Of a stretch of 64,000 bases of DNA, positions 1 to 64,000 are shown one piece after another. Each line of letters begins with the position of its first letter. The stretch's first letter is position 1. The translations under genes were made by a program, and so were the position numbers. A model generated the notes under the pieces. That model was given only the letters and a program-made list of their open reading frames with translations, searched no databases and was not told the origin of the DNA. Origin of the DNA: Caulobacter henricii (GTDB lineage: Bacteria; Pseudomonadota; Alphaproteobacteria; Caulobacterales; Caulobacteraceae); the NCBI RefSeq assembly GCF_001414055.1, contig NZ_CP013002.1, positions 1,054,001 through 1,118,000 of the forward strand, given 5' to 3'.

Positions 1-2
1 AC

Positions 3-62
3 GGGTTCGATACCTCGAGCCTGGAGAACGATCCGCGCGTGCTGGGCCCGGAAGCGTCCTGA
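3..62 (+). CDS. C-terminal end of an unidentified protein (cut by left edge)
   Basis: Frame 3 is open from the left edge and ends at a TGA at 60-62, giving a 19-residue tail that ends PEAS. The composition looks like coding sequence, but the piece is too short to name. It points toward the minus-strand hydratase gene, so the two are convergent. No terminator is evident between 63 and 135. Confidence 0.4.
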   Translation, partial: GFDTSSLENDPRVLGPEAS

Positions 63-135
63 GGATCAGGGTCCGGAGGCGGTCGATAAGCAGGTCGGAG
101 GCCTCGCGGATCAGCTGACTGCCACAGGCCTGGAT

Positions 136-954
136 CTAGGGCGCGAATTCCACCTGCGCGGTCATGGCCAGCCAGCCCTCGGCCGACTGTGCCCACAGCT
201 GCGCCCCGTCATCGATGTACCTGCCGCAGACCTCGAACGGCACGCCGTCGAACAGCGGCCGCAGGGCCCTGAACGAAAACCTCGTGACCGCGCGGCCCGG
301 CGGGACTGCCTCCAGCAGGCAGAGCGCGATCAGCGGGCCCTGCACCACCAGACCAGGATAGGCTTCGACTTCCACGGCATAGGGCCGGTCATAGTGGATG
401 CGGTGGGCATTGAAGGTGGCGGCCGAGAACCGCATTAACATCGTCGCGTCAGCCGTAACGGTCTTGCGCCAGTCGGCTGCATCGGGTGCGGCGGTAGGGG
501 CGGGCAGAGCCTCACCCGGGACCGGTGCCGGGCGATAGACGATGGTCTGGGTTTCGGCGACACGAAGAATGCCACCTTGCGAGATACGCCGTTCGACCTC
601 GACGAAGGTCAGCACGCCGCTTTGTCCGGTCTTCTCCTTGATCGCGGCGATTCGTTCGACCCACTCGGTCTCGGCACCGGCCAGGAGAGGGGCCTCGAAC
701 CGCAGGTCGGCCGCCGCGAACATCCGGCGCGGCGCGGCGACGGGTGGCATGAACCCGCCGCGCAGGGGGTGGCCGTCCGGACCGATCTGTGACTGCCGGG
801 GCGTCTCGACGGCGCAGGCCCAGTGCCAGGCCGGCGGGACCTGCAGCGGGACCTCAGGACGGTCGAGCACGGCCCCGAGGCGCGCCAGGTCGCCGGGTGC
901 CAGCGCCTCGACCCTGCGCCGTTCGCGGCCGATCCAGTCCGATATCTGCGCCAT
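136..954 (-). CDS. FAS1-like / MaoC dehydratase-domain protein (mesaconyl-C4-CoA hydratase-like)
   Basis: 272 aa from an ATG at 954-952 that overlaps the stop of the upstream acyl-CoA dehydrogenase gene (ATGA). The open frame extends further upstream but only inside that gene, so this start is preferred. The protein resembles the FAS1-like dehydratase family (hot-dog fold), whose members hydrate mesaconyl-C4-CoA, itaconyl-CoA or related enoyl-CoA esters. An N-terminal half with a PRRMFAA segment and a C-terminal MaoC-like half with an HRIHYD motif are visible; the last is the typical active-site stretch. Overlap with an acyl-CoA dehydrogenase argues for one pathway of branched or dicarboxylic acyl-CoA breakdown. 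The exact substrate cannot be read from sequence. Confidence 0.8.
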   Translation of the reverse strand: MAQISDWIGRERRRVEALAPGDLARLGAVLDRPEVPLQVPPAWHWACAVETPRQSQIGPDGHPLRGGFMPPVAAPRRMFAAADLRFEAPLLAGAETEWVERIAAIKEKTGQSGVLTFVEVERRISQGGILRVAETQTIVYRPAPVPGEALPAPTAAPDAADWRKTVTADATMLMRFSAATFNAHRIHYDRPYAVEVEAYPGLVVQGPLIALCLLEAVPPGRAVTRFSFRALRPLFDGVPFEVCGRYIDDGAQLWAQSAEGWLAMTAQVEFAP

Positions 955-2135
955 CAATAGGATCTCGGCAGGCCCAGAACGTGCTCGGCGACATAGGCCA
1001 GGATCATGTTGGTGGAGATCGGGGCCACCTGGTAGAGCCGCGTTTCGCGGAACTTGCGCTCGATGTCGTACTCTTCGGCGAAACCAAAACCTCCATGGGT
1101 CTGCAAGCACATGTCAGCGGCCGCCCAGCTGGCTTCAGAGGCCAGGAGCTTGGCGATATTGGCGTGCTCGCCGCAGGGCAGGCCCGCCTCATAGCGGGCG
1201 GCCGCATCATAGACGGTCAGCCGCGCCGCATGGCCCTGGGCATAGGCCCGGGCGATCGGGAACTGAACGCCCTGGTTTTGACCGATCGGCCGATTGAAGA
1301 CCCGCCGCTCATTGGCATAGTCACGCGCCTTGCCGATCAGCCAGCTGCTGTCACCCAGGCACTCGGCGGCGATCAGGATCCGCTCGGCGTTCATGCCGTC
1401 GAGGATATACTTGAAGCCTTTGCCCTCCTCGCCGATCAGGCTGTCGGCCGGGATCACCAGGTCGTCAAAGAAGATCTCGGTGGTGGCGTGGTTGAGCATG
1501 GTGGCGATCGGCTTGATCGTCAGGCCGTGGCCCCTTGCCGCCCGCATGTCGACCAGGAAGACCGACAGGCCCTCGCTCTTCTTGGCCACCTGCTCCTTGG
1601 GCGTCGTGCGGGCCAGTAGCACCATCAGGTCGGAGTGCTCGGCCCTGCTGGTCCAGACCTTTTGCCCCTTGATTACATAGGTGTTGCCCTCGCGGCGGGC
1701 GAAGGTGCTGATCGAGGTGGTGTCGGTGCCGGCGGTGGGCTCGGTGACACCAAAGGCCTGTAGCCGGATGGAGCCGTCGGCGACGGCCGGCAGCCATTGG
1801 GCCTTCTGCGCAGCGGATCCATGCCGAAGCACCGTGCCCATGGTGTACATCTGGGCGTGAAGCGCGGCGGCATTGCCGCCATTGGCATGGACCTCTTCGA
1901 GAATGGTCGCTGCCGCGGTCAGGCCAAGGCCGCTGCCGCCATAGGCTTCAGGAATCAGGACGCCCAGCAGGCCGGCTCGGGTCATGGCCTGGACGAAGTC
2001 GGTGGGATAGGCCTTCTCGCGATCCAGGCCGCGCCAGTAGCTGCCGGGAAAGTCGCGACACAGGGCTCGGACCGTGTCGCGCAGGGCCTCCAGCAGCTGG
2101 GGGTCGGTCGCTGTCGCGGCGGGGTTGGAACTCAT
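954..2135 (-). CDS. acyl-CoA dehydrogenase
   Basis: 393 aa, a usual length for the FAD-dependent acyl-CoA dehydrogenase family, which introduces an alpha-beta double bond in acyl-CoA esters and passes electrons to ETF. Typical segments are present in order: an N-terminal helical part with IPEAYGGSGLG, the FAD-binding beta-barrel with FGVTEPTAGTD and KVWTSRAEHSD, and a C-terminal helical part with RRVFNRPIGQNQ and QTHGGFGFAEEYDIER. It starts with ATG and its TGA overlaps the ATG of the hydratase-like gene, so dehydrogenation and hydration are probably consecutive steps in one operon. Substrate chain type is not determinable here. Confidence 0.93.
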   Translation of the reverse strand: MSSNPAATATDPQLLEALRDTVRALCRDFPGSYWRGLDREKAYPTDFVQAMTRAGLLGVLIPEAYGGSGLGLTAAATILEEVHANGGNAAALHAQMYTMGTVLRHGSAAQKAQWLPAVADGSIRLQAFGVTEPTAGTDTTSISTFARREGNTYVIKGQKVWTSRAEHSDLMVLLARTTPKEQVAKKSEGLSVFLVDMRAARGHGLTIKPIATMLNHATTEIFFDDLVIPADSLIGEEGKGFKYILDGMNAERILIAAECLGDSSWLIGKARDYANERRVFNRPIGQNQGVQFPIARAYAQGHAARLTVYDAAARYEAGLPCGEHANIAKLLASEASWAAADMCLQTHGGFGFAEEYDIERKFRETRLYQVAPISTNMILAYVAEHVLGLPRSY

Positions 2136-2277
2136 GATGCGGCCCTGGGCGAATCCATTCGGCGCGTCCGTATCGAACGCGCGTTTGGGATCAGCTTAGC
2201 GGCATTGGGCCAGACCGCGAGAGACTTGAGGCACCTCCCCCAAGGTCAAGGCGTCGATTGATGGCAGGCAAGGGGCT

Positions 2278-2748
2278 TCAGGCTGCGGCGGCCTTGGCCG
2301 CCTCGCGGGCCTTGGCGAGAATTCGGCCAAGCCCGTTGAGGATCGACGCCTGGTCAATCTCGGAGTCCAGCCGGCGATGCAACAGCCGCAGACTGGCGAT
2401 ATGGACCGATATGCCGGCCTTGGTGGTTGGATCGTTCGGCAAGGCCTCGTCCAGCAGTTCGCACAATGAACGTGCCGCGCGCTCGACCCCGCCAATCCGC
2501 TCGGCGAGCGAGAAATTGATGATGTCGCCCGAAAGCCGGTATAGCGTCGGAATATTGTCGACATCGAACGGGTTTGAAAGCTGCTCAAGCTCGGCCAGGG
2601 CCTCGTCGATCGAGCCCAGCAGGGGCTCGCGCAGGGTCTCAAGCGCCGCTTCGGCGCGTGCCAGGGCTTCCTGGGCATAGATGCCGCCCGGCTGGCTGAT
2701 CAGCTCGGCCAGTCGCGGCTTCATCCGGGTTCGCTTTACCTCGCTCAC
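2278..2748 (-). CDS. conserved all-helical protein paired with a response regulator
   Basis: 156 aa, beginning at a GTG that overlaps the stop of the upstream response-regulator gene (GTGA). The sequence is almost entirely predicted amphipathic helix, with an N-terminal SQPGGIYAQEALARAE segment and an Ala/Lys-rich C-terminus. It has no catalytic motif that I recognise. Small helical proteins of this kind accompany CheY-like regulators in Caulobacterales (the cheE-type gene is one comparison from memory), so a role as partner or output of the overlapping regulator is an inference. The translational coupling is directly visible. Confidence 0.8.
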   Translation of the reverse strand: MSEVKRTRMKPRLAELISQPGGIYAQEALARAEAALETLREPLLGSIDEALAELEQLSNPFDVDNIPTLYRLSGDIINFSLAERIGGVERAARSLCELLDEALPNDPTTKAGISVHIASLRLLHRRLDSEIDQASILNGLGRILAKAREAAKAAAA

Positions 2749-3323
2749 GCGGCGGTCCTTTGCGGTTTCACCAGCTGATCTAGTTCGGTCTGGCTTAGGT
2801 TTTGATCGGCGGCCTCACCGACCTCTGCTGCCTGGTCATCCCGACGGCGACCATCGGGATGCTCGAGCGGCGGACCGGTGTTTCGCCAGCGGCGGTCAGG
2901 CCCGACATAGACATCGCATTCAATGAAGGCCCGATCCGAGCGGGCGACCCAGAGAATGCGCTCAAGCATGACATGAGGCGAAACCGGCTTGGTGACGATG
3001 AAGCTGGCTCCGCAATCGCGGGCGCGGACCACATCGCGCATGGGCGTGTGGGCCGAAACCAGGATGACGGGCGTCTGGCGCAGGGTGTCGTTGGCCTGCC
3101 GCCTGAGCCAGTGAATCAGCTCGTAGCCATCGACATCCTTGATCTGGGCATCGGTGAAGATCAGATCGACGGGGCGCGCCTTGAGCTCGTCCTGGGCCTC
3201 GCGGCCGGTCTGAACACGGACAACATTGCGAAGGCCGAAGCCTGCCAGGACCGAAGCCAGGATGTCTTGCGCCTGACTACTGCTGTCCGCGATCAGGGCG
3301 CGGGCCTTCTCCAGGTTGATCAT
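2745..3323 (-). CDS. single-domain response regulator with Arg-rich C-terminal tail
   Basis: 192 aa from ATG at 3323; upstream in-frame ATGs at 3338 and 3362 are possible but have no better ribosome site. The receiver domain occupies roughly residues 8-128 with acidic D13, phosphoacceptor D58 (IFTDAQI), S90 and K112 all in place. There is no DNA-binding output domain. Instead a tail of about 60 residues carries GPDRR at 141-145 and a GRRR motif near 158. Arg-rich extensions on CheY-like proteins bind c-di-GMP in the Caulobacter Cle family (established for CleD), so this may be a c-di-GMP-responsive motility regulator; that part is inference. The GTG of the following helical-protein gene overlaps its stop. 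Confidence 0.87.
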   Translation of the reverse strand: MINLEKARALIADSSSQAQDILASVLAGFGLRNVVRVQTGREAQDELKARPVDLIFTDAQIKDVDGYELIHWLRRQANDTLRQTPVILVSAHTPMRDVVRARDCGASFIVTKPVSPHVMLERILWVARSDRAFIECDVYVGPDRRWRNTGPPLEHPDGRRRDDQAAEVGEAADQNLSQTELDQLVKPQRTAA

Positions 3324-3415
3324 GGTTGAAGGCAGCATGGCGGGCCCCGGGCGTCTCGGCAATTAGGCCCCACCCGGCTTAAGATATCCCCCAAAATCTG
3401 GGTAAACGATTGATA

Positions 3416-3429
3416 AGGATGCTCATCCT
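3416..3429. promoter_or_regulatory. short palindrome upstream of the response-regulator gene
   Basis: AGGATG-CT-CATCCT is a 6+6 bp perfect inverted repeat about 95 bp upstream of the response-regulator start, in the 3363-3491 intergenic stretch. It could be an operator, but it is short and no cognate regulator is known to me. Confidence 0.25.
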
Positions 3430-3491
3430 GGGTAGCGCCCGCCAGGAAAGGGCGAGGTCGACCACAAACACGGCCTCCGCTTAAGGCTTGT

Positions 3492-3800
3492 CTAGCCTGC
3501 GCCTGGTGGGCTCTGGGATGCCAGGGCTGCCGGACGGCGCAGGTCGCGCCAGCGCAGGGCGAGGCTCGTCATCAGCGCCAGACTGGCCAAGACGGTCGCC
3601 GGGCAGGCCGGGCAATGACCCGCCAGCACTGATAGATCCTGGGCACTGCTGCAGATCGGTCCCGCCAGCAGGCGCGGCGCTGCCTGCCACAGGGCGACGC
3701 CCCAGCTGAACACGGCGACTGCAGCCAGGGCGGTCTGGGTCTTGCCCCAGATCTGGGCGGTGAGGTCGGGCATCGGAGACTCCGGAAGACTGGTTGCCAT
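3492..3800 (-). CDS. small membrane protein with CPAC motif, divergent from ccoN
   Basis: 102 aa with start ATG at 3800 preceded by GGAGAG about 9 nt upstream. A second ATG at 3773 also has a GGAG site and would give a 93-aa protein. Two hydrophobic segments (about residues 25-45 and 70-88) flank a short loop containing SSAQDL and GHCPACP, so a CxxC pair sits near the second membrane segment. I do not recognise a named family. The gene is head-to-head with ccoN across a perfect FixK box centred at 3832.5. Class II spacing would put the RNA start near 3791, which fits the 3773 start better than 3800. A function in heme or copper handling for the cbb3 oxidase is conceivable but unproven. Confidence 0.7.
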
Positions 3801-3824
3801 CTCATTCAGCTCTCCAAACTCTGC

Positions 3825-3840
3825 TTTGATCCGGATCAAA
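3825..3840. promoter_or_regulatory. FixK/FNR box between the small membrane gene and ccoN
   Basis: TTTGATCCGGATCAAA is a perfect palindrome matching the FNR/FixK consensus TTGAT-N4-ATCAA at every position. Its centre is 62 bp before the ccoN ATG, the usual arrangement for oxygen-limitation activation of cbb3 operons. Being symmetric it could also serve the divergent small gene. Confidence 0.9.
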
Positions 3841-3894
3841 GTGGGACTGAACAGATCGTGGGAGGCAGGGCCAAGTTCGCTGAACGGAGTCCGA

Positions 3895-5544
3895 ATGTCC
3901 GCCCCGTCTCTCCCTGATACAGGCCCGCCCGCAGGGTCGGCCGCGTTACTCGCCTTCGCGATCGTCGGTGCCTTTCTCGCCATCATGGGGACGGGGCTCA
4001 GTCATGATCCGATCTTTCAGCTGCAGGCCGGCACCTTTGCCCTGGCTGCGGTTCTGACGGCCTTCATGCTCAATGCCGGACTGGCGTCGGGCAGTCTGCG
4101 GGACGAGCCGGACCGCTACAGCGACAATGTGATCAAGGCCGGGGTCATCGCCACCATGTTCTGGTGTGCGGCCGGCCTCGCCGTCGGGGTACTGATTGCC
4201 GCCCAGCTGTCCTGGCCGCGGATCTTCTATTTCCCTGAGCTCGGCTTCCTGAACTTCGGACGCCTGCGGCCCCTGCACACCTCGGCAGTGATCTTTGCCT
4301 TTGGCGGTAACGCCCTGATCGCCACCTCGTTCTGGGTCGTGCAGCGTACCTGCAAGGCCCGGCTGGCCGGGGGCATCGCGCCCTGGTTTGTGTTCTGGGG
4401 CTATCAGCTGTTCATCGTCATGGCCGCCACCGGCTATCTGATGGGCGCGACCCAGGGCAAGGAATACGCCGAGCCCGAATGGTACGTGGACATCTGGCTG
4501 ACCATTGTCTGGGTGGCCTATCTGCTGGTCTTCCTGGGCACGCTCTGGAAGCGCAAGGAGCCGCACATCTATGTGGCCAACTGGTTCTATCTGGCCTTCA
4601 TCGTCACCATCGCCCTGCTGCACCTGGTCAACAATGCCGGGGTTCCGGTCGGTCTGCTGAACCACAAGTCCTACGGGGTTTTCTCGGGCGTCCAGGATGC
4701 CCTGACCCAGTGGTGGTACGGGCACAATGCCGTCGGCTTCTTCCTGACCGCCGGCTTCCTGGCCATGATGTACTATTTCGTGCCCAAGCGCGTTCAGCGT
4801 CCGGTCTACAGCTATCGCCTGTCGATCGTGCACTTCTGGGCCCTGATCTTCATCTACATCTGGGCAGGCCCGCACCATCTCCACTACACGGCCCTGCCGC
4901 AGTGGGCCCAGACCCTGGGCATGACCTTCTCGATCATGCTGTGGATGCCCTCCTGGGGCGGCATGATCAACGGCCTGATGACCCTGTCGGGGGCCTGGGA
5001 CAAGCTGCGTACCGATCCGGTAGTGCGGATGATGGTTGTCTCGATCGCCTTCTACGGCATGAGCACCTTCGAAGGTCCGGTGATGTCGATCCGCGCAGTC
5101 AATGCGCTGAGCCACTACACCGACTGGACCATTGGTCACGTGCACTCCGGGGCCCTGGGCTGGGTCGGCTTCATCAGCTTCGGCGCGATCTACTGCCTGG
5201 TGCCCTGGCTGTGGAAGAAGAAGGAGATGTACTCGAACAAGCTGATCGAGTGGCACTTCTGGATCGCGACCACCGGGATCCTGCTCTACATCGCCGCGAT
5301 GTGGGTGTCGGGCATCATGGAAGGCCTGATGTGGCGCGAATACACGCCCCAGGGCTTCCTTGCCTACAGCTTCATCGAGACGGTCTCCGCCAAACACGTC
5401 GAGAACATCATCCGCACGCTTGGCGGCGCGATGTACCTCGCCGGTGCCGTAATCATGATCGTCAACATCTGGCGCACGATCCTGATGCCTTCCCAAGCCA
5501 CGTCTGAAGAGACGCCGGCCGCCCTCGCTCCTGCGATCGCCTGA
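3895..5544 (+). CDS. ccoN: cbb3-type cytochrome c oxidase subunit I
   Basis: 549 aa from ATG at 3895 with GGAG 6-10 nt upstream; the open frame begins earlier but runs through the FixK box. It is the catalytic heme-copper subunit that reduces oxygen to water at the inner membrane and pumps protons. About twelve membrane helices are visible. Conserved His positions appear in [12 protein letters not shown] (low-spin heme), YGHNAVGFF and HHLHYT (CuB), and HVHSGALGW (hemes b3 and b). First gene of ccoNOQPGHIS and under the FixK box just upstream. Confidence 0.98.
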
Positions 5545-5552
5545 GGTCCCTG

Positions 5553-6296
5553 ATGTCTGTCTGGAAACACCACGCCAAGTTCGAGCGGCATTCGCTGCTG
5601 CTCATCGTCGGCATCCTCGTGGTCGTCTCGATCGGCGGCCTCGTGGAAATCGCCCCGCTGTTCTGGCTTCAGAGCACGATCGAGAAGGTCAACGGCATGC
5701 GTCCCTACACGCCGCTCGAACTGGCCGGCCGGGACATCTATGTCCGCGAGGGCTGCTATCTCTGCCACTCGCAGATGATCCGCCCCCTGCGTGACGAGGT
5801 CGAGCGCTATGGCCATTACAGCCTTGCGGCCGAGAGCATGTATGACCACCCGTTCCAGTGGGGGTCCAAGCGAACGGGTCCCGATCTGGCCCGTGTCGGC
5901 GGCAAGTACTCCGACTCCTGGCACCGCGATCACATGACCGATCCCCGGTCGGTGGTGCCGGAATCGGTCATGCCGCCCTACAAGTTCCTGGCCGAGAAGG
6001 AGCTGGATTACAGCGATATCGCCGACAAGATGCAGACCCTGCACACGGTCGGCGTCCCCTATACGAAGGACCAGATCGCCAGCGCCAAGAAGGATCTCGA
6101 GGCCCAGGCCGATCCCTTCTCGACCGATGCGGTCGGGCTGCGCGGACGCTACGGCACCAAGGTGGTCAACCGCGACTTCGACGGTAATCCCGACAAGATC
6201 ACCGAGATGGATGCCGCCATCGCCTATCTCCAGATGCTCGGCACCCTGGTCGATTTCAAATCCTACAAGGCCCAGGCTCCGGAGAACCAGAGATGA
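5553..6296 (+). CDS. ccoO: cbb3-type cytochrome c oxidase subunit II (monoheme cytochrome c)
   Basis: 247 aa, starting 8 nt after ccoN. An N-terminal membrane anchor at about residues 15-38 ([19 protein letters not shown]) precedes a periplasmic cytochrome c domain with a single CYLCH heme site at about residues 68-72 and SQMIRP following it, as is typical for CcoO. Methionine in VMPPY is the likely axial ligand. It passes electrons from CcoP to CcoN. Its stop overlaps the ATG of ccoQ. Confidence 0.97.
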
Positions 6297-6460
6297 GCGG
6301 GCTCACCTACGAAACCGTGGCGCGGTTCGCCCAGCAGGCGGGGCTGATCTATTTCGGCCTGATCTTCCTGGCGGGCGTCGTCTACGCCCTGTGGCCTTCC
6401 AAGAAGGCGGAATTCCAGCATGCCGCGCGCATGCCGCTGGATGACGAGGAAATGCTCTGA
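6293..6460 (+). CDS. ccoQ: cbb3-type oxidase small subunit CcoQ
   Basis: 55 aa, starting at the ATG that overlaps the ccoO stop and ending in TGATG shared with ccoP. One membrane helix (about residues 17-33, [18 protein letters not shown]) is followed by a charged tail ending DDEEML. The length, single helix, WPSKKAEF motif and position between ccoO and ccoP fit CcoQ/FixQ, which stabilises the oxidase complex. Confidence 0.93.
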
Positions 6461-7329
6461 TGGCGTCCGAACGCGAAACCGATGACGTCTCGGGCGTCGA
6501 AACCACCGGTCACGAGTGGGACGGCATCCGTGAACTCGACAATCCGCTGCCGCGCTGGTGGCTATGGACCTGGTACGGCACCATTGCCTTCGCAGTGGTC
6601 TACATGATCCTGATGCCCGCTTGGCCGGGCCTGCATGGTTACACCAAGGGCCTGTTGGGTCAGTCCGATCGGGCCAAAGTGACCAGCGATCTCGCGGCTC
6701 TCGATGTCCACCGGGGTGCCGGCGCGGCGATGATCCGAAAGGCCAGCCTCGCCCAGATCGAGAGCGATCCCCAGCTGCAGGCCTATGCCCAGCAGGTCGG
6801 TCAGTCCGTGTTCGGTGACAACTGCGCCACCTGTCACGGCATCGGCGGCACGGGCGGCAAGGGCTATCCCAATCTGCGCGACGATGTCTGGCTCTGGGGT
6901 GGTACGCTGGAGGATATCCAGCACACCATCACGGTCGGCATTCGCGCCGATCACCCCCAGACCCGGACCTCGCAGATGCCGGCCTTCGGTCGGGATCAGT
7001 TGCTGGAACCGGCGGCGATCAGCGACCTGACGGAATATGTGGTCAAGCTGTCGGGCCGACCTGCTGATGCCGGAGCCGTAGCACGCGCCGCACCAGTCTA
7101 TGCCAGCCAGTGCGTCGCCTGCCACGGTGCTGACGGTCGCGGCATGCCGTCGGTCGGTGCCCCGAACCTGACGGACAGCGAATGGCTCTACGGATCCGAC
7201 CGTGTTGCCATCCGGGGGCAGATCTTTGCCGGCACCGGCGGGGTCATGCCCACCTGGGGCAACCGCCTCAGCCCTGAGACCATCAAGGCCCTGTCGGTCT
7301 ATGTCCATGCCAATGCGGGCGGTCAGTAG
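6460..7329 (+). CDS. ccoP: cbb3-type cytochrome c oxidase subunit III (diheme cytochrome c)
   Basis: 289 aa. The cytosolic N-terminus contains HEWDGIRELDNPLPRWW, the conserved CcoP start, followed by one membrane helix at about residues 33-53. Two periplasmic cytochrome c domains carry CATCH at about residue 122 and CVACH at about 218, each with a downstream Met-Pro ligand region (QMPAF and VMPTW). It accepts electrons from soluble cytochrome c. The start overlaps the ccoQ stop by one base, so the four structural genes are translationally coupled. Confidence 0.98.
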   Translation: MASERETDDVSGVETTGHEWDGIRELDNPLPRWWLWTWYGTIAFAVVYMILMPAWPGLHGYTKGLLGQSDRAKVTSDLAALDVHRGAGAAMIRKASLAQIESDPQLQAYAQQVGQSVFGDNCATCHGIGGTGGKGYPNLRDDVWLWGGTLEDIQHTITVGIRADHPQTRTSQMPAFGRDQLLEPAAISDLTEYVVKLSGRPADAGAVARAAPVYASQCVACHGADGRGMPSVGAPNLTDSEWLYGSDRVAIRGQIFAGTGGVMPTWGNRLSPETIKALSVYVHANAGGQ

Positions 7330-7334
7330 GGCCC

Positions 7335-8831
7335 ATGCCCACCCTCATCGACAACACCCACCCAAAGCCTGAAGCCCGAACGACGGTCTCGGCCGCCGCT
7401 CGGGCCAAGGGCAAGGGCGACGCCAGGGGCGGACTCTACAAGCCGCGCGAGCCGATCTACCCCAAGCTGGTTTCTGGCCGCTGGCGGACGATCAAGTGGG
7501 CGCTGCTGATCGTCACCCTGGCGATCTATTACATCACGCCGTGGATCCGCTGGGCCCGTCCTGGCGATCTGCCGCAGCAGGCGGTGCTCGTCGATTTCGC
7601 CGGACGCCGCTTCTACTTCTTCGACATCCAGCTTTGGCCACAGGAAGTCTATATCTTCACGGGCCTGCTGGTGATCGCCGCCCTGGCCCTTTTCCTGGTC
7701 ACCGCCCTGTTTGGCCGGCTGTGGTGTGGCTATGCCTGTCCCCAGACGGTCTGGACGGATCTCTTCATCGTGGTCGAGCGGTTGTTCGAGGGCGACCGCA
7801 ATGCCCGCATGCGCCTCGACGCCCAGCCCCTGTCGTTCGACAAGGCCTGGCGCAAGACTGGCAAGCACCTGACCTGGCTGGGCATCGCCTTCGGCACCGG
7901 CGGAGCCTGGATCTTCTATTTCCATGACGCGCCGACCCTGATCCGAACCTTCTGGATCGGGCAGGGGGCCATGACCGCCTATGTCTCCTGCGCCCTGCTG
8001 ACCGCCACCACCTATGTCTTTGCCGGCTGGATGCGCGAGCAGGTCTGCACCTACATGTGCCCCTGGCCGCGGATCCAGGGGGCCATGCTCGACGAGCACT
8101 CCCTGCAGGTGGCCTATCTGCGCGACCGCGGTGAACCCCGCGGTGCCCACAAGAAGGGCCAGTCCTGGGAGGGCCGGGGCGACTGCATTGACTGTCAGCA
8201 GTGTGTCGTCGTCTGTCCGATGGGCATCGATATCCGTGACGGCAGCCAGCTGGAATGCATCAATTGCGGCCTCTGCGTCGACGCCTGTGACGATATCCTC
8301 GGCCGACTGGGGCGTCCCACAGGCCTCATTGCCTATGACACCGACTCTGCCGTCGCGGCCCGTGCCTGCGGTCAGAAGGCGGTCTACAGGCCAATCCGGC
8401 CCCGGACCATCTATTATGCCCTGGCCCTGGTCCTGGTGTCGGGCCTGACCCTGTGGGGCCTGATCACAAGGCCCCTGGCCGATGTCCATGTAATCCGCGA
8501 CCGCAACCCGATCTTCGTGCGCATGCACGACGGGGCGGTGCGCGATGGCTATACCCTGAAGATCGCCAACCGGACCTTCGAGGATCGTCAGTTCGAGGTC
8601 GCCTTCGCCGGCCTCGACGGCGCGCGCCTCAGCCAGCCGGGGCGGCCGGCGGGGTCCAGCGTTTCCATCCTGGTGCCTGCTGACGAGGTCGTCGCTGCAC
8701 GCGTCTTCGTGACCGTGCCGCCCGATGCCGACCGCCCGCACAGCCTTCCTGGTCGCTTTATCGTGCGCTCGGGCGAGATCCAGTCCGACGCCAAGACCGT
8801 CTTTCTTTCCGGAGCCGCGAATCCGAAATGA
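7335..8831 (+). CDS. ccoG: cytochrome c oxidase accessory protein CcoG (RdxA/FixG family)
   Basis: 498 aa, 5 nt after ccoP. An N-terminal soluble stretch leads into several membrane helices with CGYACPQTVWTDLF and CTYMCPWPRIQ motifs, then a double 4Fe-4S ferredoxin domain near residues 284-325 (CIDCQQCVVVCP and CINCGLCVDAC). A further helix and a periplasmic Ig-like C-terminus complete the family layout. CcoG supports copper delivery to the cbb3 oxidase, acting as a cupric reductase in studied members. The stop overlaps the ccoH start (ATGA). Confidence 0.97.
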   Translation: MPTLIDNTHPKPEARTTVSAAARAKGKGDARGGLYKPREPIYPKLVSGRWRTIKWALLIVTLAIYYITPWIRWARPGDLPQQAVLVDFAGRRFYFFDIQLWPQEVYIFTGLLVIAALALFLVTALFGRLWCGYACPQTVWTDLFIVVERLFEGDRNARMRLDAQPLSFDKAWRKTGKHLTWLGIAFGTGGAWIFYFHDAPTLIRTFWIGQGAMTAYVSCALLTATTYVFAGWMREQVCTYMCPWPRIQGAMLDEHSLQVAYLRDRGEPRGAHKKGQSWEGRGDCIDCQQCVVVCPMGIDIRDGSQLECINCGLCVDACDDILGRLGRPTGLIAYDTDSAVAARACGQKAVYRPIRPRTIYYALALVLVSGLTLWGLITRPLADVHVIRDRNPIFVRMHDGAVRDGYTLKIANRTFEDRQFEVAFAGLDGARLSQPGRPAGSSVSILVPADEVVAARVFVTVPPDADRPHSLPGRFIVRSGEIQSDAKTVFLSGAANPK

Positions 8832-9322
8832 CCCATCTCGCATCCTCGCTGCCCCCGGCTGAAAAGGGACGCATCACCGGCTGGCATGTTCTGGCCGGCA
8901 TGGTGACGTTTTTCGCCCTGATCATTGCCGTGGACACCCTGTTCATCGTCCAGGCCTATCGCAGCTTTTCGGGAGAGGTGGCTTCAAACCCCTATGAGGC
9001 CGGACTGGCCTTCAACCGCACCCTGGCCCAGCGCCAGCGCGAGGAAGCGCTTGGCTGGGCCGCCGTGATCGAGCGCCCCGAGCCCGGCGTTGTCGCCCTG
9101 CGGATGTCGGACAAGGCCGGGCGGCCGCTCTCAAACCTGTCTCTGACAGGGGTGCTGGAGCGTCCGGCGACTGAAACGGGCCGGCAAACCCTGAACTTCA
9201 AGCCGGCGGGCGAGGGTTGGTACCGGGCCGAGGCGCGACTGGACGGGGCCTGGGATCTGCACGCCACCGCCCGCAATGCGAGCGAAAAGTTCGAGATCGA
9301 AAGCCGTCTGGTGGCTCCATGA
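8828..9322 (+). CDS. ccoH: cbb3 oxidase assembly protein CcoH/FixH
   Basis: 164 aa. One membrane helix (about residues 18-40, GWHVLAGMVTFFALIIAVDT) is followed by a periplasmic FixH domain including the typical NPYEAGLAFN sequence. FixH/CcoH is needed for stable assembly of CcoN with the heme subunits. It overlaps ccoG and ccoI by 4 nt on each side. Confidence 0.93.
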   Translation: MTHLASSLPPAEKGRITGWHVLAGMVTFFALIIAVDTLFIVQAYRSFSGEVASNPYEAGLAFNRTLAQRQREEALGWAAVIERPEPGVVALRMSDKAGRPLSNLSLTGVLERPATETGRQTLNFKPAGEGWYRAEARLDGAWDLHATARNASEKFEIESRLVAP

Positions 9323-11499
9323 CCGCGTCTCTTGCCGTTCCTCGCGATCTCGAGGCCTTCGTCCGGCGTGATGCCTCGGGCAGGGGGCGGCTGGAGTTGC
9401 TGGTCAATGGGGCCCGCTGCGCCGGCTGTATCGGCAAGATCGAAAAGGCCGTCGCCGCCTTGCCCGGCGTGGACGGCGCGCGCCTCAACCTGACGACCGG
9501 CAAGCTGGCGGTCGATCTCAGGGCCGTATCGGCCAATCCTGATCGGGTCGTCGAAGCCGTTGAAGGTCTGGGCTACCGAGCCTGCCTGTTTGACCCGAGC
9601 GAGGCCGCCGCCGCCCAGGACCGGGAGGGCCGCGAGCTGGCCGTAGCCCTCGGCGTCGCGGGCTTCGGTGCCGGCAACGTGATGATGTTCACCGTCCCCG
9701 CCTGGGCAGGCCTGTTCGGCCAGGAGCTGAACGCCTCAACCCTGACGGTGATGTACTGGATGGCGGCGATCATCGCGACGCCCTGCGCCCTGTTCGCCGG
9801 CAGGCCTTTTTTCAGGTCGGCCTGGGCCTCCTTGCGGCGCGGCAAGGCCAATATGGATGTGCCGATCTCGATCGGCGTGATCCTGACCCTGATCGTCAGC
9901 TTTTCCGAGACCATTCTGGGCGGGCCACACGCCTATTTCGACGCGGCGGTCACCCTGCTGTTTCTGCTGCTGATCGGCCGCTACCTGGATCACCGCCTGC
10001 GCAGTACAGCCCGGTCGGCGGCCCGCGACCTCCTGGCCCTGCAGACACCGTTCGCCGTGCGGCTGGTCGGGCCCCTGGAGCAGGGGGTTCCGATCGCCGA
10101 GGTTCGGGTGGGCGACCGCCTGGTTGTGGCACCGGGCGACCGCATTCCCGTCGATGGCCGCGTGGAAAACGGGCAGTCGACCCTCGACAATGCGCTGATC
10201 ACCGGTGAGACCGCCGTGGCCGCTGTTGCTCCCGGCTCGCCCGTCCATGCCGGCGCGCTCAATCTCAGCGGCCGTCTGGTGATGGAGGCCACGGCGCGCA
10301 GCGAGGATTCCACCCTGGCGGCTATCGGTCGCTTGATGGAGGCCGGGGCCCAGAGCCGTTCCAACTATGTGCGCCTGGCGGACAAGGCGGCCGCTCTCTA
10401 TGTCCCCGTGGTTCATAGCCTGGCGGCCCTGACCTTCGTCGGCGGCTGGGCCCTGGGCCTGGGGCCGCGCGAAGCCCTGCTGCGGGCCGCTGCTGTTCTG
10501 ATCGTCACCTGTCCCTGCGCGCTGGGCCTGGCGGTGCCCGCCGTCCAGATCGCCGCCAGCAGCCGGCTCTTCCGTCGCGGGGTGCTGGTCAAGTCCGGGG
10601 CCGCGCTGGAGCGCCTGGCCGAGATTGACCATGTGGTCTTCGACAAGACAGGTGTCCTGACAGAGGGTCAGCCCCGGCTGCTTGATGCGCCCGCTCATCT
10701 GGTCGCCATGGCCGCGCCACTGGCCCGGGCGTCACGTCATCCCCTGGCGCGTGCCCTGGCGGCCGAGGCCGGTGCTGGACCCGTTGCCGAGGCCTGTGTG
10801 GAAACCGCCGGCCAGGGCGTCGAAGGCCTGATCGACGGCCGCCGCGCGCGCCTTGGCCGAGCAGCCTTTGTGGGCCTGCAGAGCGCGGGCGCGCTCGAAA
10901 CCGAACTTTGGTTCGGGTTCGAGGATGATGTGAAGATCCGCTTCGCATTCGAGGACCAGCCGCGCGCCGACGCCGCCGCGACCATTTCAGGCCTCAAGGC
11001 CATGGGGCTGAGCGTGGAGATCCTGTCCGGCGATCTGGCCGGGCCGGTGGAACGGGTGGCTAAGGCTGTGGGACTGGACGTCACCGCTTGGCGCGCCGGT
11101 CTGACACCCCTCGAGAAGTCTGCGGCCATCGATGCGTTGAAGGCCTCCGGGCGGCGGGTCCTGATGGTGGGAGACGGCCTCAATGACGCCGCTGCGCTGG
11201 CCCGGGCCCATGCCTCCATGGCCCCGTCTGCGGCGGTGGATGCAGCACAGAGCGCGGCCGATCTGGTTTTCACCGGCGAGCGCCTGTCGGTGGTCATTGA
11301 GGCCATTGTAACGGCCCGCACAGCCAGACGGCGCGCCCTGGAGAATTTCGCCTTCTCGGCCCTCTACAATGTTGTCGCGGCTCCGGCGGCCATGGCCGGT
11401 CTGCTCAATCCGTTCATTGCCGCCCTGGCGATGTCGGGCTCATCGATGGTCGTGCTGCTCAATGCCCTGCGGCCCGGCTCGGTCAGGATGCCCAAATGA
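9319..11499 (+). CDS. ccoI: copper-translocating P1B-type ATPase for cbb3 assembly
   Basis: 726 aa from the ATG overlapping the ccoH stop; the longer open frame runs inside ccoH. An N-terminal heavy-metal-associated domain has GARCAGCIGK near residue 35. Eight membrane helices follow, with TCPCALGLAVP marking the CPC metal site. The phosphorylation loop DKTGVLTEG and hinge GDGLNDAAAL are intact. Members in this context (CcoI/FixI) export copper to the periplasm for insertion in CcoN rather than for detoxification. Confidence 0.96.
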   Translation: MTASLAVPRDLEAFVRRDASGRGRLELLVNGARCAGCIGKIEKAVAALPGVDGARLNLTTGKLAVDLRAVSANPDRVVEAVEGLGYRACLFDPSEAAAAQDREGRELAVALGVAGFGAGNVMMFTVPAWAGLFGQELNASTLTVMYWMAAIIATPCALFAGRPFFRSAWASLRRGKANMDVPISIGVILTLIVSFSETILGGPHAYFDAAVTLLFLLLIGRYLDHRLRSTARSAARDLLALQTPFAVRLVGPLEQGVPIAEVRVGDRLVVAPGDRIPVDGRVENGQSTLDNALITGETAVAAVAPGSPVHAGALNLSGRLVMEATARSEDSTLAAIGRLMEAGAQSRSNYVRLADKAAALYVPVVHSLAALTFVGGWALGLGPREALLRAAAVLIVTCPCALGLAVPAVQIAASSRLFRRGVLVKSGAALERLAEIDHVVFDKTGVLTEGQPRLLDAPAHLVAMAAPLARASRHPLARALAAEAGAGPVAEACVETAGQGVEGLIDGRRARLGRAAFVGLQSAGALETELWFGFEDDVKIRFAFEDQPRADAAATISGLKAMGLSVEILSGDLAGPVERVAKAVGLDVTAWRAGLTPLEKSAAIDALKASGRRVLMVGDGLNDAAALARAHASMAPSAAVDAAQSAADLVFTGERLSVVIEAIVTARTARRRALENFAFSALYNVVAAPAAMAGLLNPFIAALAMSGSSMVVLLNALRPGSVRMPK

Positions 11500-11663
11500 C
11501 GATCCTGCTGTTTCTGGCCCCGGCTTCGGTGGCTCTGGGGGGCCTTGGTCTCGCGGCCTTCCTGTGGACCATGAGGTCGGGTCAGTATGATGACCCCAAG
11601 GGCGATGCCGAGCGCATCCTGTATGATCATCTGGAAGACCTTCCGCCGCCGCGCGCCGATTGA
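11496..11663 (+). CDS. ccoS: cbb3 oxidase maturation protein CcoS
   Basis: 55 aa, starting at the ATG that overlaps the ccoI stop. An N-terminal membrane helix (LLFLAPASVALGGLGLAAFLW) is followed by SGQYDDPKGDAERIL, the conserved CcoS/FixS signature. CcoS is needed for cofactor insertion in the oxidase. It is the last gene of the cco operon, and the FixK box of hemN begins inside its stop codon. Confidence 0.93.
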   Translation: MTILLFLAPASVALGGLGLAAFLWTMRSGQYDDPKGDAERILYDHLEDLPPPRAD

Positions 11664-11673
11664 TCCAGATCAC
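11660..11673. promoter_or_regulatory. FixK/FNR box upstream of hemN
   Basis: TTGAT-CCAG-ATCAC matches the consensus TTGAT-N4-ATCAA in 9 of 10 positions. Its centre is about 62 bp before the hemN start, the same spacing as the ccoN box. It overlaps the last codons of ccoS. Confidence 0.8.
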
Positions 11674-11728
11674 GGTTGCTGGGGGAGCAGCATGGAAAAG
11701 TCGCGGTCGAGTTTGAGGAGCCTCGACC

Positions 11729-13126
11729 ATGACGACCGCCACGCTGACCAAAATCGCCGTCGCAGACCCAGTGGTGACGCCCCGACCGTCGGCGTTTGAC
11801 GTCCGAGACAGTCGCGCGCCGCGCTACACCAGCTATCCGACGGCCCTGCAGTTCACCGGCGCGGTAGACAGCGAGGTCTATGGCCAGTGGTTGGCCGCTC
11901 TGGACCCGGCCGAGCGCGTATCGCTCTACGTCCATGTGCCGTTCTGCTCCCGGCTTTGCTGGTACTGCGGTTGCCATACCCGCGTGGTCAACAAGGCCAG
12001 CCTGATCAGTGACTATGTCGAGAACCTGGTCGAAGAGCTCGCCCTGGTCGAGGCCCGGCTGCCAGGCCGACTGGGTGCCGGAGCTCTGCACCTCGGCGGT
12101 GGCACACCCAACATGCTGTCGCGCGACGACCTGGTCCGGCTGTTCGGTGCGCTCAGGCATGTGTTTCGCTTTGCGCCGGGAATCGAGATTTCGGCGGAGC
12201 TTGATCCCGCCACCCTGACCGAAGCCTGGGTCAAGGCCGCCGCCTATCATGGCCTAACCCGGGCCAGCCTGGGGGTGCAGGATCTCGCACCCCATGTTCA
12301 GGAAGCGGTCAATCGCATCGAGCCATTCGAGACTGTGCAGCGTGCGGTGGGCTGGTTGCGGGCGGCCGGGGTCGCCTCGATCAATCTCGACCTGATGTAT
12401 GGCCTGCCGCGCCAGACCATCGCCGATGTCCGCTCCACCCTTGATGCCGTCCTGACCCTTCGGCCCGAGCGCATCGCCCTTTTCGGCTATGCCCACGTGC
12501 CATGGGCCAAGCCGCATCAGAGGCTGCTGCCTGAAGCCGAACTGCCGGGGGCGGAAGCCCGCTTCGAGCAGAGCCAGGCCGCCGCCGAGCGCCTGGTGGC
12601 GGCCGGCTATGTCGCGATCGGCATCGACCATTTCGCCCTGCCGGAAGATGGTCTGGCGGTGACCAAGGCCGCCGGCCGGCTGAGGCGCAACTTCCAGGGC
12701 TATACGGCTGACACCTGCCAGACCCTGCTGGGTTTTGGGGCCTCTTCGATCGGCCGCCTGCCACAGGGTTATGTCCAGAACCTTCCGGCCGAAGTCGCCT
12801 GGCGCGACGCGATCGCCTCCGGCCGCCTTCCGGTCGCCCGCGGCCTGCAGATGACGGAGGACGATCGCCTGCGTGGCGAGGTGATCGAGCGCCTGATGTG
12901 CGATTTCAGCGTCGACCTGTCCCGGGTCGCGCTCGGCCACGGGTTTGGTGTCTCGGTGTTTGCTGAAGATCTGGCGGCCTTGCAGGCCCTGGTCCACGAA
13001 GGTCTGGCCGTAGTCCGGGACAACAGGGTCGAGGTGACGACGCGTGGCCGCCCCTATGTTCGTCTGATCGCTCAGGTGTTTGACCGCCGTTCAACCGGCG
13101 GCGACGGCTTTTCCAAGGTCATCTAG
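11729..13126 (+). CDS. hemN: oxygen-independent coproporphyrinogen III oxidase (radical SAM)
   Basis: 465 aa from ATG with GAGGAG about 9 nt upstream. The radical SAM cysteines C73, C77 and C80 form CSRLCWYC, preceded by YVHVPF; GGGTPN and the DLMYGLPRQT segment follow as expected for HemN. The enzyme converts coproporphyrinogen III to protoporphyrinogen IX without oxygen, giving heme when oxygen is low. Placement after ccoNOQPGHIS with its own FixK box ties heme supply to high-affinity oxidase synthesis. Confidence 0.97.
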   Translation: MTTATLTKIAVADPVVTPRPSAFDVRDSRAPRYTSYPTALQFTGAVDSEVYGQWLAALDPAERVSLYVHVPFCSRLCWYCGCHTRVVNKASLISDYVENLVEELALVEARLPGRLGAGALHLGGGTPNMLSRDDLVRLFGALRHVFRFAPGIEISAELDPATLTEAWVKAAAYHGLTRASLGVQDLAPHVQEAVNRIEPFETVQRAVGWLRAAGVASINLDLMYGLPRQTIADVRSTLDAVLTLRPERIALFGYAHVPWAKPHQRLLPEAELPGAEARFEQSQAAAERLVAAGYVAIGIDHFALPEDGLAVTKAAGRLRRNFQGYTADTCQTLLGFGASSIGRLPQGYVQNLPAEVAWRDAIASGRLPVARGLQMTEDDRLRGEVIERLMCDFSVDLSRVALGHGFGVSVFAEDLAALQALVHEGLAVVRDNRVEVTTRGRPYVRLIAQVFDRRSTGGDGFSKVI

Positions 13127-13138
13127 CGCCTGCGCCCC

Positions 13139-13155
13139 CCGCCGTCTGGCGGCGG
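13139..13155 (+). terminator. possible terminator hairpin after hemN
   Basis: CCGCCG-TCTGG-CGGCGG forms a 6-bp GC hairpin 12 nt after the hemN stop. There is no T tract, so termination would have to be weak or Rho-assisted. Confidence 0.35.
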
Positions 13156-13178
13156 ATTGGGACGATCATGGGTCTGTC

Positions 13179-13192
13179 TTGACACCAATCAA
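13179..13192. promoter_or_regulatory. FixK/FNR box upstream of the winged-helix/Crp operon
   Basis: TTGAC-ACCA-ATCAA matches TTGAT-N4-ATCAA in 9 of 10 positions. The centre is about 53 bp before the ATG at 13239. As the operon includes a Crp/Fnr regulator with matching recognition-helix residues, autoregulation or control by FixK is likely. Confidence 0.72.
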
Positions 13193-13238
13193 TTCGCGCC
13201 GGCGCGGAAAGGGCAAGCTTGTAGCAGGGAGACTATCG

Positions 13239-13703
13239 ATGCCGGCCACTTCGCCATCCTTGCTCGAGCGCCAGTACCTCGATCTGGGCACGGACTACCT
13301 TTTGCAGACGGTCGCGCTTTTGGGTCGGCTGTTTGACGGGGATGTTTCGCGCGGCCTCGTCTATCTGACGGCCTTGAAGGCCTCGTCCCTTGCCCTGAGC
13401 AAAGTACACTTGCCCGCTGAAGGCGAACTTGACGGTGATGATCCGCGCCGTCCGGTGAGCCTGTCGTCGATCGCCCGGGCCCTGTCCATGCCGGTAGAGA
13501 CCACGCGCCGGCAGGTCGTGCGCCTTGAGCAGGATGGACTGGTTGACCGGACGGCCAATGGCGGCGTGAAGGTTCGGTTCGCCACACTCGACTGCCAGGA
13601 GCTGACGGAGGCGCTCGCCGCCAATCGGCTCAATGTTCAGAAGCTGGGCAGCGCGGTTCAGTGTCTTCTGGCCGATACCGTGTCTCGCCGGAAAAGTGCA
13701 TGA
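13239..13703 (+). CDS. winged-helix DNA-binding protein of unknown function
   Basis: 154 aa from ATG with AGGGAGA just upstream. The N-terminal half is helical; residues about 85-115 form a winged-helix motif (SIARALSMPVETTRRQV followed by LEQDGLVDR and a short beta wing), as in MarR/GntR-like regulators. No ligand domain is recognisable. It overlaps the downstream Crp/Fnr gene by 4 nt and has a FixK box in its promoter, so it probably acts in the same low-oxygen circuit. Target genes cannot be predicted. Confidence 0.78.
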   Translation: MPATSPSLLERQYLDLGTDYLLQTVALLGRLFDGDVSRGLVYLTALKASSLALSKVHLPAEGELDGDDPRRPVSLSSIARALSMPVETTRRQVVRLEQDGLVDRTANGGVKVRFATLDCQELTEALAANRLNVQKLGSAVQCLLADTVSRRKSA

Positions 13704-14452
13704 CCATCCACGCGGAGCGGTTTGACCCGATCGAGCGCACCGGGGCGCGGCGGCCGCCCGCCGGCCGTCGCGCGGATGGCCTGGCCGGATTTGGCCTTTT
13801 CGCCGATCTGACCCTGGCGGATCGCGCGGCCCTGCTCGATGCAGCCGGAAGCCTGACCTTTGACAAGGGGGATCCGATCCGGGCCGACGATCAGGGGGAC
13901 GACCTGATCGTGCTGCAGGAGGGGATCGCGGCGCTGGGAATTGATGACGATGGTCGCCGTGCGGTGCTGGCCGTCGTCTCAGCGCCCCAGGTGTTGAACC
14001 TGGCCTGCGTCATGGCCAGTACCAGCCCGCTGGCGACGTGGCGGGCGGCGGAACGGTGCCGGGTGCTGTTCGTTCCTCACTCCCTCTTTCTCGGCATGGT
14101 CTCGCGGGATCCGTGCCTTGCAGCCAAGGCGGCTGCCACCCTGGCGAACGACTATCAGGACCTGGTTGCCACCGCTGCGGCGCAGCGACTGCGCTGTGCC
14201 CAGGAACGGCTGGCCGATTTCCTGCTGTCCTTGTCGGCGGGGGCCTCTGGCTGCGCCGAGATACGCCTGCCTTACTCGAAGCATCTGTTGGCGTCGCTGC
14301 TCGGGATGACGCCGGAAAACCTGTCGCGAACCATGGCTGCCCTCGGTCCCTTCGGGGTATCGGTGCAGGGGGCCGACATCCGGATCGCCGATCGTCAGAG
14401 TTTGCGTGCTGCTGTAGGCCGGCTCGGCGCCAGCGTTCGATCAGGCCCCTGA
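13700..14452 (+). CDS. Crp/Fnr-family transcription regulator (FixK-like recognition helix)
   Basis: 250 aa from the ATG overlapping the previous stop; an upstream in-frame start lies inside the preceding gene. The cNMP-type beta-roll spans about residues 30-140, then a dimer helix, then an HTH with recognition helix GMTPENLSRTMAAL. E206, S209 and R210 correspond to the E--SR residues of FNR that contact TTGAT half-sites. There is no N-terminal cysteine cluster, so it is not an oxygen-sensing 4Fe-4S FNR. It most resembles FixK-class regulators controlled at expression level or by another signal. The boxes in front of ccoN, hemN and its own operon are plausible targets. Confidence 0.85.
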   Translation: MTIHAERFDPIERTGARRPPAGRRADGLAGFGLFADLTLADRAALLDAAGSLTFDKGDPIRADDQGDDLIVLQEGIAALGIDDDGRRAVLAVVSAPQVLNLACVMASTSPLATWRAAERCRVLFVPHSLFLGMVSRDPCLAAKAAATLANDYQDLVATAAAQRLRCAQERLADFLLSLSAGASGCAEIRLPYSKHLLASLLGMTPENLSRTMAALGPFGVSVQGADIRIADRQSLRAAVGRLGASVRSGP

Positions 14453-14592
14453 TCACGCTCCCCCTGCAAGCCAGAGCATGGCTGGCCTTTCGGGTGTCGG
14501 CGGCGTAGGCGAAGGGCCAAGCTAGGCGTCAGTGCGCCTGGCGCGGAGGTCAGCGTGTTTCATCCATGCCCGCCAAGGTCGCCCGTTACGGC

Positions 14593-14609
14593 GCAGGTCT
14601 TCGGCCTGC
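14593..14609 (-). terminator. hairpin downstream of tRNA-Lys
   Basis: GCAGGTC-TTC-GGCCTGC is a 7-bp hairpin (one G-T pair) about 45 nt past the 3' end of the minus-strand tRNA gene. No T tract follows, so its role as terminator is uncertain. Confidence 0.3.
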
Positions 14610-14651
14610 CCCCAAGGGGAAGGTTCAACATCTTGAAGTTTAAGCGGAAAA

Positions 14652-14727
<76 letters not shown>

Positions 14728-14808
14728 GCTCGGTCCGAAGCTCTTGACTGCCCCGGCGGCGAGGCGCGGAACATACGCAAAGATTCCTGGAACGCAAGGG
14801 ACTATTTC

Positions 14809-15147
14809 GTGGCTAGACGAGACATCAGCGGCGCGGTCGATTTCGCCTATCTCGAGGGGTTCGCGGCCGGCGATGCCGGGGTGGTCGATGAGGTGCTGGC
14901 GCTGTTTCGCGAACAGGCCGCAATGTGGACCCCCATGCTCGATCCGGCCCATGCCGGATGGCGTGATGCGGTGCATACGGTCAAGGGCGCGGCGCGGGGG
15001 GTCGGGGCCTTTGCACTGGGCGAGGTCTGCGAACGGGCCGAGGCCGGCCAGGAGAGCCTGGAGGGGGTCAAGACCGCGCTCGACGCCGCCTTGCTGGACA
15101 TTGCCGCCTATGCCCACGAACAGATGCTGAGGTCGCTGAAGGGCTGA
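14809..15147 (+). CDS. histidine phosphotransfer (Hpt) domain protein
   Basis: 112 aa from a GTG preceded by AAGGGA. The whole protein is one Hpt four-helix domain, with the phosphorylatable histidine in AVHTVKGAARGVGA at about residue 46-47. Hpt proteins relay phosphoryl groups between hybrid kinases and response regulators. No kinase or regulator gene adjoins it. The hybrid kinase at 44384-46918 ends in a receiver and lacks its own Hpt, but a link between them is only a possibility. Confidence 0.88.
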   Translation: MARRDISGAVDFAYLEGFAAGDAGVVDEVLALFREQAAMWTPMLDPAHAGWRDAVHTVKGAARGVGAFALGEVCERAEAGQESLEGVKTALDAALLDIAAYAHEQMLRSLKG

Positions 15148-15237
15148 GCCGCCAGGGCGCGTCAAATAAAGGATGTGTAATTGGAGGCTTGCTCGCCGCC
15201 CGGCTAAGCTGGCGCGTCAATCAACGGAGCCCCATCC

Positions 15238-16068
15238 ATGCCCCCCAGCCCCTGGCATCATCAGCGCAACGCCAATGTCGCCGACGACATCGACTTCGAC
15301 ATCAAGGGGCAGGAGCTCCAGTTCGTCGAGATCGAGCTGGATCCGGGCGAGAGCGCCATAGCCGAGGCCGGTGCCTTTGTCTGGAAGGACGCCAGTGTCG
15401 AGATGACCACGGTGTTCGGCGACGGCTCGGGCGAACAGGGCGGCGGCTTCATGGGCAAGCTGCTGGGGGCCGGAAAGCGGCTGATCACCGGCGAAAGCCT
15501 GTTCACCACCGTCTTCACAAACACCGGCCAGGGCAAGGCGCGGGTCGCCTTCGCCTCGCCGACTCCGGGTTCGATCCTGCCTCTGAACCTGGGCCAGCTG
15601 GGTGGCCAGCTGATCTGCCAGAAGGACAGCTTCCTGGCCGCCGCGCGCGGGGTGTCCATCGGCATTCACTTCCAGAAGCGGATGATGACCGGCCTGTTCG
15701 GCGGTGAGGGCTTCATCATGCAGAAGCTGGAGGGTGACGGCTGGGTGTTCGTCCAGATGGGCGGAACCCTGGTCGAGCGCGAGCTTCAGCCGGGCGAGGA
15801 ACTGCACATCGATACCGGCTGTTTGGCCGCCTACACCCCCGATGTTGACTTCGACCTGGTCATGGCCGGCGGGGTCAAGAGCGTGCTGTTTGGTGGCGAG
15901 GGCCTGTTCTTTGCTCGCCTGCGCGGGCCGGGCAAGGTCTGGATCCAGTCCCTGCCGTTCTCGCGTCTGGCGGGCCGGATGATGCAGGCCGCTGCAGGCC
16001 AGGGCGGCAACCAGGGTGAAGGTTCGCTACTGGGCGGCCTGGGTGACCTGATCGGCGGCAACCGATAG
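15238..16068 (+). CDS. AIM24 / TIGR00266 family protein
   Basis: 276 aa, ATG with GGAG about 9 nt upstream. The sequence is rich in beta strands with repeated Gly-Glu-Gly turns (ITGESLFTTVF, GGEGFIMQKL, FGGEGLFFARL), which is the signature of the TIGR00266/AIM24 family. The last 30 residues are Gly/Gln-rich. The molecular function of bacterial members is not established. The N-terminus has no signal peptide, so it is probably cytoplasmic. Its end converges with the chorismate mutase gene. Confidence 0.88.
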   Translation: MPPSPWHHQRNANVADDIDFDIKGQELQFVEIELDPGESAIAEAGAFVWKDASVEMTTVFGDGSGEQGGGFMGKLLGAGKRLITGESLFTTVFTNTGQGKARVAFASPTPGSILPLNLGQLGGQLICQKDSFLAAARGVSIGIHFQKRMMTGLFGGEGFIMQKLEGDGWVFVQMGGTLVERELQPGEELHIDTGCLAAYTPDVDFDLVMAGGVKSVLFGGEGLFFARLRGPGKVWIQSLPFSRLAGRMMQAAAGQGGNQGEGSLLGGLGDLIGGNR

Positions 16069-16095
16069 ATGAGGCGTGGGCTGGGGCTTGATGCC

Positions 16096-16425
16096 TCAGC
16101 CCTTGGTCTTGTCCCAACTGTCGTACTCATAGGCAATGCAGCGATCGATCAGGGTGCGCCATACGGGCTCGGCGATCGATTCTGACAGGCCCGCCTCGCG
16201 TGCGGCGGCCTTGACCTTGCTGACCACGTCCTCGATCCGGGGGCGGTCAAAGACTTTGGTGCGGTCGGCCTTGATGCGGGCAGCCGCCGCCATATAGCCC
16301 TGACGCTCGGTCAATAGGGCCACCAGGGCGCGGTCCAGGGCATCAACGCCCTGACGCACGTCGAGCATGGTCTGGCAGTCGTCGGGAACCAGCCGTTCGC
16401 CGACCTCGATCTTTGTCTTGACCAT
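16096..16425 (-). CDS. chorismate mutase (AroQ type)
   Basis: 109 aa, a monofunctional AroQ-fold chorismate mutase that turns chorismate into prephenate. Typical helical motifs are seen: VDALDRALVALLTERQGYM (H1), IKADRTKVFDRPRIEDVV (H2) and an arginine-rich C-terminal helix with WRTLIDRCIAYEYD. It lies 6 nt after the LysR gene on the same strand, so they are probably co-transcribed. A PchB-like isochorismate-pyruvate lyase role is possible, but no salicylate genes are nearby. Confidence 0.88.
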   Translation of the reverse strand: MVKTKIEVGERLVPDDCQTMLDVRQGVDALDRALVALLTERQGYMAAAARIKADRTKVFDRPRIEDVVSKVKAAAREAGLSESIAEPVWRTLIDRCIAYEYDSWDKTKG

Positions 16426-16431
16426 GTAGCT

Positions 16432-17388
16432 CTAGATACCTGCGCCGTTGTCCATTGTGAGCAGCGCTGCCTCGTGGGCAGCGGCCTCGTCCTTGAGCCA
16501 GGAGACGAAGGCCTTCACCTGAGGCAGTCGTCCCTTGGTCTTGGGATGGACGACGTAATAGGCAAAGTCGACGGCCGTGGCCATCTCGAAGGGGATCACC
16601 AGGCGTCCGGCATCGAGATCGGCCTGGGCCAGGGTGCGTTTGGCCAGGGCGACGCCGCGGCCGTTGGCGGCGGCTTCGATGACCATGCTGGACTGGTTGA
16701 AGCGGGGGCCGCGTGAGCCGTCGATGCTGCGCAGGCCACGCGCCGCCAGCCACATGGCCCAGTCGGGGCAGCTGTCGTCGGCGTCGGGCGAGCCGTCATG
16801 CAGCAGAATGTGGTGAGAGAGATCCTCGGGTGCCAACAGAGGGTTTTCGGCCAGCAGGGCGGGGCTGACCACTGGTACCACGGTCTCGCTGAGCAGTCGG
16901 ATGACCTCAAGGCCCGGATAGCGGCCGGAGCCGTAGCGAATCGCCAGGTCGACCTCGCCGGCCGCGAAATCGACCACTTCCATGCCTGCCGACAGCCAGA
17001 CATCGACCTGGGGCTGGGCCTGCTCGAACTTGCCGAGGCGTGGCACCAGCCACTTGGCGGCAAAGGATGGGGCGGCGGTCAGGGTCAGGCGACGGCCGTC
17101 GACGGCGGCCGTCAGAAGCGAAGCGGCCTCAGCCAGACGGTCGAAAGCCTCACGCAGGGCGGGCAAGGCGGTTTGTGCGGCATCAGTCAGCAGCAGGCCC
17201 TTGGGCGTGCGCTTGAACAGGGCAGCGCCGACATAGTCTTCCAGGTTCTGGATCTGCTGGCTGACAGCACCAGGCGTCACGGAAAGCTCGTCGGCAGCCC
17301 GGCTGAAGTTCAGGTGGCGTGCTGCCGCCTCGAACGCGCGAAGGGCGTTCAGCGGCGGCAGGCGACGGCGCTCGGTCTGTCTTTCCAT
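16432..17388 (-). CDS. LysR-family transcription regulator (GcvA-like)
   Basis: 318 aa from ATG at 17388; the longer open frame upstream overlaps cobA antisense and is rejected. Residues about 10-70 hold the LysR winged helix (LNALRAFEAAARHLNFSRA, then GAVSQQIQNLE), in the form typical of GcvA-like members. The C-terminal substrate-binding domain is complete. It is divergent from the cobA-cysI-cysH operon across 187 bp containing two related palindromes, so control of sulfur assimilation is a reasonable guess. Chorismate mutase follows downstream. Confidence 0.92.
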   Translation of the reverse strand: MERQTERRRLPPLNALRAFEAAARHLNFSRAADELSVTPGAVSQQIQNLEDYVGAALFKRTPKGLLLTDAAQTALPALREAFDRLAEAASLLTAAVDGRRLTLTAAPSFAAKWLVPRLGKFEQAQPQVDVWLSAGMEVVDFAAGEVDLAIRYGSGRYPGLEVIRLLSETVVPVVSPALLAENPLLAPEDLSHHILLHDGSPDADDSCPDWAMWLAARGLRSIDGSRGPRFNQSSMVIEAAANGRGVALAKRTLAQADLDAGRLVIPFEMATAVDFAYYVVHPKTKGRLPQVKAFVSWLKDEAAAHEAALLTMDNGAGI

Positions 17389-17451
17389 GAGTTTTACTGA
17401 ACGCCTCGGCAGAAGTCCTTGTTTGCGAATTGGACCGCCGGGAACCAGTTT

Positions 17452-17537
17452 GCAAGGGCTTGCTGATGGATCGGCCCTTTTCATCGGCTTGTGCGCGCGG
17501 GGTCGTCCTTCGGGGCGGCCCCGTCTTGCATTGCAAG
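17452..17537. promoter_or_regulatory. two related palindromes between the LysR gene and cobA operon
   Basis: GCAAG-GG-CTTGC at 17452-17463 and CTTGCA-T-TGCAAG at 17525-17537 share the half-site CTTGC/GCAAG and lie in the divergent promoter region, about 74 bp centre to centre. They look like binding sites for one dimeric regulator, most simply the adjacent LysR protein. This is pattern-based inference. Confidence 0.45.
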
Positions 17538-17575
17538 GTTTTATCCCGACTGCATCGATAGAGGTTCTATAAATC

Positions 17576-18418
17576 ATGTCCCGCGTTCCGGCCCGAAATC
17601 GCAAGCCCGGGCTCGTCGTTCTCGGCGGCAACGAGGCCCCGCGCGCGCCAGGCATCGTCCATCTTGTCGGCGCGGGTCCGGGTGATCCCGACCTGCTGAC
17701 GGTCAGGGCCCTGAGGGTCCTGCAGGCCGCTGACGTCATTGTGCATGACGGCCTGGTGTCGGCAGATATCCTCGATCTGGCACCCGCCAAGGCCCAGCGG
17801 ATCGATGTGGCCAAGCGCAAGTCGCGCCACACCCTGCCGCAGGATGACATCAACCAGCTGCTGGTCGCGCTCGCCCTGGAAGGTCTGACCGTCGTGCGGC
17901 TGAAAGGCGGCGACCCGTTTTTGTTCGGGCGGGGCGGCGAGGAACTGGCCGCCTGCCGAGCGGCGGGCGTCGAGTGCCACACCGTTCCTGGTGTCACTGC
18001 TGCCCTGGCTGCGTCAGCGAGCGCCGGCGCGCCCCTGACCCATCGTGGCTCTGCGCAAGCCGTCACTTTCGTGACCGGTCATGCCGCTCATGGCGAGCCT
18101 GACCTGGACTGGGCCTCATTGGCCCGGCCCAACCAGACCGTCGTAGTCTATATGGGCGTCTCGACCGCGGGTCTGATCGCCGGTCGCCTGATGGGCGCCG
18201 GCCGCATGGCCTCGACACCGGCCCTGATCGTCGAGAATGCCAGCCGCGCTGACGAGCGCCGTATCCTGACCACCCTGGCCGGCCTTGCTGGCGCCGCTGA
18301 GGGCCTGAAGGGCCCTGCGCTGCTGATGGTCGGCGAGGCCATGGCCATGGCCGACGTCGCGCCGGTCGCTGACGCCCATTCCTCCTATCAACCGCTCGAG
18401 CGGAGCCTGCGCTCATGA
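17576..18418 (+). CDS. cobA: uroporphyrinogen-III C-methyltransferase
   Basis: 280 aa. SAM-dependent tetrapyrrole methylase motifs are clear: VHLVGAGPGDPDLLTVRAL, VVRLKGGDPFLFGRGGEE, and GVTAALAASASAGAPLTHR. It makes precorrin-2, the precursor of siroheme, which the CysI hemoprotein encoded two genes downstream requires. The N-terminal 25 residues are extra and poorly conserved. There is no CysG-type dehydrogenase/ferrochelatase domain, so that step must be encoded elsewhere. Its stop overlaps the DUF2849 start. Confidence 0.96.
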   Translation: MSRVPARNRKPGLVVLGGNEAPRAPGIVHLVGAGPGDPDLLTVRALRVLQAADVIVHDGLVSADILDLAPAKAQRIDVAKRKSRHTLPQDDINQLLVALALEGLTVVRLKGGDPFLFGRGGEELAACRAAGVECHTVPGVTAALAASASAGAPLTHRGSAQAVTFVTGHAAHGEPDLDWASLARPNQTVVVYMGVSTAGLIAGRLMGAGRMASTPALIVENASRADERRILTTLAGLAGAAEGLKGPALLMVGEAMAMADVAPVADAHSSYQPLERSLRS

Positions 18419-18777
18419 AAGCCATCACCGCCAACCGCCTGCTCGACGGCGAGGTCGTGTTCTGGAAGACCGGCCAGTGGGTCGAGCCCTTTGGCGACGC
18501 CCAGCTGTTCGACAATGACGACGCCGCCGTCGAGACGGCTGTTGCCAAGGGCAAGGGTCAGCCGACGATCGTCGTCGACGTCTATCCGATCGATTTGACT
18601 CCGTCCGAGGGCCACTGGGCTCCGGTCAGCTATCGCGAACGTATCCGGGCCCTTGGCCCCACCAACGAACCCACCCACGGCAAGCAGGCCGAAGGCGGCG
18701 AGGCCGTCGACGCCCTGCGCCATGCCGCCGGTGCCGCCCGCTCGACCGGCCGGGTCGACCTGATCCGCAGGAAGTAA
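18415..18777 (+). CDS. DUF2849 family protein
   Basis: 120 aa, ATG overlapping the cobA stop. The N-terminal half (AITANRLLDGEVVFW, then YRERIRALGPT) fits DUF2849, a short family found next to sulfite reductase genes in alphaproteobacteria. Its function is not known. The position between cobA and cysI suggests an accessory role in siroheme or sulfite reductase maturation; this is context-based inference. Confidence 0.88.
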   Translation: MKAITANRLLDGEVVFWKTGQWVEPFGDAQLFDNDDAAVETAVAKGKGQPTIVVDVYPIDLTPSEGHWAPVSYRERIRALGPTNEPTHGKQAEGGEAVDALRHAAGAARSTGRVDLIRRK

Positions 18778-18779
18778 CG

Positions 18780-20438
18780 ATGTACCAGTACGATGTCATC
18801 GATCGCGAGTTCCTGATCGACCGCTCCAATGAGTTTCGCGGTCAGGTCCAGCGTCGCCTCGCAGGCGAGCTGACCGAGGACCAGTTCAAGCCCCTGAGGC
18901 TGATGAACGGCCTCTATCTGCAGCTGCACGCCTACATGCTGCGGGTTGCCATACCCTATGGCTCGCTGAACGCAGCCCAGATGCGTCGTTTGGCCTGGAT
19001 CGCCCGGACCTATGATAAGGGCTACGGTCACATGACCACGCGTCAGAACATCCAGTTTAACTGGGTGAAGCTGAAGGACGCGCCGGACATTCTTGATGCC
19101 CTGGCCGAGGTCGATCTCCACGCGATCCAGACGAGCGGCAATTGCATCCGCAACACGACCGCCGACCCCTATGCCGGGGCCACGGCCGAGGAGATCGACG
19201 ATCCGCGTGTCTGGGCCGAGGTGATCCGCCAGTGGTCGACCCTGCACCCCGAGTTCAGCTATCTGCCGCGCAAGTTCAAGATCGCCATTACCGGCGCGCT
19301 CAAGGATCGCACGGCGGCCAAGGTGCACGACATCGGCCTGATGCTGCGCCGGGCGCGTGATGGCTCACTGGGCTTCGAGGTGATCGTCGGCGGCGGCCAG
19401 GGGCGCACGCCCCATGTGGGCCCGACCATCAAGGAGCACCTGCCGGTCGGCCGTCTGCTCAGCTATCTGGAAGCCGTCCTGCGGGTCTATAACCGCCACG
19501 GCCGCCGCGACAACATCTACAAGGCCCGGATCAAGATCCTGGTCGCCGCCCTGGGGGCCGAAGAGTTTGGCCGTCAGGTCGAGGAAGAGTGGGCCAAGAT
19601 CGACGCCGCTCGCGCCGACCTGCCTGATCACGAGCTGGCCCGCATCCGCGGTGCCTTCGCCCAGACGCCGTTTGAGGCCCTGCCGGCCGTGTCGGAGGTC
19701 TTCGAAGTCGCCCGTGCCGCCAGTCCGGCCCTGCAGCGGTTCGCCCGCAACAACATCAAGCCGCACAAGAAGCCCGGCTACGCCATTGTCGAGATCTCGC
19801 TGAAGGCCCAGGGCCAGACGCCCGGCGACGCGACGGCCGATCAGCTGGATCTGGTGGCCGATCTGGCGGAGCAGTATGGCCTCAATGATATCCGGGTGAC
19901 CCACGCCCAGAACCTCGTCCTGCCGCACGTCAAGCTGGACGACGTTCCGGCCGTCCACGCGGCCCTGGCCTCGGCAGGGCTGGCGACGGCCAATATCGAT
20001 CTGGCCAGCGACATCATCGCTTGCCCGGGCCTGGACTACTGCGCCCTGGCCAATGCCCGCGCCATCGGCATCGCCCAGGACATCGCCGCCAAGTTCGCCG
20101 ACGAGGACCGGGCCGAGAAGGTGGGCGAACTGAAGATCAAGATCAGTGGCTGCATCAATGCCTGCGGTCACCACCACGTGGCCCACATCGGCATTCTCGG
20201 CGTCGATAAGAAGGGCGAGGAATTCTACCAGCTGTCGCTGGGCGGATCGGGCGCGGAAGACGCCTCGATCGGCAAGATCCTCGGCCCCGCCCTCCCGGCC
20301 GACAAGGTCGCCGGGGCCATCGACACCCTGGTGGAGGCCTATCTGGGGCTCCGCAACGGCGAGGAGCGGTTCCTCGATACCTATCGTCGCGTCGGTCTCG
20401 AGCCCTTCAAGGAGGCAGTCTATGTCCAGGCTGATTAA
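18780..20438 (+). CDS. cysI: sulfite reductase hemoprotein (nitrite/sulfite reductase family)
   Basis: 552 aa from ATG with AGGAAG upstream. Two nitrite/sulfite-reductase ferredoxin-like halves are visible, with GHMTTRQNIQFNW near residue 85 and SGNCIRNTTADPYAG near 120. The 4Fe-4S/siroheme cysteines lie in CPGLDYC and SGCINACGHHH near residues 415-465. It reduces sulfite to sulfide in assimilation. No flavoprotein CysJ is encoded here, so electrons probably come from ferredoxin or another reductase. Confidence 0.94.
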   Translation: MYQYDVIDREFLIDRSNEFRGQVQRRLAGELTEDQFKPLRLMNGLYLQLHAYMLRVAIPYGSLNAAQMRRLAWIARTYDKGYGHMTTRQNIQFNWVKLKDAPDILDALAEVDLHAIQTSGNCIRNTTADPYAGATAEEIDDPRVWAEVIRQWSTLHPEFSYLPRKFKIAITGALKDRTAAKVHDIGLMLRRARDGSLGFEVIVGGGQGRTPHVGPTIKEHLPVGRLLSYLEAVLRVYNRHGRRDNIYKARIKILVAALGAEEFGRQVEEEWAKIDAARADLPDHELARIRGAFAQTPFEALPAVSEVFEVARAASPALQRFARNNIKPHKKPGYAIVEISLKAQGQTPGDATADQLDLVADLAEQYGLNDIRVTHAQNLVLPHVKLDDVPAVHAALASAGLATANIDLASDIIACPGLDYCALANARAIGIAQDIAAKFADEDRAEKVGELKIKISGCINACGHHHVAHIGILGVDKKGEEFYQLSLGGSGAEDASIGKILGPALPADKVAGAIDTLVEAYLGLRNGEERFLDTYRRVGLEPFKEAVYVQAD

Positions 20439-20928
20439 GCTGACCAACGGCGTCGCGGCCTTCGTCGACAATAGCTTCGTCAACGTCACCGACGAGGAGG
20501 CGATCCCGGAAACCGGCGATGTTATCCTGTCGCTGAACCGGTTTCAGGCCGAAGGCGACGCGCTATTGGCGTCCAACAGCCGCAAGGTCGGCGTGCGGAT
20601 CGAGTCCAACGAAGAGGTCGAGGGCCTGGCCTATGACCTGCCGCGTCTGGCGGTGGTGGCGGTGGTCTTCCCGAAGTTCCGCGATGGCCGTGCCTATACT
20701 TCGGCCCGGCTCCTGCGCGAGCGGTTGAACTATGTCGGCGAGGTCCGCGCGGTCGGCGACGTGCTGCAGGAGCAGGCCGGCTTCATGGTCCGCTGCGGAT
20801 TTGACGCCTTCGAGCCCGCCGACGGCGCGGGTCCCGAGGCCTGGGCCAAGGCCGCCGGGCGTTTCCGCCATGTCTACCAGCGCGGTGCCGACGCTCGTCC
20901 AACAGCCCTTGAGGAAAGAACGGCTTGA
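20422..20928 (+). CDS. DUF934 family protein
   Basis: 168 aa from ATG at 20422, overlapping the end of cysI by 17 nt, with AAGGAGG just upstream. The segment VAVVFPKFRDGRAYTSARLLRER and the RCGFDAFE motif identify DUF934, which is nearly always found beside cysI and cysH. It has been proposed as a partner of sulfite reductase, but its reaction is unproven. The stop overlaps the cysH ATG by one base. Confidence 0.92.
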   Translation: MSRLIKLTNGVAAFVDNSFVNVTDEEAIPETGDVILSLNRFQAEGDALLASNSRKVGVRIESNEEVEGLAYDLPRLAVVAVVFPKFRDGRAYTSARLLRERLNYVGEVRAVGDVLQEQAGFMVRCGFDAFEPADGAGPEAWAKAAGRFRHVYQRGADARPTALEERTA

Positions 20929-21668
20929 TGGCCTACGACCAGACGGATGCCGTGCCGAGCCTGGCAGCCCGGCTGGACGCCGAGTTGCGCGATGCCCACC
21001 CGCTGGCGGTCCTGACCCGGGCCTATGAGACCTTTGGCGACAGCCTGGCACTGGTGTCGTCCTTCGGGGCGGAATCGGCCGTGCTGCTGCATTTGGCCGC
21101 CCGAGTGTCGCCGGATATCAGCGTGCTCTTTCTTGATACCGGCATGCTGTTTGGCCAGACCCTGGACTATCGCAGGCAGTTGGCGACTCGCCTGGGCCTG
21201 ACCGATGTTCGGGACCTGCGTCCGGCCTTTGCCGATCTGGCAGTCAAGGATCCCCGGTCCGACCTCTGGCGGACGGACATCGACGGCTGCTGCCATATCC
21301 GCAAGGTCCTGCCCCTCGACCGCGCGCTGACGGGCTTTGAAGGCTGGATCACCGGCCGCAAGCGCTTCCATGGCGGTGATCGTCTGACCCTGCCGGTGGT
21401 CGAGGAGGCCGAGGGCAAGATCAAGTTCAACCCCTTGGCCAACTGGTCCAGGGCCGAGCTTGACGCCTATGTTATCGAGCATGACCTTCCGGCCCATCCG
21501 CTGGTCGCTCAAGGCTTTCCTTCAGTGGGATGCTGGCCGTGCACCAAGCCGGCCGAAGACGGCGACGACGTGCGGGCCGGTCGCTGGGCCGGTCAGGAAA
21601 AGACCGAGTGCGGCATTCACGTGGCCCGGGCACCCGGACTTGCGCCCAACGTTGGCGGGGATATCTAG
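20928..21668 (+). CDS. cysH: adenylyl-/phosphoadenylyl-sulfate reductase
   Basis: 246 aa; ATG at 20928 shares one base with the previous stop, and a TTG at 20925 is a less likely start. The PAPS-reductase fold begins with SLALVSSFGAESAVLLH. The paired cysteines GCCHIRK and GCWPC are the CC...CxxC signature of the 4Fe-4S assimilatory APS-reductase branch, and ECGIH at the C-terminus carries the catalytic cysteine. It therefore probably uses APS and makes sulfite, the substrate of the CysI enzyme in the same operon. The operon appears to end here. Confidence 0.95.
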   Translation: MAYDQTDAVPSLAARLDAELRDAHPLAVLTRAYETFGDSLALVSSFGAESAVLLHLAARVSPDISVLFLDTGMLFGQTLDYRRQLATRLGLTDVRDLRPAFADLAVKDPRSDLWRTDIDGCCHIRKVLPLDRALTGFEGWITGRKRFHGGDRLTLPVVEEAEGKIKFNPLANWSRAELDAYVIEHDLPAHPLVAQGFPSVGCWPCTKPAEDGDDVRAGRWAGQEKTECGIHVARAPGLAPNVGGDI

Positions 21669-21809
21669 GCGATTTTCGGCGTCACAGAGGGCAGTCTGAT
21701 CCGGTCTTCAACGCCTCGGGTCTTGACGGCGGGCGTCTGGCATATCCATTCCATCGCTGTGGCGTGTTCGCGCCGCGACCGAACTTCTTGAGCGAGAGCC
21801 AAGCGCCCC

Positions 21810-22901
21810 ATGACCACAGCCGCCACCGTCTCGTTCGCCCATGGGCCGCATCCCGCGCCAACGTCTGCGGAGCGCCGCGCCGAGCTGCTGGCGGATCCCG
21901 GTTTTGGTCGGGTGTTCTCCGACCACATGGTGACCATTCGCTACACGGCGGCCAAGGGCTGGCATGATGCCCGGGTCGAACCGCGCGGTCCGATCCCGAT
22001 GGACCCGGCCTCCTCGGTGCTGCACTACGCCCAGGAAATCTTCGAGGGCATGAAGGCCTATCGGACGGCGGACGGCGGCGCGGCCCTGTTCCGGCCTGAA
22101 CAGAATGCCCGCCGGTTCCAGGAGTCGGCGCGTCGGATGGCCATGGCCGAACTGCCGGAAGCCCTGTTTGTCGAAGCCGTCGAGCAACTGGTCACCATCG
22201 ATCGCGACTGGATCCCCGACGGTGAAGGCAGCCTCTATTTGCGGCCCTTCATGTTCGCGACCGAGGTGTTCCTGGGGGTCAAGCCGGCCTCGGAGTATCT
22301 GTTCGTGGTCCTGGCCTCACCGGTCGGGGCCTATTTCAAGAACAAGGCCTCGGCGATCTCGGTCTGGGTCTCTGAGACCTACACTCGTGCGGCCCTGGGC
22401 GGCACGGGCGCGGCCAAGTGCGGTGGCAACTATGCGGCCAGTCTGTTGGCCCAATCCGAAGCGATCGCCCATGGCTGCGACCAGGTGGTGTTCCTCGACG
22501 CGGTCGAGCGCCGCTGGATCGAAGAACTGGGCGGCATGAACGTCTTCTTCCGCATGGACGACGGCAGCCTGCAGACGCCCCCCCTGGGCGGCACTATCCT
22601 GCCGGGCATCACCCGCGACGCCATCATTACCCTGGCGCGCGAACAGGGGATCACAGTGCGCGAGGAGCCCTATTCGCTCGAGCAGTGGCGCGCTGACGCC
22701 GCCAGCGGACGGTTGCGGGAAGTCTTCGCCTGCGGCACGGCCGCAGTACTGACGGGCATCGGCACGGTCCGGACGGTGACCGGGGACTTCGCGATCGGCA
22801 ATGGTGCCGAGGGCGAGATGACCGAGCGACTGCGTAGCGCCCTGATCGGAATCCAGCGTGGTCGCGCGGCCGATCCCCACGGCTGGGTCCACCCCGTTTA
22901 G
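21810..22901 (+). CDS. ilvE: branched-chain amino acid aminotransferase
   Basis: 363 aa. A class IV PLP-dependent aminotransferase of the BCAT-II length class, catalysing the last step of valine, leucine and isoleucine synthesis and the first step of their breakdown. Motifs: VLHYAQEIFEGMKAY near residue 70, YLRPFMFATE, the PLP-lysine in AAKCGGNYAAS near residue 200, and EELGGMNVFF. It is a single gene, ending convergently with the acetyltransferase gene; the two overlap by 4 nt at their 3' ends. Confidence 0.96.
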   Translation: MTTAATVSFAHGPHPAPTSAERRAELLADPGFGRVFSDHMVTIRYTAAKGWHDARVEPRGPIPMDPASSVLHYAQEIFEGMKAYRTADGGAALFRPEQNARRFQESARRMAMAELPEALFVEAVEQLVTIDRDWIPDGEGSLYLRPFMFATEVFLGVKPASEYLFVVLASPVGAYFKNKASAISVWVSETYTRAALGGTGAAKCGGNYAASLLAQSEAIAHGCDQVVFLDAVERRWIEELGGMNVFFRMDDGSLQTPPLGGTILPGITRDAIITLAREQGITVREEPYSLEQWRADAASGRLREVFACGTAAVLTGIGTVRTVTGDFAIGNGAEGEMTERLRSALIGIQRGRAADPHGWVHPV

Positions 22902-23425
22902 GGCTTGCGCTCCAGCAGCATGATCGGCGCGTCCTTGTAGGCCGTTTCCGTCACCAGGCTGAAACCGGTCTTGCGGGCCAGGGCCAGTGACGGGACGTTG
23001 GCCGAATCGATAATGCAGGGCACCCGCGGCGGGGCCAGGGTCTGGTCGATCCAGGCGAGGCCTGCCGTCACGGCTTCTGTTCCGTAGCCCTGACCATGCG
23101 ACCAGGACGCCAGAACCCAGCCCATTTCCGGCTGGCCAAAGAAGCTGGGCGTGATCTCGCGATGGAAGTCGGCAAAGCCGACCTCGCCGACATAGCGCCC
23201 CGTCGCAGTTTCGCGCACTGCCCAGTAGCCGAAGCCAAGCAGGGGCCACAGGCCGCGCGAGCGCAGCAGGCGGGCCCAGCTCTCCTCCGGCGTCGAAGGC
23301 CGGCCGCCGACAAAGCGGGTGACCTGGGGATCGGACCACATGGCGACGCTGTCGTCGAAGTCACTGAGCTCGGAGGCTTTCAGGGTCAGGCGTTCGGTGA
23401 CGATCACGGGGGGGAGGGTGGTCAT
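22898..23425 (-). CDS. GNAT family N-acetyltransferase (RimJ/RimL-like)
   Basis: 175 aa. The protein begins with TERLTLKASELSDF, the usual start of RimJ/RimL-type acetyltransferases. The acetyl-CoA loop is present near residue 115 as SHGQGYGTEAV, and ANVPSLALARKTGF is the last conserved motif. Such enzymes acetylate protein N-termini, antibiotics or small amines; the substrate is unknown here. It overlaps ilvE tail to tail. Confidence 0.9.
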   Translation of the reverse strand: MTTLPPVIVTERLTLKASELSDFDDSVAMWSDPQVTRFVGGRPSTPEESWARLLRSRGLWPLLGFGYWAVRETATGRYVGEVGFADFHREITPSFFGQPEMGWVLASWSHGQGYGTEAVTAGLAWIDQTLAPPRVPCIIDSANVPSLALARKTGFSLVTETAYKDAPIMLLERKP

Positions 23426-23494
23426 GGCGACTCAGTTTGCGGCGCGGTGATCCGGCAGGCTACACCGCCGCAACCGCTTTGCGAGACCTGGCCC

Positions 23495-23881
23495 ATGACC
23501 ACGCCTGAAAACGCCATCGCCGCCCGCCGCAAGCTGACCAACAAACTGATCGCCGCCAAGACGGCAGCGCGGCTCTCGCCGTTCTTCGATCCCCAGGTCA
23601 GGCTGATCGCGGGCGACGGCTCCCTGCTGATGGGGGCGGGCGAGGTGATCGCCGCCTTTGAGGCCCAGTTCCGCGACCCGGCCTTCATCGCCTATGTCCG
23701 AACCAGCGAGGCGGTCGAACTCGACAGTGCCGGACTGCGGGCCGCCGAGCGCGGCCGCTGGGTCGGATCCTGGAAGGGCGTGCCCGAACAGTCCGGGACC
23801 TATCTGGCAGTCTGGAAGAAGGTCACCGGCCAGTGGGTGATCGAGAGTGAGCTCTACGTGACCCTCGACCGGGGCGACTGA
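23495..23881 (+). CDS. NTF2-like (SnoaL/DUF4440) protein
   Basis: 128 aa from ATG at 23495; the longer open frame upstream is antisense to the acetyltransferase gene. The mix of an N-terminal helix, DGSLLMGAGEVIAAFEAQF, and a C-terminal beta sheet ending GQWVIESELYVTL fits the NTF2-like fold of the DUF4440/SnoaL type. Members bind or turn over small ligands. No catalytic residue can be assigned and there is no signal peptide. Confidence 0.82.
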   Translation: MTTPENAIAARRKLTNKLIAAKTAARLSPFFDPQVRLIAGDGSLLMGAGEVIAAFEAQFRDPAFIAYVRTSEAVELDSAGLRAAERGRWVGSWKGVPEQSGTYLAVWKKVTGQWVIESELYVTLDRGD

Positions 23882-23994
23882 CCCTTTCGACCTTAGCAGC
23901 CACGCCCGGCTCCGGATTAAGAGAAATTAATTTACGGTCATCCGGCTCTGGGCCTACGCATTCGCCCAACAAAACGTTCTTTAGGGGTCTCGCC

Positions 23995-25824
23995 TTGCAA
24001 ACTCGCCGTCAGATGCTGTTCTCCACTGCGGCCGCCGGCCTCGCCGCCTCGGCTCCGTCGCTCGCCTTCGCCCAGGCCGCCGCACCCGCCAACGGCGAAG
24101 TGGCCAAGATGAATGCCCTGTTCGACGACGCCATGGCCAAGTTGCTGCGGCAAGCCCCTGAACTGGCCACGGGGCTGGGTCTGGACAAGGGCGACCTGGC
24201 CTGGACCAAGGGCCTGCTCAGCGATCGATCCTTTGAGGCTCTCGCCGCAGGCGCGGTCCAGACCCGCGAGCAGTTGAAGGCCCTGCGCGCCATCGACCGC
24301 AAGTCAATGTCGGGCATGGACGCTGTCAATTACGACACCGTTGAGTTCACCCTGGCGGTGCAGGACGAGGGTAGCAAGTTCACCTATGCCGGTGGCGGCT
24401 CTGGTGCGCCCTATGTGCTGAGCCAGCTGACAGGCAGCTACCAGTCGATGCCTGACTTCCTCGACACCCAGCACGCAATCGAAACCCGGGCCGACGCGGA
24501 CGCCTACCTGCAGCGGATGGAGGGCTTTGCCCGCCTGATGGACCAGGAAACCATCATCGCCAAGCGCGACTACGCCGACGGCGTGATCCCCCCCGACTTT
24601 GTGATCGACAAGACCCTGATCCAGATGAAGGCCTTTGCCGACACTCCGACGGCCGAGGCTCCGCTGATCAAGTCGATCGTGCGCCGTACTGCCGAAAAGA
24701 AGATCGAGGGTGACTGGGCCGGCGAGGCGACCAAGGTCTATCTGAACTCGGTCCTGCCTGCCCTGAAGCGCCAGATCGTCCTGCTTGAAAGTGTGCGGCC
24801 CAAGGCCACCCATGACGCCGGCGTTTGGCGCCTGAAGGACGGCGGTGACTACTACGCCACCTCGCTGAAGAACTATACGACCGCCAATCTGACGCCTGAC
24901 GAGATCCACCAGCTGGGTCTGGACACGGTCAAGTCGATCGAGGCCCAGGCCGACAAGCTCTTCAAATCCATCGGCATGACCAAGGGTACGGTCGGCCAGC
25001 GCATGGCCGAGCTGGGCAAGGACATCTACGAGAACACCGATGCGGCCAAGGAACAGCTGATCGCTGACCTCAACGTCAAGGCCAAGTGGATTGAGAAGCA
25101 ACTGCCGGCCTATTTCGGGCAGCTGCCCAAGGCCCCGCTGGAAATCCGCCGGGTACCCAAGGCCATCGAGGCCGGCGCGCCGGGCGGCTACTACAATTCG
25201 CCCTCGCTCGACGGCAAGCGTCCGGGGATCTACTGGATCAACCTTCGCGACACCAAGGAACAGGCCAAGTACACCCTGACGACCCTGACCGTGCACGAAG
25301 GCGTACCCGGCCACCATCTACAGCTCACGCTCTCCAACGAGGCCAAGGGTTTGCCGCTGATCCGCAAGGTGATCGGCTTCTCGGGCTATGCTGAGGGCTG
25401 GGCGCTCTATTCCGAAGAGCTGGCCGTCGAGATGGGCATCTACAAGACCGATCCCCGTGGCCAGATCGGCATGCTGCATGACGCCCTGTTCCGCGCCGTT
25501 CGTCTGGTGGTCGACAGCGGCATGCACCACAAGAAGTGGAGCCGCGAGCAGGCGATCAAGTACATGGCCGAAACCATGGGCGACGAGGAAAGCGGCGCGA
25601 TCACCGAGATCGAGCGCTACTGCGTTTGGCCGGGTCAGGCCTGCAGCTACATGATCGGCAAGATCGTCTGGCTGCGTGCCCGCGACAAGGCCCGCAAGGC
25701 CCTGGGCAAGAAGTTCGACATCCGGGAGTTCCACGACGCGGGCCTGCTGTCGGGCATGACGCCCCTGACCGTCCTGGAAAGCGTGATCGACAACTACATC
25801 GCCGCCAAGAAGGCCGGCAAATAG
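23995..25824 (+). CDS. exported DUF885 family protein (putative zinc peptidase)
   Basis: 609 aa from a TTG start with AGGGG upstream. An N-terminal twin-arginine signal (TRRQMLF, hydrophobic stretch, cleavage after LAFA) implies export as a folded protein. The rest matches the DUF885 family, with the metal-site-like motif TVHEGVPGHHLQL near residue 435 and GYAEGWALYSEELA near 465, the glutamate of which is a plausible third ligand. The family is thought to be metallopeptidase-like, but substrates are mostly unknown. A palindromic element and a long hairpin follow it. Confidence 0.9.
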   Translation: MQTRRQMLFSTAAAGLAASAPSLAFAQAAAPANGEVAKMNALFDDAMAKLLRQAPELATGLGLDKGDLAWTKGLLSDRSFEALAAGAVQTREQLKALRAIDRKSMSGMDAVNYDTVEFTLAVQDEGSKFTYAGGGSGAPYVLSQLTGSYQSMPDFLDTQHAIETRADADAYLQRMEGFARLMDQETIIAKRDYADGVIPPDFVIDKTLIQMKAFADTPTAEAPLIKSIVRRTAEKKIEGDWAGEATKVYLNSVLPALKRQIVLLESVRPKATHDAGVWRLKDGGDYYATSLKNYTTANLTPDEIHQLGLDTVKSIEAQADKLFKSIGMTKGTVGQRMAELGKDIYENTDAAKEQLIADLNVKAKWIEKQLPAYFGQLPKAPLEIRRVPKAIEAGAPGGYYNSPSLDGKRPGIYWINLRDTKEQAKYTLTTLTVHEGVPGHHLQLTLSNEAKGLPLIRKVIGFSGYAEGWALYSEELAVEMGIYKTDPRGQIGMLHDALFRAVRLVVDSGMHHKKWSREQAIKYMAETMGDEESGAITEIERYCVWPGQACSYMIGKIVWLRARDKARKALGKKFDIREFHDAGLLSGMTPLTVLESVIDNYIAAKKAGK

Positions 25825-25848
25825 CGGCGTCAGGAGAGTTGGGGCCTG

Positions 25849-25893
25849 GAGCGTTTTCCGATAGGTGTGAAGCAGTTATCGGGTCGAAAATGC
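25849..25893. repeat. imperfect palindromic element after DUF885 gene
   Basis: GAGCGTTTTCCGAT faces ATCGGGTCGAAAATGCTC across about 13 nt, forming an imperfect hairpin. Palindromes built on GAGCnTTTTCCG / CGnAAAnTGCTC are widespread in intergenic regions of alphaproteobacteria. It may double as a transcript end for the DUF885 gene. Confidence 0.55.
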
Positions 25894-25920
25894 TCTAAGC
25901 TTTTGATTTAGGAATCTTTT

Positions 25921-25954
25921 CTTCTGACCCTGATGAAGTCATCAGGGTCAGAAG
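25921..25954. terminator. 34-bp perfect hairpin between convergent genes
   Basis: CTTCTGACCCTGATGA and its exact reverse complement are separated by AG, giving a near-perfect stem. It lies between the convergent DUF885 and EAL genes, 6 nt past the EAL stop. A T tract is absent on both sides, so it is a terminator-like or mRNA-stabilising hairpin rather than a classical intrinsic terminator. Confidence 0.6.
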
Positions 25955-25959
25955 GGGTT

Positions 25960-27567
25960 CTAACCCCAGCTCTCCGAAGCCCCGGCCCGGCGGGCAATGG
26001 TTTTGACGGCCGAGGGCGGCTTCAGGGCCGGCTTGGGCATGTCTGCCGGCTTGCCGTAAAGCCAGCCCTGACCGAAATCGACGCCAGCGTCGCGCACGAC
26101 GTCCTCGACCTCGGCCGACTCGATCATTTCGGCGACCGTGCGGATCTTCAGATCGCGGCACATTTCCACCAGGCGCCGCACCATGGCCCCCTCGCGCCCG
26201 TTGGCGGCCAGTTCCCGAACATAGCGTCCGTCGATCTTGACGATGTCCAGGCTGAGTTCCTGCAGATAGGCAAAGGAGGCGGCACCCGATCCGAAATCGT
26301 CAAGACAGACCAGCGATCCCATGCCGCGCAGGGACTGGATATGGCGATTGGCCCGCGGCAGGTCGTCGATGGCAGCGCTCTCGGTGATCTCGAAGATCAG
26401 GCGGCCTTTGGCCTGGTCGAACTTGGCCAGCAAACGCGAGACGTGGTCGACGAAGCCCTCGGTGACGATCGTTCGGCCGGAGACATTGACGGCCAGTTTC
26501 AGGTCGCCCGACCGGTCCTGGGCCAGGCGGCGGGTGGCCTGTTCGACAATGGCGTGGTCCAGTTCCTCGATCAGGTCGAACTCTTCGGCCATCCGGATCA
26601 GGGCGAAGGGACTTGCGCCCTCCTCGAAACGGACCAGCACCTCATGGTGGTGGGCCTCGCCCGTCGCCAGATTGACGACCGGCTGATAGGCGAGATTGAA
26701 GCGGCGCTGGCTGACGGCAACGCCCAAGGCTCCGGCGCGCGCCAGGGTGCGCTTGACCGAGCGGTTCATCGCTTCGGCCAGGCTCATCGGCGGCGTGTCT
26801 TTCAGGCCCTCGCTCAGGAAATCGTCGAGAGCGTAGCGCAGGGCTCGCATGGAACGCGCCGAGGCGTTTCCGGGCTCCAGCGACACCACGTGGGCGCTGG
26901 CGTCCAGTTCGAGCATGTGGCTGAGCCGGCGCGTCAGATTGTCGGTATTCTCGTCCTTGGCCCGCACCACGGCGTAGCGGTCGTCCGACAGTCGCGTGGC
27001 CGCGGCACCGCCGTGGGATTCCGCGCGAACCGCGCCGGCGACATGGGCGTCCAGCACCTCGGCTTCCGATTGCGGCAGGGCCGCACGGCGCTCGCCGAGC
27101 CCGGCGAACTCGATCATGGCCAGTTCCAGCTCGATCCCGGTCACGCGCGCGGCTTCGAACAAGCCCTTCGCGATGTCCTCGAAGGATTCCCTTGGATGCA
27201 GGCCATCGGAGCCGACGGCGGGGCTGGGAGCCTGACTGGTGGTGAGGGCGCAGGACAGACGGCCGCCGTTTTCGGGCAAGGCGCGCATGACGACGCTGAC
27301 ATGACGTTCTGTCGGCCCCGCCAGGCGGACGATCACCGGACCCCGGCGTGCGCCGTCATCGGCGCAGGCGATGATCGCATCCATCAGGGCCTGATCGGAC
27401 GGGCAAAACAGGTCGCGCCAGACCTTTCCGGTCAGGGCGGCCTCATTCAGCCCGACAATGCGCTGGGCGGCCCCCAGGGCCATGTCGATCGTGCCGTCGC
27501 GAATCTCGACCAGCAGGTCGGCGCTGGCAAAGGCCAGCCCCAGTAGGCGACGTGGATCTATCGACAA
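25960..27567 (-). CDS. PAS - degenerate GGDEF - EAL cyclic-di-GMP phosphodiesterase
   Basis: 535 aa from a TTG at 27567 preceded by AAGGGGAG; the frame upstream lacks a good start. Residues about 10-115 look like a PAS sensor, residues about 130-260 like a GGDEF domain with a lost active site (SDDRYAVV in place of GGDEFAVL), and about 285-520 are an EAL domain. Catalytic EAL residues are intact: EVLVRF, NVSG, EITES, DDFGSG, KIDG, AEMIES and GQGWLYGKP. It should therefore hydrolyse c-di-GMP. The gene is divergent from recA with the SOS box between them. Similar gene order is remembered from Caulobacter. Confidence 0.92.
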   Translation of the reverse strand: MSIDPRRLLGLAFASADLLVEIRDGTIDMALGAAQRIVGLNEAALTGKVWRDLFCPSDQALMDAIIACADDGARRGPVIVRLAGPTERHVSVVMRALPENGGRLSCALTTSQAPSPAVGSDGLHPRESFEDIAKGLFEAARVTGIELELAMIEFAGLGERRAALPQSEAEVLDAHVAGAVRAESHGGAAATRLSDDRYAVVRAKDENTDNLTRRLSHMLELDASAHVVSLEPGNASARSMRALRYALDDFLSEGLKDTPPMSLAEAMNRSVKRTLARAGALGVAVSQRRFNLAYQPVVNLATGEAHHHEVLVRFEEGASPFALIRMAEEFDLIEELDHAIVEQATRRLAQDRSGDLKLAVNVSGRTIVTEGFVDHVSRLLAKFDQAKGRLIFEITESAAIDDLPRANRHIQSLRGMGSLVCLDDFGSGAASFAYLQELSLDIVKIDGRYVRELAANGREGAMVRRLVEMCRDLKIRTVAEMIESAEVEDVVRDAGVDFGQGWLYGKPADMPKPALKPPSAVKTIARRAGASESWG

Positions 27568-27700
27568 GGTTCGGCTCCCCTTACGACCGCAAACGTCGCA
27601 CGCGGGCCTTAAGGACGTGTTTCCCGATCCGGAAATAGACCTGCGACAAAGAGCCGCAAATACCGGATCCGGGTAGAGGAAAGCGGGCTCATTATGAAAA

Positions 27701-27715
27701 GAACATCTTGCGAAC
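27701..27715 (-). promoter_or_regulatory. LexA (SOS) box upstream of recA
   Basis: GAAC-ATCTTGC-GAAC on the plus strand is GTTC-N7-GTTC on the other, a perfect match to the alphaproteobacterial LexA operator. It lies 107 bp before the recA start and 134 bp before the divergent EAL gene. Confidence 0.88.
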
Positions 27716-27821
27716 ACGGAACAAAGGTGGTACGATTTTGAGTGTTCCACCGATCAATGGGCGCGCGAAACGCGAAGCCCGGCTCGGCCGGGCGGAATCA
27801 TGGAATAAGGGCGCATCTCCA

Positions 27822-28886
<1,065 letters not shown>

Positions 28887-28903
28887 GGCCGGACGGCTCC
28901 AAA

Positions 28904-28937
28904 GGTTTCGCGACCTTCGCTCGCTTCGGGCGAAACC
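28904..28937 (+). terminator. hairpin after recA
   Basis: GGTTTCGC and GCGAAACC are 8-bp complementary arms separated by 18 nt, beginning 17 nt past the recA stop. No T tract, so it is either a weak terminator or an mRNA-end structure. Confidence 0.4.
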
Positions 28938-28984
28938 CGCCACTCAGACGCCCGCAGCACCCCCGCCGCGAAGGCCGCGATCCC

Positions 28985-29014
28985 CGGACGCCTGGACCCC
29001 AAACCAGGCGTCCG
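28985..29014 (+). terminator. strong hairpin in the recA-alaS gap
   Basis: An 11-bp perfect stem (CGGACGCCTGG / CCAGGCGTCCG) with an 8-nt loop is followed by GATTTCGTTT, a loose T-rich tail. It is the best terminator candidate in the 305-bp gap 28887-29191, which otherwise must hold the alaS promoter. Confidence 0.6.
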
Positions 29015-29191
29015 ATTTCGTTTGCGGGCTGCGCGCCACCGGCGGGGAGGGTGCCATGGGCCAGCCAATCTGGCCGTTGAAGCGGTGACACTCGGCTCGC
29101 ACCGCCGACTCGGTTTCCACTCCACAGAAAACCGCGCTATGCAGCCCCAACCTCCGGACAGCCGGACTCTATCGAGATCCTAGAGACGCCC

Positions 29192-31840
29192 ATGCCCAGC
29201 CTGAACGAGATCCGCGGAACCTTCCTCGACTATTTCGGCAAGGCCGACCACGCGATCACGCCATCGGCACCGCTGGTGCCGCAGAACGATCCGACCCTGC
29301 TGTTCGTCAATGCGGGCATGGTGCCGTTCAAGAATGCCTTCACCGGGGCCGAGACGCCGGCCTATCCGCGGGCGGTCAGCTCGCAAAAGTGCGTCCGCGC
29401 CGGCGGCAAGCACAATGACCTCGACAATGTCGGCTACACCGCCCGGCATCACACCTTCTTCGAGATGCTCGGCAATTTCTCGTTCGGTGACTATTTCAAG
29501 GAACAGGCGATCAGCCATGCCTGGACCCTGCTGACCCGCGACTTCGCCCTGCCTAAGGACAAGCTGCTGGTCACCGTCTATCACACCGATGAAGAGGCTG
29601 CGGATCTCTGGAAGAAGATCGCCGGACTGACGGATGACCGCATCATCCGCATCGCGACAAACGACAATTTCTGGTCGATGGGCGACACGGGTCCATGCGG
29701 TCCTTGCTCCGAGATCTTCTTTGACCATGGCCCGCACATCCCTGGTGGCCCGCCCGGCAGCCCGGATGAGGACGGCGACCGGTTCATCGAGATCTGGAAC
29801 CTGGTCTTCATGCAGTTCGAGCAGCTGGCCGGCGGTGAGCGCCTGTCCCTGCCCAAGCCGTCGATCGATACCGGCATGGGCCTGGAGCGGGTCGCCGCCG
29901 TCCTGCAGGGCGTGCACGACAACTATGACATCGACCTGTTCAAGGCCCTGATCGCCGCCAGTGTCGACCTGACCGGCGTCAAGGCAGAAGGGGCACAGGC
30001 CCCGTCGCACCGGGTGATCGCCGACCACCTGCGTTCATCCTCGTTCCTGCTGGCCGATGGCGTCACACCGTCCAATGAAGGCCGCGGTTACGTCCTGCGC
30101 CGGATCATGCGCCGCGCCATGCGCCATGCCTATCTGCTGGGCGCCAATGAGCCCCTGATGCACCGTCTGGCCCCGACCCTGGTCGCCGAGATGGGTCAAG
30201 CCTATCCGGAACTGCGCCGCGCCGAGGCCTCGATCGTCGAAACCCTGCGCCAGGAAGAGGAGCGGTTCCGCGTTACCCTCGGCCGCGGCATGGGTCTGCT
30301 GGATGACGCCACGGCCAACCTGACGTCCGGCGGCGTGCTGGATGGCGAGGTGGCCTTCAAGCTCTATGACACCTATGGCTTCCCACTGGACCTGACCCAG
30401 GATGCCGTGCGCGCCAGGGGCATTACGGTCGACACCGACGGCTTCGATGTGGCCATGGAGCGCCAGCGCACCATGGCGCGCGCCAACTGGGCCGGATCGG
30501 GCCAGACCGGCGCGGCTGCCGCCTGGTTCGGCATCAAGGAACGCACGGGTCCGACCGACTTCGTCGGCTACGACAACACCGAGACCACAGGCGTGGTGAA
30601 GGCCCTTCTGGTCGACGGTGCCGAGGCGCAGGCCGCAGCGGCTGGCCAGACCGTCGAGGTCCTGCTGGACCGCACCAGCTTCTATGCCGAGAGCGGCGGC
30701 CAGGCCGGCGACACCGGCGTGATAGAGGTCAATGGCCGAGAGAGCCGGGTGCTCGACACCCAGAAGCAGGCCGGCGAGCTCTATGTGCACCGCGTTGAAC
30801 TGGCCGGCGACCTGAAGGTCGGCGACAGCGTCGTGGCGTCCGTGGACGCTGCCCGCCGTACCACCACGCGCTCTAACCACTCAGCCGCCCACCTCGTGCA
30901 TGCCGCCCTGCATCATGTGCTGGGTCCTCACGTTGCCCAGAAGGGCCAGATGGTCGATGGCGAACGCATGCGCTTCGACTTCAGTCATGGCGGTCCGCTG
31001 TCGCCGGACGAGATCGAGCGCATCGAGACCGAGGTCAACGAAGTCATCCGTCAGAACGTGCCGGCCGAGACTCAGGAAATGGCCCCGCAGGAGGCCATCG
31101 AGGCCGGCGCCGTGGCGCTGTTCGGCGAAAAGTACGGCGATAGCGTCCGGGTTCTGACCCTCGGCAAGTCTCTGACCGAAGCCGGCAAGGCCTATTCGGT
31201 CGAGCTGTGCGGCGGCACTCACGTGGCCCGGACCGGCGACATCGCTTTGTTCAAGATCGTGTCCGAGCAGGGTGTCGCGGCCGGCATCCGCCGCATCGAA
31301 GCCCTGACCGGCGAGGCCGCCCGTCGCTTCCTGCTGGATCAGGCCGGCGTCGCCAAGGCCTTGGCCGACCAGTTCAAGACACCGGTCCTGGAGGTCGCTG
31401 CCCGCGTCGAGGCCCTGATCGCCGAGCGCAAATCGCTTGAAAAGCAGCTGGCCGAGGCCCGCAAGCAGCTGGCCTTGGGCGGCGGCGGTGGCGCGGCCTC
31501 AGGTCCCGAAGACGTGGGCGGCACGGCCTTGATCGCCAAGGTTCTGGACGGCGTCGGCGGCAAGGAGTTGCGCGGGGTGGCCGAGGAGTTCAAGAAGCAG
31601 CTGACGGGCGGCGGAATCGTGGCCCTGGTCGGGACCAGCGACGGCAAGGCTGCCGTGACCGTTGCCGTCACCGCTGATCTGGTCGGCCGGTTCAGCGCTG
31701 CCGACCTCGCCAAGGCCGCTGTTCTGGCCATGGGCGGGCAAGGGGCCGGCGGCAAGGCCGATTTCGCCCAGGGCGGTGCGCCTGACGCCACCAAGGCCCA
31801 GGACGGCCTGGATGCCATCAAGGCCGTCCTCGCCGGCTAA
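29192..31840 (+). CDS. alaS: alanyl-tRNA synthetase
   Basis: 882 aa, a full-length class II synthetase. The N-terminal catalytic core has [30 protein letters not shown] and [13 protein letters not shown]. The editing domain carries the metal-site histidines in [13 protein letters not shown] and [12 protein letters not shown] near residues 570-675. A coiled-coil plus DHHA1 C-terminal domain follows, with a Gly-rich linker around residue 770. It charges tRNA-Ala. A strong intrinsic terminator follows the stop codon. Confidence 0.99.
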
Positions 31841-31863
31841 GGCCGCTTTAGCCGTTGAAAACG

Positions 31864-31902
31864 AAAGCCCGCCGTCTCGCAGGAGGCGGCGGGCTTTTCT
31901 TT
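31864..31902 (+). terminator. intrinsic terminator of alaS
   Basis: AAAGCCCGCCG and CGGCGGGCTTT form the outer stem, which extends inward by TCTC/GAGG around a GCAG loop and ends in TTTTCTTT. The 3' A tract on the opposite strand means it may also terminate the convergent glyoxalase-like gene. Confidence 0.92.
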
Positions 31903-31906
31903 ACGA

Positions 31907-32284
31907 TCAACTGCTCAGGAATGCCGAGAGCTTGTTGCCGTCCGGGTCCCGGACATAGGCTCCGTAATAGCCATCGCCATAGGCGGGCCGAGGGCCGGGC
32001 GGTCCTTCACAGGTGCCGCCATTGGCCAGGGCCGCCGCATGAAAGGCGTCAATCTGGGCGGTGTTTTCGGCCTGCAGTCCAATCATGATGCCGTTGCCGG
32101 CGCGCGCCGGCTGCCCGTCATGGGGTTTGCAGATGAACACCTTGGCATCGCCGCCTTCCGGCCCATATCCGATCCAGTCGCCCTGCCGCCACAGGCGCTG
32201 CTGGCCCAGTACAGCGGCAATGGCATCGTAGAAGGTCTGGGCGCGGTCCAGATCGTTGGCGCCTATGGTAACGTAGCGGATCAT
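31907..32284 (-). CDS. VOC (glyoxalase/bleomycin resistance) family protein
   Basis: 125 aa from ATG with AAGGAGG 10 nt upstream. One vicinal-oxygen-chelate domain of two beta-alpha-beta-beta-beta units is seen, opening MIRYVTIGANDLDRAQTFYD and ending YVRDPDGNKLSAF. Metal ligands cannot be assigned with confidence. The family includes glyoxalases, dioxygenases and antibiotic-binding proteins; the substrate is unknown here. Confidence 0.9.
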   Translation of the reverse strand: MIRYVTIGANDLDRAQTFYDAIAAVLGQQRLWRQGDWIGYGPEGGDAKVFICKPHDGQPARAGNGIMIGLQAENTAQIDAFHAAALANGGTCEGPPGPRPAYGDGYYGAYVRDPDGNKLSAFLSS

Positions 32285-32352
32285 GGTTGGTGTCCTCCTT
32301 GGTGCCCCAGACTAGCCGCGATGTGGCGCTTGAATCCAGAACGAAGAGGGAA

Positions 32353-33297
32353 CTAGCTGACACCCCATGTCAGCAACATCGCCACGATTGACAGACTCAC
32401 GACCGCCAGGGCTGTGGTCAGGGCGACGGTCCGCGCCGCGCCCCGGGCGAAGACGTCCAGGGCCCGGGTCTGAATGAAGACATTGACCGCCGTCGGTGTC
32501 GCGGCCAGCAGGGTAGCACCCAGCCGGAAGGCGGTTGGAGCGTCGGTCATGCCCACGGCCAGCCAGGTCAGGACCGGCAGGGCCAGCAGCTTGGCGAGGG
32601 CGGCGGCGAGCACCGGCCCCGACTGCGGAGCCAGCTTCGGATCGGCTGAGGGCAGGGCCAGGGCCGCGCCCAGGGCGACCAGGGCCACCGGGCTGCCCGA
32701 CACTGCTGCTGCGGCCAGGGCGCGATCCAGAACGGCGGGTAGGGTGAGGCCCGTGATGGCCAGGCCCACTCCGATCAGCGATGCGACGACGATCGGATTG
32801 GACAGGGCGCGCCATGCGGATCCCGGGATCGAGCGGCCAGCGGCCCAACCCAGCAGGGCGATGCCTGTCGCGGCGATGACCACGAAGTCGACGGCCACGA
32901 CGCCGGCGGCCAGGCGGGCGGCTTCAGGACCGAGGATGGCGACGGCGACGGGCAGGCCGAGAAAGGCGCTGTTGCCAAGGCCGCCGGCCAGGGCCGCACC
33001 GGCGCGCTCTTCCTTTGTCCAGCCGAGGGCGAGGCCCAGGACCAGCAGGCCGGCCATGACCAGCAGGGCCGCCCCGGCATAGGCCGCCAGTCCCCAGGCG
33101 AGCGCGGCTCCGGGCGTTCCGATCCGCGACAGCGACTGGATCAGCAGGGCCGGAAAGCCGATCCAGAACACATAGGCCGACAGGCCGCTGACCATGGGCT
33201 GGTCCAGCAGGCGCAGCCGGACCAGGGCCACGCCGGCACCGACCAGCAGGAAAAACGGCAGAACCCGCGACAGGACGCCGAAAGCAAGCTCGATCAC
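32353..33297 (-). CDS. AEC family transporter (auxin efflux carrier-like)
   Basis: 314 aa from a GTG start. About ten hydrophobic helices arranged in two halves, with LSNPIVVASLIGVGLAITG in the middle and a final TALAVVSLSIVAMLLTWGV helix, match bacterial AEC permeases (inner membrane; malate, malonate or other carboxylate transport in studied cases). The substrate is not predictable. A 37-bp gap separates it from the phytase-like gene upstream on the same strand, so co-transcription is possible. Confidence 0.9.
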   Translation of the reverse strand: MIELAFGVLSRVLPFFLLVGAGVALVRLRLLDQPMVSGLSAYVFWIGFPALLIQSLSRIGTPGAALAWGLAAYAGAALLVMAGLLVLGLALGWTKEERAGAALAGGLGNSAFLGLPVAVAILGPEAARLAAGVVAVDFVVIAATGIALLGWAAGRSIPGSAWRALSNPIVVASLIGVGLAITGLTLPAVLDRALAAAAVSGSPVALVALGAALALPSADPKLAPQSGPVLAAALAKLLALPVLTWLAVGMTDAPTAFRLGATLLAATPTAVNVFIQTRALDVFARGAARTVALTTALAVVSLSIVAMLLTWGVS

Positions 33298-33334
33298 GGG
33301 GCGGCGGCTCCGGTTGGGAGGACGCCCCGCTCTA

Positions 33335-34840
33335 TCACTTGCCGGCGGGTGCCGACCAGCCCGGCAGGGTCAGACGATAGACCAGGACCAGATTGTCATT
33401 GTCGCCCGCCGCGCTGCCGTCGGCTGCCTTGATCCCGGCGTCGAAGGCAATGCCGCCGACCATGCCATTGGCGGTCTGGAAGTCGTTGTCCGAGCCGATG
33501 AACAGGAAGGCATCGTTCGGGGCCTTGGGATCCAGGGCCGGAACCAAGGCCAGGGCCTCGAACTTCTCGGGCAGGGTGAAGGTGTTGGTCGCGGCGTTGT
33601 CGAGGTTGAAGCCGAAGCGGGCCATCTGGGCCGGGTGGATCAGATTGATCAGCTCAACCTGCTGGGCCGGGACGATACCGGCCTCGAGCACGCCATTGGG
33701 GGCCACCGGCTTGGTCGAGGTTTCATAGGCCGTGCCGGCGATATTGGTCGCGCCGGTCGTGTCGACCAGCAGCACGCTGCGATAGACGGCCGGACGGGTC
33801 GCGCCGCCGCCGCGGCCATTGCCGTCGCGGGCCAGGACCAGGAACTGGTGATCGTTCAGGGCCAGAATCTCGGACTGGGCGGCGGTCTTGTCCGGCGCGG
33901 CCCCGTCACCCTTGTTGCGGAACACCGGCAGCTGCATGACATATTCCGCCACCGGCGCGGCCGGGGTGGCGGACTTGCTGATGTCATAGAGGAACAGGCG
34001 GGTATTGGCCCTTGTGTGGTCGGTGTCCTTGCCCGAGGCCGAGTCCTGCACCGTCGCGCTCTGCAGCAGGGCGGCGAGGCGCTTGCCGCCCGGAACCAGG
34101 CTGACGCCCTCGATGCCCTGGTTGTTGCGACGGCCGGTCTCGGGGGCCTTGGCACCGGTCAGGAAGGGCGCGCCGCCGCTCGTCGGGGCCACGGCGGCGA
34201 CCGGGGCGATCACGCCCTTCAGGGCGCCGGCCTTGTCGAAGCGGTAGATGTTGGCGGCATATTCGTCGGAGACGTAGAAGCCGCCGTCGGCGGTCACGGC
34301 CAGGCCTTCGCTGTCCAGGCTGGTGCGGCCGGCGGACTTGGGTTCGGACGGGTCGAGGCCGGTAAAGGTCTGGCCTTTGGCGTCCTTCAGCAGCAAGCCG
34401 CCGTTCGGGGTCAGTTTCACCTGCTCGGGGGCTACAGCCTCGGCTCCGGCATAGGGCGCGAAGGTGAAGCTGAAGCGGTGCAGGCGATTGGCATAGTCCG
34501 AGGTGCCGACGATCGTGCCGACGCCGTTGGGACCGCGATCGGGCAGGGTGGTCAGGGTGCCGGCATAGGTCCCGTCGGCCTGACGCCGCCAGTCGCTGAT
34601 CGCCATGGCCGAGAACGAGCCCAGGGTGTCGCCATTAAAGTCACGCAGGGCGGCCGAAAGCCGGCCGGCCCCGACCAGGCCCTGATTGACCAGTTTGACG
34701 CCGCCGAGCTCGACCGTCACCGCGCCCTCGGCGGTGGCGACATTGGGACGGGACCAGGCGGTCGGCTCCGCCAGGGCAGCCGTGGACAGGGCCAGAAGGG
34801 AGGCGGCGGCGAGCAGGGGCAGGCGGACGAGGCGGGTCAT
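33335..34840 (-). CDS. secreted esterase-like phytase-domain protein
   Basis: 501 aa with a Sec signal peptide (MTRLVRLPLLAAASLLALS, cleavage after AALA). The mature protein fits the esterase-like activity of phytase domain (a beta-propeller), with LPDRGPNGVGT, SLDSEGLAVTADGGFYVSDEY and RNNQGIEGVSLVPGGKRL. Related proteins act on phosphate esters or lipids in the periplasm. No lipobox is seen. The reaction is inferred from family only. Confidence 0.87.
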   Translation of the reverse strand: MTRLVRLPLLAAASLLALSTAALAEPTAWSRPNVATAEGAVTVELGGVKLVNQGLVGAGRLSAALRDFNGDTLGSFSAMAISDWRRQADGTYAGTLTTLPDRGPNGVGTIVGTSDYANRLHRFSFTFAPYAGAEAVAPEQVKLTPNGGLLLKDAKGQTFTGLDPSEPKSAGRTSLDSEGLAVTADGGFYVSDEYAANIYRFDKAGALKGVIAPVAAVAPTSGGAPFLTGAKAPETGRRNNQGIEGVSLVPGGKRLAALLQSATVQDSASGKDTDHTRANTRLFLYDISKSATPAAPVAEYVMQLPVFRNKGDGAAPDKTAAQSEILALNDHQFLVLARDGNGRGGGATRPAVYRSVLLVDTTGATNIAGTAYETSTKPVAPNGVLEAGIVPAQQVELINLIHPAQMARFGFNLDNAATNTFTLPEKFEALALVPALDPKAPNDAFLFIGSDNDFQTANGMVGGIAFDAGIKAADGSAAGDNDNLVLVYRLTLPGWSAPAGK

Positions 34841-34919
34841 GGCGCGTGGTTTCCAGCAGGGATGTCCAGCGCGGTTAGCAGCCTAGATTGACGCTTGAGT
34901 GACAGCCGCCCCTGAAGAC

Positions 34920-35492
34920 CTAACGTTCTTCGCGCGGCAGCCGGATATGGACCAGCTTCCAGGTGAACAGGGCTGTCCGCTGGAAGCTGAACACCGTCAC
35001 CCGGCCCGGTTGACCCGGCCGCTTCATCGCCACCCGCACGCGGTTGGGGTCCCAGTAGACGATGGTCGGATAGGGGCCGCGGACGACAGCCCTGATCTTG
35101 CCGCCCACGGTTTCAGGCCGGGCCGGACCGGCGGGGGCCGCGCCGGGGGCGTAGCCCCGGGTCAGGGCCGAGATGCCGGCAATGGTCAGATAACGGTCGA
35201 CCTTGGGTTCTGGCGGGGCGATGGGCTCAATGGCCCGGCGCATGGCTCCTAGGGGGTCACGCCAGATCGAGGGGGGCTCGGCGGCCGCCACCGGCGCGGC
35301 TTCCTTGAGCTGGCCGGTCAGGCTGCGCCGAACGGCCGGGAAATCGACCAGTTCGGATATGGCCTGCACGTCTTCATACTGGGCCGCTGCCTTCAGGGCG
35401 CGGAAAGCAAACCAGGGCGCCGAGGCGAAGGTGGCCGCGAACACGAAAATGCCCAGGACGATCAGGTCCCAGATCCGCTTCTGCAAACTCAT
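34920..35492 (-). CDS. membrane-anchored DUF2939 protein
   Basis: 190 aa from ATG at 35492; the longer open frame overlaps the small gene upstream. One membrane segment (about residues 8-28, WDLIVLGIFVFAATFASAPW) is followed by FRALKAAAQYEDVQAISELVDFPAVRRSL, the DUF2939 signature. The rest is probably periplasmic. Function is unknown. It starts 25 nt after the stop of an 82-aa gene on the same strand. Confidence 0.85.
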   Translation of the reverse strand: MSLQKRIWDLIVLGIFVFAATFASAPWFAFRALKAAAQYEDVQAISELVDFPAVRRSLTGQLKEAAPVAAAEPPSIWRDPLGAMRRAIEPIAPPEPKVDRYLTIAGISALTRGYAPGAAPAGPARPETVGGKIRAVVRGPYPTIVYWDPNRVRVAMKRPGQPGRVTVFSFQRTALFTWKLVHIRLPREER

Positions 35493-35517
35493 CGACGGCC
35501 CCCGGACCCTGTGAAGG

Positions 35518-35766
35518 TTAACGCGGCATAGAAGGGGTATTCGGTTCTGCATCGCAAGGGGCTTCGCGCGAGGAGGGACCTGGGGGGACTCGGCCGCCCT
35601 GAAAGATCGAGGCCATGTCGACGTCGCACTCGGCACGCTTGAGTTCGATCATGTCGGCGAGCGCACTGATCTTCTTGACCAGCGCCGCCGTCAGCCAGGC
35701 ATGGCGGTGCGGTCGTGACGGACCCTTGCTGGCGCGGCGAGGACGCGGCGAGCGATGACGGGGCAT
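35518..35766 (-). CDS. small basic hypothetical protein
   Basis: 82 aa from ATG at 35766 with AAAGGAG 8 nt upstream, which is stronger than any alternative start. The first 25 residues are very basic (RHRSPRPRRASKG), followed by an amphipathic helix (LTAALVKKISALADMIELKR) and a Pro/Ser-rich tail. I do not recognise a family. It sits just upstream of the DUF2939 gene, so the two may form an operon. Confidence 0.55.
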   Translation of the reverse strand: MPRHRSPRPRRASKGPSRPHRHAWLTAALVKKISALADMIELKRAECDVDMASIFQGGRVPPGPSSREAPCDAEPNTPSMPR

Positions 35767-36350
35767 GGAGAGGCTCCTTTCCGGCCGCATGACGGCCCTT
35801 TGATGCAAAATCCAGACGCAGGTTTTCGGCCTCGCGCCAGGGCTGCGAAGTTTGGGGAGGGATGCGAGGCACCGGGCTGCGCCCGGATGAAAACTTGATG
35901 TACCGTTTCGACGAAACCCGGGGGCCCCGCGCGGTCGTTTTCCGCCAGCGTTCCGGCAGGTGGCGCTGTTGACGCCTTACCGAAACCCGCGCCGCACGGT
36001 TTCCCGGGCGCCGCGACGAACGAGGCACGAGGGCCGAAGGCATCTCCCGTGTGTTTCCTCATTCACGCCGACGGCGGGCAGGCCTGGCCAGCAACCAGGT
36101 CCCCGGACCGTCCGGGTATCCCCCCCGGACCTGGCCCCGCTCGACCACCCCCCTGGGCCGCAAAGGTCGCTGGCCGCGCGCCCTCCCCATCGCCCCGAGG
36201 TAAGACCAGTATACGGCGGTGTGGATCACCGTGGCGTTGGCGCGTTCCAGGCGTGGAATATCAAGGGCTTAGGTTCAGATAGCAGGGTGGATGAACGGGT
36301 TTCGAAGCCCCAGGCCCAGACTGGTCGAGCCTCGCCTTTGGCAGAGCGGT
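35767..36350. other. 584-bp gene-poor gap with strong secondary structure
   Basis: No open frame here has a convincing start and coding character. The left end must hold the promoter of the small basic gene. At 36095-36134 CCAGGTCC and GGACCTGG enclose a second hairpin (CCGGA-CCG-TCCGG at 36103-36115), and CCCGGGGGCCCCG lies near 35938. The region could encode a structured RNA or be the remains of a lost gene. Confidence 0.45.
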
Positions 36351-37052
36351 TCAGGCGTCGATGGTGCGGCTGACATTGGAGACCAGCTTGCCGTCCCTCA
36401 GGGTGAGCTGGCGGCTGCAGCGTGCTGCGACACCTTCATCATGGGTGCAGATCAGGAAGGTGGCTCCGTCTTCCCGGTTCACTTCCCGCATCAGGGCCAG
36501 TACCCGTTCCGCCGACTCGCGATCCAGATTGCCGGTCGGTTCATCGGCAATGATCAGGTCGGGACGGTTCATCAGGGCCCGTGCGATGGCGACGCGCTGT
36601 TTCTGACCGCCGGAAAGCCGGGTGGCGGGATAGTCGATCCGGTCCTCCAGCCCGACCCGGGTCAGCAGGTCCCGTGCGCGCGCCCGCATCTCTCGCGAGA
36701 TGCCGCCGGCCGGGGCCGCAGCGGGAAAGGCGACATTCTCCAGGGCCGTAAAGTCGGGCAGCAGATGGTGGAACTGGAAGACAAAGCCCAGTCGACGGTT
36801 TCGAAACTGGGCCCGCTGCCGTTCGGAGAAATCGTCGATCCGTTCGCCACTGAGGGTCAGGCTTCCGGCCGTCGGGCGCAAAAGCAGACCGATGATCGAC
36901 AGCAGGGTCGACTTGCCTGACCCCGAGGCCCCGAGCAGGGCCACGAGCTCCCCCTTGTCGAGGGTCAGGTCGATGCCGTTCAGGACGCGGGTCTCTTCGT
37001 CCCCGTTCTTGAACACCTTCTCGATGCCCTGGGCTTCCAACACGCGGGTCAT
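36351..37052 (-). CDS. ABC transporter ATP-binding protein (MacB/LolD type)
   Basis: 233 aa from the ATG overlapping the permease stop. Walker A GASGSGKST, Q-loop FQFHHLLPDFTALENV, signature LSGGQKQRVAIARAL, Walker B LIIADEPTGNLD and switch H in CTHDE are all intact, in the pattern of the MacB/LolD/FtsE group. It powers the FtsX-like permease encoded just upstream. Together with the HlyD-type adaptor gene it forms a three-part export or lipoprotein/peptide-releasing system. Confidence 0.95.
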   Translation of the reverse strand: MTRVLEAQGIEKVFKNGDEETRVLNGIDLTLDKGELVALLGASGSGKSTLLSIIGLLLRPTAGSLTLSGERIDDFSERQRAQFRNRRLGFVFQFHHLLPDFTALENVAFPAAAPAGGISREMRARARDLLTRVGLEDRIDYPATRLSGGQKQRVAIARALMNRPDLIIADEPTGNLDRESAERVLALMREVNREDGATFLICTHDEGVAARCSRQLTLRDGKLVSNVSRTIDA

Positions 37053-38254
37053 TGCTGGATCGCCTCCAGCGGATCGACCTTCGAGGCCGCGCGCGCGGGG
37101 AGGATCGAGGCGATCACGGCCCCCAGGGTGGTCAGCACCAGGGCCGCCGCATAGCCGCCCCGCTCGGGCGCGATCGGCAGGACCGAGTCGCCGGCGGCAT
37201 TGGTGATCCCCTGCAGCCAGATGCAGAGGCCATAGCCGGTGGCGCAGCCCAGCAAGGCGCCAACCAGGCCGATCAGCAGTCCCTGGAGCAGGAAGACCCA
37301 CAGGATGAAGCTGCCCGGCACACCGAAGGCGCGCATGATCCCGACCTCGCTGCGACGACGATAGGCGGACAGCACAAGGGCGCTGGCTATGCCGATGATG
37401 ATCGAGATCAGCGAAAAGACCTGGATCATGGAGCCGGTTCGGCCCTGGGCGACCAGGGCCCCCTCCAGGCTGACGTTCTTCTCCTGCCAGGGCGTTGCGC
37501 GCAGGCTCGTGGCATCGGCCAGGAACCGCGCCATGGCGCGCGCCTGATTGGGGTCCTTCAGCTTGACCTCGATATTGGTCACCCCGTCGGGCAGGACGAA
37601 CAGGGGCCGGGCCGTCTGCAGCGACAGGAAGGCCACGCGCTCGTCCAGGCTTTGCAGGCCCGTCCGGAAGACGCCCTTGATGGTGAGCTGCCGTTCGACG
37701 CCACGCTCTGTCCGCAACAGAATGGATTGGCCGGCACTGAGGCCCAGGTCTTCGGCCAGGCGTGCGCCGATCAGCAGACCATCGGCCCCCAGGTCGCCAT
37801 TGCCGTCGATGATGCTGGGCGAGATCGGCGAGATCGCGTCGATCCCCTGCGGGTCAACGCCGACGATCGAGACGGTCCGGACCGCCTCGCTTTTCACCAG
37901 GACGGCGCTGCCCGTGATCTGGGGACTGATCGCCGACACTCGCGGGTCGGCCCGCAGGAGCTCCAGCACCATGGGCCAATTGCGGATCTGCTGGCGCTGG
38001 AAGGTGGAGACCAGGGCCACGGATTCCACCGGCAGGTCCGGCCCTGCCAGGACCCGGGCAATGCGGGTCGGCGGTTCCAAGCTGACGTGGGCGCTCTTGC
38101 CGGTCACCTGCTCGGTCAGCAGGATCGCCAGTCCGGCTATCAGCGCCGTGATGAATACGAAGACGGTCACCCCGATCGCGACGCCCGCCACCAGCAGCAG
38201 GGTCTGGGAGGGGTTTGACAGCAGATAGCGTCGGGCGACTTTCAGGGCGAACAT
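37049..38254 (-). CDS. ABC transporter permease (FtsX/MacB-like)
   Basis: 401 aa. A first helix near residues 18-45 is followed by a large periplasmic domain (about 50-270) and three C-terminal helices near 280-305, 325-350 and 365-390, ending in LPARAASKVDPLEAIQ, the standard FtsX-family end. DevC-type and MacB-type exporters share this plan. The stop overlaps the ATPase start; the adaptor gene ends 4 nt upstream. Confidence 0.93.
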   Translation of the reverse strand: MFALKVARRYLLSNPSQTLLLVAGVAIGVTVFVFITALIAGLAILLTEQVTGKSAHVSLEPPTRIARVLAGPDLPVESVALVSTFQRQQIRNWPMVLELLRADPRVSAISPQITGSAVLVKSEAVRTVSIVGVDPQGIDAISPISPSIIDGNGDLGADGLLIGARLAEDLGLSAGQSILLRTERGVERQLTIKGVFRTGLQSLDERVAFLSLQTARPLFVLPDGVTNIEVKLKDPNQARAMARFLADATSLRATPWQEKNVSLEGALVAQGRTGSMIQVFSLISIIIGIASALVLSAYRRRSEVGIMRAFGVPGSFILWVFLLQGLLIGLVGALLGCATGYGLCIWLQGITNAAGDSVLPIAPERGGYAAALVLTTLGAVIASILPARAASKVDPLEAIQQ

Positions 38255-38258
38255 GGCC

Positions 38259-39332
38259 TTAGCCGCCCGCCTTGGCCGCCACAGGCTCGATGTGCGCGCC
38301 GGGCTTGGTCGAGGTCGGTTCCAGGACGACGCGGTCCCCGGCCTTCAAGCCGCTTTCGACGATGGCCTGAACGGAAGGCCACCGCGCCACGGTGATCTTT
38401 CTGATCTCGACCAGATTGGCGGCGTTGACGACATAGACCTTGGGCGCAGCCGTGGCATCCACGACGGCGCTGCGTGGCACGACAATCGCGGCCTGGCGCT
38501 GGTCAATGACAATGGTGACGTCGATCGAGCGACCGGGGGTCAGGGTCTGGCTGCCTTCGGCCGTCAGGCGAACCGTCCGGCCGCCGGTGCTGGAATCGAC
38601 CCGGGGCGAGACCTCGGTCACACGGGCGGCAAAGATGCCGGGCGATCCTGACAGGGCCGCGCGGGCCGTCTGGCCGGCCGCCAGGCGATCGGCATAGGCT
38701 TCCTCGACCTCGGCGCGGATCTCGACGCCCCTGGCCGAGCCCAGTTGAAACAGCGGGGTGCCCGCCGCCACGACCTGGCCATTGTCGATCGGACGCACCA
38801 GCACCACGCCGGCCATGGGCGCGCGGATGGTGAATTCCCGCGAGCGCTCGGTCGAGGCCCGCAGGCCGGCATCCGCTGCGGCGACATTGGCCTGGGCCGT
38901 CTCAAGGCTCGCCTTTGCGGCATCCAGCGCCGCCTTGGCGGCAAAGCCGCGCTCATGCAGGGTCCGGGTGCGCTGATAGACCAGCTGGGCTTCCCTGGCC
39001 TGGGCCCGTGCGGCGCGGGCTCGGGCGGCATCGGCCTGCGTCTGGGCCTCTTCGACGGTCGCCAGGATCACCGCCATCGGGTCACCGGGCTGGACCTGGT
39101 CGCCCTCGTCATGCAGCAGGCTGATGACCTGGCCCGGATTGGGCGAGGAGACCTGGATGAGCTCGGCCGGGCGGGCGCGACCGACCACCGACAGGGCCTG
39201 TTCGATCGTGCGGGGCTCGATCACAAGGACCGCAACCTCTTGCGGGCGTCGCGAGGCCAGCACCCAGGCCGTCACAGCGACCACCAGGGCCGCTGCAACG
39301 ACGAAGAACCAGGGTCTTGGGATGGCGCGCAT
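38259..39332 (-). CDS. HlyD/RND-type periplasmic adaptor protein
   Basis: 357 aa from ATG at 39332. An N-terminal membrane helix (WFFVVAAALVVAVTAWVLA) is followed by a biotinyl-lipoyl-like half (PGQVISLLHDEGDQVQPGDP), a coiled coil rich in Ala/Gln/Glu (about residues 90-165), the second lipoyl half (IRAPMAGVVLVRPIDNGQVV) and beta-barrel domains. It should link the ABC permease to an outer-membrane channel encoded elsewhere. Order adaptor-permease-ATPase is as in DevBCA-type exporters. Confidence 0.92.
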   Translation of the reverse strand: MRAIPRPWFFVVAAALVVAVTAWVLASRRPQEVAVLVIEPRTIEQALSVVGRARPAELIQVSSPNPGQVISLLHDEGDQVQPGDPMAVILATVEEAQTQADAARARAARAQAREAQLVYQRTRTLHERGFAAKAALDAAKASLETAQANVAAADAGLRASTERSREFTIRAPMAGVVLVRPIDNGQVVAAGTPLFQLGSARGVEIRAEVEEAYADRLAAGQTARAALSGSPGIFAARVTEVSPRVDSSTGGRTVRLTAEGSQTLTPGRSIDVTIVIDQRQAAIVVPRSAVVDATAAPKVYVVNAANLVEIRKITVARWPSVQAIVESGLKAGDRVVLEPTSTKPGAHIEPVAAKAGG

Positions 39333-39473
39333 GATCAGGACACTCGCGGAGGCAGGACGAGTCCTGCTCCTGCGCGTCCGGTCCCCGCATGGCAAGGTCC
39401 CAAATGGCCCGGCCGGCTCTGGCGGCGCAGGCCTGCCCTGTACCGAGCGGCCCAGGCGGCCATCGCGCGCTCC

Positions 39474-42400
39474 CTAGTCGCGATCGTGGCTGTGCGACTC
39501 CGTTGCTGTCGCCTCCACGCTCAGGGCCTCGCCGTCGCCGCTCTGGAACCAGAACGGCGGCCGCTCCGGCTTGCCGGCCTCGTTCATCTTGCTGTCGAAC
39601 ACCCGGCCATTGGCGATGGTGTAGGCAATGGTCGCGGTATTGCGGATGTCGGTCAGGGGGTTGGCGTCGAAGACCACCAGGTCGGCCAGCTTGCCGGGCT
39701 CCAGCGAGCCGAGGTCCTTGTCCATGCCGAGAGCCCGGGCTCCATTCAGGCTGCCGGCCCGCAGGGCTTCCATCGGGGTCATGCCGCCCTGGACGAAGCT
39801 CCACATTTCCCAGTGCGCGCCCAGGCCCTCGCGCTGGCCATGGGCCCCGATCTGCACCGAGACGCCGAGGCGGTTGAGGCGGGTGGCCTCGCGGGCGACG
39901 GCGATGTGGTTCAGTTCGTTGTCGGGGGTCAGGACCGGGCGGCGGGCCCGATTGTCGAGCAGGCGACGGGGCACATATTGCTGCAGGCGCGGGTCATCCC
40001 AGACCTTGGTGGCCTGGTACCAGTAGTTGTCGCCGGCATTGCCGCCGAAGGCGACCACCAGGGTCGGGGTATAGGCGACCCTGGTCTGGGGCCAGAGCTG
40101 AAGAACATCAGCATACAGACGGTCCAGGGGGATCGAGTGCTCGATGGTCGTGTGGCCGTCGATGATCATCGACATGTTGTGCTGATACAGCGACCCGCCC
40201 TCGGGCACGACCATCAGGCCCAGCTGGTTGGCGGCCTCGATGATCTGCTGGCGCTGTTCGCGGCGGGGCTGGTTGTAGCTCTTCACACTCCAGGCCCCGA
40301 CCGCCTTCATGCGGCGCAGGTTGGAGAGGGCGTCATCGAGGCTGTCGACCTTGGCGGTGAACGGGGTGGTGGCCCCATAGAGGATCGCGCCGGTCGAGAA
40401 GATGCGCGGGCCCACCACCTGGCCGGCCTTCTGCAGCTCGGAATGGGCGAAGATCTCGCTGGTGTCGTTGGACGGGTCGTGAAGCGTGGTGACCCCGAAG
40501 GCCAGGGCCGCATAATTGACCCAACTGCGCTGCGGGATGATCTCGTCCGAGCCCATCGAGCCGTGCCAGTGGGCATCGATCAGGCCCGGGGTGATGGTCT
40601 TGCCGGTCAGGTCCATGACCTTGGCATCCGCCGGGATGGTGACCGAGCCCCTTGGGCCGATGGCGGCGATGCGGGCACCGTCCAGCACCACGACGCCGTC
40701 CTCGATGACCTCGTCGCCCTTCAGGGTGACCAGGCGGGCACCGGTCAGGGCCAGCTTGCCGGCCGGCTTGAAGGCGGCCTGCTTGAAGCCGAGATTGATG
40801 CCGCTCTCGGCGGGCTTGGGCAGTTCGGCCGGGGCACCCTCGATGAAGCTGAAACTGTCCTTCAGCCCACGGCTGTAGAGCTGCGGACCCAGGGCCCAGT
40901 TCAGGGTGCGGCTGTCGCCCGACCAGTGGATCCAGTCACCGGCGTCGCGGGTCACCCGGGTCTGGGGCAGGGCCTTGCCGTCGGGGGCGATGCTGACGGC
41001 GCGTCCGGTCCTGGGGAAGGGGGCGACATAGGCATTGAAGCGCTCGGTCCAGGCCACCCAGGCCTCGTCGGGCGAGACGGCGAACTCCGCGGCAAATTCC
41101 GAGGTCAGGTGGGTGCGCGGCTCGTGGCCATTCAGATCGACCGATTTCAGGGCGGCCAGCTTGTCCTGGCGGCCGCTGAAATAGACGCGGTCATTGCTGG
41201 CCCCGAACTGCGGCATGCTGCCCTTGTCGGTGATCAGGGTCGGCTCGCCCCCGGCCGTCGGGACCCGGTAGATGCCCGGATCGCGGGTCCATAGCGTGCT
41301 GAGCAGGACGCCGTCGGTCGAGGTGCGATATACGATGGTCTTGCCGTCCGGCGAGAACACCGGCTCGACGAAGCGGCCGGGGTTCTTGTTGACCTTGCGA
41401 CCCTCGCCGCCGGTGGCCGGGATCACCCGGATCGAGCCCAGGTCCTCATCGTTCCAGGTGGTGTAGACGATCGATTTGCCGTCGCGCGACCAGGCCGGAT
41501 AGAGCTCGAAGTGGTCCGACTGCCTGGTCAGGCGGCGCGGGGTGCCGCCGGGCAGGTCGCGGATCCACAGATGGCCCAGGGCCTCGAACACCACCGTCTT
41601 GCCGTTGGGCGCGGTGCGGGCCCAGCGGATCATCTTGACGTCGAAACTGTCGGGGGCGACCTCGACCGGGAAGCGCACGGCCTCGCGGGCCTTGCGGGTG
41701 TCGGCCACGTGGAAGGGGATGTCGCTGACGGCCTTGCTGGCCACCGCGATGCGCCGGATCTTGCCGCCGGCCCACAGCATGATCGACTGGCCATCGGGCG
41801 TCCAGCTGATCGCCGGATAGACCCCGTGGATCGCCCAGGTCTCCTGCATGTCGCGGTCGAGATGGTCATAGACCTTGGTCTCGCGCCCCGAGGCGATGTC
41901 CATCACATAGAGGGTCGACTGGAAGCGCACGCGGCGGATGAAGGCCAGCGACTTGCCGTCGGGCGAGGGGGTGGGGCGGATCGCGCCGCCGGGCCCGCCG
42001 AGGAACTTCTTCACCTCACCGGTCTCGCGGTCCAGGCGCTGGATGGCGTAGATCTCGGTATTGGGATCCTTGCTGTATTCGAAGACCCCGCCCTCGGTGA
42101 CGTCGTCGCTGAAATAGAGATAGCGGCCGTCGGGCGAGAAGGCCGGCTCGCCGGAGTCCTTCTGCTGGGTGCGGCGTTCGGTCAGCTGCACGCCATTGCC
42201 GCCCGCGCGGTGATAGAGCCACATCTCGCCGGCCCCCAGCGAGCGGCCCGAGGTGAAGTGCTTGCGGCCGACGATGTACTGGCCGTCGGGCGTCCAGTCG
42301 GGCTGGGACAGCAGGCGGAAGCTCTCGCTGGACACCGCCTTGGGATTGCTCCCGTCGCGATTCATGACCCACAGATTGTCGCCGCCGCCGCGGTCAGAGG

Positions 42401-42755
42401 TGAAGGCGATCGACTTGCCGTCCGGCGAGTATTTGGGCTGCATGTCCCAGGAAATGCCGCTGGCGATGTTCCTGGCCTCGCCGCCGGTGATCGGCAGGAC
42501 ATAGAGGTCACCCATCAGGTCAAAGACGATTTCCTGGCCGTCGGGGCTGACGTCCAGCGACATCCACGAGCCTTCGGTGACGTCCAGCTTCAGGTCTTGG
42601 GTGTAGCCGGCCGGCGGGTTGCGCACGTCCCATTTGGGCTTGTCCGGCTTGGTCTCGGCCTTGGGGGCCGCTTCCGGTGCGGTGGCCGGGGTCTGGGCCA
42701 GGGCCGGGGCGCAGAGAACCAGAAAGGCCGCAGTGGCAAGCAGGACGCGCTTCAT
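39474..42755 (-). CDS. secreted beta-propeller amidohydrolase
   Basis: 1093 aa from ATG at 42755 with GGAGAA upstream; the ATG 15 nt earlier has no ribosome site. Signal peptide MKRVLLATAAFLVLCAPALA. Residues about 60-650 carry repeated TolB-like propeller units (YSPDGKSIAFTSDR, FSPDGRYLYFSDD, WSRDGKSIVYTTW, FSPDGKTIVYRTS). Residues about 670-1080 are an amidohydrolase with the metal motif PGLIDAHWHG, VKSYNQP, GHTTIEHS and a C-terminal LGSLEPGKLADLVVFD. The combination is a known exported family with unclear substrates, perhaps peptides or amino-acid amides. Confidence 0.92.
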   Translation of the reverse strand: MKRVLLATAAFLVLCAPALAQTPATAPEAAPKAETKPDKPKWDVRNPPAGYTQDLKLDVTEGSWMSLDVSPDGQEIVFDLMGDLYVLPITGGEARNIASGISWDMQPKYSPDGKSIAFTSDRGGGDNLWVMNRDGSNPKAVSSESFRLLSQPDWTPDGQYIVGRKHFTSGRSLGAGEMWLYHRAGGNGVQLTERRTQQKDSGEPAFSPDGRYLYFSDDVTEGGVFEYSKDPNTEIYAIQRLDRETGEVKKFLGGPGGAIRPTPSPDGKSLAFIRRVRFQSTLYVMDIASGRETKVYDHLDRDMQETWAIHGVYPAISWTPDGQSIMLWAGGKIRRIAVASKAVSDIPFHVADTRKAREAVRFPVEVAPDSFDVKMIRWARTAPNGKTVVFEALGHLWIRDLPGGTPRRLTRQSDHFELYPAWSRDGKSIVYTTWNDEDLGSIRVIPATGGEGRKVNKNPGRFVEPVFSPDGKTIVYRTSTDGVLLSTLWTRDPGIYRVPTAGGEPTLITDKGSMPQFGASNDRVYFSGRQDKLAALKSVDLNGHEPRTHLTSEFAAEFAVSPDEAWVAWTERFNAYVAPFPRTGRAVSIAPDGKALPQTRVTRDAGDWIHWSGDSRTLNWALGPQLYSRGLKDSFSFIEGAPAELPKPAESGINLGFKQAAFKPAGKLALTGARLVTLKGDEVIEDGVVVLDGARIAAIGPRGSVTIPADAKVMDLTGKTITPGLIDAHWHGSMGSDEIIPQRSWVNYAALAFGVTTLHDPSNDTSEIFAHSELQKAGQVVGPRIFSTGAILYGATTPFTAKVDSLDDALSNLRRMKAVGAWSVKSYNQPRREQRQQIIEAANQLGLMVVPEGGSLYQHNMSMIIDGHTTIEHSIPLDRLYADVLQLWPQTRVAYTPTLVVAFGGNAGDNYWYQATKVWDDPRLQQYVPRRLLDNRARRPVLTPDNELNHIAVAREATRLNRLGVSVQIGAHGQREGLGAHWEMWSFVQGGMTPMEALRAGSLNGARALGMDKDLGSLEPGKLADLVVFDANPLTDIRNTATIAYTIANGRVFDSKMNEAGKPERPPFWFQSGDGEALSVEATATESHSHDRD

Positions 42756-42802
42756 GTCGTGATTCTCCATCGATCGCGGTCGAGCTTAGCGAAGCGCAGA
42801 TC

Positions 42803-42837
42803 AAAGAAAACGCCCCTCGGTTTCCCAAGGGGCGCTG
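42803..42837 (-). terminator. intrinsic terminator on the icd strand
   Basis: On the minus strand GCGCCCCTTGG-GAAA-CCGAGGGGCG is followed by TTTTCTTTG, a classical stem, tetraloop and T tract. It lies about 130 nt beyond the icd stop, after a repeat block, and before the amidohydrolase start. Confidence 0.88.
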
Positions 42838-42848
42838 ATCGTCTTGAT

Positions 42849-42955
42849 CCTCCCCTTGCGGGGGAGGTGGCCCGGAGGGCCGGAGGGGGCTAGCGGGGCG
42901 TTGGCCGGGATGGCCCCCTCAGTCACGCCATGACAGCTCCCCCAAGGGGGGGAGC
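42849..42955. repeat. GC-rich palindromic repeat block downstream of icd
   Basis: Three nested hairpins: CCTCCCC-TTGCG-GGGGAGG at 42849-42867, GAGGGGGC paired with GCCCCCTC across the middle, and GCTCCCCCAAGGGGGGAGC at 42937-42955. A related CCCCCTCC-GGGGGAGG unit recurs at 60064-60108. It looks like an extragenic repetitive element. Confidence 0.65.
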
Positions 42956-42965
42956 AGCTTGGTGC

Positions 42966-44177
42966 CTAGGCCATGGCCTTCTTCAGGTTCTCGTCGATCT
43001 TGTCGAGGAAGCCTTCGGTGGTCAGCCACGACTGCTGATCGCCGACCAGCAGGGCCAGGTCCTTGGTCATGAAGCCGCTTTCGACGGTGTCGATACAGAC
43101 CTTTTCCAGGGTGAGGGCGAAGTTTGCCAGATCCTGGTTGTCGTCCAGCTTGGCCCGGTGGGCCAGGCCGCGGGTCCAGGCAAAGATCGAAGCGATCGAA
43201 TTGGTCGAGGTGCTCTGACCCTTCTGGTGCTGGCGATAGTGGCGGGTCACGGTGCCGTGGGCCGCTTCGGCTTCGACCGTCTTGCCGTCCGGAGTCATCA
43301 GCACCGAGGTCATCAGACCCAGCGAGCCGAAGCCCTGGGCGACGATGTCGGACTGCACGTCGCCATCATAGTTCTTGCAGGCCCAGACATAGCCGCCCGA
43401 CCACTTGAGGGCCGAGGCCACCATGTCGTCGATCAGGCGGTGCTCGTAATGGATGCCCTTGGCCTTGAACTGCTCGGCATATTCGGCGTCGAAGATCTCC
43501 TGGAAGATGTCCTTGAAGCGGCCGTCATAGGCTTTCAGGATGGTGTTCTTCGTGGAGAGATAGACCGGATAGCCACGGCCCAGGCCGTAGGCGAACGAGG
43601 CGTGGGCGAAGTCGCGGATCGACTCGTCGAGATTGTACATGCCCATGGCGACGCCGGCGCTCGGAGCCTTGTAGATCTCGTGCTCGATGACTGCGCCGTC
43701 CTCGCCGACGAACTTCATCGTCAGGGTGCCCTTGCCCGGGAACAGGAAGTCGGTGGCCTTGTACTGGTCGCCGAAGGCATGGCGGCCGACGATGATCGGC
43801 TGGGTCCAGCCGGGCACCAGGCGCGGCACGTTCTGGCAGATGATCGGCTCGCGGAAGATCACGCCGCCCAGGATGTTGCGGATCGTGCCGTTCGGCGATT
43901 TCCACATCTTCTTGAGCTTGAACTCCTCGACTCGTTGCTCGTCGGGGGTGATGGTGGCGCACTTGACGGCCACGCCGTGCTTCTTCGTCGCCTCGGCGGC
44001 GTTGATCGTCACCTGGTCGTCGGTGGCGTCGCGATTCTCGACGCTGAGGTCGTAATAGTCGAGCTCCAGGTCCAGATAGGGGAAGATCAGCTTATCCTTG
44101 ATGAGCTTCCAGATGATCCGGGTCATTTCGTCGCCGTCCATATCGACAACGGGATTGGCGACTTTGATCTTGGCCAT
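42966..44177 (-). CDS. icd: isocitrate dehydrogenase (NADP-dependent)
   Basis: 403 aa from ATG at 44177 with AGAGGAAAG upstream; the longer frame has no better start. It is the homodimeric, eukaryote-like NADP-IDH type, marked by [33 protein letters not shown] and [41 protein letters not shown] is the NADP-binding segment. It converts isocitrate to 2-oxoglutarate in the TCA cycle. Transcription is monocistronic, ending at the terminator near 42.8 kb. Confidence 0.98.
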
Positions 44178-44383
44178 TGCGGGGTCTTTCCTCTCGCGGT
44201 GGCGCGCCTGGGGCAATCTGGCGCACAGGACCAGTTCGCGGCGCGGACGGGGTGGCTATAGACTGTTGCGGCCGATGGGAAAAGCCGATCGGTAGAATGC
44301 GTAAATTCAGGGGCTGTTAGGGGACATTGGCCTTTATGGCTAACAAGGGTCTTCTGGTGGAGATCAGGGGAGACTGACAGGGC

Positions 44384-46918
44384 GTGCGCAGCCTTCTGCC
44401 CAACACGGAAATGACCTCGCCCCTGGCGCGGCGCCTGCTGGCGATCGTCGCGGTGCTGTCGATTGCCGTCACCGGCGTGGCGACGGCGGTGGCCTTCGTG
44501 TTCGTGCAGAAAAGCGCCACCGATACCCAGATGCGGCACCTGGTCGAATATGTCGGCGAGCGGGTGAAGACCGAGGACCGGCTGTTTTCCAATCTGGTCA
44601 AGGTGCACCAGGCCGCCAGTCTGGCCCTGACCCAGCGCCTGGACAACCGTGACGCCTCCGAGGCCAAGACCGAGTTCGACACGCTGTTTCCGACCTTTGG
44701 CGACGGCACCCGACGCACGGCACCGGTTCTCTATGACGGCGGCCGCGAGGGCCCGCATTTCGTCTACGGCATCGGTGGCTTTCTGAGAGAAGCCGACCGG
44801 ATGAACCCTGCCGAAAAGGCACTGTTCGTCTCGGCTCTGGAAGTGGTGGCCAATACCGGCGAGAGCCAATTGGGCCAGTACGACAACTTCTATTTCCTGA
44901 CACCCCAGACGCGGATGGTGATGTTCGGTCCCAAGCGGCCCGACAGGCTGATCTATTATCGCCGCGATGCGCCGCCGACCCTGGATATCTCCGGCGAAGA
45001 GATGACCCAGATTGCCCTTCCGGCCAACAATCCTGGCCGGACCCTGAAGTGCACCAAGCTTCGCCGCCTGATCTCCGATCCCAGTGGCCGGGGCCTGAAC
45101 GCCGCCTGTGTGACCCCGTTCTACTTCAAGGGCCAGTTCATGGGGGCCTGGGGTACCAGCCTGTCCCTGGATTCCTACCTGCTGCGCGCCGTCGGCGATG
45201 CCCTGCCGGGCGGAACCAACATGATCGTCTCCAATGACGGTGAGCTGATCGCGGCCCCCGGCCTGGCGCGCAACGGCGTGGTCGATGTCGCTCGCCTGCG
45301 CGAGTTCGAGGCCCGGGTCCAGATCAGCGACGTGATGCGACAGATTCGGGAGACAGGTCGCGAGATCGGTGCGATCCGCGATGTGCGCAGCGAAAGAGTG
45401 ATCGCCTATGGACACCTGAAGGAGCCCAACTGGTGGTTCCTGATGACCTTCCCGTCCAATGACGTGGTGCTGTCGTCAATCCGGACCGCATCCTGGGTGC
45501 TGCTGTTTGGCGTCCTGGGCGTGATGCTGCAGGTGATGCTGCTCTATCGGGTGATCAGCCGCGAGCTGGCCTGGCCGCTCAACCTTCTGGCCCAGGCCGA
45601 GCGCGGGGGCGATCATGCGCAGGCTCTGAGCGTCGAGGGACGCCTGGACGAAATCGGCGACCTGGCGCGGACCCTGCGCCAGCAGCGCGAGGGCAATGAA
45701 GAGCTGCTCCGAAGCCTTGAGGTGCGGGTCGCCGAGCGGACGGTCGAACTCGAACGTGCCAACCAGGCCAAGTCGGTGTTCCTGGCCAATATGAGTCATG
45801 AGCTGCGGACGCCGCTGAACGGGGTCATCGCCATCGGGGACCGTCTGGTGGACGAGGACAATCCCCAGACCCGACGTGACCTTGCCGGTCTGGTAGCCTC
45901 ATCGGGCCGGCTGCTGGAGCAGGTGCTGGGCGACATTCTGGATGTCTCGAAGATCGAGGCCGGCCAGTTCCACCTCAACCCCGCACCCTTCGATCTTGAG
46001 CGACTGGTTCGCGACATGGCCGAACTGCACGCTGCGGTCGCCGAGGCCAAGGGGCTGGATTTCACCTGGTCTTTCGCGCCGGATGTGGCGGGCGGCTATT
46101 TGGGCGACGCCGGTCGGATCAGCCAGATCCTGTCCAACCTCCTGGCCAACGCGGTCAAGTTCACCGTCAAGGGCTCGGTCAACCTGACGGTCGAGTCGCG
46201 GGACGATCGCGTGGTCTTCACGGTGGCCGACACCGGGGTCGGCTTTGACGACACGGTGCGGGAGCGGCTGTTCAAGCGGTTTGTCCAGGCCGACCAGTCG
46301 ATCACCCGGCAGTTTGGCGGCACCGGGCTGGGCCTGTCGATCTCGGCAGCGCTTGTCGAGATGATGGGGGGGCGGATTGACGCGCGGGCAGTGGCCGGCG
46401 CGGGCGCGACCTTTGAAGTCGAACTGCCCCTGCCGCGGACCGCGGGCGCTTTGCTGGACACCGGCAGCGAGCCGGAGAGCGAAATTTCCCTGCAGGGCCT
46501 GCGGGTGCTGGTCGCGGAAGACCATCCGACCAATCGCAAGGTCGTGGAGGTCGTGCTTGAGCCGTTTGGCGTCGACCTGACCATGGTCGAGGACGGCGCG
46601 GCGGCCCTGGCGGCTGTCCGCGCCGACTCTTTCGACGCTATCCTCATGGATATGCAGATGCCGATCATGGACGGCCTGACCGCGACCCGAGAGATCCGGG
46701 CGCGCGAGGCCGCCTTGGGTCTGCCACCCGTTCTGATCGTCATGCTGACGGCCAATGCCATGGAGGAACATATCGCCTCGGCCAAGGCGGCCGGAGCCGA
46801 CCTGCACCTGGCCAAGCCCCTGCATCCCGCCCAGCTGCTACAGGCCCTGGCCGGCACCCGGAGCGATGCACCGGGTCTCTCTACCCAGACAGCCGGCGCG
46901 GCGTCGGGTAGCGACTAG
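44384..46918 (+). CDS. hybrid sensor histidine kinase with C-terminal receiver
   Basis: 844 aa from GTG with GGGGAGA 11 nt upstream; ATG at 44411 is an alternative. Two membrane helices (about 17-40 and 365-388) enclose a large periplasmic sensor that resembles dCache domains (FMGAWGTSLSLDSYLL, GGTNMIVSNDGELIAAPG). A HAMP-like linker and short coiled coil lead to HisKA with H472 in NMSHELRTPLNG. The ATPase domain has LLANAVKFT, DTGVGF and GGTGLGLSI. The receiver has D756 in LMDMQMPIMDG and K in LAKPL. It lacks an Hpt domain, so a separate Hpt protein should complete the relay. The gene is divergent from icd and unpaired. Confidence 0.93.
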   Translation: MRSLLPNTEMTSPLARRLLAIVAVLSIAVTGVATAVAFVFVQKSATDTQMRHLVEYVGERVKTEDRLFSNLVKVHQAASLALTQRLDNRDASEAKTEFDTLFPTFGDGTRRTAPVLYDGGREGPHFVYGIGGFLREADRMNPAEKALFVSALEVVANTGESQLGQYDNFYFLTPQTRMVMFGPKRPDRLIYYRRDAPPTLDISGEEMTQIALPANNPGRTLKCTKLRRLISDPSGRGLNAACVTPFYFKGQFMGAWGTSLSLDSYLLRAVGDALPGGTNMIVSNDGELIAAPGLARNGVVDVARLREFEARVQISDVMRQIRETGREIGAIRDVRSERVIAYGHLKEPNWWFLMTFPSNDVVLSSIRTASWVLLFGVLGVMLQVMLLYRVISRELAWPLNLLAQAERGGDHAQALSVEGRLDEIGDLARTLRQQREGNEELLRSLEVRVAERTVELERANQAKSVFLANMSHELRTPLNGVIAIGDRLVDEDNPQTRRDLAGLVASSGRLLEQVLGDILDVSKIEAGQFHLNPAPFDLERLVRDMAELHAAVAEAKGLDFTWSFAPDVAGGYLGDAGRISQILSNLLANAVKFTVKGSVNLTVESRDDRVVFTVADTGVGFDDTVRERLFKRFVQADQSITRQFGGTGLGLSISAALVEMMGGRIDARAVAGAGATFEVELPLPRTAGALLDTGSEPESEISLQGLRVLVAEDHPTNRKVVEVVLEPFGVDLTMVEDGAAALAAVRADSFDAILMDMQMPIMDGLTATREIRAREAALGLPPVLIVMLTANAMEEHIASAKAAGADLHLAKPLHPAQLLQALAGTRSDAPGLSTQTAGAASGSD

Positions 46919-46972
46919 GCCCGAGCCTGGGACCGGGCCGGGAGGTCCTTCCACACCCACCGGGCGCGGGCG

Positions 46973-47155
46973 CTACAGTCCGGCGAAGAAGCGGACATCC
47001 AGGGCGAAGATGCCGTGGGTCAGGGCATAGATGGCGTACCACAGGGCGGCATTGGCGAGCGCCATGACCAGGACCGACAGACCCAGCGGCCATTGGCTGG
47101 CGCGGCGCTTGGTGCGGCGGGCGTCATAGGGGGCGGGGTGCAGGGACAGGGCCAT
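46973..47155 (-). CDS. small single-helix membrane protein
   Basis: 60 aa from ATG with ACGGAG 8 nt upstream. The basic N-terminus (DARRTKRRASQ) precedes one hydrophobic helix (LGLSVLVMALANAALWYAIYAL), suggesting an inner-membrane protein with the N-terminus inside. It has no named family that I recognise. It lies between the kinase and hutU. Confidence 0.6.
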   Translation of the reverse strand: MALSLHPAPYDARRTKRRASQWPLGLSVLVMALANAALWYAIYALTHGIFALDVRFFAGL

Positions 47156-47263
47156 CTTTGATCTCCGTTAACCCTGAACAGGATCGAGATTGAGTCGGTT
47201 CCACGCCATTGCGACATTCGCCGCGCGCCGCCTTGTCGCACCCCGGTCCCGTCAGGCCACGGT

Positions 47264-48928
47264 CTAGAGGATGCCGGGAAGGTCCAGGGCCTTGTCGCGG
47301 GCGCAGGTGCGGGCGTCCTCATAGCCTGCATCGGCATGGCGCATGACGCCGCTGGCCGGGTCGTTCCACAGCACGCGTTCCAGCCGCCTTGCGGCGGCCT
47401 CCGTCCCATCCGCCACGATGACCATGCCGGCATGCTGCGAGAAGCCCATGCCGACGCCGCCACCATGGTGCAGCGACACCCAGGTGGCCCCGGAGGCGGT
47501 GTTGAGCAGGGCGTTGAGCAGGGGCCAGTCGGACACGGCGTCCGAGCCATCCTGCATGGCCTCAGTTTCGCGATTGGGCGAGGCAACCGAGCCGGAGTCC
47601 AGATGATCGCGGCCGATGACGACCGGGGCCTTCAGCTCGCCCGAGGCGACCATGGCGTTGAAGGCCAGACCCAGGCGGTGGCGATCGCCGAGACCCACCC
47701 AGCAGATGCGGGCCGGAAGGCCCTGGAACTTGATCTTCTCGGCGGCCATGTCGAGCCAGTTGTGCAGATGGGGATTGTCCGGGATCAGCTCCTTCACCTT
47801 GGCGTCGGTGCGGGCGATGTCTTCGGGATCACCCGACAGCGCCGCCCAGCGGAACGGGCCGATTCCCCGGCAGAACAGCGGACGGATATAGGCCGGCACA
47901 AAGCCCGGCACGTCGAAGGCCCGGGTGACGCCTTCCTCGAGCGCCATCTGGCGGATGTTGTTGCCATAGTCGACCGTGGGCACCCCGGCGGCCTGGAAGT
48001 CGAGCATGGCCTGGACGTGGACGGCCATCGAGGCGCGGGCGGCGCGGTTGACGCTGTCGGGATCGCGTTCCCGGGCCGTGGCCCACTGCTCCAGGCTCCA
48101 GCCTGCCGGCAGATAGCCGTTGATCGGATCATGGGCGCTGGTCTGGTCGGTCAGAAGATCGGGGTGGATGCCGCGCCGGACCATGTCCGGCAGCAGCTCG
48201 GCGGCATTGCCCAGCAGACCGACCGAGACAGGCTTGCCGTCGAGCCGGGCTTCGGTGATCCAGGCCAGGGCCTCGTCGAGGTTCTCGGTCGACCGGTCCA
48301 GATAGCCGGTGCGCAGCCGCATTTCGATCCGGGAGGGCTGGCACTCGATGGCCAGGCACGAGGCCCCGGCCATCACCGCCGCCAGGGGCTGGGCCCCGCC
48401 CATGCCGCCCAGGCCGGCCGTCAGCAGCCAGCGGCCGGACAGGTCGCCGGCATAGTGCTGGCGGCCCATTTCCACAAAGGTCTCATAGGTGCCCTGAACA
48501 ATGCCCTGGGCACCGATATAGATCCACGATCCGGCGGTCATCTGGCCGTACATGGCCAGGCCCTTGCGATCCAGTTCGTTGAAGTGCTCCCAGGTCGCCC
48601 AGCGGGGCACCAGATTGGAGTTGGCGATCAGCACCCTCGGGGCGTCGGCATGGGTGCGGAAGACACCGACCGGCTTGCCCGACTGGACCAGCAGGGTCTG
48701 GTCGTCCTCCAGCCGCCTCAGGGTCTCGACGATCTTGTCGAAGCTTTCCCAGTCGCGGGCCGCCCGGCCGATGCCGCCATAGACGACCAGCTCCTCCGGG
48801 CGTTCGGCGACGTCGGGGTCCAGATTGTTCATCAGCATCCGCAGCGGAGCCTCGGTCAGCCAGGACCTGGCCGTAAGCTCGGGGCCGGTGGCGGCGCGGA
48901 TGACGCGGCTGTTGTCGCGGCGGGTCAT
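47264..48928 (-). CDS. hutU: urocanate hydratase
   Basis: 554 aa, close to the usual 556. NAD-dependent urocanase hydrates urocanate to imidazolonepropionate, the second step of histidine breakdown. Family segments seen include [30 protein letters not shown] and [18 protein letters not shown]. The gene is last in hutI-hutH-hutG-hutU, its ATG overlapping the hutG stop. Confidence 0.98.
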
Positions 48929-49743
48929 GCGGGATCTCTCGCAAAGGCCATGCAGGCGGAAAGGACTTCGGACAGGACCGCGCGCAGCGGCGCGGCCTGG
49001 TCGGGGCGGTAGGGGGAAGGCCAGGTGTCGGGCGTCGGCGGCGTGGCCGGATCATCCATGTAGCCGCGGCAGGCCAGCTCCATCTGGATGGCGTGGACGC
49101 CCAGCGCCGGCTGGCCGTAGCGTCGCGTGGTCCAGCCGCCCTTGAAGCGGCCGTTGGTGACGCGGGAATGACCCGAGCCGTCGCAGGCGGCCTCGACCGC
49201 CGTGGTCAGTACCAGGTCGCAGCTGCCGCCGCTGTTAGTGCCAAGGTTGAACTGCGGCAGCTGGCCGTCGAACAGGCGCGGCACGAGAGAGCGGATCGAA
49301 TGGGCCTCGTAGAGCACGACCCGCCTATGGCTTTCGCGCAGCCGGGCGATCTCGGCGGTCAGCGCGGCATGATACGGATCGAAAAAGGCGACGCGCCGAC
49401 GGTCGATCTCGGCAGCGTCCGGTGCCATGCCGTCGCGATAGAGCGGTTCGCCGTCGAAGGTCGTGGTCGGGCAAAGCTCGGTGGTGGTCTGACCCGGATA
49501 GAGCGAGGCCCCTGATGGGTCGCGATTGACGTCGATCACGGTGCGCGAGATGGCCGTGCGGATCACCGTGGCCCCCAGATCGTGCGCAAAATCATAGAGC
49601 CGGTCGACCCACCAGTCGGCGTCCTTGCGGGCCAGCCAGGGCGAGACGAGGTTGGCCGCTATGTCGTCCGGGATCTCGACGCCGGTATGAGGCAGGCTGA
49701 CGACCAGCGGGGCCTCGCCGGGATCGACGGTCAGCCAGGTCAT
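48925..49743 (-). CDS. hutG: N-formylglutamate deformylase
   Basis: 272 aa. It belongs to the N-formylglutamate amidohydrolase family, shown by [13 protein letters not shown] near the start, [36 protein letters not shown] and [25 protein letters not shown]. It releases formate and glutamate from N-formylglutamate, the product of HutF. Its ATG shares a base with the hutH stop (TAATG). Confidence 0.96.
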
Positions 49744-51275
49744 TACACGACGCCCGGCAGGTCACTCGCCACGCCGATGACCGCGCCGGAGCGGACCAGA
49801 TGGTTGGCGGCCTCCATGTCGGGATGGAAATGGCGGTCATCGTCCAGATGCGGTACCGCCTTGCGCACCAGGGTCCGCAGCGCCTCCAGCACGGGGCTCG
49901 ACTTCAGCGGGGCATGGAAGTCGCAGCCCTGGGCGGCGGCCAGCAGTTCGATGCCGATCACCGCCGTGGCGCTCTCGACCATGGCCAGCAGGCGCCGGGC
50001 CCCATGGGCGGCCATCGAGACATGGTCTTCCTGGTTGGCCGAGGTCGGGATCGAGTCGACGCTGGCCGGATAGGCCTTCTGCTTGTTCTCCGACACCAGG
50101 GCGGCGGCGGTGACCTGGGGGATCATGAAGCCGGAATTGAGGCCCGGCTTGGGGGTCAGGAAGGCCGGCAGGCCCGACAGGGCGGGATCGACCAGCATGG
50201 CGATCCGGCGTTCGGCGATCGAGCCGATCTCGCAGACGGCCAGGGCAATCATGTCGGCGGCGAAGGCCACCGGTTCGGCATGGAAGTTTCCGCCCGACAG
50301 GGCCTCGTCGACGCCGTCCGCACCGCCCGGGAAGATCAGCGGATTGTCCGACACACCGTTGGCCTCGGTTGCCAGGGTGGTCGCCGCCTGTTTCAGCACA
50401 TCGAGGGCCGCCCCCATCACCTGGGGCTGGCAACGCAGGCAGTAAGGGTCCTGGACCCGCTCGTCTTCCTTCAGATGCGAGGCGCGGATGGCCGAGCCGG
50501 CCATCAGGCTGCGCAGGGCGGCGGCGGTCTCGATCTGGCCGACATGCCGGCGCAGGGTATGGATGCGGGGGTCGAAGGGGGTGTCAGAGCCCTTGGCCGC
50601 CTCGGTCGACAGGGCACCGGTGACCAGGGCCGACTGGAACAGGAGCTCGGCCTCGAACAGGGCCGCCAGGGCATTGGCATTGGAGAACTGGGTGCCGTTC
50701 AGCAGGGCCAGGCCCTCCTTGGGACCCAGGACCAGAGGCGAGAGGCCGGCATCGGCCAGGGCCTCGGCGGCGGGGACCCGGACACCGTCGACAAAGATCT
50801 CGCCGACCCCGATCAGGGTCGCGGCCATATGGGCCAGGGGAGCCAGATCGCCCGAGGCTCCCACCGAGCCCTGGCAGGGGACGACCGGCGTCAGGTTCCT
50901 GGCCAGCATGGCCTCCAGCAGCTGCACCGTCGCGACCCGGACGCCCGAAGCCCCCTGGGCCAGGCTCGCCAGCTTCAGGGCCATCATCAGCCGGATGACC
51001 GCAACCGGTGAGGGCTCGCCCGTGCCGGCGGCATGGGACAGGACGATGTTGCGCTGCAGGGTTTCGAGATCGGCGTCGCCGATGCGGACGCTGGCCAGTT
51101 TCCCGAAGCCGGTATTGATGCCGTAGACCGGCTCGCCGCGCGCCAGGATGCGTTCGACGGCTCTGGCGCTCTCCGCGATCACGGGCCAGGCGTCATCGTG
51201 CAGCCGGGCCGGGGCACCGCGATAGATCTTTTGCCATTCGAGGAGAAAGACTTCGCCGGGATGGAGAACAACCAT
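49743..51275 (-). CDS. hutH: histidine ammonia-lyase
   Basis: 510 aa from ATG at 51275 with GAAGGG about 10 nt upstream; a TTG at 51281 is less likely. The MIO prosthetic group forms from ASG in [15 protein letters not shown] near residue 143. [23 protein letters not shown] and [14 protein letters not shown] are further family motifs. It deaminates histidine to urocanate, the first pathway step. It begins 2 nt after the hutI stop. Confidence 0.98.
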
Positions 51276-51277
51276 GG

Positions 51278-52480
51278 TCAATGACCCTTCCAGACACGGG
51301 CATGGAGCGGGTTGAAGCCCATGCGATAAACGAGTTCAGCGGGACGCTCGATGTCCCAGAGAGCCAGGTCGCAGACCTTGCCGATCCGCAGCACACCCCG
51401 GTCCGACAGTCCAAGGGCCCGGGCCGCTTCACGGGTGACGCCGGCCAGGCACTCCTCGACGGTCATCCGGAACAGGGTGGCGGCCATGTTCATGACCAGC
51501 AGGGGCGAGGTCAGGGGCGAGGTGCCGGGATTGCAGTCGGTCGCCAGGGCCATGGGCACGCCGGCCGCACGCAGGGCCTCGACGGGCGGGCACTGGTGCT
51601 CGCGCGTGAAGTAGTAGGCCCCGGGCAGCAGGGTCGCGACGGTGCCGGACGCGGCCATGGTCTCGATCCCGTCCGCATCCAGATGCTCCAGATGGTCGGC
51701 GGACAGGGCCATCAGCCCGGCGGCCAGGGCTGCGCCGTTCTGGTTCGACAACTGCTCGGCGTGGATCTTGATCTTCAGCCCGTGCCGGTGGGCGGCCTCG
51801 AACACCTTTCGGGCCTGGGCGCGGGTGAAGCCGATGGTCTCGCAGAAGACATCGACGGCGTCTGCCAGGCCGGCCGCAGCCACGGCGGGGATCATCTGGC
51901 TGCAGACCAGATCGACATAGCTGTCCGGATCGTGCCGGAACTCCGGCGGCACGGCATGGGCGGCGAGCAGGGTGGTGCGGATGTCGATCCTGCGGTGGTC
52001 GGCCAGGGCGCGCGCGGCGCGCAGGCACTTGAGTTCGGCCTCCAGCGACAGGCCATAGCCGGACTTGATCTCGACCGTGGTCACCCCTTCGGCGATCAGG
52101 GCGTCGAGCCGGGGCAGGGCGGTGGCGACCAGATCGGCCTTGGAGGCCGCGCGGGTGGCCGTCATGGTCGAGACAATGCCACCCCCGGCCCGGGCGATCT
52201 CTTCGTAGGAGGCCCCGGCCAGACGCAGCTCGAACTCGTGGGCCCGGTCGCCGGCAAAGACCAGATGGGTATGGGGATCGATCAGGCCGGGCGTGATCCA
52301 GCGGCCCTCGCAGTCGATCGTTTGGGCAGCGTCGAACGCGGGGGCCTCGGCCTGGGGTCCGGCGTAGGCAATGCGGCCGTCCAGCGCCGCGACTACGCCG
52401 CGGTCGACTTCGCCGAGGCCTTCGCGCTCAGGGTCCAGCGTGGCGAGTCGGGCATTGATCCAGACCCGATCACAGCGCAT
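51278..52480 (-). CDS. hutI: imidazolonepropionase
   Basis: 400 aa from ATG with GGGAGGGAG just upstream. A metal-dependent amidohydrolase with [21 protein letters not shown] (HxH metal site), [20 protein letters not shown] and KIHAEQLSN; the late [10 protein letters not shown] motif supplies the catalytic aspartate. It opens the imidazolone ring to formiminoglutamate, the third step. It is the first gene of the minus-strand hut operon, just downstream of the HutC-type palindrome. Confidence 0.97.
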
Positions 52481-52524
52481 GAGCTCCCTCCCAGGACGCG
52501 CGCCAGGACCTTGCGAGGCGCTTC

Positions 52525-52542
52525 AATATGTATAGACATATT
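52525..52542. promoter_or_regulatory. palindromic operator between hutI and hutF (probable HutC site)
   Basis: AATATGT-ATAG-ACATATT is a perfect 7+7 bp inverted repeat containing ATGTATAGACAT, of the TGTnTAnACA form bound by HutC-type GntR regulators. It is midway between the divergent hutI and hutF starts and near both likely promoters, and hutC follows hutF. Urocanate is the usual inducer of HutC. Confidence 0.82.
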
Positions 52543-52564
52543 TGCGAATGATGAGGTTTGTCCA

Positions 52565-53953
52565 GTGACCGACGCTGAGAATTCCGGGAACGCAGGATCG
52601 AAGGTGGTCTGGTGCCAGAGCGCCCTTCTGGCCGATGGCTGGGCACGCAGTGTCCGCCTGACCCTCGCGGGCGGACGCATCACCCGGATCGATACGGACG
52701 CCCCGGCCGGCGATGCGATCCGCCTGGGTCCCGCCCTGCCGGGCCTGGCCAATGTCCACAGTCACGCCTTTCAGAGGGCCATGGCCGGCCTGGCCGAGGC
52801 GCGGGGCGATTCCGGCGACAATTTCTGGACCTGGCGCGAGGTCATGTACCGCTTCCTGGAGCGGCTCGGCCCAGATGAGGTCCAGACCATCGCCGCCATG
52901 GGCCAGGTCGAGATGCTGGAGGGCGGCTTCACCCGGGTCGGCGAGTTCCACTATCTGCACCACGACCCGTCGGGCGGCTTTTATGACGACCCGGCCGAGA
53001 TGGCCGTGCGGATCGCCGCCGCCGCGGACGAGACCGGCATCGGCCTGACCCTGCTGCCGGTCTTCTATGCCCACGCCAATTTCGGCGGTGCGCCACCGAC
53101 CGATGGACAGAAGCGCTTCATCCACGACGTCGACGGGTTCGCGCGCCTGGTCGAGCGCTGCCGCGAGATCGTCTCCGGCGTGCCCGAGGCGGTGGTCGGG
53201 ATCGCGCCTCACAGCCTGCGGGCGGTGACGGCCGAGGAGCTGGACGCCATCCTGCCCCTGGCCGGCGACGGCCCGGTCCACATGCATGTGGCCGAGCAGA
53301 CCAAGGAGGTCGACGACTGCCTGGCCGCCACTGGCCAGCGGCCCGTCCGCTGGCTGATGAACCACACGCCGGTCGACCGTCGCTGGTGCCTGATCCACGC
53401 CACCCACATCAATGCGGTGGAGACCGAGCGCCTGGCCCGGAGCGGGGCGGTGGCGGGCCTGTGTCCGGTCACCGAGGCCAATCTGGGCGACGGCGTCTTC
53501 CCGACCCATGACTATCTGGCCGCCGGCGGGGCCTTCGGTCTGGGCACCGATTCCAACATTCTGATCGAGGCCGCCGAGGAAGTGCGGGCCCTGGAATATG
53601 CCCAGCGCCTGACCCGTCGCGCCCGCAATGTGCTGGCCGGCGGACCCCGGCGCTCGACCGGTGGCGACCTGTGGCGCGGGGCCTGCGCGGGCGGGGCCCA
53701 GGCCCTGGGCGCAGGGCAGGGCGGGCTCAAGCGCGGGGCAGCGGCGGATTTCATCACCCTGGATCCGGAGCATCCGGCCCTGGTGGGACGCGAAGGCGAC
53801 ACCCTGATCGACAGTCTGGTTTTCGCCGGCCGCCGGGGGGGCATCGACACCGTCTGGAGCCAGGGGCGTCAGGTGGTCGCGGGCGGGTGCCACCATGCCC
53901 GCGACGCGATCACGGCCCGCTATCGCCAGACCCTCAAGGCCCTGCTGGCGTGA
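52565..53953 (+). CDS. hutF: formimidoylglutamate deiminase
   Basis: 462 aa from GTG with GAGG 9 nt upstream. An amidohydrolase of the HutF family: PGLANVHSHAFQRAMAGLAE with the HxH metal pair, GEFHYLHHDPSGGFYDD, APHSLRAVTAEEL, PVHMHVAEQTKEVDDC and the late GLGTDSN aspartate motif. It converts formiminoglutamate to N-formylglutamate and ammonia. With HutG this gives the five-step pathway, not the direct hydrolysis to formamide. Its stop overlaps the hutC start. Confidence 0.96.
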   Translation: MTDAENSGNAGSKVVWCQSALLADGWARSVRLTLAGGRITRIDTDAPAGDAIRLGPALPGLANVHSHAFQRAMAGLAEARGDSGDNFWTWREVMYRFLERLGPDEVQTIAAMGQVEMLEGGFTRVGEFHYLHHDPSGGFYDDPAEMAVRIAAAADETGIGLTLLPVFYAHANFGGAPPTDGQKRFIHDVDGFARLVERCREIVSGVPEAVVGIAPHSLRAVTAEELDAILPLAGDGPVHMHVAEQTKEVDDCLAATGQRPVRWLMNHTPVDRRWCLIHATHINAVETERLARSGAVAGLCPVTEANLGDGVFPTHDYLAAGGAFGLGTDSNILIEAAEEVRALEYAQRLTRRARNVLAGGPRRSTGGDLWRGACAGGAQALGAGQGGLKRGAAADFITLDPEHPALVGREGDTLIDSLVFAGRRGGIDTVWSQGRQVVAGGCHHARDAITARYRQTLKALLA

Positions 53954-54660
53954 GCCCGGTTCCGCTGCACCAGCGCATACGCGGCGAGATCGAAGACCGC
54001 ATTCGCTCGGGCGACTGGCCGCCGGGCCATCGGGTTCCGTTCGAGACCGAGCTGATGGCCCAGTATGGCTGCGCGCGCATGACGGTCAGCAAGGCCATGG
54101 CCGCCCTGGTCGAGGCGGGCCTGATCGTGCGCCGCAAGCGAGCGGGCTCGTTCGTGGCCCGGCCGAGAGTCCATGCGCCGGTGCTGAACATCCCCGACAT
54201 CCAGTCGGCGATCCTGGCCAGGGGCGAGACCTATGCTTTTCGCCTGCTGTCGCGCCAGACCCGGAGCGCCGCGCGGGGCCATGCCGACGAACGCGAGCTG
54301 GCGGCGGGCGGCAAGCTGCTGGCCCTGGACGGTGTCCATGACGCCGGCGGCCGGCCCTTCGCCCTGGAGCGCCGCCTGATCAGCCTGAAGATCGCGCCGG
54401 AGGCCGCCACGGCCGACTTCTCGACCCTGCCGCCGGGGGCCTGGCTGCTGGACCATGTCGCCTGGACCGAAGCCGAGAGCCGGATCAGCGCCATCAATGC
54501 CGACCCCGACGTGGCGGCCCTGCTCGATCTCGACGAAGGCGCAGCCTGCCTGGTCGTCGACCGCCGCACCTGGCGGGCCGGCGAACACGTCACCCGCGTG
54601 CGCCAGGTGTTTCCGGGCGAGGCCTATGACCTTGTGGCGCGGTTCGGGCCGGGGGCTTAG
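53950..54660 (+). CDS. hutC: histidine utilization repressor HutC (GntR family)
   Basis: 236 aa from the GTG that overlaps the hutF stop (GTGA); the longer open frame lies inside hutF. The N-terminal GntR winged helix has LHQRIRGEIEDRIRSGDWPPGHRVPFE and GCARMTVSKAMAALVEAGLIVRRK. The C-terminal UTRA ligand domain follows from about residue 90. It probably represses both hut operons through the palindrome at 52525-52542, with relief by urocanate. Confidence 0.95.
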   Translation: MSPVPLHQRIRGEIEDRIRSGDWPPGHRVPFETELMAQYGCARMTVSKAMAALVEAGLIVRRKRAGSFVARPRVHAPVLNIPDIQSAILARGETYAFRLLSRQTRSAARGHADERELAAGGKLLALDGVHDAGGRPFALERRLISLKIAPEAATADFSTLPPGAWLLDHVAWTEAESRISAINADPDVAALLDLDEGAACLVVDRRTWRAGEHVTRVRQVFPGEAYDLVARFGPGA

Positions 54661-54738
54661 GGGGCTGAGACCATTCTCCCCTTGCGGAAGAGGGGTCGAA
54701 AGCCCCGTCCCGCAAGACCGCGAGACCCCTCATCAATC

Positions 54739-54857
54739 ACCGTCATCCCGCGACGTGTTCGCGGGACCCATCGTTCCTCCGCGCCGCGAGCAAACGGCGG
54801 TCCGCCGACCGTTAAGCCGACAAATGGGTCCCGTGGACAAGCCACGGGATGACGGGA
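54739..54857. repeat. long inverted repeat of two nested hairpins
   Basis: The left arm (CCGTCATCCCGCG...CGCGGGACCCAT) and right arm (ATGGGTCCCGTGG...CCACGGGATGACGG) are each hairpins and are also complementary to one another over most of their length, across about 50 nt. The 345-bp gap 54661-55005 also contains a short CTCCCC-TTGCGG unit near 54675. The block looks like an extragenic palindromic element, possibly a former mobile repeat. Confidence 0.75.
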
Positions 54858-55005
54858 ATATGGGGATAGAGGGGCGCTGTGTCCCCGTCGCAGGGAGAGG
54901 GTATCTGGTACCGGCCCAAAGCGGAGACGGGCGTCCAAGCTGAGCAGGGCCGCTCGCACGCATTGGCGAGACGCCAGCGAAGTCAAAACCTTGGGAAATC
55001 CGGCC

Positions 55006-55082
55006 TGGTGGTTGGAGGCGGGATCGAACCGCCGACCTGTGGGTTATGAATCCACCGCTCTAACCATCTGAGCTACCCAACC
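55006..55082 (-). tRNA. tRNA with CAU anticodon (Met, or Ile2 if lysidine-modified)
   Basis: 77 nt with encoded CCA. The acceptor stem GGTTGGG pairs with TCCAACC (one G-T pair); the anticodon loop is TTCATAA and the T loop TTCGATC. The first pair is G-C, unlike the C-A mismatch of initiator tRNA, so this is elongator tRNA-Met or tRNA-Ile2. Sequence alone does not separate these two with certainty. Confidence 0.93.
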
Positions 55083-55189
55083 TCACCAGGACGGGAGGGG
55101 GCTTATAGGCGAGACCTTCCCGCTTGATCAAGTCGGCGAATTCACGCGCGAGGGCAAGGCCCGGCGACATCATCCGGCAAGGCCCGGGT

Positions 55190-55663
55190 TCAGGCCACGA
55201 TCGATGCGGTTTTCGCCCCCAGGGCCGCGACCAGATCGGCGGGGGCCAGTCGCATCTGCAGGCCGCGCTGGCCGCCGTTGACGAACACATGGGGCTCGGT
55301 CAGCGCCGCCTCTTCGACGGCGGTCGGCAGGCGCTTCTTCTGGCCGAACGGACTGACGCCGCCGACCTTGTAGCCGGTGATCCGTTCGGCGTCGGGGACG
55401 GGCATCATCGCCGCCGACTTGCCGCCCAGGGCGGCGGCCAGTTTCTTCATGCTGACCTCGCGGTCCGAGGGCAGGACCACGCAGGCGGGCTTGCCGTCGA
55501 GCAGCACGACAAGGGTCTTCAGCACCCGGGCCGGATCCTCGCCCAGGGCTTCAGCGGCCTGCAGACCCACCCGTTCGGAACCGGGGTCGTAGTCATACGT
55601 AACCAGGTCGAAGGCGACTCCGGCCTTGGCCAGGCCTAGGGTGGCGGGTGTGCTTCTGGACAT
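55190..55663 (-). CDS. ybaK: Cys-tRNA(Pro) deacylase (YbaK/EbsC family)
   Basis: 157 aa from ATG at 55663; a much longer frame continues upstream but is antisense to copA. The YbaK domain is shown by RVLKTLVVLLDGKPACVVLPSDREVSMKKLAAALG (here spread from about residue 45) and the GYKVGGVSPFGQKKRLP loop. It removes cysteine mis-attached to tRNA-Pro by prolyl-tRNA synthetase. It is transcribed alone, divergent from copA. Confidence 0.92.
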   Translation of the reverse strand: MSRSTPATLGLAKAGVAFDLVTYDYDPGSERVGLQAAEALGEDPARVLKTLVVLLDGKPACVVLPSDREVSMKKLAAALGGKSAAMMPVPDAERITGYKVGGVSPFGQKKRLPTAVEEAALTEPHVFVNGGQRGLQMRLAPADLVAALGAKTASIVA

Positions 55664-55744
55664 GGACCGGGTGGTATCCCATCTGTCCCGCAATGTGGAG
55701 CCGGGCGCGGGTCGCCTGCGGTCCAAATTGGAGATGTGCTTACG

Positions 55745-57430
55745 ATGCAGGCCCTTGATCGCCGCCAGATGCTTGCCGCCGCCACGGGCGCGGGCCTTTC
55801 GGCGCTGCTGCCCGCCTGGGCCCGGGCCGGCACTGGCAAGGCACCTGAGGTACTGAGCGGCGAGGAGATCCACCTCACCATCGGCCACGCGCCCTTCACC
55901 GTCGACGGCAAGGCGGGCCACGCCATGGCCATCAACGGCACCGTGCCGGGACCGCTGATCCGCCTGAAGGAAGGCCAGAACGTCCGTCTGTTTGTGACCA
56001 ACCAGCTGGATGAGGACAGTTCGATCCACTGGCACGGCCTGCTGGTGCCGTTCCAGATGGACGGTGTGCCGGGGGTCAGCTTCCCGGGGATCAAGCCCGG
56101 CGAGACCTTCGTCTACGAGTTCAAGGTTCGCCAGGCCGGCACCTACTGGTACCATAGCCATTCGGGCCTGCAGGAGTTGATGGGCGTCTATGGCCCCATG
56201 GTCATCGACCCGGCGGCGGCCGAACCCGCGCCCTATGACCGTGAGCACGTGGTGGTGCTGTCGGACTACAGCTTCCAGCATCCGCACCAGATCATGCGCA
56301 AGCTGAAGGCCCAGGCCGGCTATTTCAACGATCAGAAACAGACGGTGGTCGGACTGCTGGCCGGGCGCGACCAGTCGCTGAAGGACCGTGTCGAATGGTC
56401 GAAGATGCGGATGGACCCGACCGACGTCCTGGATGTCACCGCCTCGACCTATCGCTATCTGATCAACGGCCAGGGCGTCGCCGACAACTGGACGGGCCTG
56501 TTTTCTCCGGGCGAGCGGGTGCGGCTCCGTGTCATCAATGCCGGCGGCATGACGGTGTTCAATGTCCGTCTGCCCGGCCTGGCGATGAGCGTCGTCCAGG
56601 CCGACGGCCAGGACGTGCGGCCTGTCACCGTCGAGGAGTTCCAGATCTCGCCGGCCGAGACCTATGACGTGATCCTCCAGCCCGCCGAGGCCCGCGCCTA
56701 TGCGCTGGTGGCCGAGGCGTCCGATCGCTCGGGACTGGTTCGCGGGACCCTGGCCCCTAGGCCCGGCCTGAGCGCCCCGGTCCCGCCGCTGCGCGCCCGG
56801 CCCCTGGCGACGATGAAGGATATGGGCATGGATATGTCGGCCCATGCCGGTCACGACATGTCGGGCATGAGCATGAGCATGCGCGACGGGGCCAATGCGC
56901 CCGGCGTCCGGCTGGGTCCGGGCGTCCAGACGATCTCGCCCATGCCGATGGACCGCCTCGGCGAGCCGCCCCAGGGCCTGGAGGGTGTCGGCCACAGGGT
57001 GCTGGTCTATACGGATCTCGTGGCGCTGAGCCCCAATCCCGATCCGCGACCGCCCGGCCGCACGGTCGAGATCCACCTGACCGGCAATATGGAGCGCTTC
57101 ATGTGGGCCTTTGACGGCGAGGCCTTTGGCCCGCTGAAGAAGCCCATCGCTTTCCAGCGCGACGAGCGGGTCCGCGTGCTGCTGGTCAATGACTCGATGA
57201 TGGCCCATCCGATCCACCTGCACGGCCACTTCTTCGAGGTGGTCAACGGCCATGACGGCTTCCAGCCGCGCAAGCATACGGTCAGTGTCGCGCCCGGCAG
57301 CAAGGTCGCCTTTGACCTGACAGCTGACGAACCCGGCGACTGGGCCTTCCACTGCCACATGCTGCTGCACATGCATGCCGGCATGTTCAACATCGTCACC
57401 GTGCGGCCGCTCGATGGAGCCCCGGCATGA
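55745..57430 (+). CDS. copA: copper-resistance multicopper oxidase CopA
   Basis: 561 aa from ATG at 55745, with GGAG 11 nt upstream; a GTG at 55736 is too close to that site. A twin-arginine signal (DRRQMLAAA, cleavage after WARA) exports it folded. Copper ligands lie in SIHWHGLLVP, YWYHSHSG, HPIHLHGHFF and HCHMLLHMHAGM, so type 1, 2 and 3 sites are complete. A Met/His-rich stretch near residue 365 (MGMDM, HAGHDMSGMSMSM) is typical of CopA/PcoA copper oxidases. It oxidises Cu(I) in the periplasm. copB overlaps its stop. Confidence 0.96.
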   Translation: MQALDRRQMLAAATGAGLSALLPAWARAGTGKAPEVLSGEEIHLTIGHAPFTVDGKAGHAMAINGTVPGPLIRLKEGQNVRLFVTNQLDEDSSIHWHGLLVPFQMDGVPGVSFPGIKPGETFVYEFKVRQAGTYWYHSHSGLQELMGVYGPMVIDPAAAEPAPYDREHVVVLSDYSFQHPHQIMRKLKAQAGYFNDQKQTVVGLLAGRDQSLKDRVEWSKMRMDPTDVLDVTASTYRYLINGQGVADNWTGLFSPGERVRLRVINAGGMTVFNVRLPGLAMSVVQADGQDVRPVTVEEFQISPAETYDVILQPAEARAYALVAEASDRSGLVRGTLAPRPGLSAPVPPLRARPLATMKDMGMDMSAHAGHDMSGMSMSMRDGANAPGVRLGPGVQTISPMPMDRLGEPPQGLEGVGHRVLVYTDLVALSPNPDPRPPGRTVEIHLTGNMERFMWAFDGEAFGPLKKPIAFQRDERVRVLLVNDSMMAHPIHLHGHFFEVVNGHDGFQPRKHTVSVAPGSKVAFDLTADEPGDWAFHCHMLLHMHAGMFNIVTVRPLDGAPA

Positions 57431-58308
57431 GCCCGGCGGTTCTGATGGCCCTGGCCCTGATGCAACACGAGCATCACCAGATGACGCCGGCGCCCACGCC
57501 GGTTCAGCAGGCTGCGCCGGTCGATTCGCATGCGGGCCATGACATGTCGAAGATGGCCGATCCGCATGCCGGTCACGACATGTCGGCCATGGCCCCACCC
57601 GCCGTTGCCGCGACGGTGCCGGCCGTGCCGAGCGACCATGCTGCCGAGCGCTTCTTTGATCCCGCCCTGATGGCCTCTGCCCGGGCGGTCCTGCGCCAGG
57701 AGCATGGCGGGGGGCGCTACTGGAAGGTGCTGGCCGACCAGGCCGAGCGCCGCGCGCGCGACGGATATGACGCCTCGGCCTTCGAGGGCGAAGGCTGGCT
57801 GGGAGACGACTTCGGCAAGTGGGTGATCAAGGCGCGCGGTGAACATGTCGACGGCCACGGCTGGGAGCATGCCGAACTGCAGGCGCTGTATGCCCGGCCG
57901 ATCGGTCCCTATTTCGACCTCGAGGCGGGGCTGAGACAGGATCTGGAGCACGAGGGACGCACCTATGCCGCCCTGGGCGTCGAAGGCCTCGCGCCCTACT
58001 GGATCGAGACCCGGGCCACGGCCTTCCTGTCGGATCGCGGCGACCTGTCGGCCCGGATAGAGGCCGCGCACGAGCTGCGCCTGACCACGCGCCTGATCCT
58101 GCAGTCGAAGCTCGAGACCCACCTGGCCGAGGGGGAGGGCGAGGCTGAGCTGGGCCTACGCCTGCGCTACGAGATCCGCCGCGAGTTTGCGCCCTATGTC
58201 GGCATCCTGCGGCAGCGGAGCTTTGGCGAGGCAGCTGATCTGGCGCGCTTGGCAGGGGAGCGGACGGGCGAAACGAGCTTGGTATTCGGCGTGAGGACCT
58301 GGTTCTAG
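57427..58308 (+). CDS. copB: copper-resistance outer-membrane protein CopB
   Basis: 293 aa, ATG overlapping the copA stop. After a short hydrophobic start, residues about 35-55 contain two HAGHDMSxM copper-binding repeats. The C-terminal 200 residues are alternating hydrophobic strands ending in a terminal phenylalanine (VFGVRTWF), as in a CopB outer-membrane barrel. Signal cleavage is not clear. The pair copAB acts in copper tolerance; no copper sensor is beside it. Confidence 0.92.
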   Translation: MSPAVLMALALMQHEHHQMTPAPTPVQQAAPVDSHAGHDMSKMADPHAGHDMSAMAPPAVAATVPAVPSDHAAERFFDPALMASARAVLRQEHGGGRYWKVLADQAERRARDGYDASAFEGEGWLGDDFGKWVIKARGEHVDGHGWEHAELQALYARPIGPYFDLEAGLRQDLEHEGRTYAALGVEGLAPYWIETRATAFLSDRGDLSARIEAAHELRLTTRLILQSKLETHLAEGEGEAELGLRLRYEIRREFAPYVGILRQRSFGEAADLARLAGERTGETSLVFGVRTWF

Positions 58309-58436
58309 GCCTTTGTGACCGCCTGCCCCAACGGCATGGCTTTACCGATGCGGAAGGGCGCCCCAACATCTGTTTGACCTGAGCGGAAGCGGCGGATCCA
58401 CACGCTGCGCCTCAGGCCACAGGGAGATCAGGGCCA

Positions 58437-60026
58437 ATGTCAGAGATCGATTTCGACCGCATGCCGACCCTGGGCGATGTCGCCCGCTATCATGCCGAGG
58501 CCCGCCCGGACGCAGTGGCGCTCAGCTTCGAGGGGCGCGACACGACCTTCGCCGACTTCGACCGCAAGACCAGCCGGGTCGCCAACGCCCTGATTGCCGC
58601 CGGCCTGAAGACCGGCGACCGCGTGGCCTATGTGGGCAAGAACTGCGACCTCTATTTCGAGCTGCTGTTCGGTGCGGCCAAGGCCGGCGTGGTCACGGCC
58701 CCGATCGGCTGGCGACTGGCTCCGCCGGAGGTCGCCTATATCGTCGGCGACAGCGACGCCAAGCTGGTTTTCGTCGGTCCGGAACTGGTCGACCAGATCG
58801 AAAGCGTCGCGGCTGAACTGGCCTGGCGACCCGAGGTGGTGGTCATGGAACCCGTGGCGGGCGACGCCCACCGCACCTTCGAGGCCTGGCGCGATGCGCA
58901 AGCCGATGCCGACCCCCGGGTCGCCATCAAGGTCTCGGACATCGCCATCCAGCTCTACACCTCGGGCACCACGGGTCGCCCCAAGGGCGCGATGCTGACT
59001 CATGACAACCTGCTGTCCATGCGCAAGCTGGCTGCCGAGTACCCCCTGGCCTGGAACCAGTGGGGACCCGAGGATGTCAGCCTGGTGGCCATGCCCGTGT
59101 CCCATATCGGTGGCACCGGCTGGGGTCTGGTGGGCCTTCTGAACGGTGCCAAGGGCGTGGTGGCCCGCGAGTTCGATCCGTTCAAGGTGCTGGACTATAT
59201 CGAGCACGACCGGATCTCGAAGATGTTCATGGTGCCCGCGGCCCTGCAGATCGTGGTGCGCCAGCCCCGGGCCCGCGAGGTCGACTATTCGCGCCTCTCC
59301 CACATCCTGTACGGTGCCGCGCCCATTCCGCTGGATCTGCTGCGCGAGTGCATGGAGGTGTTCGGCTGCGGATTCGTCCAGCAGTACGGCATGACCGAGA
59401 CCACCGGCACGGTCGTCTATCTGCCGCCGGAGGACCATGACCCGGCCGGTAATGCGCGCATGCGCTCGGCCGGCCTGCCGATGCCGGGCGTGGAGCTGAA
59501 GGTCATGGACGAGGCCGGAAACAGCCTGCCGCCCAACGCTGTGGGCGAGGTGGCCGTGCGCTCCGGGGCCAACATGGCCGGCTACTGGAAGCTTGAGGAC
59601 GCCACGGCCAAGACCATCGATGCCGACGGCTGGCTGCGCACCGGCGACGCCGGCTATCTGGACGAAGACGGCTATCTGTTCATCCACGACCGGGTGAAGG
59701 ACATGATCATCTCCGGCGGTGAAAACATCTATCCCGCCGAGGTCGAGAGCGCGGTCTACGGCCATCCGCATGTGGCCGAGGTGGCGGTGATCGGGGTGCC
59801 GGACGACAAGTGGGGCGAGGCGGTCAAGGCGGTCGTCGCCCTCAAGCCCGGCGCGCCCCGCGATCCGGACAGCATCATCGCCTTTGCCCGTACCCGGATT
59901 GCCGCCTTCAAGGCCCCCAAGAGCATCGATTTCATCGACGCCCTGCCGCGCAACCCGTCAGGCAAGATCCTGCGCCGCGAACTGCGAGCCCCCTACTGGG
60001 AGGGACGGTCGCGGCAGGTGAACTGA
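58437..60026 (+). CDS. acyl-CoA synthetase (AMP-binding family)
   Basis: 529 aa from ATG with GGGAG about 13 nt upstream. The adenylate-forming motifs are all there: YTSGTTGRPKGAML near residue 180, QQYGMTETTG near 325, GWLRTGDAGYLDEDGYLFIHD near 400, and NPSGKILRREL with the catalytic lysine near 515. It activates a carboxylic acid to its CoA ester, most likely a fatty acid. It is a single gene between copB and the sugar dehydrogenase. Confidence 0.94.
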   Translation: MSEIDFDRMPTLGDVARYHAEARPDAVALSFEGRDTTFADFDRKTSRVANALIAAGLKTGDRVAYVGKNCDLYFELLFGAAKAGVVTAPIGWRLAPPEVAYIVGDSDAKLVFVGPELVDQIESVAAELAWRPEVVVMEPVAGDAHRTFEAWRDAQADADPRVAIKVSDIAIQLYTSGTTGRPKGAMLTHDNLLSMRKLAAEYPLAWNQWGPEDVSLVAMPVSHIGGTGWGLVGLLNGAKGVVAREFDPFKVLDYIEHDRISKMFMVPAALQIVVRQPRAREVDYSRLSHILYGAAPIPLDLLRECMEVFGCGFVQQYGMTETTGTVVYLPPEDHDPAGNARMRSAGLPMPGVELKVMDEAGNSLPPNAVGEVAVRSGANMAGYWKLEDATAKTIDADGWLRTGDAGYLDEDGYLFIHDRVKDMIISGGENIYPAEVESAVYGHPHVAEVAVIGVPDDKWGEAVKAVVALKPGAPRDPDSIIAFARTRIAAFKAPKSIDFIDALPRNPSGKILRRELRAPYWEGRSRQVN

Positions 60027-60063
60027 TAGGGCCGATGCTGCGGGGCCTCTGCTGTCCGGTCAT

Positions 60064-60108
60064 CTTCCCCCTCCGGGGGAGGAGCGCCGATGGCGTGGAG
60101 GGGGCAAG
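60064..60108. repeat. GC-rich palindromic repeat unit
   Basis: CTTCCCCCTCC-GGGGGAGGAGCGCC followed by GGCGTGGAGGGGGCAAG forms nested hairpins between the convergent ligase and dehydrogenase genes. It shares the CCCCCTCC-GGGGGAGG core with the block at 42849-42955 and may act as a bidirectional transcript end. Confidence 0.6.
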
Positions 60109-60118
60109 TCGCGCCGAC

Positions 60119-61045
60119 CTACTCGATAAAGGCCGCGACCCGCTCTCGCGTCCCGATCAGGAGGGCATCCGCCACCAGGGCGAGCGGGCGGCTATCGGCT
60201 TCTGAGCGTCCCGACCGGATCAGCTGGGTGAACCGCGCATAGAGCGCCGGATACTCGGCGGCTGTCGCCTGCACCACGGGCTTGCCGTCGATCTCGACAA
60301 CAGCGCCGCCATGCGAGAGGCGCAGGGTTCCGTCATCGGCGACGACCGTGATGTCCCAGGTCTGGGGGCCAGTCTGCAGGAAGTCGAAGTCGGCGGTGAT
60401 CGTCACCCCGTCGAGAGTGCTCAGGGCCAGCTGGGCTGCGGACGGCGACTGGACATTCTCCGGGATCTGCAGATGCGCCCCGGTGACGAAGACCGCTTGG
60501 GGCATGATCTCGGTCAGGATCGACAGGGCATTGATGCCGGGATCGAAGACGCCAAGCCCCCCGGCCTCCCAGATCCAGCCCTGTCCGGGATGCCAGTGGC
60601 GCACATCCTCGCGCCACTGGATGTCGACGCTGCGGATGCTGCGACCGGTAAGCCAGGCCCTGGCCGCCGGAACGCCGGCTGCGAAGCGGGAATGCCAGGC
60701 GGCGAACAGGGTGACGCCCTGTTTGGCTGCCAGGGCGGAAAGGTCGCCGACCTCACCGACGGTCGCGCCGGGCGGCTTCTCGAGCAGAACGTGCTTGCCG
60801 GCCCGCAAGGCGATCCGCGCGGTCTCGCGCCGGGCCTGGGGCGGCGTGCAGAGGGCGATGGCGTCGAGATCCGGGCCCTGTTCCAGCATGGCCTCCAGCG
60901 AGCCGAAGGCCGGAACGCCGACATCCGCCGGGCCGTGGCTGGCCACGGCCACCAGCTCAAGGGCCGTATCAGCGGCTATGGCGGGAATGTGCTGGTCCCG
61001 GGCAATCTTGCCCACCCCGACGATACCGATCCTGATGATCCCCAC
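60119..61045 (-). CDS. Gfo/Idh/MocA family sugar dehydrogenase (galactose 1-dehydrogenase-like)
   Basis: 308 aa from GTG at 61045 with AGGAG 10 nt upstream; the longer frame lacks a better start. The NAD(P)-binding start IRIGIVGVGKIARDQHIPAI and catalytic EKPPG lysine motif identify the family. WREDVRHWHPGQGWIWEAGGLGVFDPGINA is the segment shared with D-galactose or L-arabinose 1-dehydrogenases. It likely oxidises an aldose at C1. No sugar uptake genes lie nearby. Confidence 0.87.
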   Translation of the reverse strand: MGIIRIGIVGVGKIARDQHIPAIAADTALELVAVASHGPADVGVPAFGSLEAMLEQGPDLDAIALCTPPQARRETARIALRAGKHVLLEKPPGATVGEVGDLSALAAKQGVTLFAAWHSRFAAGVPAARAWLTGRSIRSVDIQWREDVRHWHPGQGWIWEAGGLGVFDPGINALSILTEIMPQAVFVTGAHLQIPENVQSPSAAQLALSTLDGVTITADFDFLQTGPQTWDITVVADDGTLRLSHGGAVVEIDGKPVVQATAAEYPALYARFTQLIRSGRSEADSRPLALVADALLIGTRERVAAFIE

Positions 61046-61349
61046 GCCGACGCGCTCCTGACCCTTTGGCCAATGCCATATCGCACAGCTGAAAACCGCC
61101 AAGGGGTTTCGCGGCGACAGGTATTGATCCGGCCATGAGGGAAGGGGAGCCGGCCGGGAAAAGGAACGCATCCCCGGCCAGCAGGTATCGACGGTGGGGA
61201 CCTATCGATATGACAGGTGTGCGGTGCGTCGGCCGTGGGGGCAATGGCATGGATAAAATGTCGCAGGGGCGGGGCGCTCGGCCCTGACGCCCCTCCGGGG
61301 CGATCCCTTGGTCTCGCCTTGCGGGCCGGTTTGGACCATGTTCGGCACC
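61046..61349. other. 304-bp divergent promoter gap, no gene
   Basis: The space between the sugar dehydrogenase and lldD must contain both promoters. A TTGAT half-site at 61124-61128, an ATCGAT core near 61204 and a CCCCTCCGGGGCG hairpin near 61290 are seen, but nothing definite enough to assign. Confidence 0.3.
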
Positions 61350-62480
61350 ATGATCATCTCGTCGACGACGGATTTCCGCGAGGCGGCGCGCCGCCGGTTG
61401 CCCCGCTTCCTGTTCGACTATGTCGACGGCGGAGCCAATGCCGAGACGACCCTGGCCCACAATGTCACCGACCTGGCCGATGTCAGCCTGCGGCAGAGAG
61501 TGCTGCGGGATGTCTCGGCGGTGGATCCCTCGACCCACTTGTTCGGGGCCCGGCAGAGCCTGCCGGTGGCCCTGGCCCCGGTCGGTCTGATGGGCCTGTA
61601 TGCCCGTCGCGGCGAGGTGCAGGCGGCGCGCGCCGCGGCCGGCAAGGGGGTTCCGTTCTGTCTGTCGACGGTCTCGGTCTGTGATGTCGACGAAGTCGCC
61701 CGGGCGTCCAGCGCGCCGATCTGGTTTCAGCTCTATGTCCTGCGTGATCGAGGCTTCATGCGCGATCTGTTGGCGCGGGCCAGCGCGGCGGGTGCCACGG
61801 CCCTGGTCTTCACGGTCGACATGCCCGTACCTGGGAGCCGCTACCGTGACGCCCATTCAGGGATGAGCGGACCCCATGCCGCTGTTCGGCGCCTTCTGCA
61901 GGCCGCGGGAAAGCCCGGCTGGGCCTGGGATGTCGGGGTGAGGGGGCGACCCCATAGCCTGGGCAATGTCGCCCCGGTGCTGGGCCGAGGCTCCGGCCTG
62001 GAAGATTTCATGGGTTGGCTAGGGGCCAATTTCGACCCTTCGATCACCTGGAAGGATCTGGACTGGATCCGCGAGGTCTGGAAGGGGCCGCTGATCATCA
62101 AGGGGGTGCTGGATCCGGAAGACGCCCGCGCCGCCGCTGATATCGGGGCAGATGGCGTTGTGGTCTCCAACCATGGCGGCCGGCAACTGGACGGTGTCCT
62201 GTCCTCGGCCCGGGCCCTGCCGGCCATAGCCGAGGCCGTGGGTGACCGATTGACCGTTCTGGCGGATGGTGGGGTGCGTTCGGGTCTGGACGTGGTGCGG
62301 ATGCTGGCCCTGGGAGCCAGGGGCGTCCTTCTGGGTCGGGCCTATGCCTATGCCCTGGCCGCCGGCGGCGAGGCCGGAGTGACCAGGCTGCTGGACCTGA
62401 TCGACAAGGAGATGCGCGTGGCCATGGCCCTGACCGGCGCACGCACCATCGCCGACCTTGACCGGTCCATCCTGGCCTGA
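61350..62480 (+). CDS. lldD: L-lactate dehydrogenase (FMN-dependent)
   Basis: 376 aa. ATG at 61350 is chosen because [18 protein letters not shown] aligns with the start of E. coli LldD; ATG at 61338 and an upstream start at 61308 are alternatives. FMN-site motifs are [33 protein letters not shown] and [21 protein letters not shown] carries the catalytic histidine. Membrane-linked LldD oxidises L-lactate to pyruvate, feeding electrons to quinone. No lactate permease or LldR gene is adjacent. Confidence 0.95.
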
Positions 62481-62501
62481 AGCCAGGGCAGCCCCCGAAA
62501 C

Positions 62502-63518
62502 TCAGGCCCCGGCCGCCTTCAGGACCGTACGCCCCACCTCGGCAATTGCGGCGTCGCGGGCGTCTTCCGGGGCCGTCGAGCCGCTCAGGAACACCGCCAC
62601 GGCAAACTGGCGGCCGTCCTTGAGGCGGTAGAGGCCGATATCGTTGCTGGCCGGGGTCAGGCCCAGGTCGGTGCGGGCACCGCCGGTCTTGTGGGCCAGG
62701 CTGGCCCCCTCCGGCAGGGCGGCTTTCAGCCGGCCCTGACCGGTTCTCGTCGCGGTCATGATGGCCAGTAACCGCTCGGTCGAGGCCCGGGAGATCAGGT
62801 GCCCGGCCTGCAGCGCCGCCAGGAAGCGCACCGCCGCCAGGGGCGTGGCCGTGTCACGCGGATCGGTCAGATAGTCGGCCATGGCCCGGCGACGGGTGGC
62901 CTCCGGGACGGCCAGCATCACCGGCTTGAAGGCCTGGCCCCGCCAGGCGGCGCGGAACGAGGCCATGCCGGCAATATCGGGCTGGAGTTGTCGCTCATAG
63001 CGATCGATCCGGAAGTCGGGAATGGCCTTCTGGGTCAGCCAGGCGGTCAGGGCGCCCGGTCCGCCGATCCGGTTCAGCAGCACGTCGGCGGCGGTGTTGT
63101 CGCTGGCCCCGCTGGCCGCTTCCAGCAGCTCGGCGACGCTGTAGTCTGTGCGTCCGGGCCAGGACTCGGCGATCGGGCTGAAGGGGGGCGACAGGTCGAT
63201 GTCCCGGATCGTGATCACCTCGTCCAGGCGGATCTCGCCCCGATCGACCCCCGACAGGACCGCCGCGCCCAGCGGCGCCTTGAACACGCTCTGCAGGGGA
63301 AACCGCCGGTCGCCGTTGAAGGTCACGGTCTGGCCGGTCTGGATGTCGCAGACGGCCACACCCAGCTGGCCGGGAGCCGCGCGATCGGCCACGGCCTGCA
63401 GGCTTTGGGTCAGGGCCTTGGCATCGAACACGGGCTCGAGCTGGCCCAGCATCGGGGCTTTCTCGGTACAGCCCGAGGTCACGGCAGCGGCAGACAGCAG
63501 AAAGGCGCGGCGATGCAT
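62502..63518 (-). CDS. class A beta-lactamase
   Basis: 338 aa from ATG at 63518; the longer frame overlaps trmJ antisense. A signal with HRRAFLLSAAAVTSGC could be a Tat and/or lipoprotein signal, so the enzyme may be membrane-anchored in the periplasm. All serine class A motifs are intact: S-x-x-K as SVFK, S-D-N in GASDNTA, E166 in RYERQLQP, and K-T-G in AHKTGGA. The C-terminus ends normally. It should hydrolyse beta-lactams, though the spectrum cannot be predicted. There is no ampR-type regulator nearby and no mobile-element signature, so it looks chromosomal and intrinsic. Confidence 0.95.
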   Translation of the reverse strand: MHRRAFLLSAAAVTSGCTEKAPMLGQLEPVFDAKALTQSLQAVADRAAPGQLGVAVCDIQTGQTVTFNGDRRFPLQSVFKAPLGAAVLSGVDRGEIRLDEVITIRDIDLSPPFSPIAESWPGRTDYSVAELLEAASGASDNTAADVLLNRIGGPGALTAWLTQKAIPDFRIDRYERQLQPDIAGMASFRAAWRGQAFKPVMLAVPEATRRRAMADYLTDPRDTATPLAAVRFLAALQAGHLISRASTERLLAIMTATRTGQGRLKAALPEGASLAHKTGGARTDLGLTPASNDIGLYRLKDGRQFAVAVFLSGSTAPEDARDAAIAEVGRTVLKAAGA

Positions 63519-63611
63519 GGACGTGTTTCCCACGGCCGAACGCGGCCGTAAACGCGGGTCCCGCAGGGAGGGGACTTGCATCGGAACGCCCGGCGACGGC
63601 AAAGGGACGTC

Positions 63612-64000
63612 ATGAGCCCGTCTTCCGTTCCGCCCTGCGTGATCCTCAACGAACCCCAACTGGCCGAGAACATCGGCGCGGTCGCCCGGGTCATGGCCAA
63701 TTTCGGCCTGTCCGACCTGCGTCTGGTGCGGCCGCGCGACGGCTGGCCCCAGGAGCGGGCCTGGCCCTCAGCCTCCGGCGCCGACTGGCCGCTGGACAAT
63801 GCCAAGGTGTTCGACACCCTGGAAGCGGCGATCGCCGATCTGAAACTGGTCTTCGCCACCACAGCCCGGCCGCGCGAGACGCGCCTGCCGGTCCTGACCC
63901 CGCGCGAAGCCGCAGCCCAGCTCTCGGCGGATGTGGCGCTTGGCCGGGCGGTCGGGCTGCTGTTCGGTGGCGAACGGGCCGGGCTGGAGACCGATGACAT
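63612..64000 (+). CDS. trmJ: tRNA/rRNA 2'-O-methyltransferase, TrmJ/SpoU type (truncated by right edge)
   Basis: The first 129 residues from ATG, with AAAGGGA upstream, end at the window edge. The SPOUT motif 1 is VILNEPQLAENIGAVARVM, and LLFGGERAGLETDD is the start of motif 2. The opening matches TrmJ, which methylates position 32 in tRNA, but a related SpoU enzyme cannot be excluded without the C-terminus. It is divergent from the beta-lactamase gene. Confidence 0.88.
   Translation, partial: MSPSSVPPCVILNEPQLAENIGAVARVMANFGLSDLRLVRPRDGWPQERAWPSASGADWPLDNAKVFDTLEAAIADLKLVFATTARPRETRLPVLTPREAAAQLSADVALGRAVGLLFGGERAGLETDD

Follow-up and report, generated by a model that had tools for sequence, protein, structure and literature searches.

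A small gene with a near-invariant Cys3-His motif lies opposite ccoN in Caulobacter and is a tentative candidate for a cbb3 oxidase accessory factor

Results

A small gene divergent from ccoN

The window analyzed here is the whole 64-kb stretch (64,000 nucleotides) of Caulobacter henricii DNA. It carries a cco cluster on the plus strand and, head-to-head with ccoN as proposed in the initial annotation, a small open reading frame (ORF) on the minus strand, with a FixK-type palindrome between the two genes. The features of the locus are:

3473–3487, minus strand: terminator-like hairpin directly after the small gene (one found against 0.3 expected in shuffled sequences, a weak excess)
3492–3773, minus strand: gene for a small, predicted two-helix membrane protein of 93 aa, from the ATG at 3773 to the stop at 3492, based on the ORF and its translation, homologues and selection
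3600–3620, minus strand: GHCPACP motif (G52 H53 C54 P55 A56 C57 P58) at the N-end of predicted helix 2
3651–3653, minus strand: codon of C41, the third conserved cysteine, in the inter-helix loop
3780–3783, minus strand: GGAG, Shine-Dalgarno-like site for the ATG at 3773, read from the sequence
3791, minus strand: expected RNA start, calculated by placing FixK at −41.5
3825–3840, no strand: FixK/FNR-type palindrome TTTGATCCGGATCAAA, a perfect TTGATC-N3-ATCAA common to both divergent genes
3895–5544, plus strand: ccoN, cbb3 oxidase subunit I, ATG at 3895
5553–11663, plus strand: remaining cco cluster, ccoO, Q, P, G, H, I and S in this order

The ccoN assignment is based on a TIGR00780 match above the cut-off in its own genome. 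The other cco genes were named by reading their ORFs, and those labelled ccoO, ccoP and ccoG find matches beside ccoN in relatives (tblastn).

The small ORF opposite ccoN is a genuine gene, far beyond chance. A chance ORF was rejected because homologues occupy the same position and dN/dS was below 0.4 in 12/12 pairs tested (0.07–0.38; one member is common to two pairs, and one dS value approaches saturation). The previously described ORF, its GHCPACP sequence, the second ATG at 3773 with its own GGAG and the ccoN ATG were all recovered in the sequence. Translation probably yields the 93-aa form, and a longer form initiating at the ATG at 3800 is unlikely, since that codon would lie upstream of the expected RNA start near 3791. 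A Shine-Dalgarno-like site precedes 64 of the 79 chosen starts in the family alignment, starts that were themselves partly picked by this site. The hairpin after the gene suggests a single-gene transcript. Farther downstream on the same strand, positions 2745–3362 encode a response-regulator receiver protein (PF00072, E 3e-20), which was matched only in its own genome among the neighbourhood-compared loci of the genus search.

A predicted helical hairpin with a near-invariant Cys3-His motif

AlphaFold2 predicted the product to be a helical hairpin, consistent with the two-helix membrane protein described initially, with helices at residues 4–35 and 56–86 (mean pLDDT 79.7, about 59 at residues 41–50; pTM 0.50). 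Across the 79 aligned members, the average number of lysines and arginines per member peaks at the C end (3.61), is lower at the N end (1.67) and is lowest in the loop (1.14). This distribution suggests a topology in which both termini are cytoplasmic and the cysteine-bearing loop is periplasmic. Mean column identity in the alignment is only 21%, and C41 and H53 are each kept in 79 members and C54 and C57 in 78, counts that are somewhat circular because distant rows were partly selected by the cysteine/histidine motif. The C-x(n)-HC-x-x-C pattern is nearly invariant across the family; three order-level members (L258, L273 and L281) each lack one cysteine. The 79-member alignment contains no conserved thiols besides C41, C54 and C57, and no second thiol pair on the predicted inner side.

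A shared FixK box and the expected control of the small gene

The palindrome TTTGATCCGGATCAAA is the sole perfect TTGATC-N3-ATCAA in the window, in agreement with the symmetric FixK box described earlier; a scan of both strands of the window for the FixK pattern with up to two mismatches returned 23 matches at 17 places, against 6.2 matches expected. The distance from its centre (3832.5) is 59.5 bp to the small-gene ATG and 62.5 bp to the ccoN ATG. Class II activation by FixK has a spacing of −41.5, and the arithmetic agrees with the earlier prediction of an RNA start near 3791, just before the ATG at 3773. FixK-type sites with at least 8 of 10 half-site matches were found within 220 bp upstream of 63 of the 79 members (mean best score in the shuffled-sequence control, 6.1), at a median of 60 bp from the start codon. 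This box-to-start distance of about 60 bp matches that of ccoN, which the consulted part of PMC3751524 describes as FixK-activated in C. crescentus.

The box is not a constant companion of the gene. Within group f2 (L260–L269 and L191), a box scoring at least 8 was found in 1/11 loci and the gene lies opposite ccoN in 11/11, and the position of the gene therefore outlasts the box; another regulator may stand in place of FixK in this group. No support was found for tying the absence of the gene to that of the box, as 7/8 gene-less Caulobacteraceae loci still score a box when the scoring is lenient. Two further near-palindromic FixK-type sites flank a hemN-like ORF in the window, one just before it (11660–11673) and the other just after it (13179–13192).

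Co-occurrence with ccoN in Caulobacter

Among 75 Caulobacter genomes, the small gene was found in 42 of the 43 with a strong ccoN and in none of the 32 without. Strong ccoN refers to a model match over the cut-off in 38 genomes and to strong fragments in five others (G041, G042, G053, G066 and G070). In the single exception, G041, a contig end truncates ccoN, so that just the last part of the gene is present. In 41/42 genomes the small gene adjoins ccoN and is divergent from it, and in the remaining one (G029) the contig ends first. The association has a Fisher p of 2e-20, calculated on genomes that are related and not independent draws. A tie to ccoN across genomes was taken as the mark of a cbb3 accessory gene, and the possibility raised at the outset that homologues would be lacking near cco genes was not borne out, as homologues go with ccoN within the genus and across much of the order.

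The protein search gave 32 matches in the 75 genomes and a 28-member profile gave 42 at E ≤0.05, from which G065 was discarded and to which G018 was added, its member having been located by a local profile search upstream of its ccoN (E 0.047, full motif). The dropped matches in G065 (E 0.037, interrupted) and G020 (E 0.007, two stops) come from genomes without a strong ccoN, and additional weak matches in G029, G037 and G069 were also dropped. G029 carries two copies of the small gene (L015 and contig C55), both close to contig ends that break off at the expected place of ccoN; a single ccoN lies on a different contig, as though the assembly had collapsed a duplicated cco operon.

Distribution in Caulobacterales and beyond

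A family-level whole-genome profile search matched 51/348 genomes, eleven of them outside Caulobacter. In 10 of these eleven the gene lies directly opposite ccoN; in G115 about 3.5 kb separates the gene from the start of ccoN, both being on one contig. At the order level, 226/328 genomes have ccoN, and 93 ccoN loci (L099, L190, L191 and L213–L302) were examined upstream of ccoN only, so that copies elsewhere are missed. The small gene was found in 44 of the 93, unevenly spread: in 11/11 loci of group f2, 20/20 of f174, 11/19 of f1 (Caulobacteraceae outside the genus), 2/15 of f175 and 0/27 of f176. The f174 count leaves out L229, with 61 bp upstream of ccoN, and the f1 count includes L099, which entered the sample through the gene itself and without which it is 10/18. 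Of these 44 members, 28 were matched at E ≤0.001 and 16 more weakly (up to 0.87). Distant members were accepted on profile match, divergent place and motif together, which introduces circularity, and L099, L190 and L191 are in the profile. Five members (L271, L274, L277, L279 and L281) are outside the 79-member alignment, L274 and L281 through a failure of the extraction rule. The order scan ignored matches in L219 and L222 (f176), second matches in L230, L243 and L285, weak matches on the same strand or off place, and second stretches in L267 and L268.

Outside the order, the gene was found in 0/108 ccoN upstream regions at the class level, two of which (L169 and L173) offer only 55 and 326 bp upstream. 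The class sample comprised 110 regions (30 + 80); the 97 with a recognised ccoN start were scanned first, and all 110 were rescanned on both strands with a broader profile, the only positives being the Caulobacterales loci L190 and L191. Whole-genome profile searches in the class matched 5/385 genomes (3 outside the order) and, with the 79-member profile, 14/357 (11 outside the order); these searches are insensitive, both having missed the gene-carrying G097 (L190) and the first also G529 (L191). Among the 14 outside-order matches (L101 and L102 left out), only L327 shows, by reading, the complete layout in an open frame, and L325 has an HCVACW stretch in a 38-codon frame. The L327 gene (1471–1905, G592) is convincing as a hairpin-family member from outside Caulobacterales but stands isolated; it lies beside two DUF899 thioredoxin-like genes and not near cco.

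Comparison with known families

As stated in the initial annotation, the window protein belongs to no recognised family: searches against Pfam and NCBIfam (E up to 10) and against PHROGs returned no match for it. Scans of the 79 members against Pfam gave scattered matches, with a best E of 1.8e-4 (DUF2516, one member); the most frequent, at five members each, were DUF2162 (best E 0.0055) and Phage_holin_3_6 (best E 0.019). The best E in an NCBIfam scan of 28 members was 0.008. The search of solved structures produced a single match, to a ribosomal protein (E 0.045), which was taken as chance and leaves no solved relative. The best Foldseek E was 5.3, which is uninformative for a hairpin, and four queries found no match in plasmid records.

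Several small thiol proteins resemble the window protein in part. The copper-responsive CruR family (DUF2946, PF11162) has one cysteine plus a CxxC and a C-terminal RAPP, and heads operons, according to the consulted part of PMC9426467. The window protein is likewise small and putatively exported, and has a single cysteine ahead of a CxxC; unlike DUF2946, its family alignments show no C-terminal RAPP consensus, and its own genome has a separate DUF2946 gene. Membership was rejected on the lack of a Pfam match, the lack of RAPP and a negative profile comparison (hhalign probability 0.7% for the hairpin profile against 15 DUF2946 stretches, from 15 of 17 places found). The DUF2946 gene of the same genome (L077, 1462–1869) is followed by a same-strand ORF (3–1466), as in cruR-bfrG, that presumably encodes a TonB-dependent receptor.

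DsbB (PF02600) has four helices and two cysteine pairs, and its first hairpin carries a CxxC at a helix start after a short periplasmic loop. The window protein shares this layout, and the layout only; unlike DsbB it is half the size and has two predicted helices, three cysteines, an invariant histidine and no detected homology. One outside-order match of the hairpin-family profile, L100, overlaps a dsbB gene and reads another frame, and so gives no support. Hhalign against one DsbB gave a probability of 0.2%, a weak single-sequence test. Neither DsbB nor DUF2946 is among the 25 of 31 matching Pfam families listed for the 79 members. MerF, a small two-helix membrane mercury carrier with thiols, is also similar in its predicted outline, and differs in that the window protein has no Pfam match and its family conserves thiols only at C41, C54 and C57.

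Like CcoI/FixI, CcoG, CcoH, CcoS, PccA/PCuAC and Sco, which are encoded with or act on the cbb3 genes, the small gene has a link to cbb3, lying beside ccoN; unlike them, it is a divergent gene encoding 93 aa with a C-x(n)-HCxxC motif and no family match. CcoA and CopZ differ from the window protein in size and fold.

A second occupant of the slot in f176

In group f176 a different small protein occupies the same divergent place in 10/27 loci (L213, L214, L218, L221, L222, L224, L238, L300, L301 and L302). It has one cysteine followed by CHxxC and, by reading, a signal peptide, and is putatively secreted. A version without the last cysteine is present in L215, L217 and L223. Pfam scans of eight of the ten proteins gave one chance-level match, and NCBIfam scans of four gave none. 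A profile of eight sequences showed weak similarity to DUF2946 (probability 62%, E 7e-5) and no similarity to the hairpin-protein profile.

Discussion

The distribution and motif described above lead us to propose, with slightly less than even confidence and from sequence, that the small gene encodes a dedicated cbb3 accessory factor, a FixK-induced membrane Cu(I)-handling step for CuB. At low oxygen, FixK would bind the shared palindrome and fire in both directions, so that the oxidase subunits and the small protein would be made together. The protein would form a helical hairpin in the inner membrane, its two termini facing the cytoplasm, and C41, H53, C54 and C57, in the periplasmic loop and at the start of helix 2, would bind Cu(I). 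Copper exported by CcoI/FixI would be taken up by the small protein, alone or with PccA, and presented to CcoN for CuB. FixK control of the minus strand, the membrane topology, copper as the ligand, and the identities of donor and acceptor are all steps that we infer. The original suggestion that a CxxC beside a copper-heme oxidase points to cofactor delivery is retained here, with the putative ligand set widened beyond the CxxC to the four nearly invariant residues.

The co-occurrence with ccoN, the kept divergent place, the near-invariant Cys3-His set, the spacing of the box and the Cys3-His occupant of the slot in f176 argue for a copper role. Against it, the slot is without the hairpin protein in 8/19 Caulobacteraceae, 13/15 f175 and 27/27 f176 loci; the absence from many ccoN loci implies that the protein is not generally needed. 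The loss of one cysteine in L258, L273 and L281 also counts against it. The ligand is also uncertain in kind, as C..HCxxC could equally be redox-active, zinc-binding or heme-binding.

Work on C. vibrioides provides the context for this proposal. According to the consulted part of PMC12617631, FixI is needed for cbb3 activity, PccA is needed in part and Sco1/Sco2 are not; CcoA and CopZ, which supply copper to cbb3 in Rhodobacter capsulatus, are reported absent. Weighing against the proposal, its authors have PccA deliver copper to CuB, and cbb3 activity in the absence of PccA is restored by adding copper. The partial requirement for PccA would leave room for a second periplasmic route. The gaps named for the cbb3 route in the same text are a copper importer and a cytoplasmic donor to FixI (PMC12617631); this donor is the named uncharacterised chaperone, and the published gap fits the small protein only in part, which counts against a copper role. 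The genomic context of P1B ATPases was drawn there from same-strand genes only, and the transposon screen used a strain without fixI and cbb3 (PMC12617631, consulted part); therefore, neither would flag a divergent cbb3-specific gene. The gene is not named in the searched text of PMC12617631. No paper evidently about it was found in a literature search that covered few subscription papers, and an earlier listing in array data is possible.

Among the alternatives, a thiol-redox partner is unlikely. In such a protein the cysteines would alternate between dithiol and disulfide forms, C41 serving as the resolving cysteine, and would maintain a partner in the periplasm (a copper chaperone or apo-CcoO/CcoP) in the reduced state or pass electrons to quinone like DsbB. 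The DsbB-like placement of the CxxC, a resemblance of layout only, speaks for this reading; the absence of DsbB from the listed Pfam families and the low hhalign probability speak against it, the out-of-frame L100 match gives no support, and the invariant histidine and the tie to ccoN are left unexplained. A small structural or stabilising cbb3 subunit, in which the cysteines would hold zinc or a disulfide, has a similarly low probability. CcoM and CcoH are small structural or stabilising cbb3 subunits in other bacteria, and the tie to ccoN, the small predicted hairpin and the common promoter site fit such a role. Nevertheless, the gene is divergent and not an operon member, many ccoN loci of the order lack it, and conservation falls on metal-type residues and not on the helices.

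It is quite unlikely that the protein is a MerF-like copper importer feeding FixI from the periplasm, in which an outer Cys/His site would catch Cu(I) and pass it inward. A hairpin with a thiol site at the predicted outer face would suit this role, as would the reported absence of CcoA and the open place for a cbb3-route importer (PMC12617631, consulted part), and if the importer is the true gap the MerF-like role becomes the better reading; the transmembrane relay would nevertheless seem to need a second conserved thiol pair on the inner side, and neither this nor a Pfam match was found. A role like that of CruR, as a regulatory nascent peptide or a copper sensor, is very unlikely: DUF2946 also combines a cysteine with a CxxC (PMC9426467, consulted part) and the f176 slot protein is weakly DUF2946-like, but the hairpin protein has no RAPP-type end and fails the DUF2946 profile comparison, and, with a hairpin after the gene and the downstream gene matched only in its own genome among the loci compared, there is no operon left to control, which disfavours a leader-peptide role.

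Returning to the proposed copper-handling factor, a broader reading, which we regard as doubtful, is that in Caulobacterales a lineage-specific membrane Cu(I) step, its gene facing ccoN and activated from the common FixK site, replaces parts of the Rhodobacter CcoA/CopZ/Sco route, and that the slot opposite ccoN is a dedicated copper-handling position filled more than once by unrelated small Cys3-His proteins, namely the hairpin protein and the putatively secreted f176 protein. How copper is supplied to CuB in cbb3 oxidases is incompletely understood, and of the helpers known from other bacteria several are missing from Caulobacter, dispensable there or required only in part. With a conserved, FixK-linked candidate, the copper question can be tested in a model organism.
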